A stretch of 32,110 nucleotides of DNA from Chloroflexota bacterium (GTDB taxonomy: Bacteria > Chloroflexota > Anaerolineae > Anaerolineales > Villigracilaceae). Below, in pieces: positions 1 to 32,110 of this stretch. Every line of letters begins with the position of its first letter. The stretch's first letter is position 1. The position numbers and the translations under genes were made by a program. The notes under the pieces were generated by a model, which did not search any database, was not told the origin of the DNA, and worked only from the letters and a program-made list of their open reading frames with translations. The DNA lies in assembly GCA_016235425.1 (NCBI GenBank), contig JACRLC010000056.1:1-32110 (forward strand), read 5' to 3'.

Positions 1-140
1 ACAATGAATGCCTTGAATACTCCAAGAAGAAGGTTGTCGGAGAGCCGGATGAGGGAAAACCTCATGTCCGGTTCGATGTGGCAGGGGATGGAAACCAGGA
101 TTTATATCCCAGGCGCCATCCCTTGACCCTACCACCCGAC
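1..140 (+). mobile_element. 3' end of a group II intron (domains V and VI)
   Basis: Bases 42-74 fold as a group II intron domain V. The lower stem GAGCCGGA pairs with TCCGGTTC, a two-base TG bulge follows, and the upper stem TGAGG/CCTCA closes a GAAAA loop. The AGC catalytic triad sits at the 5' base. Domain VI follows: GGGATGG (85-91) pairs with CCATCCC (116-122), with an unpaired TTGA holding the likely branch-point adenosine, and GTGG (78-81) can pair with CTAC (129-132). The intron probably ends near 140 at CCGAC. The rest of the intron and any reverse transcriptase gene lie left of the window. The domain V call is direct from sequence; the exact 3' splice position is inferred. Confidence 0.8.
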
Positions 141-307
141 TGGTGGGATTCACCCGCCAAAAAGGAGTGCACTACGCTCAAGTCAATTCCGTCAAATCGG
201 CTTTGTCTCATCCCACCCACCAGCGGCTAACGCAGGCCGTTCGGCGCTTCTCGGAGGGCCGTCCTCAGCTAGACGGTCCAGTGACAAACTCCAAGAATGA
301 GTGTTTT
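141..307. other. 3' flank of the intron, no gene recognised
   Basis: An open frame in phase with the downstream lipoprotein runs through here from an ATG at 143, but its residues look like translated non-coding DNA, and a lipoprotein signal sequence starts cleanly at 308. Around 226-245 there is CTAACGCAGGCCGTTCGGCG, reminiscent of integron attC-type sequence, but no full attC fold was found. Confidence 0.4.
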
Positions 308-835
308 ATGAACAAGGGAAGAATAGCAGCCATCATTGGAATGGTCACTTTGGGAGCCGTTTTGGTTTATGCCTGCCAAAGTGTCAAACCCAAACCTGCT
401 TTAATTTCAACAGTGACACCAACGGGCGATATTTTAGTAGAGGATGTGGCCAATTCTTACAGGATGGGCGAGACCATTACATTTGCAATAAGAAACTATT
501 CAGAAAAGACCATGTATATTGTCGGTTGTACATGGATCTTTGTTTATAAAATTGAAGGCGAAAACAAAATTTGGGTTACAACGAAAATAATTGAAATAGT
601 GCCGCCTCCAAGCGAACTCAAATCCTACCAAACAACATCCTGTGAATGGGATCAAAGAGCTTATCAAGATACATCCCAAGAAGGGGAAAAACGTTTTTCC
701 GGTTTTGCAGAAAATGTATTTGTTCCAGCCGGGCGTTACCAACTAGTTGTCTTCTATGGCACAGAGCGGGGAATAGCCACTAATTCAAAAACAGCTTTGA
801 TAGCTTACTCTGTAGTTTTTGAAATATCGAGGTAA
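308..835 (+). CDS. Putative lipoprotein with a beta-sandwich-like domain
   Basis: This is a 175-residue exported protein of unknown function. The start at 308 was chosen because it gives a classic lipoprotein signal: MNKGR, a hydrophobic stretch, then a lipobox ending LVYAC, so Cys24 or so would be lipidated and the protein membrane-anchored. The mature part has a pattern (MGETITFAIRN, then a late PAGRYQLVVFYG) resembling BsuPI-type or Ig-like beta-sandwich domains that start with 'tends to limit free groups' strands. That resemblance is weak and by eye only. It stands alone on the plus strand between an intron end and the convergent minus-strand glycan block. No partner gene suggests a role. 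Confidence 0.65.
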   Translation: MNKGRIAAIIGMVTLGAVLVYACQSVKPKPALISTVTPTGDILVEDVANSYRMGETITFAIRNYSEKTMYIVGCTWIFVYKIEGENKIWVTTKIIEIVPPPSELKSYQTTSCEWDQRAYQDTSQEGEKRFSGFAENVFVPAGRYQLVVFYGTERGIATNSKTALIAYSVVFEISR

Positions 836-891
836 AACACAGGCGACGGAACAACCGCCGCTTCCGGGTTCACAGTTTTATGATAAATTGC

Positions 892-906
892 AAGTGACAG
901 TCACTT
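892..906. repeat. Palindrome AAGTGACAGTCACTT, dispersed repeat
   Basis: A perfect 7+1+7 palindrome. It overlaps the stop codon of the GT2 gene (901-903), so it lies where transcription of the long minus-strand block would end and could act as a hairpin end. The 14-mer GTGACAGTCACTTT here (894-907) recurs exactly at 25323-25336 inside a larger inverted repeat. Confidence 0.7.
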
Positions 907-1827
907 TTTATAGCGTACTTCGCGCTGGCGTAAGACTGCTTCGCGCAATTTCCCCAATCCCAGCAAATTCAAAATTCCTGAAACCAAAATATTTAACCGG
1001 GTCAGTGCGGTGGGCGGATGAATGAACAGCGCCTGCATCCACGCGGAGAGCGCGGCGGCGGGTTGACCTCCATCGAGCAGGTAGCGAGCGTCCACGCGCT
1101 GGGCGGAGGCGCGCGCGCGGCGATTCACACGCGCAAGCACGGGCGCGAGATTTTTATCCTGCGTGGCCCAATTCAGAATGCGGAAGGCTTCGCGGCCAAA
1201 CTCGGCGGCTTTGGCGCGGTTCTTCGCTTCAGCGTGATAGCGCGCCGCGGCCCAGGTTTGAGGGACGTGCAAAATCCGTCCATGCTGGGCAATTTGAATC
1301 CACAAGTGATGGTCGAGGAGCAGGTGGAATGATGGTTCAAGCCTGAGATCATCCAACGCGGCGCGGCGCATGAAAACGGCGGGTTGTCCGATGATTTGGA
1401 AGCAAAGCAAATCCTCGAGAGACAATTGCCCGTACTTCAAAGTGTTGAAGGTTTTGCCGCGCTCATCCACGGCGAGCATGTCACCGTAAACCAGCGCAAC
1501 ATCCAGGTTCTCCTCAAACACTTTCACCGCCGCGCTCACCGCGCCCGGCAGGTAATAATCATCCGAATTCAGCCAGGCAATGATGTCACCCGCCGCGCGC
1601 ACAAATCCCTTGTTGATGGCGTCCGCCTGGCCACTGTCCCTTTCTGAAACCCAATACGCCAGTTTGCCTTCGTATTTTTTGATAATGCCAACACTGCCAT
1701 CCGTCGAAGCGCCGTCAATCACGATATATTCAATGCACGGATAATCCTGCTCCAGCACAGAATGAATCGTTTGTTCAAGATAAGCGACTTGATTGAACGA
1801 GGGGGTGATGATGGAAACAAGTTTCAT
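901..1827 (-). CDS. Glycosyltransferase family 2
   Basis: This 308-residue GT-A glycosyltransferase would transfer a sugar from a nucleotide-sugar donor onto a growing surface glycan at the cytoplasmic face. The N-terminus MKLVSIITPSFNQ is the standard GT2 first strand, followed by VIDGASTDGS and the metal-binding acidic motif LNSDD near residue 90. The catalytic domain covers roughly residues 1-220. The C-terminal about 90 residues are helical and Arg-rich with no recognisable domain. Its ATG overlaps the stop of the upstream GT-C gene by 4 bp, so translation is probably coupled. It is the last gene of a five-gene overlapping chain. Acceptor and donor cannot be told from sequence. Confidence 0.88.
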   Translation of the reverse strand: MKLVSIITPSFNQVAYLEQTIHSVLEQDYPCIEYIVIDGASTDGSVGIIKKYEGKLAYWVSERDSGQADAINKGFVRAAGDIIAWLNSDDYYLPGAVSAAVKVFEENLDVALVYGDMLAVDERGKTFNTLKYGQLSLEDLLCFQIIGQPAVFMRRAALDDLRLEPSFHLLLDHHLWIQIAQHGRILHVPQTWAAARYHAEAKNRAKAAEFGREAFRILNWATQDKNLAPVLARVNRRARASAQRVDARYLLDGGQPAAALSAWMQALFIHPPTALTRLNILVSGILNLLGLGKLREAVLRQREVRYKK

Positions 1828-3338
1828 TTTTTTAAATCGTACAACACATACCCCTCACCCTGCACCGCGACGGGATACGCGTCGAGCAATTCCTTCAACG
1901 AGGGCTGCTTGTCCAACTGGCCGAACGACGTGACCAGGAAATAATCCCGGCCATTGGTCAATTCGGCGAAACGGTCGGAGAAATCCACTTCGCCATTCCG
2001 CACTTCCGCAAGCTCCGTGCTGTACGGCCACAGCGCCACCTTGCGCCAGCCAAAGTACATCAGGCGATAACCATAATCCTGCGTAAGCCCGATGACCTTT
2101 GCATCCGCGGGGATCGCATCACCGACTGATTTCCAAAATGCAGGCTCATGACGAAAATCCTCCGCCATCAAAACAGACCGCGCCACCCATGACTGATAAC
2201 CGATAACCGCGACAATCAACGCGGCGAAAGCAACGCGTCCCGCGGGACTTTGAGTTGCCGCGCGTTCAATCAGCGGATTCAGCGCCGCGGCCAATCCAAG
2301 CGCAACGATGGGGATAAGCTGAATATGATAATAACTGTGCGTGTACATCTGGAACGGCAGGACAAGACCGTAGACGGCGTAGCCAATCCACAAGCCAATC
2401 AACAGCGCGCGTAAACGTGACGGCGCAATCAACGTCCCTGCGGCGGCGAGGAAGATAGCGGTCAACCCAAACAGGCTTCCAAGGAACGCCAGCCACTTGG
2501 AATAGAAGTCCGTGCTGAGGAGCAATTTCGCCATCGCCACAGACCAGTTGACGATGTACTCCGAGTTGTTGCCGGGATGAATGACCACGTAAAACAAAAA
2601 CGGCGGGAGAACGGTCAGCGCGGCCATCGTCCACACTTGCGCGGATTTCCAGAATTTGAATTGAAGCGTGTAAAGCACAACAGCGACTGCCGCGCCTGCA
2701 ACGAGAAAAACGGTGATTGCTTTGACGAGAACCGCGAACCCAAGCAGGAGACCGGCAAGGATTGCCCAACGCCATTCTCTCATCCCCAGCCCTTCTCCCC
2801 GTGGGAGAAGGGAGACAGATTCACTCCAGCGATAAAGGCAATACGCGCCAATCACAAGCGCGGAAGTCATCAACGGGTCAGGCTGGAAGGAGCGGCTGGC
2901 CTGGACTGCAAACGGCAAGACCAAATAATAAGCGAGTCCAATCAACCCTGCCCAGGGTGAAATCGCGCGGCGCGCTAAATCAAAAAGAGCGATTCCTGCC
3001 AGTAACCAAAAGAAAGTTTCCCATGCGCGAAAGACAGCGTAACTTTCACCACCGGTCAGTCTGTAAGTCAATGCAGCGATGGATTCAATAATCGGCGGCT
3101 CGTATTGCGCGGTGGTGTTGCGGAAGACCTGGGCAAGGTCTTTGGTGTGTGGGTCGGCGTTGGGGAGCAGGGAATAATAAATGCCGCGCGCCACGATGGT
3201 GTTGCGAAGTTGGCGCGTGGGATGAAAGTCGAGGGGAGGATCGGTGATATCGAGCAGGCGGAGGAGTCCGCCCAAGGCGATGAGAATGATTAGAAACGGG
3301 AACCAGGTTTGAGGTCGGGCTTGAGGCGGGGTTGTCAT
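1824..3338 (-). CDS. GT-C polytopic glycosyltransferase (PMT/ArnT-like)
   Basis: A 504-residue integral membrane protein with about ten hydrophobic segments. Proteins of this type (GT39/GT83-like, PMT_2) use polyprenyl-phosphate sugars at the outer face of the membrane. The first extracytoplasmic loop has the acidic and aromatic signature region LDITDPPLDFHPTRQ, where the catalytic Asp of such enzymes usually sits. A soluble C-terminal tail follows the last membrane segment. An insert around residues 177-190 (SLLPRGEGLGMRE) corresponds to a dispersed DNA repeat at 2781-2816 and probably lengthens a loop. It is linked by 4-bp overlaps to the DUF115 gene upstream and the GT2 gene downstream. 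The substrate is unknown. Confidence 0.8.
   Translation of the reverse strand: MTTPPQARPQTWFPFLIILIALGGLLRLLDITDPPLDFHPTRQLRNTIVARGIYYSLLPNADPHTKDLAQVFRNTTAQYEPPIIESIAALTYRLTGGESYAVFRAWETFFWLLAGIALFDLARRAISPWAGLIGLAYYLVLPFAVQASRSFQPDPLMTSALVIGAYCLYRWSESVSLLPRGEGLGMREWRWAILAGLLLGFAVLVKAITVFLVAGAAVAVVLYTLQFKFWKSAQVWTMAALTVLPPFLFYVVIHPGNNSEYIVNWSVAMAKLLLSTDFYSKWLAFLGSLFGLTAIFLAAAGTLIAPSRLRALLIGLWIGYAVYGLVLPFQMYTHSYYHIQLIPIVALGLAAALNPLIERAATQSPAGRVAFAALIVAVIGYQSWVARSVLMAEDFRHEPAFWKSVGDAIPADAKVIGLTQDYGYRLMYFGWRKVALWPYSTELAEVRNGEVDFSDRFAELTNGRDYFLVTSFGQLDKQPSLKELLDAYPVAVQGEGYVLYDLKK
2781..2816. repeat. Dispersed G/C-rich hairpin repeat inside the GT-C gene
   Basis: CCCTTCTCCC (2790-2799) and GGGAGAAGGG (2803-2812) form a perfect 10-bp inverted repeat preceded by CATCCCCAG. 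The same type of element occurs at 24187-24271, and a degenerate form at 7994-8029. Here it is read in frame within a coding sequence. Confidence 0.75.
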
Positions 3339-4153
3339 CGGAAGAGCGAATTGTAGTCCACTTTGGGGAAGATGGTCAGTTTGCCGCCGATGGTCGCATC
3401 CAAAACTTCACGTCCCGCGTTTTTGTAGGCATCGCGCGCCAGAGTGTAGCCAATCTCGGAAGTCTCGAGGTCGGGGAGTTGCCAGCGAAAGCCTTTGCCG
3501 AAGTAGGCGGGCGAGAAATGATTCGGGTCATCGCCCTGCGATGTAACGGTGGTATTGGGTTTGCCGGTGGCGGTGTAGTTGTGATCCGCGCCGATGAGGA
3601 TGACCTGCTTGAAGCCCATGTGAAAGGCGAGTTGCAACGTGACGTTGGTGACGGTTGCGCCTTCCCACACGCGGCCGCGGACATCGCCGGAGAAGCGCGG
3701 GGATTCGTAGGTGGTGTAGAGGAAATTGGGTAATTGGGTAATTGGTAAATTGTTTGAGAAGAAGCGGCGGGAACGCCACGAGAGGAATTTTGGGGTGGTG
3801 AGGGCGGCGAGGTCTTCGGCGGTTTGCTCGATGACGAGATCATTGACGACGGTGAGGTAGGTGGTGGAGAAACCGAGTTCGGGGAACATCAGGTAGATGC
3901 GGTTCACCCCGAAGGTGAACTCGTTTTTGAGTTTGCCGAGGTCGGTTTGTTTTAGGCTCGGCCCGTTGGCAATGACGAAGGCGCGCTTTCCTTTGTGTGC
4001 ATCTTTGAGCGCGGCGAGACGACGAATGCTCTCACGCCGCCAGGGATGCAGATACGCGGCGGGCAGCTGCGGGAGGCGGCGGGCGGTTTGGTAGGTCTCG
4101 CGGAGGAGGGTCCAGGCCGGGGCGGGGATTGCGGATTTGATGGTTTGTCTCAT
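3335..4153 (-). CDS. DUF115 / MptE-like (Maf-type) protein, putative glycan transferase
   Basis: A 272-residue soluble protein. The segment KRAFVIANGPSLKQTDLG followed by FTFGVNRIYLMF is the hallmark of the DUF115/MptE-like domain found in the motility accessory factor (Maf) proteins that attach pseudaminic or legionaminic acid to flagellin, and in archaeal MptE. A second conserved block, QVILIGADHNY, lies near residue 190. In this neighbourhood, with cytidylyltransferases and NeuB nearby, a role in transferring a nonulosonic acid is the best inference; a direct assay would be needed to exclude a pterin kinase role. It overlaps both neighbours by 4 bp (ATGA), placing it centrally in the translationally coupled chain. 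Confidence 0.75.
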   Translation of the reverse strand: MRQTIKSAIPAPAWTLLRETYQTARRLPQLPAAYLHPWRRESIRRLAALKDAHKGKRAFVIANGPSLKQTDLGKLKNEFTFGVNRIYLMFPELGFSTTYLTVVNDLVIEQTAEDLAALTTPKFLSWRSRRFFSNNLPITQLPNFLYTTYESPRFSGDVRGRVWEGATVTNVTLQLAFHMGFKQVILIGADHNYTATGKPNTTVTSQGDDPNHFSPAYFGKGFRWQLPDLETSEIGYTLARDAYKNAGREVLDATIGGKLTIFPKVDYNSLFR

Positions 4154-4524
4154 GGATTAATGAAATATGTCCTGCTCATGGAAACAAGAATCATCAGGAT
4201 AACGATGTCAGCGAGGAGAGTGATGAAGTCATAAACGCCGAACTGGTCGGTAAAGGTCAACAGAATATTCAGGGCCAAAACAGCGATGCCGAAAAAATAA
4301 GCCCATCGCATTCTTTTGGCAATCATGATTCCGCTTCCAAGCATTGCGCCCGCATTTGCGAGCATGAAAAAGCTGACGAGATAGGCAGGGAGGCCGTTGC
4401 CAAGACTGGTCATTTCCATGAAGATGTAAATGGCAAACCCAACCCAGATAAGGGCGTTGGCAAAAAACAACGCCCGCGCGACTTTCACCTTTGCGCCAAC
4501 GTAATATCTGTCTCTTTTCATCAC
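4150..4524 (-). CDS. Small four-helix membrane protein
   Basis: A 124-residue hydrophobic protein with about four predicted membrane segments (for example ALIWVGFAIYIFMEM and MILVSMSRTYFI near the end) and a basic N-terminus, MMKRDRYYVGAKVK. I do not recognise the family. It sits between the SDR and DUF115 genes with 4-bp overlaps on both sides, so it is almost certainly co-translated with them. It could be a helper or anchoring subunit of the assembly machinery, but nothing in the sequence proves this. Confidence 0.7.
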   Translation of the reverse strand: MMKRDRYYVGAKVKVARALFFANALIWVGFAIYIFMEMTSLGNGLPAYLVSFFMLANAGAMLGSGIMIAKRMRWAYFFGIAVLALNILLTFTDQFGVYDFITLLADIVILMILVSMSRTYFINP

Positions 4525-5297
4525 TCGGTACTCAAACGCGCCGTCGCGCCGCCGTCCACGATCATGGCCTGACCCGTCATGAACGATGACTGCTCATTAT
4601 CCGCGAGGAAGTAAATCGCGTGGGCGATTTCCTCCGGCGTGCCCACCCTGCCATTGACCGTCTTGCGCGCCAGATTATCGAGCCGCTCCTGCATGTCACC
4701 GTGGCCGACATGTCCGCGGCCAAGTCCGGCGCGGAGCATGGGCGTATCCACTGCACCGGGAAGGATGGCATTGACGCGGATATTGTCGGGGGCGAATTCA
4801 ATTGCCAGCGCGCGCGTGAGGGCGAGCAATCCGCCTTTGGAGGCGGCGTACGCGGCGATGTTGGCGGAGGTCTGCACCGCATGGACAGAGGAGACATTCA
4901 CAATCGCGCCGCCGCCTGCCGCTTTCATCAGCGGATGCGCCAGCTTGACAAACAAAAACACCGAGCGAAGGTTGGAGGCCATCACCGCGTCCCACTCTTC
5001 GACAGTGGTTTCCACGAGTGGTTTGGCTACCTGCACAGCGGCGTTGTTGACAAGGGCATCCAGTGTGGGATGAAATTCCCGCGCCTGCTGGAATATCTGC
5101 TCGGCAGAATCGGGGTGTGAAATATCGGCTTTGATGAAGCGGCCATTCTTTGGAAAATCGCCGCCCCCTTCAACTTCGCTCAAGGCGATACGGTCAACAC
5201 CAATGACGCGCCAGCCCTTGTTTGCGAAATGATGAACGCAGGCACGGCCAATGCCGCCGCCTACACCAGTGATGAGGACAGTTTTTGTCATAGACAT
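4521..5297 (-). CDS. Short-chain dehydrogenase/reductase (SDR)
   Basis: A 258-residue NAD(P)-dependent oxidoreductase of the classical SDR family. It shows the Rossmann motif TGVGGGIGRA near the N-terminus, the NNAAV motif, the catalytic Ser in NVSSVHA, the YAASK catalytic pair, and a C-terminal FMTGQAMIVDGG. It most resembles FabG-like enzymes, so substrate assignment from sequence is not possible; a sugar or sugar-nucleotide is likely by context. Oddly, residues around 37-48 (RIALSEVEGGGDF) contain an in-frame dispersed repeat just after the second beta strand, the loop that helps choose NAD or NADP. A second ATG two codons downstream is an alternative start. It heads the overlapping five-gene chain. 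Confidence 0.88.
   Translation of the reverse strand: MSMTKTVLITGVGGGIGRACVHHFANKGWRVIGVDRIALSEVEGGGDFPKNGRFIKADISHPDSAEQIFQQAREFHPTLDALVNNAAVQVAKPLVETTVEEWDAVMASNLRSVFLFVKLAHPLMKAAGGGAIVNVSSVHAVQTSANIAAYAASKGGLLALTRALAIEFAPDNIRVNAILPGAVDTPMLRAGLGRGHVGHGDMQERLDNLARKTVNGRVGTPEEIAHAIYFLADNEQSSFMTGQAMIVDGGATARLSTE
5166..5186. repeat. Short dispersed repeat in frame in the SDR gene
   Basis: CCCTTCAACTTCGCTCAAGG reads as LSEVEG-type peptide in the SDR. A related sequence, CCCTTCGGCAAGCTCAGGGC, lies in the non-coding stretch at 13477-13496. The shared CCCTTC...GCTCA(A/G)GGC frame identifies a family of short repeats widespread in related genomes (my recollection, not checked here). Confidence 0.55.
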
Positions 5298-5343
5298 ATA
5301 TCCAAATTATTGCGGTAATCGAGTAGCGTTTGTTGCAGACGAA

Positions 5344-5473
5344 GGGTCTCGGCAATCAACGTCAGAGATGCTTCGGGGCACCCCGAAAGAACATCGGGGC
5401 AGGCCGAACGCCCTCAGCATGACACAATTGGTCTCGATACGCTCGCAAAGAACGCTCGCTACTCGACCAACGG
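5344..5473. repeat. Intergenic repeat cluster with hairpins
   Basis: The gap between the dehydrogenase and SDR genes holds repeat-like DNA, not a gene. TTCGGGGCACCCCGAA (5372-5387) is a perfect 7-bp hairpin, and GGTCTCGATACGCTCGCAAA followed by a second CGCTCGCTACTCGACC resembles a REP-type element. It interrupts an otherwise tightly packed minus-strand series. Confidence 0.55.
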
Positions 5474-5481
5474 ATTACACT

Positions 5482-6429
5482 TTATCCTTTATATTCCATC
5501 CCCAACCCCTCGACCAAGTTCCTAATCGTATTCCAGTGAATCCTCTCCCATGCGGTGGGACTGGAGTTGGAGTTGTGCGGCGCGAGCAGGACGTTGTCCA
5601 TTTTCAACAAAGGACTATCCGCGGGCAATGGCTCGTGTTCAAAGACATCGAGGGCTGCGCCTGCGATTTGTCCCTTTTGGAGGGCAGACGCGAGCGCCAG
5701 TTCATCAACAATTGGGCCGCGGGCGGTGTTGATTAAGATAGCCGATGATTTCATCCTGCCCAGCGTCACGGCATTGATGAGGTGATGGCTTGTCGGGTTG
5801 AGGTCGCAGTTGACGGAGACAAAATCGGAATCGGCGAGCAGAGATTCAAGATTGGTCATGTGAATGCCAGACTCGCTGATGAAAACGTGGTCAATATCCA
5901 CGATGTCGGTACCGAGGACTTTCATGCCGAAGGCACGCGCGCGGCGAGTCACTGCCTTGCCGATGTTGCCGACGCCAATCACGCCGAGCGTACATTCGCT
6001 GAGGGCTTTGCCGGGAATTTTTTCCCATTCGCCGCGCTTCATCGCCGCGTCCATCCACGGGCCGCGGCGGGCGAAGGCCAGCATGCAGCCGAGCACCGTG
6101 TCCGCGACGGGGGTGGTGAAGGCATTTGGCGTTCGGCAGAGTCGGATATTTAAACGGGAGCAGGCTGAGGCGTCAATTGAATCGACGCCCGTCCCCCATT
6201 TGGAAATGACCTTTAAACGGGGAGCGCACTTTTCCAGAACGCGTTCCGTATAACGGTCATCCCCACAGATCGCGCCATCGAATTGACCGGCATACTGGAG
6301 CAGGTCACTTTCTTCCATGCGTTCCTGCACATCGGGGACGATAAGTTCAAGCCCGTATTTTTCAAACACAGGTTTGAAGCGGTCAAGAAAGGGAATCATG
6401 TAGGGGGCGGTGAGAAGGACGGTGGGCAT
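5482..6429 (-). CDS. D-2-hydroxyacid dehydrogenase (3-phosphoglycerate dehydrogenase-like)
   Basis: A 315-residue NAD-dependent enzyme that would interconvert a 2-hydroxy acid and a 2-keto acid. The NAD-binding motif GVIGVGNIGKA is near residue 150. The catalytic Arg is in NTARGPIVDE, the Glu in DVFEHEP and the His in LLAPHNSN, in family order. It is about the length of SerA lacking the C-terminal regulatory domain, or of phosphonate/glyoxylate-type members. It starts 1 bp after the stop of the membrane phosphatase/sulfatase-like gene, so they are probably one operon. Inside a glycan cluster it may make a hydroxy-acid (for example glycerate-like) decoration, but that is inference. Confidence 0.85.
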   Translation of the reverse strand: MPTVLLTAPYMIPFLDRFKPVFEKYGLELIVPDVQERMEESDLLQYAGQFDGAICGDDRYTERVLEKCAPRLKVISKWGTGVDSIDASACSRLNIRLCRTPNAFTTPVADTVLGCMLAFARRGPWMDAAMKRGEWEKIPGKALSECTLGVIGVGNIGKAVTRRARAFGMKVLGTDIVDIDHVFISESGIHMTNLESLLADSDFVSVNCDLNPTSHHLINAVTLGRMKSSAILINTARGPIVDELALASALQKGQIAGAALDVFEHEPLPADSPLLKMDNVLLAPHNSNSSPTAWERIHWNTIRNLVEGLGMEYKG

Positions 6430-6430
6430 A

Positions 6431-7954
6431 TTACCTGCGGCAATCGTTTGCGATCACAGAAAAATCGTACAGGTTCGGCACGGGCGAAAAATAACTTACG
6501 TCGTCGAGAATATCATACTTCCCGCCGAAATATGCGTTGAAAATCAGGCGGAACGAATTGACCGGCGAGACGGTTGGATAAAGCTCGTCGTTGTGGCCGG
6601 GTAAATAATACGCGTTGAGAATCCACATGCGCTTGTTCTTCGGTTGCAGCCACGGGCCGTGATCGCCCTGGAAGATGATGATGGGCGGCGTTTCTGACTC
6701 GGCAAGGATTGTATCCACCGCGGCCAGCACCTCGTCGTTCAAATGCTGTAACTGATTGACGTAGCCTTTTTCATACAGGCCGGGCGGGTACTGGCGATTC
6801 TCATTCCAGAAATCGGGCGGGTAGGTTGGGTTGCCTTCGGGGTCGAACACAAACGGCGGGTGCGGCGAAATGACGTGGATGTAGGCGAACGTCGGCTCCT
6901 TCATGCGCGCCAGATCGTCCACGTGATCGAAAATATTATTGAAGCGGTCGCGGAAACTTTGTCCCATCACCGCATCGGGGTCCACCCAGCCCCAATCGTT
7001 GATGTAACGCGCCAGCGTGGTACGCAGGAACAGACCTTCGAACTCGCTCAGGCCGGAGGAAAAAGGCGGCGGCGAAAGAAACACATCGGCATCTTCCAAC
7101 TCGTTCCACGCAAAGCCGGTCGCGAAGTTCACCGTGGTATAGCCCATACTCTCAAAGTTATATCGCACCGCGCTGTGCTTGAGCGAATCCCATAACACGC
7201 GGCGCGCGGTGCTCTCCGGCTTGAAGTCATCGTCGAGTTCCTGCAAATACATCATATTCAGTGACGAAGCCAGCGAAATCTCCGTCCGCACGTAATTGCT
7301 CTGACTGCACTGCCCCACGTAAAAGCCGCGTTCCTCCAGCGCGCTGATGAACCCGCTGTTGTCGAATTCATAGGCCGAATAAAGATTATCTGCGCGGCCA
7401 TAGGAATCGAGGATGAAATAATAGACATCGGGAGGACTCTCCGGTTTAACCAGGTCAGACTGCACCGGGGCTTTCTCCGCTCCCAAAGCATGTGCGCTTC
7501 TCAACCTGGACCCGGGGTTGACCTGCCACAAAGACATGATCACCAGCCCAAGCGCGATCACGTTAAGATTCGCCGCCGAGGAGGCAAAATTCAACTTTGG
7601 CCGCGTCGCCCACCAAAGGGTGAGGAGGAACAAAACGCTCCATCCGCCTGCCAGCCACGGGTCGAGATTGAAATCTGGATATTTTTCGCTCAGCAGGTTG
7701 CAGGCATGCCCATACGAAAAGAACAAGACCAGCCAGAGCGTCGTGAGAAACGCGGCGCGATGTGACTGTCTCATGAACAGCCGCAAAACGAAAAACAAGA
7801 CATTCCCCAACGCGACCGAAACCAGCAGGGAACGGATTCCCGCCTCAGGCTGGATTTGTCCCGTGTTCGTGGAGAGCAATGCCAAAACCGGGTACGCGCT
7901 AAACGCAATCGGATACCAGGGGATATTGAATTTTTCTAAAATTATTTTTTTCAT
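6431..7954 (-). CDS. Membrane-anchored alkaline phosphatase superfamily protein (sulfatase/LtaS-like)
   Basis: A 507-residue protein with about five N-terminal membrane helices (residues 1-150) followed by an extracytoplasmic catalytic domain. The domain opens with PDVYYFILDSYGRADNL (metal-binding Asp). It carries RTEISLAS, where a Thr is a plausible nucleophile, and ends with the metal-binding motif QGDHGPW. There is no CxPxR formylglycine motif, so this is unlikely to be a true sulfatase. It looks more like LtaS or phosphoethanolamine transferases that move phospho-groups from lipids onto glycans. Its stop is 1 bp before the dehydrogenase start. A role in adding or removing a charged substituent outside the membrane fits the locus. 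Confidence 0.75.
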   Translation of the reverse strand: MKKIILEKFNIPWYPIAFSAYPVLALLSTNTGQIQPEAGIRSLLVSVALGNVLFFVLRLFMRQSHRAAFLTTLWLVLFFSYGHACNLLSEKYPDFNLDPWLAGGWSVLFLLTLWWATRPKLNFASSAANLNVIALGLVIMSLWQVNPGSRLRSAHALGAEKAPVQSDLVKPESPPDVYYFILDSYGRADNLYSAYEFDNSGFISALEERGFYVGQCSQSNYVRTEISLASSLNMMYLQELDDDFKPESTARRVLWDSLKHSAVRYNFESMGYTTVNFATGFAWNELEDADVFLSPPPFSSGLSEFEGLFLRTTLARYINDWGWVDPDAVMGQSFRDRFNNIFDHVDDLARMKEPTFAYIHVISPHPPFVFDPEGNPTYPPDFWNENRQYPPGLYEKGYVNQLQHLNDEVLAAVDTILAESETPPIIIFQGDHGPWLQPKNKRMWILNAYYLPGHNDELYPTVSPVNSFRLIFNAYFGGKYDILDDVSYFSPVPNLYDFSVIANDCRR

Positions 7955-7993
7955 AAGCCTGTTCTACAAATTAAAATTTGTCCTCATTCCCGG

Positions 7994-8029
7994 CCTATCT
8001 CCTTTTTGGGAAGAGGGTCAAGGTGATGG
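7994..8029. repeat. Degenerate dispersed repeat overlapping a stop codon
   Basis: CTATCTCCTTTTTGGGAAG followed by AGGGTCAAGGTGATGG is a worn copy of the G/C-rich hairpin family seen at 2781 and 24187. Its minus-strand reading provides the stop codon (8018-8020) of the 677-residue membrane protein and its last residues, QPSP. Confidence 0.45.
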
Positions 8030-10051
8030 TTGTTCACAAAAAAACTTTCCAATCAATCCACGAATCTCCTCGTTCACCGACTCGGATTGCATAAAATCCG
8101 TCATCAACTCACAAGCCTGCACTTGCAGGAAATGATCCGCGCTCACGATTCTGGAGAGACCGCGCACCTGCTCCGCGTCACCCAGAACAGCATAAGCCTG
8201 AATGAACGGCATCCATTCAACGCTGTCTTCGGGGTAATGCCCGTTTTGGAGAGCTTCTCTGTGCAAAGCAGGGATCGCGTCCCAATCGCCGAGCTGACGG
8301 GCAAGGTCGGCTTGCTCAAAATAATAACACCAGCCACGCTCAGGCTCTACGCCGAAAACCGTTTTGAGCGGCGGAGCATGTTTCCCATCCAACAACACAT
8401 TCTCGATCTTCGATTCCGGCGCGACCGCCATGATCCGCTGGTCATCCGACGCGGAAAGTTCGGGCTGGGTCCCATTCAACACGCGCACACAGGCACGCTC
8501 GTTCGGCTGGGTCAGCACGAGCACATTGCCATAATCCATCAGGATGTGAGTGTTGCGGCGATCGGGTTCGTTCTGTCCATTGCCGGTCATTATCCGCAAA
8601 ACATTTTCAGGAGTAAGAAGCACCGCCGAAACGGGAGCCTCCACCGGCCTGGTCGTTTGCGGATCCGGGTAATAGATCAAGTTTGCCGCGCCCCAGACGA
8701 AATAGTCCTCCTGGATGGGCGCGGGATAATTCACCGCCAGCGTCGTGCCGGGCCTCAATTGCGGAATCCGCCACGATACCTGCCACCAAAAATTCCGCGC
8801 GGTCTCAAAGTCCCTGGCCGAGTTGGACGCGTTGGCATAATGCGTCATCACCGCGCTGATAGTCAACAATCCAACCAAAGCCAGCCGCAAGCGCGGCGCA
8901 CTCAGGTAATAAAGCATGGACACCAGCACCATCGCACTGCCGACCGAACTTGCCAGCGCGTAACGCGAATAACTGATGAGTTCCACGTGGCGATTGACCA
9001 AAATGACCGGGATCAGCCCGGCCACCGCGCTGACCAATCCCACCCACAACGCTTCCTCCCGCCAATTGGATTCATGCGCTTCCTCCTCGGACCTCGAACC
9101 TGCCGCCGTTAAATAAGCAGTCAACGCCGCCCCAACCGCGAAGGCCAAAATGAATCCGATCCACGTTTCGCTCAGGCGCAGGTTAAAACCGAGGGTATAG
9201 AATGGCACACCCCACGCCAAAAATGTGACACTGAACGTATCCTGGATCGTCCGCGCCAGCCACCAGAGTCCTGTTTGAAGCGGCGAGGCAAGCAACTGCC
9301 CGAACTGCAAACCCACATCGGTCGCGCCGCGTTCGCTCGTAAAGAAGAACAAACGCCAAACGAGAAATGCCAACGGTCCAATCGAAAATGGAAGCCAAAC
9401 TCGCGCCGTCTGCGTCAGCCTTTCGCGAAACGTTGACCGTTCGCGGTGAGCAACGACGAGGTACACACACAGCACGCGCAATACTTCGAGACCGAGAAAA
9501 TATTCCACCAGCCCAAGATAGATCCATGCCAGCAGGGCGGATAGGCCAGCCCAAAATATTTTCGCGGCAGGCTTATCGGAGATCATCGCTTTTATAGTCA
9601 GCGCCAGGGAAGTCATCGCGGCCCACAGGCTGATGATTTGCGACTGGTAATCAATTGGGTTGACTTGTGATAGAAAGCCGGGATAGACCAGGAAGAATAA
9701 TGAAATCAGCAGGTTGGGCTTGCGGTTGCGCGGCCAGAGCTTATGCAGCAACCACAAGAGACTGACAGCCCCCAGCAGTCGAAACACGTAGGCATTGATG
9801 TGGTAAGGCAGGGGGGCATCGCCAAAAAGCGCGTAGGTTGGACCGAGGACGAAGGCACGCAGGGGGCGGTCGCGTTCAAAGGCCGGACCAAAAAATTCAG
9901 AGCCTTGCACGTGCGCGCCAAACATCAAATACCAGTCATCATTGGCGTAACCGAGCCGGGCGACCAACGGCAAATACGTCAGCGCCGAAACGACCAGCAA
10001 CACGAAGACACCCATCCAGAAGGAGCCATCAACACGGATTTTATTTCTCAC
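8018..10051 (-). CDS. Large GT-C-like polytopic membrane protein
   Basis: A 677-residue protein with about ten to twelve membrane segments in its first 440 residues and a soluble C-terminal domain of about 230 residues. The first outer loop has RLGYANDDWYLMFG, an acidic Asp-Asp motif at the place where GT-C glycosyltransferases keep the catalytic Asp. The start is GTG at 10051, supported by AGGAG about nine bases upstream. It begins 3 bp after the cytidylyltransferase stop, so they form one unit. It may transfer a lipid-linked sugar at the outer membrane face. Sequence similarity to named enzymes is weak. The 3' end is formed by a dispersed repeat, so the last few residues may not be ancestral. 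Confidence 0.75.
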   Translation of the reverse strand: MRNKIRVDGSFWMGVFVLLVVSALTYLPLVARLGYANDDWYLMFGAHVQGSEFFGPAFERDRPLRAFVLGPTYALFGDAPLPYHINAYVFRLLGAVSLLWLLHKLWPRNRKPNLLISLFFLVYPGFLSQVNPIDYQSQIISLWAAMTSLALTIKAMISDKPAAKIFWAGLSALLAWIYLGLVEYFLGLEVLRVLCVYLVVAHRERSTFRERLTQTARVWLPFSIGPLAFLVWRLFFFTSERGATDVGLQFGQLLASPLQTGLWWLARTIQDTFSVTFLAWGVPFYTLGFNLRLSETWIGFILAFAVGAALTAYLTAAGSRSEEEAHESNWREEALWVGLVSAVAGLIPVILVNRHVELISYSRYALASSVGSAMVLVSMLYYLSAPRLRLALVGLLTISAVMTHYANASNSARDFETARNFWWQVSWRIPQLRPGTTLAVNYPAPIQEDYFVWGAANLIYYPDPQTTRPVEAPVSAVLLTPENVLRIMTGNGQNEPDRRNTHILMDYGNVLVLTQPNERACVRVLNGTQPELSASDDQRIMAVAPESKIENVLLDGKHAPPLKTVFGVEPERGWCYYFEQADLARQLGDWDAIPALHREALQNGHYPEDSVEWMPFIQAYAVLGDAEQVRGLSRIVSADHFLQVQACELMTDFMQSESVNEEIRGLIGKFFCEQPSP

Positions 10052-10054
10052 CGA

Positions 10055-10732
10055 TCACTTCTCCTGGGAAGACTTCCGGCGCATGAGGAAATCTGTTATT
10101 TCAAAATCAAGTTCTTCGTCAATATCCCACGCTTCGTCGGCGTCAATCTCGAACATCAACGGGTGGCCGCTGATGCGGTGGCGTTTCGCCATCAAATTTT
10201 CGCGGGTGAAAATATAAATGCAGGAATTTTCCTCGTACACGGGCGGCAAATCCTGCGTCTGGATCAGTTCATTGGGATTGTGGTTGATGGCCTTTCCGTG
10301 CTGGTCGTACAGGCGGGTTTGGAGGCGCGTCACAGAAAAGAGGGAGTCGTAGGTGGGGTAATTGGTAATTAGTGATTGGATGGCACGCGAAATCGTTTCA
10401 GGTTTAAGCAGGGGATTCGTGCTGTGCGTCTGCAAATAGAAATCAGAAGGGACTTGTTCCGTGTCATACAGCAGTATCTCGTTCATCGGGACATCATCCG
10501 CGCGGAGGTGTTCGGGGCGATTGAGGACTTTGACTTGTGGAAAGTGCCGGCGCAGGCCTTCCATCACCGGGTCAGAGTCGGTATCTACGACGATTTGGTC
10601 AATTTCAGGGACGGCGAGGAGCGTTTCGATGATGTGGTGAAAAAGCGGCTTTCCCGCCAGCGGGCGATAGTTCTTGCCAGGCACACGCTGGCTGTGATGA
10701 CGCATGGGAACGAGGGCAACGAGTTGGAACAT
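10055..10732 (-). CDS. CMP-nonulosonate synthetase-like cytidylyltransferase
   Basis: A 225-residue nucleotidyltransferase of the NeuA/KdsB type, expected to activate an acidic sugar with CTP. The N-terminus LVALVPMRHHSQRVPGKNYR is a variant of the PARGGSKRxPxKN nucleotide-binding loop, with HHSQR replacing GGSKR. IVVDTDSDPV supplies the metal/nucleotide region, and DADEAWDIDEELDFEI the C-terminal acidic motif. It is a different subfamily from the cytidylyltransferase domain at 20994-22235, so two different acidic sugars (or a sugar and a relative) may be activated. A pyrimidine-rich leader with no good ribosome binding site precedes the ATG. It heads a unit with the downstream GT-C-like gene. 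Confidence 0.82.
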   Translation of the reverse strand: MFQLVALVPMRHHSQRVPGKNYRPLAGKPLFHHIIETLLAVPEIDQIVVDTDSDPVMEGLRRHFPQVKVLNRPEHLRADDVPMNEILLYDTEQVPSDFYLQTHSTNPLLKPETISRAIQSLITNYPTYDSLFSVTRLQTRLYDQHGKAINHNPNELIQTQDLPPVYEENSCIYIFTRENLMAKRHRISGHPLMFEIDADEAWDIDEELDFEITDFLMRRKSSQEK

Positions 10733-10779
10733 GAGGAGGGGGATAGAGAATAGAGATTAGAGGATTAGAGAATGGGCTG

Positions 10780-10785
10780 ATTATA
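10780..10785 (-). promoter_or_regulatory. Candidate -10 element for the cytidylyltransferase gene
   Basis: TATAAT on the minus strand (10785 to 10780), 47 bases before the ATG. No convincing -35 was found at 16-18 bases. The implied leader is almost all C and T. Confidence 0.4.
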
Positions 10786-10806
10786 CCGAATTGCCCCTCA
10801 AAGCAA

Positions 10807-10839
10807 AGGAGACAGCCACTTCGGGAGTGACTGCCTCCT
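10807..10839. terminator. Imperfect hairpin downstream of the small-gene pair
   Basis: A 14-bp stem with two mismatches (AGGAGACAGCCACT against AGTGACTGCCTCCT) around a TCGGG loop. It lies 43 bases beyond the stop at 10882. On the minus strand it is followed by TTTGCTTTG, so weak termination is possible. It could equally be a degenerate copy of the GTGAC-type repeat. Confidence 0.4.
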
Positions 10840-10881
10840 GATGATTATTCTTGGAGATTGGGCCTTATGCAGCGATACAGA

Positions 10882-11160
10882 TCAAGCTGCCACCGGCACA
10901 AAGATACTTGGCTTAGCCTTTGCTGTCAATTCGCTGGTCTTGATTCGCGCAAAAACAATCGGTCTATTCTGGCTTCCATACTTTTTGAGCAATTCAAGAT
11001 TGAACATGCTGATTTCAGGGTCGTCTTCAGGTAAAACCACCAATTCAAATTTGTCAGGAAGCACATCAAAAACCTTCGGGTGATCAATCAGATATTGCAT
11101 GATTACACCCGTCAAACGGATGTTGCGTTCAGCAATATCAGATTTTACTTTTTTAGCCAT
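10882..11160 (-). CDS. Small protein resembling DUF5647
   Basis: A 92-residue protein of unknown function. IAERNIRLTGVIMQYLIDHP followed by LPDKFELVVLPEDDPE and NLELLKKYG matches my recollection of the DUF5647 family; no function is established. The ATG at 11160 has a GGAGG eight bases upstream. It overlaps the preceding small gene by 16 bp, so the two are a translationally linked pair. The pair resembles two-gene toxin-antitoxin layout in size and overlap only; neither protein shows a known toxin motif. It may serve as a partner-binding or regulatory subunit. Confidence 0.6.
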   Translation of the reverse strand: MAKKVKSDIAERNIRLTGVIMQYLIDHPKVFDVLPDKFELVVLPEDDPEISMFNLELLKKYGSQNRPIVFARIKTSELTAKAKPSIFVPVAA

Positions 11161-11459
11161 TCTTCATACCTCCGGCGATATTCTCGCCAATTCGTTTCCA
11201 AATCATTAATTGCAAAATTCAGGCCTTCTTTGTAGTTGCGGACAGAAATTTCTGTTTTCTCGGTCTTTTTTCGTGGGTGGATTGTATCACGGTGGGCAAA
11301 GCCATGAGCCGTGTCATAACGGACAACAGGTTTCCATTCATCGCCAAACAAGCATTCCAATTGCACTACAAATGATGTGACTTCGCCGCGTTCCAGGTCG
11401 AAATACACTCTCAGGGTATTCTCATTTTCGAAAAGGCGAAGAAACTCAACACGGCGCAT
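11145..11459 (-). CDS. Small protein resembling DUF7718, partner of the 10882 gene
   Basis: A 104-residue protein. The start at 11459 (MRRVEFL) was preferred over an in-frame TTG two codons earlier because AAGGA lies about seven bases upstream. The beta-rich first half has FVVQLECLFGDEWKPVVRYD and AHGFAHRD, and the C-terminal half is a basic helix (YRRRYEEWLKK). My recollection is that proteins like this (DUF7718) often sit next to DUF5647 genes. The conserved R..H/HRD region could be catalytic, but that is speculative. It starts 2 bp after the GT2 stop and has a -10 box inside the end of that gene. Confidence 0.6.
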   Translation of the reverse strand: MRRVEFLRLFENENTLRVYFDLERGEVTSFVVQLECLFGDEWKPVVRYDTAHGFAHRDTIHPRKKTEKTEISVRNYKEGLNFAINDLETNWREYRRRYEEWLKK

Positions 11460-11461
11460 GG

Positions 11462-12397
11462 TCAATCCTTATTATACCGAATCGGCTCCACATCCCTCTT
11501 CGTGTCCTCTTTCGGCTTTCTCTCCCGCGCATAATAAAACGTCTCTCGCAATTGCGCAGTGAGCAAGCCTGATTCGCGATAACCCATGCGCGTCCCGTGG
11601 AACTGCATGAAACGGAACCAGAAGATCGAGGGGAGACTTTTCCATAGCACACGTTCGCGCGCGGCGTGCCATAGGTCGCTGATGATGTTTGTCGTCGTTA
11701 AGCGCGCAAAATCGTACAGATTGAAATGCGCTTCGGGATGGATTTGTTTGAAGGCCATGGCTTCACGGCGGTAACGGTTGAACACACCGCGCGGCGTCTC
11801 GTTGTGGATGTGGATGATCTCGGCCTCGGCTACGTAGGCGATGGCATATCCATGTTCCTTTGCCCACTTCGCCCATGCCAAATCCTCCAGCCCCGTCAAT
11901 GTTTCGTCGTAGGGGTTCTGCTCCCACAGAGTCCTTCGGATGGCGGCGTTGGCGTTGTTGCAAAAGGCGGTCTCCTGCCGCGGCTTGCTGACTTCGGGAA
12001 ACCACTGGTGATAGATCTGCTGTTCCGAAAACCTGGCAGTCTCAGGCCCGCGTTGTTTGCCGTAAGCGAGCGCGACCTTGCCGTCTTCAAATGGACGAAG
12101 GAGAGTCTCCAGCCAATCGGGATAGACGGGGTAAACGTGCGCGCTGGCAATGACGATAAAATCCCGCGTCGCTTCGCGGACCCCGAGGTTGAGCGACCGG
12201 CCAAAGGTGAATTCTTCGGGACGGATGTTCACGACCTTCGCCCCAAACGACTCAGCAATCGAGACGGTTGAATCGCTGGAACCGGAGTCGACGAGAATGA
12301 TTTCAACATCCGTGAGCGTTTGGCGCCGAATCCCCTCGAGCAAACGTCCGATGTGTTTTTCTTCGTTGTAGGCGCGGATGACGATGGAGCAGTTCAT
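11462..12397 (-). CDS. Glycosyltransferase family 2, DXD-variant
   Basis: A 311-residue GT2 enzyme. The start at 12397 (MNCSIVIRAYNEEKHIG) puts the family's first strand at the N-terminus; an ATG at 12412 also exists but lies in a dispersed repeat. ILVDSGSSDST is the nucleotide-binding motif. Where most members have an acidic DXD or SQDAYP, this has ASAHVYPVYPDWL, so one metal-coordinating Asp is replaced by His-Val. GLEDLAWAKWAKEHG is the acceptor-side catalytic ED region. It resembles rhamnosyl- or similar transferases of surface polysaccharide clusters. Donor specificity is unknown. Confidence 0.85.
   Translation of the reverse strand: MNCSIVIRAYNEEKHIGRLLEGIRRQTLTDVEIILVDSGSSDSTVSIAESFGAKVVNIRPEEFTFGRSLNLGVREATRDFIVIASAHVYPVYPDWLETLLRPFEDGKVALAYGKQRGPETARFSEQQIYHQWFPEVSKPRQETAFCNNANAAIRRTLWEQNPYDETLTGLEDLAWAKWAKEHGYAIAYVAEAEIIHIHNETPRGVFNRYRREAMAFKQIHPEAHFNLYDFARLTTTNIISDLWHAARERVLWKSLPSIFWFRFMQFHGTRMGYRESGLLTAQLRETFYYARERKPKEDTKRDVEPIRYNKD
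11471..11476 (-). promoter_or_regulatory. Internal -10 element for the 11459-10882 pair
   Basis: TATAAT on the minus strand (11476 to 11471), inside the last codons of the GT2 gene and 11 bases before the ATG at 11459. Transcription would start about five bases before the start codon, giving the pair a promoter of its own with a very short leader. Confidence 0.45.
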
Positions 12398-12406
12398 AAA
12401 TTGATC

Positions 12407-12533
12407 TGTCATTGCGAGGCGGCGATGTTCCGCCGAAGCAATCTCCCGTTTAGCAGTTTTTTTCTCATCGAGAAGATTTCGCCGTTAAAGAGGAGATTGC
12501 TTCGTCGGGAAGAACACCCTCCTCGCAACGACA
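12407..12533. repeat. Imperfect palindromic intergenic repeat (MITE/REP-like)
   Basis: The whole gap between the GT2 and sulfotransferase genes is one imperfect palindrome. TGTCATTGCGAGG starts the left arm and GAAGCAATCTCC ends it. GGAGATTGCTTCG starts the right arm, which closes with CCTCGCAACGACA. The arms are separated by about 45 bases. This resembles mobile miniature or REP elements, with no coding capacity. Confidence 0.7.
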
Positions 12534-12535
12534 TG

Positions 12536-13393
12536 TTACCAGTCATTATCCTTCTCATATCCCAGCTTGATCAACAAATCTCCTGCCACATCCTTGAAGA
12601 TGCGTTTATGCTCCTCCTTGAAATGCTTCTTCCATTCGCCGGTCTTGCCTGAACGGAAGGTCGGAGACTTTGTCGGGTTGATGGAGGATTCGAGGGAATT
12701 TAGAATCAGTTGTCGGGGCGCGTGAAGCGGGGCGCGGGTGAGGAAGTGGTCCATGATGCAGGTCAATGTTGAGGCGCGGTTGTTGATCAAGTCTTCGAAA
12801 TGAATCGTCAGCACTTCGGGATGGTCGGGCCAGCCGAGGTAAGGTGCGAAGCGGTCAGCGATGTCGGGGAATTCAATGCCAGCATCAGGGCGGCCAAGGA
12901 TGCTTGTTTTTAGGCGCGAGTCAAAGTCGGGGAGGGAGGTGTAGTAGTCGTGATGGACGTGGCGGGATTCCATGTCGGTCACGTAAAAAACGTGCGAGAC
13001 GACCACGTCGCGCGGGTCTCGAAAAATGAAGTATGGGATGAAGACTGGCGAACACACGCGAACGATTGCATCAGGCCGCGCAAAGAGATGGGCGGAGGCA
13101 ATGTCGCAAGGACGAAGGGAATCGAGCCAGGCGAGGGCCTGTTCGGGGGCGCGCTTGCGTCCGCTTTCGCCTTCGTATTCGGCGTAGAATGAGTGCAGGC
13201 GGCGGGAGAAGGGCGCGACATTCGAGAAGCCGAGCAGGATTTGGTCAAGGAGGTGCGTGCCGCTTTTGGGAAAGGAGATGCCGAGCAGGGTCGGCCAGCC
13301 GTTTTGAGGGGCAGTGGTGTTCGCAAAGCGGGCGCGCTGGGCGAGTTTTTCGGTCTGGTAGAGGGTGCGGCGAAGGGACGATTTCAAAGTCAT
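12536..13393 (-). CDS. Sulfotransferase (PAPS-dependent)
   Basis: A 285-residue enzyme expected to transfer sulfate from PAPS to a hydroxyl of a glycan or similar acceptor. The 5'-phosphosulfate loop FPKSGTHLL is at residues 41-49, the 3'-phosphate motif FRDPRDVVVSH at residues 124-134, and the C-terminal RSGKTGEWK matches the RxGxxGxWK motif. A His in IASAHLFAR near residue 102 is a candidate base. Its last about 40 residues (KDVAGDLL, LGYEKDNDW) are nearly repeated in the sulfotransferases at 19223 and 30730, so the three are paralogs. PAPS would come from the enzyme at 25395-27119. Confidence 0.9.
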   Translation of the reverse strand: MTLKSSLRRTLYQTEKLAQRARFANTTAPQNGWPTLLGISFPKSGTHLLDQILLGFSNVAPFSRRLHSFYAEYEGESGRKRAPEQALAWLDSLRPCDIASAHLFARPDAIVRVCSPVFIPYFIFRDPRDVVVSHVFYVTDMESRHVHHDYYTSLPDFDSRLKTSILGRPDAGIEFPDIADRFAPYLGWPDHPEVLTIHFEDLINNRASTLTCIMDHFLTRAPLHAPRQLILNSLESSINPTKSPTFRSGKTGEWKKHFKEEHKRIFKDVAGDLLIKLGYEKDNDW

Positions 13394-13476
13394 GGGAATA
13401 TTTAACCACAGAAATCAGCCACAGAGAAAATGGAGTCCAATGTCTCCAGAATTTGGAAGTATCCAACGTCTGGAGA

Positions 13477-13496
13477 CCCTTCGGCAAGCTCAGGGC
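13477..13496. repeat. Short dispersed repeat
   Basis: CCCTTCGGCAAGCTCAGGGC, related to the copy at 5166-5186. It lies in the 13394-13574 gap, which otherwise holds no gene. The same gap contains CCACAGAAATCAGCCACAG, another low-complexity repeat-like stretch. Confidence 0.45.
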
Positions 13497-13574
13497 AACG
13501 CTTTGGACTCCGAATCACGAGATACTTTGGATGGGCAACGGTGTTATTGTTTTCGGCCAAAGGAAATCAACAAA

Positions 13575-14174
13575 ATGAAGGTTACTATTTTCAATACCCC
13601 TATTCTCTCCGAGTTCTTCCACCAGCTAACGAAACTGCTTTTGCGCGCCTTCGGCTGGCGCGTGGATGGAAAATTCCCCGACCTGCCCAAGTTCGTTGTG
13701 GTCGGCGCGCCGCATACATCCAATTGGGATTTTTTGCTGTTTCTGGGCGTGATCTTTCAACTGCGAGCCAATGTCCGTTTCATGGGCAAGGCGGAGTTGT
13801 TTAACAATCCGTTTGGGTGGTTCTTTTATTGGTGCGGCGGCATTCCTGTGGACCGTTCCAAATCCACAGGCCTGGTGGAGCAAATGGTGCAGGCTTGCAA
13901 AAAAGCGAAACAATTTGTCCTGGTCATTGCCCCCGAGGGCACACGTCATAGAGTCACTGAATGGAAGATGGGGTTTTATCACATTGCCAAAAGCGCAGGC
14001 ATCCCCATGGTTATGGCTGTTGTGGACGGGATCAGGAAAACAGTCCATGTGGGGCAGGTATTTCATCCCACAGATGATGCGGAGGCGGACATGAAGGCGA
14101 TCAAGGGATTTTTTGCAGGGATGGCGGGGATCAATCCAAGAAGGAAATATATAACTTTGGAGGAGCGATATTAA
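13575..14174 (+). CDS. PlsC-type 1-acyl-glycerol-3-phosphate acyltransferase-like protein
   Basis: A 199-residue acyltransferase. The start at 13575 has AAAGGA ten bases upstream; longer in-frame extensions run through a repeat and are rejected. HTSNWD is the HX4D catalytic motif (about residue 40), followed by FYWCGGIPVDRS (block II-like) and APEGTR (block III, acceptor binding). At about 200 residues it is the compact form often called a putative PlsC-like or lysophospholipid acyltransferase. It would act at the membrane, either in phospholipid synthesis or in acylating a glycolipid. It is on the plus strand, divergent from the sulfotransferase, so probably independent of the glycan operon. 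Confidence 0.85.
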   Translation: MKVTIFNTPILSEFFHQLTKLLLRAFGWRVDGKFPDLPKFVVVGAPHTSNWDFLLFLGVIFQLRANVRFMGKAELFNNPFGWFFYWCGGIPVDRSKSTGLVEQMVQACKKAKQFVLVIAPEGTRHRVTEWKMGFYHIAKSAGIPMVMAVVDGIRKTVHVGQVFHPTDDAEADMKAIKGFFAGMAGINPRRKYITLEERY

Positions 14175-14276
14175 GACTTGAAGTGTCTTCATGAGGGGTC
14201 GGTCAATCACAATCTGTCCACGCAATTGACTCGGTTAGTCAGGGTGCATGTGAGGCATGCCAGGCTTTGGCCGTTG

Positions 14277-14305
14277 TTGAATTTGGGGGTAATTCGTTCT
14301 ATACT
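14277..14305 (+). promoter_or_regulatory. Candidate sigma-70 promoter for the lipoprotein gene
   Basis: TTGAAT (14277-14282), a 17-base spacer, then TATACT (14300-14305). It lies about 130 bases before the lipoprotein ATG. The 14175-14434 gap shows no other feature. Confidence 0.4.
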
Positions 14306-14434
14306 GTGGTTGGGCGGAATCATATCTTAGCGGTTGTTTTTCACGACACCAGTTTAGACCTGCGTTTAACATTCGTGTACAAGTCACTGGTTTGCCGCGG
14401 TGCGCGGTTACTGCTCAACAAAGGAGTCATGAGG

Positions 14435-14923
14435 ATGAGAAAGCAGTTTCTTTCATGTACCGTGATTGGGCTGATCCTGTTCTCTGCCTGCGCGCCCTCC
14501 GCCGTCACGACTCCTACACCAACAGTCATCCCTACGGCGACATCCACGCTGACTCCAACCAATACACCCCCTGTTCCCGCTGTGACAAATACACCTCTCC
14601 CGCTCACTCACCTTGACCTATGGCTGTCCATTGAAGATGACCCGGCCGCACCGCCAATTGGCAAACTCAAGGTAAATAGTGTGTCCGCCCTCTACATCTG
14701 GGCCAAAGCGCCAGAGGGTGTGGAAGGCGATTTTACATTGTGGGCTACCTATCAGCATGGAGGAAGGGATCAACTCGGTTACACCTTCCACGCAAGACCC
14801 GATGGTCAACCCCGGGACTGTGGAGTTTGGAGTGGGAGATTTCTCAACATGAAAGGGACAGTCATCCTGGAGGCTTACGCAGGCGATCTGTTGCTTGGGA
14901 GTTTTAAGTTTTCGATTGATTAG
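14435..14923 (+). CDS. Lipoprotein with Thr/Pro-rich stalk
   Basis: A 162-residue exported protein. The start at 14435 (MRKQFLSC) was chosen because AAGGAG at 14421-14426 lies eight bases upstream; the ATG two codons earlier would leave only two bases. The signal ends in the lipobox LFSAC. A stalk rich in Thr and Pro (TPTPTVIPTATST and onward, to about residue 55) is likely extended and perhaps O-glycosylated, a layout common in Anaerolineae lipoproteins. The remaining about 105 residues are a small beta-rich domain with one Cys near the end (RDCGVWSG). Function unknown. Its cell-surface location puts it among possible acceptors of the local glycans, but that is only a possibility. Confidence 0.75.
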   Translation: MRKQFLSCTVIGLILFSACAPSAVTTPTPTVIPTATSTLTPTNTPPVPAVTNTPLPLTHLDLWLSIEDDPAAPPIGKLKVNSVSALYIWAKAPEGVEGDFTLWATYQHGGRDQLGYTFHARPDGQPRDCGVWSGRFLNMKGTVILEAYAGDLLLGSFKFSID

Positions 14924-14936
14924 GTTGGTAACTACA

Positions 14937-15032
14937 AGACCTGACATGTCTCATCCGCGCCGTGGTAAACCAAGACAGTCGCGTGGATGTGGGTCACAGT
15001 TTATCGGGCTTTCGCGGAGACATGTCAGGTCT
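14937..15032. repeat. 16-bp perfect inverted repeat, possible terminator or MITE
   Basis: AGACCTGACATGTCTC (14937-14952) and GAGACATGTCAGGTCT (15017-15032) are perfect inverted repeats 64 bases apart. They begin 13 bases after the lipoprotein stop. No T-run follows, so a mobile or REP-type element is likelier than a simple terminator. Confidence 0.75.
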
Positions 15033-15098
15033 GCCCCATTTTCGAACGGACACGTTGTTGTTTCGGGGAGCGCTTTAGCAGACAATATTAGAATTTGC

Positions 15099-15104
15099 TA
15101 TAAT
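15099..15104 (+). promoter_or_regulatory. -10 element 6 bases before the mntA-like ATG
   Basis: TATAAT ends six bases before the start codon at 15111; TTAGCA at 15075-15080 is a fair -35 at 18 bases. Transcription would begin at or next to the ATG, so the message would be leaderless. No ribosome binding site is present. Confidence 0.5.
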
Positions 15105-15110
15105 CAAAGT

Positions 15111-15428
15111 ATGAGCAAGATAAAAATCAAAATTCCAAAATCTAAAGTCGCTGAATTTTGCAAACGTTGGAACGTATCAGAGTTTGCCATTTTTGGGTCG
15201 GCTTTGCGTGCTGACTTTCGCCCTGACAGCGATGTGGACATATTGGTTTCTTTTGCCCCTAATGCAAAAGTATCCTTGTTTGATATGGTGCGTATGCAGG
15301 ATGAGCTAAAAACCATCTTTGGCCGAGACGTGGACTTGATCAGCAAGCGCGGCGTGGAAACCAGCCGTAACTATCTCAGGCGGAAAGCTATTCTCGAATC
15401 GGCACAGGTGATCCATGTCGCGCGATGA
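15111..15428 (+). CDS. MNT-type minimal nucleotidyltransferase (MntA-like antitoxin)
   Basis: A 105-residue nucleotidyltransferase. G29-S30, ten residues, then D41-x-D43 form the GSx10DxD signature, with a third acidic residue in GRDVDLI. In HEPN/MNT modules the MNT protein AMPylates the HEPN toxin on its Tyr and so silences it (established for MntA/HepT). The start at 15111 follows the -10 box directly. It overlaps the HEPN gene by 14 bp, the usual arrangement for this pair. It sits in the gap between two glycan blocks, an accessory location typical of such modules. Confidence 0.88.
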   Translation: MSKIKIKIPKSKVAEFCKRWNVSEFAIFGSALRADFRPDSDVDILVSFAPNAKVSLFDMVRMQDELKTIFGRDVDLISKRGVETSRNYLRRKAILESAQVIHVAR

Positions 15429-15753
15429 TACCTATCTGGTGGACATTCTCGAATCTGCAAAGATCGCGCTGGATTATGTCTTCGGCAAGGAGTGGAATGA
15501 GTTTTATGAAGATATCCAGTGTCAGGATGCAGTTGTACGTCGCATTGAAATTATCGGCGAAGCGGCACGACGAGTTTCGCAAGAGACGCGCGACAAGTAT
15601 CCGCAAATTCCCTGGCGCGAAATGACCAGCATGAGAAACCTGGTCATCCATGAATACGATGTGGTAGACATTAATCAAGTGTGGGATACGGCGCAAAATA
15701 AACTTCCACCCTTGATTGAAGAATTATCAAAAATCGTTCCTCCACCTGAATAA
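15415..15753 (+). CDS. HEPN toxin, HepT-like (DUF86)
   Basis: A 112-residue all-helical HEPN-domain RNase. R74-N-L-V-I-H79-E-Y81 is the RX4HxY active motif: Arg and His cut RNA, and Tyr81 is the residue modified by the cognate MNT enzyme in characterised pairs. IEIIGEAARRVS is the conserved second helix of the DUF86 type. It is translated from a start inside the upstream nucleotidyltransferase gene, in a different frame. The motif is intact, so the pair should be active. Confidence 0.88.
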   Translation: MSRDDTYLVDILESAKIALDYVFGKEWNEFYEDIQCQDAVVRRIEIIGEAARRVSQETRDKYPQIPWREMTSMRNLVIHEYDVVDINQVWDTAQNKLPPLIEELSKIVPPPE

Positions 15754-15800
15754 CCCAAAAGGCTCCCCTCCACGGGGGTGCATCGCGAAGGGGTTGGGCG
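15754..15800. repeat. Hairpin repeat after the HepT gene
   Basis: Beginning at the stop of the HEPN gene, AGGCTCCCCTCCACGGGGGT and GAAGGGGTTGGGCGGAC resemble the C-rich/G-rich hairpin family at 2781 and 24187. It may end transcription of the module. Confidence 0.4.
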
Positions 15801-15833
15801 GACACATTGTTGATTTCGGGAAAGATTTCGACT

Positions 15834-16037
15834 TCATTCCTCCAACAAAAAATCCCCACCCTCCAGCACGCCATCCAAAACCACCTCCACCACCTCCGAC
15901 CTCATCAACCCATCCAACCCAAATGGCTTCAACCTCGTCTGCGTCGTGCGGGCGGATGGCTCAAGGAACTCTCCAAATGGCAATGAGGTCCTAAACAACT
16001 GGTAATACAAAAACCGGCGCGCATCGCGTTTGAGCCC
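15834..16037 (-). pseudogene. Truncated copy of the 3' end of the capsule-type gene
   Basis: The encoded peptide (ARRFLYYQLF, then SLPFGEFLEPS and TRLKPFGLDGLMRSE) matches the last 64 residues of the protein at 17498-19162 with about eight substitutions and one deletion, ending at a comparable stop. DNA similarity runs from about 15846 to 16037 and stops abruptly where the toxin operon begins. Nothing upstream on this strand restores a full gene, so this is the remnant of a second, diverged paralog. The reading frame is still open, which suggests either recent loss or gene conversion with the intact copy. An ATG at 16043 is probably chance. Confidence 0.85.
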
Positions 16038-16058
16038 AAGCAAGAGTATTTAGTTCTT

Positions 16059-16406
16059 CTATATCCCCAATAGCTTTTTCAACTCAATATTCACTTGTTC
16101 CATGATGGGTGGCTCAATGACTCCAATCTTTTTCATAATACGCCGCTTATCAATTGCGCGCAGTTGAAAGATGAGTATCACGGAGGGCATGCTCAACCCA
16201 TTTTGCTTTGATGGTTTAATCAAGATCGTGTGTGAAAAGTTCTGTGCTGTCAAATTGCTGGTCATAGGGATAATCATAACAACAGACAAATTCACGCTGG
16301 TGGCATCATCATGCACTACCAGCGCGGGTCTGGAACCAGTTTGTTCATGCCCACTGGTCCCCGCGACCTGTGGCAAATCTACCAAAACAATGTCACCCCT
16401 CTGCAT
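16059..16406 (-). CDS. MazF/PemK-family endoribonuclease toxin
   Basis: A 115-residue toxin. MQRGDIVLVDLPQ, then GHEQTGSRPALVVHD and MIIPMTSNL are the family's conserved blocks; the Arg in SRPALVV and the Thr in IPMTS match the catalytic Arg and Thr positions. These enzymes cut mRNA at short sequences. The gene starts 2 bp after the stop of the small upstream gene and is the third member of an overlapping operon. All recognisable catalytic residues are present. Confidence 0.85.
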   Translation of the reverse strand: MQRGDIVLVDLPQVAGTSGHEQTGSRPALVVHDDATSVNLSVVMIIPMTSNLTAQNFSHTILIKPSKQNGLSMPSVILIFQLRAIDKRRIMKKIGVIEPPIMEQVNIELKKLLGI

Positions 16407-16408
16407 TG

Positions 16409-16672
16409 CTAGAGATTCTCTTTTTCAAAATTCAAAAGATCTTCATCACTTGCGGCGTCCCATGCGGCAAATTCTTGCGCCAGTGTGTCCAAGGCAGGCA
16501 AAGCAACTTCAAAAGGCTTAACCTGCACATAAATTTCATCGACAATTTGACCGCCGCTCTCAAAAATCTGACGGCTGATAGGGGATTGAATCCAAGCAAC
16601 AATGACCTCAGCGCCAGAGTCGGAATACAGGCGATCCGCCTTGTTTATCAAAGTTGCGCTGTTAAGTGTCAT
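16409..16672 (-). CDS. Putative antitoxin partner of the MazF-like toxin
   Basis: An 87-residue acidic protein (many Asp/Glu in its C-terminal half: DEDLLNFEKENL) preceding the toxin by 2 bp, the position and size of a MazE-type antitoxin. I see no clear AbrB or ribbon-helix-helix signature at the N-terminus, so its class is open. IVDEIYVQVKPFEVALPAL resembles the toxin-wrapping tail of known antitoxins. Its ATG overlaps the stop of the 231-residue gene by 4 bp. Confidence 0.65.
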   Translation of the reverse strand: MTLNSATLINKADRLYSDSGAEVIVAWIQSPISRQIFESGGQIVDEIYVQVKPFEVALPALDTLAQEFAAWDAASDEDLLNFEKENL

Positions 16673-17364
16673 TTTTTCTCTCCCGAAATGAATGGTTGAA
16701 CATGTGCCTCAATATAAGAATTCATTTTTTCAAGTCGTCCTCTCACATTGAATGGAGACTGAGGCGCAGGTGGAACAGGCCAAGTAAATTGTGTTTCGAC
16801 GAAGATTTTCGTCGTGTCAAGCAGGAACGACTCAATTTTCACTTCTATTTGCACGGGCAAATCTTCTGCCACTGGATCCATGACAAAGCGCAGACCACCT
16901 CCGCGTATCGGCCTACCAAAAGCACTTAATGCCTGGGATGGTTGTCCTAGCCTAGTTTCCCATAGTTCCTGAAAAGCATGTTGGCTAGTGGTTTCATACA
17001 AATCACGAATGGTTGCATCCGCTCGAACAATCTGTCGATTAGGTGCTGGCCAGACAGACTCATACGCTTGAACAGCAGCTTCTGCTTCCTTGATAAATAA
17101 ATCTAAAGAACCCTTAGGCTGTGGTGTAACAATCAGCAATTGCCCTACTTGAGACTCTTGGGCCGATACAGAAACTTGCAATGGATATGGAGTATCTCGA
17201 ATCAGTGAAATTGTATTTTTAGGTGCTTCAACGCGGTTGTATTCTAGTCCTTGCGTCATAACTGCTTGCTGAAATGCCAAAAGGGTCTGTGGCACAATAA
17301 GGGGCACAGGAATGCTTAAAAAATTAATACCAGCGTGAATAATGACCCGTGATTGGGTTTTCAT
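16669..17364 (-). CDS. Unknown protein, first gene of the toxin operon
   Basis: A 231-residue soluble protein that I do not recognise with confidence. The layout (FIKEAEAAVQAYESVW in the middle, VKIESFLLDTTKIFVETQF near the end) faintly recalls the sporadic TIGR04255 family. AAGGA abuts the ATG and GGAGG lies further upstream. Its stop overlaps the antitoxin ATG by 4 bp, so the three genes are one transcript. It may be a third component (chaperone or regulator) of the toxin module, or a passenger. The region 17365-17497 upstream holds no gene. Confidence 0.6.
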   Translation of the reverse strand: MKTQSRVIIHAGINFLSIPVPLIVPQTLLAFQQAVMTQGLEYNRVEAPKNTISLIRDTPYPLQVSVSAQESQVGQLLIVTPQPKGSLDLFIKEAEAAVQAYESVWPAPNRQIVRADATIRDLYETTSQHAFQELWETRLGQPSQALSAFGRPIRGGGLRFVMDPVAEDLPVQIEVKIESFLLDTTKIFVETQFTWPVPPAPQSPFNVRGRLEKMNSYIEAHVQPFISGEKK

Positions 17365-17497
17365 TCCTTAGAAACCTCCACAATCATTTTACTTACCGCA
17401 CATTGATTATTTGTTAGGGGCAATATCATTATCGCCTATTATCTGCTGGCAATCAATAGAACATGCGTACTGTAATAAAGTGGCAACTGCTTCTCTT

Positions 17498-19162
17498 CTA
17501 CTCCTCCCTCAGCAGAAAATCCCCACCCTCTAGCACCCCCTCCGTAATCACCCTCACCGCCTCCGACCTCATCAACCCATCCAACCCAAATGGCTTCAAC
17601 CGTGTCTGCGTGGTTCTCACGGACGGCTCAAGAAACTCACCAAACGGCAGAGATGTTTTAAACAACTGGTAATACAAAAACCTGCGCGCATTGCGTTTGA
17701 ACTCAGGCGGGACATCAATCGTTTCAGCACCCAAAAATTCTTTTATCTTTCTTCTTACATCTTCAATTGTTTGCGGGAAGAACACGGTGGGATACTGCGT
17801 GAAACGCGCCTTGCCCGCGCACAGCACCGCCGCGCCCATGATCGAAGCCTCTAGCCCGATCGTCGAGTTATAGACCATCACGAACTTCGACTTCTGGATC
17901 AACTCATACGAACTCAGCGTCTCGTTGGGAGCCACGAAGACCACGTTCGGTTCTTCGTCCGCGCGGCTGGCTTCGACCCAGGCCGCCACCGTCTCGCGGC
18001 TGGCTTTGCGGACGCGTAACTCGTCAGGGTGGGCGCGGATCACGAACAACGTCTCAGGGTGGGCGCGGATGACTTCCAAAACCAAATCGAGCCAATCGAA
18101 CATATCTCCAAAAACAGTGTTGGCGTGCGGCTGGCTCGTATCAAAAATAACGTTCGTAAAGATGGGGACGATCTGTTTGAACCCCGCCGCCTTTTGCAAA
18201 AATGACTCATCGAGTCCCTTCATGTCCGCCCAAAATTTGATCCCTGCCATTGTGAAGTCGCCTTGGAAACGCTTCGCAAGATACGCGTCGAGTTTCGCGT
18301 TTTGTTCCTCGTTCATCTCAAACGACTCGGGGATCGCAATCGGGTACGCTGTCGCTTCGCCATCGGTGAAGAACGCGGACGCGGGCTGCAGTCCCACCTC
18401 GTGTGTGATCACACGAATGCCGCGTTTCTGCGCGATGTAACGCGCGGTCGCTTCGGGGAAGAACTGCCCATTGAACACGATCACAGCCCGCGGCTGAGTC
18501 TGATCGAGAAAGTCCGCAAACTTTTGAGCGACATTCCACGCCGACAAAATATATTCCCTGAAAAGATAACGCGTCGATTCGTCGTCATTCAGATGATGGA
18601 TTCGCAGGATCCATCGCAAGCCAGGCAGACACAACGCGCCGAGCGGAATCCCCTCCCAGGCAAAGCGCATCATCTCTTCGACCGATAAACCTGCCACCGC
18701 TTCGATGAGTTTTTCATCACGCTGGAAGTTGAACCATCGCACCCCACTCTGGAGGCCGGAAGTTTGCTTCTGAACATCCGACAGCAAGCTGTCGGACTCC
18801 AGAACGGGTAACCCTGTATAAAGCGCACGTGATTGATAGACACAGGATTTGCACGGCATTTCCTTGTGTGGATTGTCCCGATTCGTCCCCAATACACATT
18901 TGCTCATGCCAGAGTTGCATGCAAAATACGCAACGGGAATCCCCTGCAACCGAAACGCCCACGACGCCAGCAGATGAAACCCGCTGTTCCACGAGAGATC
19001 GTCAATGCCCGTGGACGCTTTGAAGAAGACGATGGGCGCGCCCTGTACAGATGGCGAGTGGCGCGTGACAAGTTGAGCCATGCCGACTATTTTGAGATTG
19101 TTAATTCTGCGGACAAGTCCGCGCTGGATGTGTTGTTTGAAGAATTCTCTCATGAAAGACAT
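17498..19162 (-). CDS. Capsule polysaccharide-type GT-B glycosyltransferase
   Basis: A 554-residue soluble protein. The C-terminal half has the capsule-synthesis/CDP-glycerol transferase-like fold: LFVIRAHPDELRVRKAS, PNETLSSYELIQKS, and YNSTIGLEASIMGAAVL, the latter being the nucleotide-binding region of such enzymes. The N-terminal half includes a Cys cluster (SKCVLG, then MPCKSCVYQS), suggesting a bound metal. RGIRVITHEVGLQP marks the central active-site region. It would assemble a surface polysaccharide or transfer a phosphate-linked unit. ATGs at 19162 and 19153 both fit. An in-frame 9-bp hairpin lies at 18777-18796. It follows the sulfotransferase gene in the same direction, with a 60-base gap. 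Confidence 0.78.
   Translation of the reverse strand: MSFMREFFKQHIQRGLVRRINNLKIVGMAQLVTRHSPSVQGAPIVFFKASTGIDDLSWNSGFHLLASWAFRLQGIPVAYFACNSGMSKCVLGTNRDNPHKEMPCKSCVYQSRALYTGLPVLESDSLLSDVQKQTSGLQSGVRWFNFQRDEKLIEAVAGLSVEEMMRFAWEGIPLGALCLPGLRWILRIHHLNDDESTRYLFREYILSAWNVAQKFADFLDQTQPRAVIVFNGQFFPEATARYIAQKRGIRVITHEVGLQPASAFFTDGEATAYPIAIPESFEMNEEQNAKLDAYLAKRFQGDFTMAGIKFWADMKGLDESFLQKAAGFKQIVPIFTNVIFDTSQPHANTVFGDMFDWLDLVLEVIRAHPETLFVIRAHPDELRVRKASRETVAAWVEASRADEEPNVVFVAPNETLSSYELIQKSKFVMVYNSTIGLEASIMGAAVLCAGKARFTQYPTVFFPQTIEDVRRKIKEFLGAETIDVPPEFKRNARRFLYYQLFKTSLPFGEFLEPSVRTTQTRLKPFGLDGLMRSEAVRVITEGVLEGGDFLLREE
18777..18796. repeat. 9-bp hairpin inside the capsule-type gene
   Basis: TCCGACAGC AA GCTGTCGGA is a perfect palindromic stem in the coding region, read in frame as LESDSLLSDVQ. 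The strength of the stem is unusual for coding sequence and suggests an inserted short repeat. Confidence 0.6.
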
Positions 19163-19222
19163 ACCACCGAGTTGTCAAGACACCAATTCTTTTTTCGTGC
19201 TTTCGTGTCTTTGTGGTGAAAA

Positions 19223-20077
19223 TTACCAATCGTTGCTTTTTTCATATCCCAGCCTCACCAACAAATCCCCTGCCACATCCTTGAATAATTTCTTGCATTC
19301 CTCGGTGAAATATTCTTTCCAGCCGCCCGTCGTCCCTGAGCGGAAGGTGAGACTCTTCCTCGGCTGGATCACATTCACCAAAATGGACAGTGCCTTTTGG
19401 CGCGGCGTGGGAATTCGATAGCCTGTCTTTTCCACTTCATCGAGCATGGCATTCAACGTGGCGTCACGGTTATTGATCAAATCTTCAAAGCGGACGCACA
19501 TCACGTTCTTTTGCTCGAGCCACTGGAATACCCCTTCGTATCTCTGCCGAACATTGACCATGTACAACCCGTCGCGGTCAATGCCTGTGATCGCCACTTT
19601 GAGTCTCGCACCGAAATCCGGCAGTGAATTGTAATAATCGTGCATCCCATGTTCTTCGTGCATGTCGGTCGCGAAGAAGACCTGCGAGACGAGCATGTCC
19701 CTCGGGTCGCGATAAATGAAATAGTTCACGCGCCCGCTTGAGGCCAGGAAGGAGGCGTTTTCGGGCGTCGCGTCCACGTAGCCCCAACCGATCACGCCGC
19801 GGGGAACGCGTCGCAAATCCTCAAGCACATGGTCAACGGTCCTCCGTCCACCGTCCTTGTTGATCGTCCGAACCGGTTCCGCCTCCACATACATGTACGG
19901 CATGATCTGCGTAAAGCCGTTGAGAATCTGCAACAACAAATGTGACCCGCTCTTCGGCTTGGAGTTGCCAAAGATGGGCGGCGCGTCATTGAAGGATAAT
20001 CGCTTCCAACGCCACACCGCCTGAGCGGTCTTACCTGCCGGCCTTAATCTGCGGCGAATTTTTTGAGCCGGATTCAT
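19223..20077 (-). CDS. Sulfotransferase (PAPS-dependent)
   Basis: A 284-residue enzyme with the 5'-phosphosulfate loop KPKSGSHLL at residues 40-48, the 3'-phosphate motif YRDPRDMLVSQ at residues 122-132, and RSGTTGGWK near the C-terminus. The C-terminal FKDVAGDLLVRLGYEKSNDW is nearly that of the 12536 enzyme, so these are duplicated paralogs with different acceptor regions. It starts 35 bp after the neuB-like stop and is likely cotranscribed with nonulosonate synthesis, so the acceptor may carry that sugar (inference). Confidence 0.9.
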   Translation of the reverse strand: MNPAQKIRRRLRPAGKTAQAVWRWKRLSFNDAPPIFGNSKPKSGSHLLLQILNGFTQIMPYMYVEAEPVRTINKDGGRRTVDHVLEDLRRVPRGVIGWGYVDATPENASFLASSGRVNYFIYRDPRDMLVSQVFFATDMHEEHGMHDYYNSLPDFGARLKVAITGIDRDGLYMVNVRQRYEGVFQWLEQKNVMCVRFEDLINNRDATLNAMLDEVEKTGYRIPTPRQKALSILVNVIQPRKSLTFRSGTTGGWKEYFTEECKKLFKDVAGDLLVRLGYEKSNDW

Positions 20078-20112
20078 TCAGACCATCTCACGGAACACGC
20101 ACCACGCAACAA

Positions 20113-20997
20113 TTATTCCTCACCATTCACGCGGCGCAACTTCTTCAACGAGGACCGTTCGCTCGCGTACACCTTCTTCACGCCGTCGCCAAGCGAAGCT
20201 TCCGTCACGCGGATGTACTTGACCAACCGCTCGAAGCCGCCCGGCTCAACCGAGGCGGCCTGGTCACTGCCCCACATGGCGCGGTCGAGTGTGAGGTGGC
20301 GTTCGACCATGCAAGCGCCCAGCGCAACAGCAACAGCCGACGGAACCAGGCCGACTTCATGTCCCGAATATCCAATCGGCAGTTTCGGAAATTCGCGGCG
20401 CAATGTTTCCACCATTTTGAGGTTCAACTCTTCCGGCTCGCATGGATACGTGCTGGTGCAGTGCATCAGCACCAAATCCTTTTCACCGGCGATCTTCACG
20501 CCCTCGTGAATTTGCTCCATCGTGGACATGCCGGAAGATAAAATGATCGGCTTGCCGGTGGTGCGGGCGTGTTTGATCAGTTTGTGATCCGTGAGTGAAG
20601 CGGACGGGATTTTGTAGGCGGGCGTGTCGAATTTTTCCATGAAGTCCACGGAGGGTTCATCCCAAACCGAAACCATCCATGTGATCTTCTTCTGCTTACA
20701 ATACTTTTCAATCTCGTGATATTGCTTTTCGTTGAACTCAACTTTATAGCGATAATCCAAATACGTGATGTAGCCCCACGGCGTCTCGCGCATTTGCTTT
20801 TGCTGTTCGGGCGGCGTGCAGACTTCGGGCGTGCGCTTCTGAAATTTCACCGCGTCCGCGCCTGCGTGAACCGCCGCGTCGATCATCTGCCTGGCGATCT
20901 CGATATCGCCGTTATGATTGATGCCGATCTCGGCGATCACAAACGCGGGATGACCATCCCCCACCATTCTATTTCCAAATTTAATTTCACGAGTCAT
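20113..20997 (-). CDS. neuB: N-acetylneuraminate synthase-like (NeuB), lacking the SAF domain
   Basis: A 294-residue enzyme expected to condense phosphoenolpyruvate with a six-carbon amino sugar to a nine-carbon nonulosonic acid. VIAEIGINHNGD (about residue 20), KFQKRTPE, ILSSGMSTM, HCTSTYPCEPEELNL, GYSGHEVG and VERHLTLDR are all NeuB barrel motifs. The start is 20997, not the ATG 12 codons earlier: AGGAG lies six bases upstream and the ATG overlaps the upstream stop (ATGA). The chain ends straight after the barrel (KKLRRVNGEE). The usual C-terminal SAF/antifreeze-like domain of about 60 residues is absent. Which sugar it makes cannot be told. Confidence 0.88.
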   Translation of the reverse strand: MTREIKFGNRMVGDGHPAFVIAEIGINHNGDIEIARQMIDAAVHAGADAVKFQKRTPEVCTPPEQQKQMRETPWGYITYLDYRYKVEFNEKQYHEIEKYCKQKKITWMVSVWDEPSVDFMEKFDTPAYKIPSASLTDHKLIKHARTTGKPIILSSGMSTMEQIHEGVKIAGEKDLVLMHCTSTYPCEPEELNLKMVETLRREFPKLPIGYSGHEVGLVPSAVAVALGACMVERHLTLDRAMWGSDQAASVEPGGFERLVKYIRVTEASLGDGVKKVYASERSSLKKLRRVNGEE

Positions 20998-22235
20998 TTT
21001 TTCTCCTGGATATTTTTCAAAATCAATTCGCACAATTCACGCAACGCGCCAAAACCACCGTTGGTTTTCAACACATAGTCCGCCGCGCGCAATACTTCGG
21101 GATATGCATCCGCTACAGCCACAGCCCAGCCTGCCGCTTCAAAGCATGGCAGGTCGTTGAAATCATTGCCAACATACACGATCTGCGCCGCGTCCAAATT
21201 CTTCTCGGCTAGAAACTTTTTGAGGACATTACCCTTGTCGTGAAGGTCCACACCGTGGATCGCATCAATGCCCATCTTCTTCGCCCGCGCTTTGACAACG
21301 GGATTCACCTCTGAGGACAAAATCATGACATCGATCCCGCGCTCGCGCATTTGACGAATCCGCATCGAATCGGACCTCGAGGCGGCTACCGTTTCGCGGC
21401 CATTTTCATCCACCCAGACGCGCCCGTCGGTAATGACGCCGTCGAAATCACTGACGATCAATTTGATATGTTCGGGCATCTGACGGCGCGTACGATTTTC
21501 AGGTGCGACCATCTCAAGTCCGCTGTATACCAATGCTTCGTACTTTGCCCAATCAGGGAGGGTATCAATGTCAACCGTGTAACGCGGATCAATCACGAGC
21601 GGATAGATGACATTGCCTGTCAGGGATTTTTTGCTTGTGATCGTGGAGAGGCGGATGGCGTCAATGTGGCCGGTCTGCCAGTAAACAGGAGGCAGGATTT
21701 GCCGCGGTGCGTTGAAGGGTTCGGGAATGCCATCCACTTCGAGCAAGGGTTGCATGGCTTTGTCTTCGCCGGCGAATCGCCACATCTTGTGAGGGTTCTG
21801 CCCGGCAGGCACAACACCGCGGACGCAATCTGCATCCACATGGGCAAGCAGGATGCGGACAGCATCGTCCACCATGCCGCGCGGGCGGATTGGCGACGTG
21901 GGCCGCAACTGCACAACGACTTCAGGCTTGCAGCCTTCCACTTCTTCCAGAAATTTCAAGGCATGCTCAAAGACGGGCAAATCGGTCGTTCGATCCTGTG
22001 CGAGTTCGGGCGGGCGCAGAAACGGAGTCTCAGCGCCGTATTCGCGGGCGACCGCGGCGATTTCAGGATCATCCGTCGAGACGATAACACGCGTGACACA
22101 CGCGGCTTGTTTGGCCGCGGCGATACTCCAGGCGATCAACGGATAGCCAGCAAACGAGCGGATGTTTTTACGCGGGATGCCTTTTGAGCCGCCGCGGGCG
22201 GGGATGAGGGCGAGGGTTTCTACCACGCCGTCCAT
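20994..22235 (-). CDS. CMP-nonulosonate synthetase fused to a HAD (KdsC-like) phosphatase
   Basis: A 413-residue two-domain protein. Residues 1-240 are an acylneuraminate cytidylyltransferase (LIPARGGSKGIPRKN, QLRPTSPIRP, VDIDTLPDWA) that would join CMP to a nonulosonic acid. Residues 255-413 are a HAD phosphatase with D263-F-D265, LSS (307-308), K334 and GNDFND (D358), all catalytic residues present. Similar fusions are known in animal CMP-sialate synthetases and some bacteria. The ATG at 22235 directly abuts GGAGG; a GTG three codons later (22226) has better spacing and may be the true start. It overlaps the SDR by 16 bp and neuB by 4 bp. Confidence 0.88.
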   Translation of the reverse strand: MDGVVETLALIPARGGSKGIPRKNIRSFAGYPLIAWSIAAAKQAACVTRVIVSTDDPEIAAVAREYGAETPFLRPPELAQDRTTDLPVFEHALKFLEEVEGCKPEVVVQLRPTSPIRPRGMVDDAVRILLAHVDADCVRGVVPAGQNPHKMWRFAGEDKAMQPLLEVDGIPEPFNAPRQILPPVYWQTGHIDAIRLSTITSKKSLTGNVIYPLVIDPRYTVDIDTLPDWAKYEALVYSGLEMVAPENRTRRQMPEHIKLIVSDFDGVITDGRVWVDENGRETVAASRSDSMRIRQMRERGIDVMILSSEVNPVVKARAKKMGIDAIHGVDLHDKGNVLKKFLAEKNLDAAQIVYVGNDFNDLPCFEAAGWAVAVADAYPEVLRAADYVLKTNGGFGALRELCELILKNIQEKK

Positions 22236-23047
22236 CCTCCATCAACGATGACATTGTTGCCCGTCATGTAGGATGATGCGTCCGATGCGAGGAACAGCAA
22301 CGCGCCGTTCATTTCGTCTTTCTCTGCCATGCGGCCGAGGATGGTCTTGGCGGAATAATTTTTGACGAAGTATTCCTCGTGATTATTGAACACGCCGCCG
22401 GGGGTGAGCGCGTTGACGCGGATTTCTGTCCCGGCATAATAGGCGGCGAGATATTTGGTGAAGCCCATCACACCCGCTTTGGTGGTGGTGTAATAAACCG
22501 GCTTGTAGGCCACGCGTTTTCCGTCTTTGATGTAGATGCGCTGGTCGGGGCCGTTGAGTCCGTAGGTGGAACAGATGTTGATGATACTGCCCTTCCTGCC
22601 CTGCTCGATCATCGGCTTGACGCAGGCTTGCGTGACGAGAAACATGCCAGTGAGATTGACATTCAAAGCCGCGTTCCACTGTTCGAGCGGATAATCCTCA
22701 AATGCGCCGGGGGCGATGCCTTTCGCGGCCGCATCGGGGTCGAACTTGGGATCGAGCGCGGCGCTGTTGACGAGGATGTCGAGACGGCCAAATCTTTTCA
22801 GGGTCTCGGCAACCAGCTCACGGGTCGATTCGATGCGGGTGACATCAAGCGGGAAAGGGATCGAGATGTAGCCGGATTCGGTTAAGCGGGTTGATGTCCG
22901 GGTGGCGAGTTCCAAATTTAAATCCGCACAGACAACGGCCGCGCCTGCCTCAGCGAGGGTCTTGCAAAACTCGAAGCCCAACAGCCCCCCGCCGCCCGTG
23001 ACGATGGCCACGCGGTCTTTCAAATTGAATTTATCGAAAATCGTCAT
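22220..23047 (-). CDS. SDR oxidoreductase, PtmA-like
   Basis: A 275-residue NAD(P)-dependent SDR. IVTGGGGLLGFEF is the Rossmann motif, and the catalytic residues are Ser in ICSTYG and the YTTTK pair; YMTGNNVIVDGGW closes the C-terminus. Its length and position beside neuB and a CMP-synthetase resemble the PtmA-type oxidoreductases in legionaminic acid and flagellar glycan clusters, so a sugar or CMP-sugar substrate is likely (inference). AGGA lies six bases before the ATG. It overlaps the downstream fused enzyme and starts the SDR-synthetase-neuB unit. Confidence 0.88.
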   Translation of the reverse strand: MTIFDKFNLKDRVAIVTGGGGLLGFEFCKTLAEAGAAVVCADLNLELATRTSTRLTESGYISIPFPLDVTRIESTRELVAETLKRFGRLDILVNSAALDPKFDPDAAAKGIAPGAFEDYPLEQWNAALNVNLTGMFLVTQACVKPMIEQGRKGSIINICSTYGLNGPDQRIYIKDGKRVAYKPVYYTTTKAGVMGFTKYLAAYYAGTEIRVNALTPGGVFNNHEEYFVKNYSAKTILGRMAEKDEMNGALLFLASDASSYMTGNNVIVDGGWTAW

Positions 23048-23065
23048 TTCATGTCCTTCATATAT

Positions 23066-23121
23066 CGTCCCGCAGGTTTTTGTCCAGGTTTAGAGTTGTG
23101 CAAGTTCAACCTGCGGGGACG
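23066..23121. repeat. 13-bp inverted repeat between the GT-C and SDR genes
   Basis: CGTCCCGCAGGTT (23066-23078) pairs with AACCTGCGGGGACG (23108-23121) with one bulged G. It lies just past the GT-C stop at 23127. There is no U-run, so a dispersed repeat is more likely than a classical terminator. Confidence 0.6.
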
Positions 23122-23126
23122 GTTTG

Positions 23127-24743
23127 TTACGGATGAGCCGTGTAGATTTGATCGCCGCGCGATTCGTGCGCGAGGTACAAACCATCGGCGAGCTGCATGT
23201 AAATGGATTGAACGTCTTCCGCCTCTGCGCCGAATTTGAAAAGCGCAAGCACGGCTTTGCCGGAAAGCACGTCGGCCTGGAGGAAGTTTACGCCTTCCTC
23301 ATAATTTTCACGCGGCAAGCCGGTGATCGGATCAACGAGGTCTGGCAAAACGTAGCACGGACGATTTGTGTAAAGATAGACGGGGCCGGGTTGGTTGGTG
23401 TAAATGCGTGTGCCTTGGGGAAGTTCGCGCAGAAAGGCCATGGCTTCGGAATCATACCATTGGAAGGAAGCGTAGCCTTGTCCGCTTTTGTGAAGCTGTG
23501 TTACGACGTCGAAGGTTTCGTAGGATGAAAGCGCGAGGATGAAAATTGTAAAGATGGTTACCGCGCCGCGCCAGATTATCCCGCGTTTTTGCCAAAGCCA
23601 ATGACCCAACAAAACGAGCAGAACAAGCAATGAAACATAAATAGGCGAAAGGATGCGGAGCTTGAATTTCGTGCTGGCGTCGAACAGCATCATGGATGAA
23701 ACGATGGACGCGAGATAACCGAAGATATATAGCCCGTTCGTGAACGAAAGGATTTCGGGCCGTTCGGTGGATGGCTGGAAGAATTTTTTCAATCCCTTGT
23801 AGACGACCCAAATGAGCAAAGTGATGAAAATGATTGAAACGACAATGGCAATGGAATTGGGAATCTTGATGAGCGTGCGCCGCCACGTTTCAACAGGGAC
23901 AAGAAATTCGGAGACGTTATAGATGCCGGTCTCGATGTTCTCGGCAGTAAGCGGGTGATAGACCAGTGTGCGGTTGGTGGCGTTGTCCGCGACGAGTTTG
24001 TTGCGGAGGCTCCAGCCCAAAGCCCACGGGAGGATGCCGGCGATGAAGATGCCTGCGCTGGTTAATCGCTTGCGCCAGGTATCGTGAAGGAGGATGAGCG
24101 CGGCGAGGAATGTTGCAAGGAGGGCGAGGCCGGCATAGCGCGTGAGATAGGCAAACGCGGCGAGAGTACCGGTGAGGATGAGCCAGCCCTCACCCCTAAC
24201 CCCTCTCCCGGTGGGAGAGGGGGATTCTCCCTCTCCCTGCCCTCTCTCAAAAAGAGAGAAAGAAGATAAAAAGTATTGTGAAAAAGCAAGGAATGCGGCA
24301 AGGCTGAAAAAGATGTAGGGCGGCTCACTCATCGCCACGGCGTGGACGCGTAACATCGAGGCGTTGACCGCAAACAAGATGGCAAGCACGATTCCCGCAA
24401 CCTGCGATTTCGTCATGCGCCAGCCGATGAGTCCCAGCAAAAATGCGTTCGCCCCGAATAAAAGTGAATTGACGAAGCGCGCGCCGCGCACGGGGTCGAG
24501 TCCGCTGAGGCCGATGAGGGCAAGAATGCTTGAGAAACCGGGAGGAAAATGTGTGACGGGCTGGTTCGAGGCGAGCCACGCTTCGCGATAGCCGTCCCCC
24601 GCCAAAATACTGCGCGCGCCCGCGATGTAGGCAATTGAATCGTCGGAGAGGCCGAGACCCTCAGGCGCAGCATATAAAATCACCCCCACTGCAATTGCGG
24701 AAATCAAGCCGAGGGTAAGAAAAAAGGATGGGCGGACGTTCAT
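23127..24743 (-). CDS. GT-C polytopic glycosyltransferase (PMT-like)
   Basis: A 538-residue membrane protein with about ten hydrophobic segments in the first 430 residues. The first outer loop has EGLGLSDDSIAYIAGARSI, with the paired Asp characteristic of lipid-sugar-using GT-C enzymes, and then THFPPGFS. A soluble tail of about 100 residues follows (LPQGTRIYTNQPGPVY). An insert of about 24 residues (SLFERGQGEGESPSPTGRG) in the loop near residue 160 matches a dispersed DNA repeat. No good ribosome binding site precedes the ATG. The sugar is unknown; it could flip or transfer a unit built by the neighbouring enzymes. Confidence 0.8.
   Translation of the reverse strand: MNVRPSFFLTLGLISAIAVGVILYAAPEGLGLSDDSIAYIAGARSILAGDGYREAWLASNQPVTHFPPGFSSILALIGLSGLDPVRGARFVNSLLFGANAFLLGLIGWRMTKSQVAGIVLAILFAVNASMLRVHAVAMSEPPYIFFSLAAFLAFSQYFLSSFSLFERGQGEGESPSPTGRGVRGEGWLILTGTLAAFAYLTRYAGLALLATFLAALILLHDTWRKRLTSAGIFIAGILPWALGWSLRNKLVADNATNRTLVYHPLTAENIETGIYNVSEFLVPVETWRRTLIKIPNSIAIVVSIIFITLLIWVVYKGLKKFFQPSTERPEILSFTNGLYIFGYLASIVSSMMLFDASTKFKLRILSPIYVSLLVLLVLLGHWLWQKRGIIWRGAVTIFTIFILALSSYETFDVVTQLHKSGQGYASFQWYDSEAMAFLRELPQGTRIYTNQPGPVYLYTNRPCYVLPDLVDPITGLPRENYEEGVNFLQADVLSGKAVLALFKFGAEAEDVQSIYMQLADGLYLAHESRGDQIYTAHP
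24187..24271. repeat. Dispersed hairpin repeat in frame within the GT-C gene
   Basis: CCTCACCCCTAACCCCTCTC followed by GGTGGGAGAGGG, then CTCTCCCTGCCCTCTCT and AAAGAGAGAAAG. It forms two successive stems (CCTCTCCC/GGGAGAGG; CTCTCT/AGAGAG). The same family is at 2781-2816. It adds about 24 residues to the encoded protein without breaking the frame. Confidence 0.8.
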
Positions 24744-24765
24744 CGAAAAAAAGAGAATCGCATTA

Positions 24766-24786
24766 CGTATTACTCATCGTAATACG
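24766..24786 (-). terminator. Hairpin after the nucleotidyltransferase gene
   Basis: CGTATTAC TCATC GTAATACG is an 8-bp perfect stem with a five-base loop, 27 bases beyond the stop at 24813. On the minus strand it is followed, 13 bases on, by TTTTTTT. It plausibly ends transcription of the nucleotidyltransferase unit before the GT-C gene. Confidence 0.5.
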
Positions 24787-24812
24787 CAAAATGTGGCGGA
24801 ACAATCAGCCCA

Positions 24813-25139
24813 CTACACTGCAATTGCCTGTTCCTTCATGATTTGTTCCCAAAATGGGGTGATTTTTTTCTGTCGAATTTCGCCCGGCGTAAACCCCTGC
24901 GCCTGGATTGGCTCCAAAATCCTTGCAGAGGCAATACCCAGCAATTCCAAGCGCCTGCGATGGTTGTATTTCGTCCAATCGCCGGAAATAACAATCAAGT
25001 CAATGTCACTGCCTTCGCACGCGGTCCCGGCGGCCTGCGAGCCGTAAAGGAAAATACGCGTGGGGCGAATTCCCATTTTTCTAAGTTGGGCGCGATATCT
25101 TTTGATTATCCGCTTAAGTTCGGGTGTTGTTTCAACCAT
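24813..25139 (-). CDS. MNT-type nucleotidyltransferase
   Basis: A 108-residue minimal nucleotidyltransferase. G33-S34, ten residues, then D45-x-D47 form the GSx10DxD signature (LYGSQAAGTACEGSDIDLIV). The start at 25139 has AGGAAG upstream; a longer in-frame version would run back through a dispersed repeat and was rejected. A C-terminal helical tail (TPFWEQIMKEQAIAV) follows. It belongs to the HEPN/MNT type, but its partner appears reduced to a 35-residue piece just upstream. It may therefore be an orphan antitoxin or a remnant. Confidence 0.85.
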   Translation of the reverse strand: MVETTPELKRIIKRYRAQLRKMGIRPTRIFLYGSQAAGTACEGSDIDLIVISGDWTKYNHRRRLELLGIASARILEPIQAQGFTPGEIRQKKITPFWEQIMKEQAIAV

Positions 25140-25213
25140 TTGATAACTTCCTGGGTTTGGGACAGGTAATCTTTTGCGGCTAACGCCAGCCAGTTTGCAG
25201 TGTCCTTGCGCAT
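25106..25213 (-). pseudogene. Truncated HEPN-like N-terminus, 35 residues
   Basis: MRKDTANWLALAAKDYL followed by SQTQEVIKWLKQHPNLSG then stop. The opening (M-R-K-D-T-A-N-W-L-x-L-A) resembles the first helix of HEPN-domain toxins, which run about 120-140 residues; the RX4H active motif is missing. A TATAAT lies 19 bases upstream, with AAGG in between, so the start looks genuine. It overlaps the nucleotidyltransferase start by 34 bp in a different frame, as HEPN/MNT pairs do. It may be a remnant, a regulatory leader peptide, or a very short antitoxin-like partner. Confidence 0.4.
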
Positions 25214-25232
25214 AATTGCTTGCCTTGTTCAA

Positions 25233-25238
25233 ATTATA
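25233..25238 (-). promoter_or_regulatory. -10 element for the 25213/25139 unit
   Basis: TATAAT on the minus strand (25238 to 25233), 19 bases before the ATG at 25213. No clear -35 is visible. Confidence 0.4.
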
Positions 25239-25321
25239 CTCTGAAAGAAAACCGGCCATTTTCGATGAGCGAATACCGCTTGCGGTGCTTTGTAAACAGA
25301 CTTGGAAACCCTTTGATAAAA

Positions 25322-25380
25322 GGTGACAGTCACTTTGCCCCACTCCGCTACGGGGATGCTTCGCAAAAGTGACTGTCACC
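25322..25380. repeat. 15-bp perfect inverted repeat, dispersed element
   Basis: GGTGACAGTCACTTT (25322-25336) and AAAGTGACTGTCACC (25366-25380) are perfect inverted repeats around a 29-base loop. The element ends 15 bases past the PAPS synthetase stop and could end its transcript. The arm also occurs at 894-907. Confidence 0.8.
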
Positions 25381-25394
25381 CGGTTAGCTAAAAT

Positions 25395-27173
<1,779 letters not shown>

Positions 27174-27193
27174 TTTGGTTTTCACAAACGCCA

Positions 27194-27199
27194 ATTATA
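27194..27199 (-). promoter_or_regulatory. -10 element of the PAPS synthetase gene
   Basis: TATAAT on the minus strand (27199 to 27194), 74 bases before the ATG. TTCACC about 16 bases upstream is a possible -35. Upstream lies a 6-bp hyphenated inverted repeat, TGGGTG (27213) and CACCCA (27236), between this and the divergent promoter, a possible operator. Confidence 0.4.
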
Positions 27200-27270
27200 C
27201 TTCAAAATTCAGTGGGTGAATTTTAGAATTTCCCCCACCCAATTTTCCGTAATGCCCGCCATTTCCTCGG

Positions 27271-27276
27271 TATAAT
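27271..27276 (+). promoter_or_regulatory. -10 element 6 bases before the MNT gene ATG
   Basis: TATAAT at 27271-27276, start codon at 27283. As for the 15111 gene, transcription would begin essentially at the ATG and the message would be leaderless. No Shine-Dalgarno sequence is present. Confidence 0.5.
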
Positions 27277-27282
27277 TGACTC

Positions 27283-27588
27283 ATGAAAAGCCGGGTTCTC
27301 ATCCATGACCTTGAGTTGACGCGTAAAATTGTTTTAGAAAACTTGAAAGGTTATCGCGCCAAAGCATATTTATTCGGGTCACAGGCAACCGGGAAAGCCT
27401 ATCTCTATTCCGACATTGATGTCGCCATTCTGCCTTTACAGCCATTACCTCCGTCCCTCTTTTTCAACCTTCGGGATGCGCTTGAAGAAAGCGATGTCGT
27501 ACGAACTGTGGATGTGGTTGATTTGCGGGAAGTGGACGAAAAATTTCATGAAAGGGTCGTAAAAGAAGGTATTTTATGGACAGAGTAG
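27283..27588 (+). CDS. MNT-type nucleotidyltransferase (HI0073-like)
   Basis: A 101-residue protein with G32-S33, ten residues, then D44-x-D46 (LFGSQATGKAYLYSDIDVAI), and a third Asp in VRTVDVVDL. It is the nucleotidyltransferase half of a module like Haemophilus HI0073/HI0074. It overlaps the partner by 13 bp. Its start was placed by the initial ATG, which follows a TATAAT by six bases. It is divergent from the PAPS synthetase gene. Confidence 0.88.
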   Translation: MKSRVLIHDLELTRKIVLENLKGYRAKAYLFGSQATGKAYLYSDIDVAILPLQPLPPSLFFNLRDALEESDVVRTVDVVDLREVDEKFHERVVKEGILWTE

Positions 27589-27971
27589 AAGAACTTCCTG
27601 GCTTTGCGCTAAAGGCATTGATAACATTCGAAAAACTTGTTAACCTCCCCAGCCCTTCAGACGTTGAGCGTGACGCGGCCATTCAGCGATTCGAATATAC
27701 TTTTGAGACTGCATGGAAAACCGCGCAAGTTTACCTGGCCGATCGCGAATTACTGGAAAGCGCCTCCCCGAAAGGCGTGATTCGCGGCTGCTTCAAGGCA
27801 GGCATATTCGATGAGGAGACCGCCGAAAAAATTATGGGAATTGCCAATGATCGCAATTTAACCGTACACACTTACAAGGAAGAATTCGCTATTCAGTTGT
27901 ATTCGCGCCTCTCACATCACGCCGCGTTGTTGCGTCGGTGGCTGATGGAAATTCAAAAAAGAATTACCTGA
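27576..27971 (+). CDS. HEPN-family partner (HI0074-like)
   Basis: A 131-residue all-helical protein. R93-N-L-T-V-H98-T-Y100 is the RX4HxY motif of HEPN toxins; the family is often labelled 'nucleotidyltransferase substrate-binding protein' (HI0074-like). QRFEYTFETAWKTAQVYL is the conserved first helix. It is translated from a start within the upstream gene. The active residues are intact, so it is predicted to be an RNase controlled by AMPylation of Tyr100, by analogy with HepT. Confidence 0.88.
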   Translation: MDRVEELPGFALKALITFEKLVNLPSPSDVERDAAIQRFEYTFETAWKTAQVYLADRELLESASPKGVIRGCFKAGIFDEETAEKIMGIANDRNLTVHTYKEEFAIQLYSRLSHHAALLRRWLMEIQKRIT

Positions 27972-27974
27972 AAT

Positions 27975-28004
27975 TTGTAATGGGGGAGGCTAATCCACTA
28001 TAAT
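27975..28004 (+). promoter_or_regulatory. Promoter for the GT-C gene
   Basis: TTGTAA (27975-27980), an 18-base spacer, then TATAAT (27999-28004). The start codon at 28012 is only seven bases later, so this message is also predicted to be leaderless. Confidence 0.5.
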
Positions 28005-28011
28005 CCCCAAC

Positions 28012-29604
28012 ATGAACTCCAAACCCCTGCGCAATCTTCTTTTTGGCCTGCTGATTGCAGGCTATATTTATTATGGCATTCGTTACATTGAATTAACAAC
28101 CGTCACGATCGGCGAAGAAAAATATTACGTGCTTTTCGATGACGCCATGATCTCGATGCGCTACGCGTACAATCTCGCGCACAGCCTCGGTCCGGTCTGG
28201 AATGCGGGCGAGCGCGTGGAGGGTTTCACCAATCCGCTTTGGGTCGGCTGGATGGCGCTCTTTCACCTGCTCCCCATACCTCTCACAAAAATCAGCCTCT
28301 ACATCCAACTCAGCGGGCTTGCCTTCATGGCGGGCACGCTTTACTTTGTCCGCAAAATCGTGGAGGAATTTACAGGCGACCTCCTCCCCATGCTGGCGGC
28401 AGTGGCGTTCACGGCATTTTATAACCCGCTGAATTCGTGGTCATTGTTGGGGATGGAAGTAAGCATCTTGGCCCTCCTCCTGGCCGCTTCCGTTTACCTG
28501 GTTTTGCGCGCCGCCCCGGCCCGCTTCCCTCTCTGGACCTATATCCTGCTCGCCGTTTCGACGCTTTTCCGCTTCGATATGGCGGTTCCGTTTATCGCCG
28601 TGCTGACGGTGCTGTTTATCGTCCAAAAGGAATACCGCAGGCAGCATCTCATTTGGGGAGTCGGTTTGCTCGTCGTATTTCTCGGCGGGCAAACGTTGGC
28701 GAGATATGTTTACTATGGAGAGTGGCTTCCCAATACTTATTACCTGAAAGTAACCGGCTGGCCCTTCGTTTTGCGGATCCTGCGCGGCTTGTACGCGCTG
28801 ACCTGGTTCATGTATTACACCAACTGGGTTTTGTATCTTGTCCCGTTTGCCATCCTGCTCTTCCGCCGCGATTGGAAAATCAACCTGCTATTGCTCGTCC
28901 TGCTTGGGCAAATGGCCTACAGTGTCTACGTCGGCGGGGATGCGTGGGAGAATCACGGCGGCGCGAATCGCTACATCGCGATTGCCATGCCGTTGTTCTT
29001 CGCGGCGTTTGCCTACGGGGTGGAGACAATTCGTCAGAAAGCCGCGGCAGGTTTCGGGTCAAGGAAAGAAGCGGTGATTTTGTCGCGCGTCGCGTGGCTT
29101 GTTGTCTTCGTCATCTCGATCATCAATTTCAATCTTCTGCTTGGGGATTGGAAATACATCGAAAGACTCACGTTTGCGCGCAAACCGGATTACGTCGCGG
29201 CGAGCGAACGCAACATGCAGATCACGCTGGCAATCAAAGAGACAACCAAACCCGGCGCGTCGGTGGCGGTGGTCGGCGCGGGGACAATCCCGTACTTTCT
29301 GCCCGATGACTATGCCATTGATATTCTCGGCAAGGCAGACCCGTACATTGCACGTCAAACCGTGCGCGCGCCGATGAGTTACGAAGATATTCCGCTAATG
29401 CGCCCCGGCCACATGAAATGGGACTATGAATATACGTTTGGGCAGTTGCAGCCCGATGTGATCGTTTCGCTTTGGGAAGGGACGAGTGCGGAGGCAGAGC
29501 CATATCTCGGCAATTACGTCTACGCGGCGATTGCCCCCGGTGTGAAAGTTTATCTGTTGAAAGATTCCCCGAATGTTTTTTGGGACAGGGTGATTGTGAA
29601 GTAG
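28012..29604 (+). CDS. GT-C polytopic glycosyltransferase
   Basis: A 530-residue membrane protein with about ten hydrophobic segments. The first outer loop is long and has VLFDDAMISMRYAYNLAHS, an Asp-Asp pair in the usual catalytic place, followed by ERVEGFTNPLWVGW, a motif common in bacterial GT-C enzymes of this type. VGGDAWENHGGANRYIAIAMP is a second conserved loop. A soluble C-terminal part (residues about 400-530) ends in VYLLKDSPNVFWDRVIVK. It is the only glycosyltransferase here on the plus strand and has its own promoter. Confidence 0.8.
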   Translation: MNSKPLRNLLFGLLIAGYIYYGIRYIELTTVTIGEEKYYVLFDDAMISMRYAYNLAHSLGPVWNAGERVEGFTNPLWVGWMALFHLLPIPLTKISLYIQLSGLAFMAGTLYFVRKIVEEFTGDLLPMLAAVAFTAFYNPLNSWSLLGMEVSILALLLAASVYLVLRAAPARFPLWTYILLAVSTLFRFDMAVPFIAVLTVLFIVQKEYRRQHLIWGVGLLVVFLGGQTLARYVYYGEWLPNTYYLKVTGWPFVLRILRGLYALTWFMYYTNWVLYLVPFAILLFRRDWKINLLLLVLLGQMAYSVYVGGDAWENHGGANRYIAIAMPLFFAAFAYGVETIRQKAAAGFGSRKEAVILSRVAWLVVFVISIINFNLLLGDWKYIERLTFARKPDYVAASERNMQITLAIKETTKPGASVAVVGAGTIPYFLPDDYAIDILGKADPYIARQTVRAPMSYEDIPLMRPGHMKWDYEYTFGQLQPDVIVSLWEGTSAEAEPYLGNYVYAAIAPGVKVYLLKDSPNVFWDRVIVK

Positions 29605-29612
29605 ATTCCCGC

Positions 29613-30638
29613 TTACTCAATCAACGATATGATTTTTTTGGCTTGTTGCGATTCCTTCGCCGCCAACGCAAGACGCAGGGCTTGAATGCCGTCGTTCAAA
29701 TCGCAAATTGGTTTTTCGCCGCGCACCACGTTGATAAAATGTTTCGTTTGCGAAATAAATAATTGATTGCGCTCAAAATCATCGGGCGGATTGAAAGTTT
29801 CAACCACGGGCGCGGGCGGGTTGGATGTCCACGTGCCAAATTTGGCGGGTAGTTTGAGGAGGTGCAAAACGCTGTCGGAGTTGTCCCAGCGAAGCGTGCC
29901 ATCCGTGCCGACAATTTCCAAACGGTGAACCGGCGGTCTCTGAACATAATTCAAGTGCAAGCCGCCCAACGTTCCATTAGAGAAATGCAGACCAATCTCG
30001 GCTACGTCTTCCACGTCCATTTCAAGCGGGGAAACATGTCCGTTGAATGACCATAGTTCCTGAACATCGCCAATCATAAAACGCAGGTAATCCAGCGCAT
30101 GCGTGAGGGTGCCAATCACACCGCCGCCCAAGTCTGCGCGAGCGGCATAACTCTGACGATAATCCTCCCACGGATGCCACTGTGGAAGATACTCACCCCA
30201 ATGGGCATGGACTGTCAGGATTTTGCCCAACACGCCCTGCTGAATTAATTCGCGCGCTTTATTGAGTGTGGGATGATAGCGAAATTGAAATCCTACTAAA
30301 ATGCGGCTACCGCTTTTCGCGGCGGCTTTCTGCAAAAAGTCGAGCCGTTCGAGCGAATGGGAAACAGGCTTTTCGAGCAGGATGTGACATCCCGCTTCCG
30401 CGGCTGGAATGGCGACATCCAGATGCAAGGATGTTGGGTTCGCCACAATGACCGCGTCGGGCTTGTGTTTTTTTAGCGCCTCGCCCAAGTCTGTTTCAAC
30501 GGGGTAATCAGCGAGTTCATCGTCGGGCAGGGTGGCTTTGCGTGTGCGGAGGAGGACGATGTCCTTTTCGCCGAGGGCGATCAGATTGCGAAAATGTCGG
30601 CGGCCAATGGAGCCGAGGCCTGCAATTAAGTATTTCAT
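29613..30638 (-). CDS. Gfo/Idh/MocA-family sugar dehydrogenase
   Basis: A 341-residue NAD(P)-dependent oxidoreductase. The start at 30638 (MKYLIAGLGSIGRRH) places the Rossmann GxGxxG at the N-terminus, with AAGGTG five bases upstream; an upstream in-frame ATG lies in a repeat. ILLEKPVSHS carries the conserved Lys, and GGGVIGTLTHALDYLRF the catalytic His/Asp region. Members act on sugars, sugar-nucleotides or amino-sugar acids; similar enzymes occur in nonulosonic acid clusters. Substrate is uncertain. It is convergent with the GT-C gene, 9 bp apart. Confidence 0.87.
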   Translation of the reverse strand: MKYLIAGLGSIGRRHFRNLIALGEKDIVLLRTRKATLPDDELADYPVETDLGEALKKHKPDAVIVANPTSLHLDVAIPAAEAGCHILLEKPVSHSLERLDFLQKAAAKSGSRILVGFQFRYHPTLNKARELIQQGVLGKILTVHAHWGEYLPQWHPWEDYRQSYAARADLGGGVIGTLTHALDYLRFMIGDVQELWSFNGHVSPLEMDVEDVAEIGLHFSNGTLGGLHLNYVQRPPVHRLEIVGTDGTLRWDNSDSVLHLLKLPAKFGTWTSNPPAPVVETFNPPDDFERNQLFISQTKHFINVVRGEKPICDLNDGIQALRLALAAKESQQAKKIISLIE

Positions 30639-30653
30639 AATCACCTTTTCCAA

Positions 30654-30712
30654 ACACGAAGGACACAAAGGTCACGAAGGTTTTTAGGCCCTTTCCTTTG
30701 TGTACTTCGTGT
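30654..30712. repeat. 18-bp inverted repeat, probable terminator-like repeat
   Basis: ACACGAAGGACACAAAGG (30654-30671) and CCTTTGTGTACTTCGTGT (30695-30712) match in 17 of 18 positions. It lies just beyond the sulfotransferase stop (30730) and before the Gfo/Idh ATG. Related ACACAAAG/TTTCGTGTC sequence occurs at 19197-19218. Confidence 0.7.
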
Positions 30713-30729
30713 CCTTTGTGTTTAATTCC

Positions 30730-31761
30730 CTACCAATTCAAATCCTTCTCGTATCCCCATTTCACCAACATCTCCCCCGCGGCTTCCTTGAACACAGCTT
30801 TGTCTTTCTCCGTGAAGAGGCGCGCCCAGTTGCCGGCCTGTCCCTTTGGCAGGAAGGACGAGATGTCGCCGTTGCGGCGGGCTTGCCACTCCTCGTCGGG
30901 ATTGGACGTCATTTCTTCAACGATGGTCTTCTCCAACGACCTGTCCGCCTGGACGCCGAGGAATTTCCAGAGTTTTTGCATTTCATCAAAGGGATGTGCA
31001 AGCAGGTCTTCGTATCTCATGCCGTAGTAATTTTCACCGAGCAGCCTTCGACCCTCATCTTCGGTCTCTTGCAAGTTCGTTACCCAGCCCTTTGCCACGC
31101 GGCGGATGACAGCTTCAGTAAAGATCGAACGAGTACCATTCGTGAATTGGGCTTGATCTTTACGCAATTCTTCAATGATACGCTTGTCTTCAATTTTCAA
31201 AAATTTAGACTCTTCCACCAAATTGCGGAATCTTTCAGAGATCAGAACATCGCGTCCATCGCGGACGATGTACACCAGTTTCGCGTCAGGATAAACGGCG
31301 TGCATGTCGCGCACCGCCTGTCCGTGAATCGTGGACGAGGGACTCTTGTCGCCAACAATGCGTTTGCCTTCGCGGATAGCGTCGCGCTCCATGATGAAGT
31401 CCGCGGCGGCGCGCAGGACGAGCGGCGAAAGATCGCGTCCCTGATTCCAGCGGTTGGACTTGCGCGTCAGCCACTCCTCCACTTCGGGGGTATTCACCAG
31501 CGACTTGAGCAACGGCTGGCGTGTGAAGAAATGCGCCTGATAGTTGCAGTGCACTTCAGGGTGCAGGCGAATGAGGCGCATGAGGAGTGTTGTCCCTGAG
31601 CGAGCGTGGCCGAAGATGAAGAACTTTTCACGGGGAAAGAACTGCTTGATCTCCGCCACTTCTTCAGGTGTGATGGCGGGGATGGGGTTGCGTTTATTCT
31701 TTTTGGTGTCACCCTTGAGGAGGATGCGGGCGGCAGATTTTATGCGAGCAAGAAATTGCAT
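30730..31761 (-). CDS. Sulfotransferase (PAPS-dependent), longer form
   Basis: A 343-residue sulfotransferase. The P-loop ARSGTTLLM starts at residue 53, and the 3'-phosphate motif VRDGRDVLIS is at residues 166-175. GQAGNW near the end corresponds to GxxGxW. The C-terminal FKEAAGEMLVKWGYEKDLNW resembles the two shorter enzymes, though the rest is more diverged and includes an extra N-terminal 45 residues. It may act on a different acceptor. It is the third sulfotransferase in the window, next to a sugar dehydrogenase. Confidence 0.9.
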   Translation of the reverse strand: MQFLARIKSAARILLKGDTKKNKRNPIPAITPEEVAEIKQFFPREKFFIFGHARSGTTLLMRLIRLHPEVHCNYQAHFFTRQPLLKSLVNTPEVEEWLTRKSNRWNQGRDLSPLVLRAAADFIMERDAIREGKRIVGDKSPSSTIHGQAVRDMHAVYPDAKLVYIVRDGRDVLISERFRNLVEESKFLKIEDKRIIEELRKDQAQFTNGTRSIFTEAVIRRVAKGWVTNLQETEDEGRRLLGENYYGMRYEDLLAHPFDEMQKLWKFLGVQADRSLEKTIVEEMTSNPDEEWQARRNGDISSFLPKGQAGNWARLFTEKDKAVFKEAAGEMLVKWGYEKDLNW

Positions 31762-31799
31762 TTATTCTCCAGACTTATCCACAAGGATTTAAGACATAA

Positions 31800-32009
31800 T
31801 CAATGCTTATTCGGTAGCTCAAACAAGCATAAATCTCGAATATCGCCATCAAATGATCTTTTATCTAAAAGAGTATCTTGGTAATATTTAATTATCGAGT
31901 CTCTTTTCTTCTTTGACAATCTATTCCAAAAAGTCGGAGATATCACAAAGTTTTCAGAGGCCCCGATTATTCTATCTATTACCCACAACTTGAACGCGAG
32001 TCTCGGCAA
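31800..32009 (-). other. Unassigned AT-rich open frame beside an IS end
   Basis: A 69-residue open frame whose first codons overlap the transposase end in another frame. From about residue 24 on (SPTFWNRLSKKKRDSIIKYY) it looks protein-like, with a C-terminal CLFELPNKH. I do not recognise it. It could be the remaining 3' end of a gene cut by the insertion sequence; the initial ATG is then accidental. Confidence 0.35.
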
Positions 32010-32110
32010 TCAGATTCCAAGTTGCAGCCAAATCTTGTAATCTTTTCCATCCGCGCCAAATAACGACAATGCCTGGTTCGCCATCAGATTTGCGCCCCAA
32101 GAAACCGCCG
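31972..32110 (-). mobile_element. C-terminal end of an IS4-family transposase (runs off the window)
   Basis: Reading the minus strand from the window edge gives GGFLGRKSDGEPGIVVIWRG, then WKRLQDLAATW and a stop at 31972-31974. The GGFLGRKxDGEPG...W motif is the C-terminal signature of IS4-type transposases. Its 5' part is beyond 32110. The inverted repeat of the element was not located with certainty; CACAAAGTTTTCAGAGG near 31944-31960 is a candidate for the region of its end. Confidence 0.75.

Follow-up and report, generated by a model that had tools for sequence, protein, structure and literature searches.

A bacterial CMP-nonulosonate synthetase with a fused HAD phosphatase domain suggests a phosphorylated route, most likely to Kdn, in Chloroflexota

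Described relatives of the fusion

The route from mannose 6-phosphate through Kdn-9-phosphate (Kdn-9-P) to CMP-Kdn is established and is used in Bacteroides and Prymnesium (PMC6200933). In Bacteroides thetaiotaomicron, the Kdn-9-P phosphatase BT1713 (PDB 3e81) is linked in function to the Kdn-9-P synthase BT1714 and a CMP synthetase (PMC6200933), as is the HAD domain of the fusion protein considered here, which is encoded in a 32,110-nucleotide stretch of a Chloroflexota genome (the window). Both belong to the same HAD subtype and share the residues Glu56, Arg64 and Lys67 (Bacteroides numbering). However, BT1713 stands alone and reads GDD at motif IV, whereas the fused domain reads GND, scores below the NCBIfam cut-off and does not group with BT1713 in a tree.

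Bacterial CMP synthetases with a HAD-type C-domain were reportedly described by Lewis et al. in 2009 (PNAS). Their occurrence in "some types of bacteria" is also on record (PMC8636478). Like the fusion, vertebrate CMAS/CSS (PDB 3ewi) carries a synthetase followed by a HAD domain and has Asn at the first motif IV position, but in the mouse CMAS tail the nucleophile is missing and phosphatase activity was absent (PMC8636478), whereas the fusion HAD, with Asp263 at the nucleophile position, is in this respect not of the vertebrate type. KdsC/YrbI Kdo-8-P phosphatases have the HAD fold and subfamily in common with the fusion HAD, but carry Arg at the first specificity position and no Lys at the second, are unfused and lie among other pathway genes. 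An uncharacterised HAD hydrolase of Streptomyces avermitilis (PDB 3mmz; chain of 176 residues) has the same GND and Glu/Lys signature. On the synthase side, NeuB proteins with SAF and AP_endonuc_2 domains are known from Serratia marcescens (KL1/KL2) and Leptospira interrogans, and the same architecture occurs in G302 and G321, two genomes of the window's family in which the CMP synthetase, unlike the window fusion, has no HAD. Serratia with this architecture makes both Kdn and Neu5Ac (PMC9000132), and a phosphorylated route like that of animals has been proposed for Leptospira (PMC3438082). A literature search, thin on subscription papers, found no description of the pairing of a SAF-less NeuB with a fused HAD, of the GND signature or of a frame that joins all three enzymes.

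The fusion gene and its locus

An open reading frame on the minus strand fills positions 20994-22235 (start side 22235, stop side 20994) and encodes 413 residues that, by domain matches, join a CMP-nonulosonate synthetase to a HAD phosphatase. The fusion gene is real, and its domain matches are far beyond chance. The cytidylyltransferase domain takes up about residues 1-240 (21516-22235, minus strand; coordinates computed from residue numbers): Pfam CTP_transf_3 matches over its cut-off on residues 9-128 (E 6.2e-20), and the NCBIfam PseF model covers residues 8-234 at 149.8 bits, below the PseF equivalog cut-off of 205.7. The KdsC-type HAD domain, at about residues 253-408 (21012-21479, minus strand), is recognised by NCBIfam KdsC-type models and by a fold match. 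It falls below the cut-offs of both the KdsC equivalog NF007019 (E 4.1e-34, 117.8 bits, cut-off 208) and the Kdn-9-P phosphatase model NF058599 (94.9 bits, curated cut-off 180), and is borderline for the KdsC subfamily model TIGR01670 (105-107.8 bits, cut-off 106.95). By sequence, the nearest solved structure is 3mmz (E 5.6e-37, 130.9 bits), followed by CMP synthetases of the NeuA group; a fold search put the V. cholerae and A. caviae synthetases on top and gave 3mmz as the best HAD match (45% identity). The synthetase half belongs to the NeuA/PseF group of cytidylyltransferases. The predicted structure of the fusion has a mean pLDDT of 81.6, with the HAD stretches 269-272, 279-281 and 284-289 below 50.

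The neighbouring genes lie on the same strand. A NeuB-type synthase without a SAF domain occupies 20113-20997, its ATG at 20997 overlapping the fusion stop codon (the open reading frame list starts it at a GTG, 21033), and an SDR oxidoreductase (22220-23047) ends 16 bases inside the fusion start. The SDR, fusion and NeuB genes are translationally coupled, by their overlapping frames. A sulfotransferase-like protein (19223-20077), supported by a domain match and by related loci, and a candidate capsule-synthesis-like glycosyltransferase (17498-19162), recognised by domain matches, lie on the far side of NeuB, and a sulfate adenylyltransferase/APS kinase for PAPS supply is encoded at 25395-27119 (NF004040, 828 bits, cut-off 669; also seen at related loci).

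Of 156 relatives, the best 80 were compared; their titles name Chloroflexota or Anaerolineae in nearly every case, and the neighbourhood recurs among them. In this set, NeuB is present at 76 of 80 loci (74 of the 74 with room for it, where it adjoins the fusion), the SDR at 77 (75 of 77 with room), the adjoining sulfotransferase at 66 (63 of 69 with room) and the PAPS synthetase at 64 (55 of 60 with room), while a Gfo/Idh/MocA protein is present at 43. The order that recurs among the loci listed is PAPS synthetase, PMT-like protein, SDR, fusion, NeuB, sulfotransferase and capsule-type protein. The cultured strain Levilinea saccharolytica KIBI-1 (L078) also carries the fusion and a NeuB.

Catalytic residues of the fused HAD

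The initial annotation had taken all HAD residues to be intact. The four residues that it named are present: motif I reads D263-F-D265 (21441-21449, minus strand; nucleophile and acid/base positions), K334 provides motif III (21234-21236, minus strand), and D358 is in place within motif IV, N357-D358-F-N-D361 (21153-21167, minus strand), by residue check and alignment. Aligned with PDB 3e81, however, G102-D103-D104-L-N-D107 corresponds to G356-N357-D358-F-N-D361; therefore D358 is the second Asp of the motif, and the first Asp, which we take to be a metal ligand in YrbI/KdsC, is Asn357 in the fusion. The description was thus slightly overstated, since one catalytic-site position that it had not named is changed. 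Motif II comprises S307 together with Glu309, Arg317 and Lys320 (21276-21317, minus strand), which align with E56, R64 and K67 of the Bacteroides Kdn-9-P phosphatase.

We collected 112 distinct HAD domains (of 155 matching frames, after dropping rows that were identical, below 60 bits or shorter than 110 residues). A cytidylyltransferase is attached to 104 of these: 80 from genome contigs, 15 from a further genome search, eight from plasmid records and the window itself. All 104 have the motif I DxD, the motif II Ser, the motif III Lys and an N-D-x-x-D motif IV, with Asn at its first position in every one, and all 104 have Glu, Arg and Lys at Bacteroides positions 56, 64 and 67 (E309, R317 and K320 in the window). 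The catalytic residues are also invariant in an alignment of 31 sequences from Chloroflexota and Alphaproteobacteria. In the mouse CMAS tail, motif I reads Asn-Ile-Asp, with Asn in the nucleophile's place, and motif IV has Asn at its first and Glu at its second Asp position. Because the Asn occurs in all 104 fused domains together with every other catalytic residue and the Glu/Lys pair, Asn357 is a lineage trait and does not look like decay. The built-in phosphatase domain looks as if it works.

The Glu/Lys pair corresponds to Glu56 and Lys67, which we take to be the specificity residues of the Kdn-9-P phosphatase. These two positions are Ala in PDB 4hgq and 4hgr, changes reportedly made by Daughtry et al. 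in 2013 to probe specificity. All six KdsC/YrbI reference chains have Arg at position 56 and Thr, Ser, Asp or Ala at position 67. Of the seven standalone HADs in the collection, five adjoin SAF-bearing NeuBs of Chloroflexota and share the pair.

Phylogeny of the HAD domain

A tree of 43 HAD rows, which took in 14 of the 80 HADs found on genome contigs, places the GND-type domains (the fused ones, 3mmz and the standalone L118) in one clade of 31 rows with support 95/94 (71/82 without the viral row). The Bacteroides enzyme falls outside, as do KdsC and the standalone HADs that adjoin NeuB in other Chloroflexota. In topology tests, one clade of KdsC with the fused HADs was marginally rejected (p-AU 0.047), the Bacteroides Kdn-9-P phosphatase could be placed with them without rejection (p-AU 0.208), and forcing the mouse tail into the group labelled f1 gave p-AU 0.060. 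The initial annotation had proposed a phylogeny against inactive CMAS tails, and its outcome speaks neither for nor against an active HAD: the fused HADs form a clade of their own, which the mouse tail adjoins as a long branch without falling inside, at a position weakly supported (84/56, or 90/85 without the viral row).

Coupling of the fused HAD to a SAF-less NeuB

The NeuB barrel of the window's synthase was matched at 272 bits, and a domain search for SAF (antifreeze-like) in it gave no match; a paralogue in the same genome (C105) has SAF. For comparison, a listing over 301 Chloroflexota genomes gave 80 NeuB places other than those in the window's genome, and 79 of these were surveyed (G248:C57 was left out), with SAF scored by a local model that agreed with Pfam on the seven proteins checked. 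Among 25 clearly SAF-less Chloroflexota NeuBs, 23 adjoin a fused HAD and two have no HAD in view, whereas none of the 50 SAF-bearing ones lies beside a fused HAD (within 2.5 kb), seven of them lying beside a standalone HAD; the four with a weak SAF score have no HAD. Six SAF-less NeuBs on plasmids (Sinorhizobium, Ensifer, Maritalea, Azospirillum and Nonomuraea) also adjoin a fused HAD. For the other two of the eight plasmid fusions, no NeuB of the SAF-less kind lies within 2.5 kb. The Tritonibacter fusion (L127) has as its closest NeuB a PseI with SAF at a distance of 3.5 kb, and the stretch examined around the Marinovum fusion (L129) showed no NeuB.

Fisher's test on the pooled SAF/fused-HAD table gives 6e-13, with rows that are related by descent, and a NeuB tree (without identical barrels and barrels shorter than 230 residues) shows just three changes of SAF and four of fusion, so that few independent events lie behind the association. 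Fused HADs pair with SAF-less NeuBs of two groups distant from each other, of which one is rhizobial, and occur on at least two cytidylyltransferase backgrounds. The fused HAD is coupled to one NeuB type, the SAF-less one. Loss of SAF is not a strict marker of a HAD: on viral or phage-type contigs, 13 of 14 distinct rows have a SAF-less NeuB without any HAD in view, and seven SAF-bearing NeuBs lie beside a standalone HAD. In the NeuB sample only the reverse holds, in that no SAF-bearing NeuB lies within 2.5 kb of a fused HAD.

The strongest sign of three enzymes working in series comes from Nonomuraea gerenzanensis, where a single open frame of 742 codons contains CTP_transf_3 (67-274), HAD (286-434; 169 bits by the local model, with sub-threshold Pfam matches only) and a SAF-less NeuB (489-724). 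A different arrangement is found within the window's own family. Across its 61 genomes, P0001 relatives over E 1e-30 occur in 55, with the fused form in 53 and the synthetase only in G302 and G321. These two keep the operon context, and the NeuB at the same operon position has 640 residues with SAF and AP_endonuc_2; stretches of 16.5 and 18 kb around the locus yielded no HAD, with filters off too. We considered whether this pair proves that the HAD was lost and NeuB replaced, but the HAD-less synthetases branch as a sister group next to the fused Anaerolineales clade instead of within it (support 97/98 for the 24 fused-type rows), and the two NeuBs are 77% identical, so they amount to one contrast, not two, and give no direction.

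Genome content and the substrate

In family searches of the window's genome, no match to NanE or to GlcNAc 2-epimerase was found, and none to NeuC over its cut-off; two sub-threshold NeuC matches (72 and 55 bits) reach 383 and 359 bits against Epimerase_2, a broader family. No known source of ManNAc was thus found in the genome with these three families. KdsA had no match over its cut-off of 314 (three weaker ones reach 114-132 bits), while one bact-PGI_C match represents the bifunctional phosphoglucose/phosphomannose isomerase family. Since the ManNAc sources are missing from these searches and the isomerase is present, mannose 6-phosphate is the simplest substrate. Among the 61 family genomes, the isomerase occurs in 52, NanE in two, GlcNAc 2-epimerase in eight and KdsA over cut-off in two, and the fused form is found in 53 as against five with NeuC over cut-off. 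In G018, one of the NeuC-positive genomes, NeuC adjoins a SAF-bearing NeuB and a HAD-less synthetase, and the fused form is on another contig. For product evidence we also looked to the rhizobial K-antigen, which gives no support: as far as the cited part of the source goes, Kdo and pseudaminic acid derivatives are named and Kdn is not (PMC4881576).

Proposed route and its alternatives

Taken together, the comparisons suggest that the sugar is made via a phosphorylated intermediate and is most likely Kdn. The SAF-less NeuB would condense phosphoenolpyruvate and a hexose 6-phosphate into a nonulosonate 9-phosphate, from which the HAD half of the fusion would cleave the phosphate, and the cytidylyltransferase half would make the CMP-sugar. 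The most economical substrate would be mannose 6-phosphate, leading through Kdn-9-P and Kdn to CMP-Kdn, from which the glycosyltransferases and sulfotransferases of the locus, with the PAPS synthetase, may build a sulfated glycan that bears Kdn. We thus regard it as probable that the fusion catalyses the two final steps of a phosphorylated route to a nonulosonate, with mannose 6-phosphate to CMP-Kdn as its most economical form. A phosphorylated intermediate and a phosphorylated hexose are favoured because the catalytic residues are invariant, the Glu/Lys pair is of the Kdn-9-P phosphatase type, the HAD is coupled to one NeuB type, all three enzymes share a frame in Nonomuraea and no known ManNAc source was found in the window's genome. 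The initial annotation had reasoned in the same way from an active HAD to a 9-phosphate intermediate and a phosphorylated hexose for NeuB; the comparisons support this chain well, with Asn357 at the metal-site position as a point against it. It had also set this route apart from the typical bacterial one, but Bacteroides, the reference case, shows that it is not foreign to bacteria (PMC6200933). Several observations count against the proposed route: Asn357 is shared with the mouse CMAS tail, the HAD is below the NF058599 and NF007019 cut-offs and was not found to group with the Bacteroides phosphatase, the conserved SDR has no part in the scheme, SAF-less NeuBs occur without a HAD (viral 13/14, Chloroflexota 2/25), the L127 and L129 fusions have no SAF-less NeuB nearby, the NeuB association goes back to few independent events, and an AGE epimerase is present at three Alphaproteobacterial loci.

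That epimerase would fit ManNAc rather than mannose, and with the GT42-type sialyltransferase annotation in some Alphaproteobacterial fusion loci it speaks for the same phosphorylated route starting from ManNAc-6-P, which would run through Neu5Ac-9-P to CMP-Neu5Ac as in animals. SAF-independent chemistry would in principle allow this, but the lack of NanE and GlcNAc 2-epimerase matches and of NeuC over cut-off in the window's genome makes it unlikely. A little less likely again is that the HAD half serves for oligomerisation, like the tail of vertebrate CMAS, and catalyses nothing. The mouse tail shares the fusion architecture, has Asn for the first motif IV Asp and is the nearest outsider of the fused clade, weakly supported though that place in the tree is; however, the nucleophile and the second motif IV position are Asp in all 104 fused domains, as against Asn and Glu in the mouse tail, and a structural role would hardly account for the three-enzyme frame of Nonomuraea or the tie to one NeuB type.

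The frequency of the SDR (77 of 80 loci) and of the Gfo/Idh/MocA oxidoreductase (43 of 80) among the best 80 of 156 relatives raises a further reading, in which one of them alters a hexose 6-phosphate before NeuB acts and the phosphorylated route leads to another nonulosonate. We give this slightly less weight still, as no SDR adjoins the fusion in S. meliloti, Tritonibacter or Marinovum, so the SDR is not needed for the core chemistry, and it could act on another sugar. Far down the scale comes a Kdo route with the HAD as KdsC and the synthetase as KdsB, for which the score at the KdsC-family threshold could be cited; we set it aside because the synthase of the locus is of the NeuB family, no KdsA reaches the cut-off in the window's genome and Glu and Lys replace the KdsC residues, and one clade with KdsC is marginally rejected as well.

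Implications

Beyond the Chloroflexota, it is possible, as a tentative proposal, that GND-type fusions and SAF-less NeuBs form one module, a separate and widespread bacterial pathway through nonulosonate 9-phosphates, in which loss of SAF goes with the use of a phosphorylated hexose, Asn does its part in the metal site of the phosphatase, and the inactive vertebrate CMAS tail is a relic of such a bacterial fusion. In three of four granular sludges, only one nonulosonate was more abundant than Kdn, and sulfated glycans were frequent in the sludges as well (PMC10483923). That source names neither Chloroflexi nor Anaerolineae, and we offer the tie between the fusion locus and sludge Kdn as a suggestion. 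For such sludge, genome annotation is stated at present to be unable to separate Kdn from Neu5Ac synthases (PMC10483923). The fusion, together with the Glu/Lys pair and a SAF-less NeuB, would give a simple marker for the phosphorylated route. Moreover, the fused bacterial HADs offer a test of the origin of the inactive HAD tail of vertebrate CMAS.

Gene neighborhood of the fusion locus

Three sulfotransferase-like proteins (window 12536-13393, 19223-20077 and 30730-31761) are encoded together with one PAPS synthetase, a sulfate adenylyltransferase/APS kinase (window 25395-27119), in the window locus. A 677-residue protein (window 8018-10051) has no match in Pfam or NCBIfam; several related loci have a copy of it, with 28-45% identity, adjoining the gene for the PAPS synthetase, and in the window genome a 39% identical copy lies close to another NeuB. 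The window encodes a second CTP_transf_3 protein, of 225 aa (window 10055-10732), and this protein and other parts of a downstream block are found in 12 of the 80 related loci, these being the best 80 of 156 relatives. The window also carries a PemK/MazF-like protein (window 16059-16406) and, in adjoining frames, a nucleotidyltransferase and HEPN-type pair of the MNT/HepT toxin-antitoxin kind (window 27283-27971).

Variation in domain arrangement

In two Chloroflexota loci (L238 in genome G302 and L239 in G321), the synthetase lacks the HAD in the same operon context as in fusion loci, and a 640-residue NeuB-SAF-AP_endonuc_2 protein takes the place of NeuB. Tandem synthetase copies, one with the HAD and one or more without, are present in L240 (G312) and L241 (G326), and G326 has two SAF-less NeuBs as well. 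In Nonomuraea gerenzanensis (L130, 7806-10031), cytidylyltransferase, HAD and SAF-less NeuB share a single open frame. A viral contig (L155) encodes a SAF-less NeuB, a synthetase frame of 359 residues and, nearby, a diverged HAD-like frame.

In other Chloroflexota (L119-L123), SAF-bearing NeuBs are adjoined by standalone HADs, which have the Glu/Lys pair (E56/K67 of Bacteroides Kdn-9-P phosphatase) and GDD as motif IV. These loci probably represent a second, Bacteroides-like phosphorylated route in Chloroflexota.
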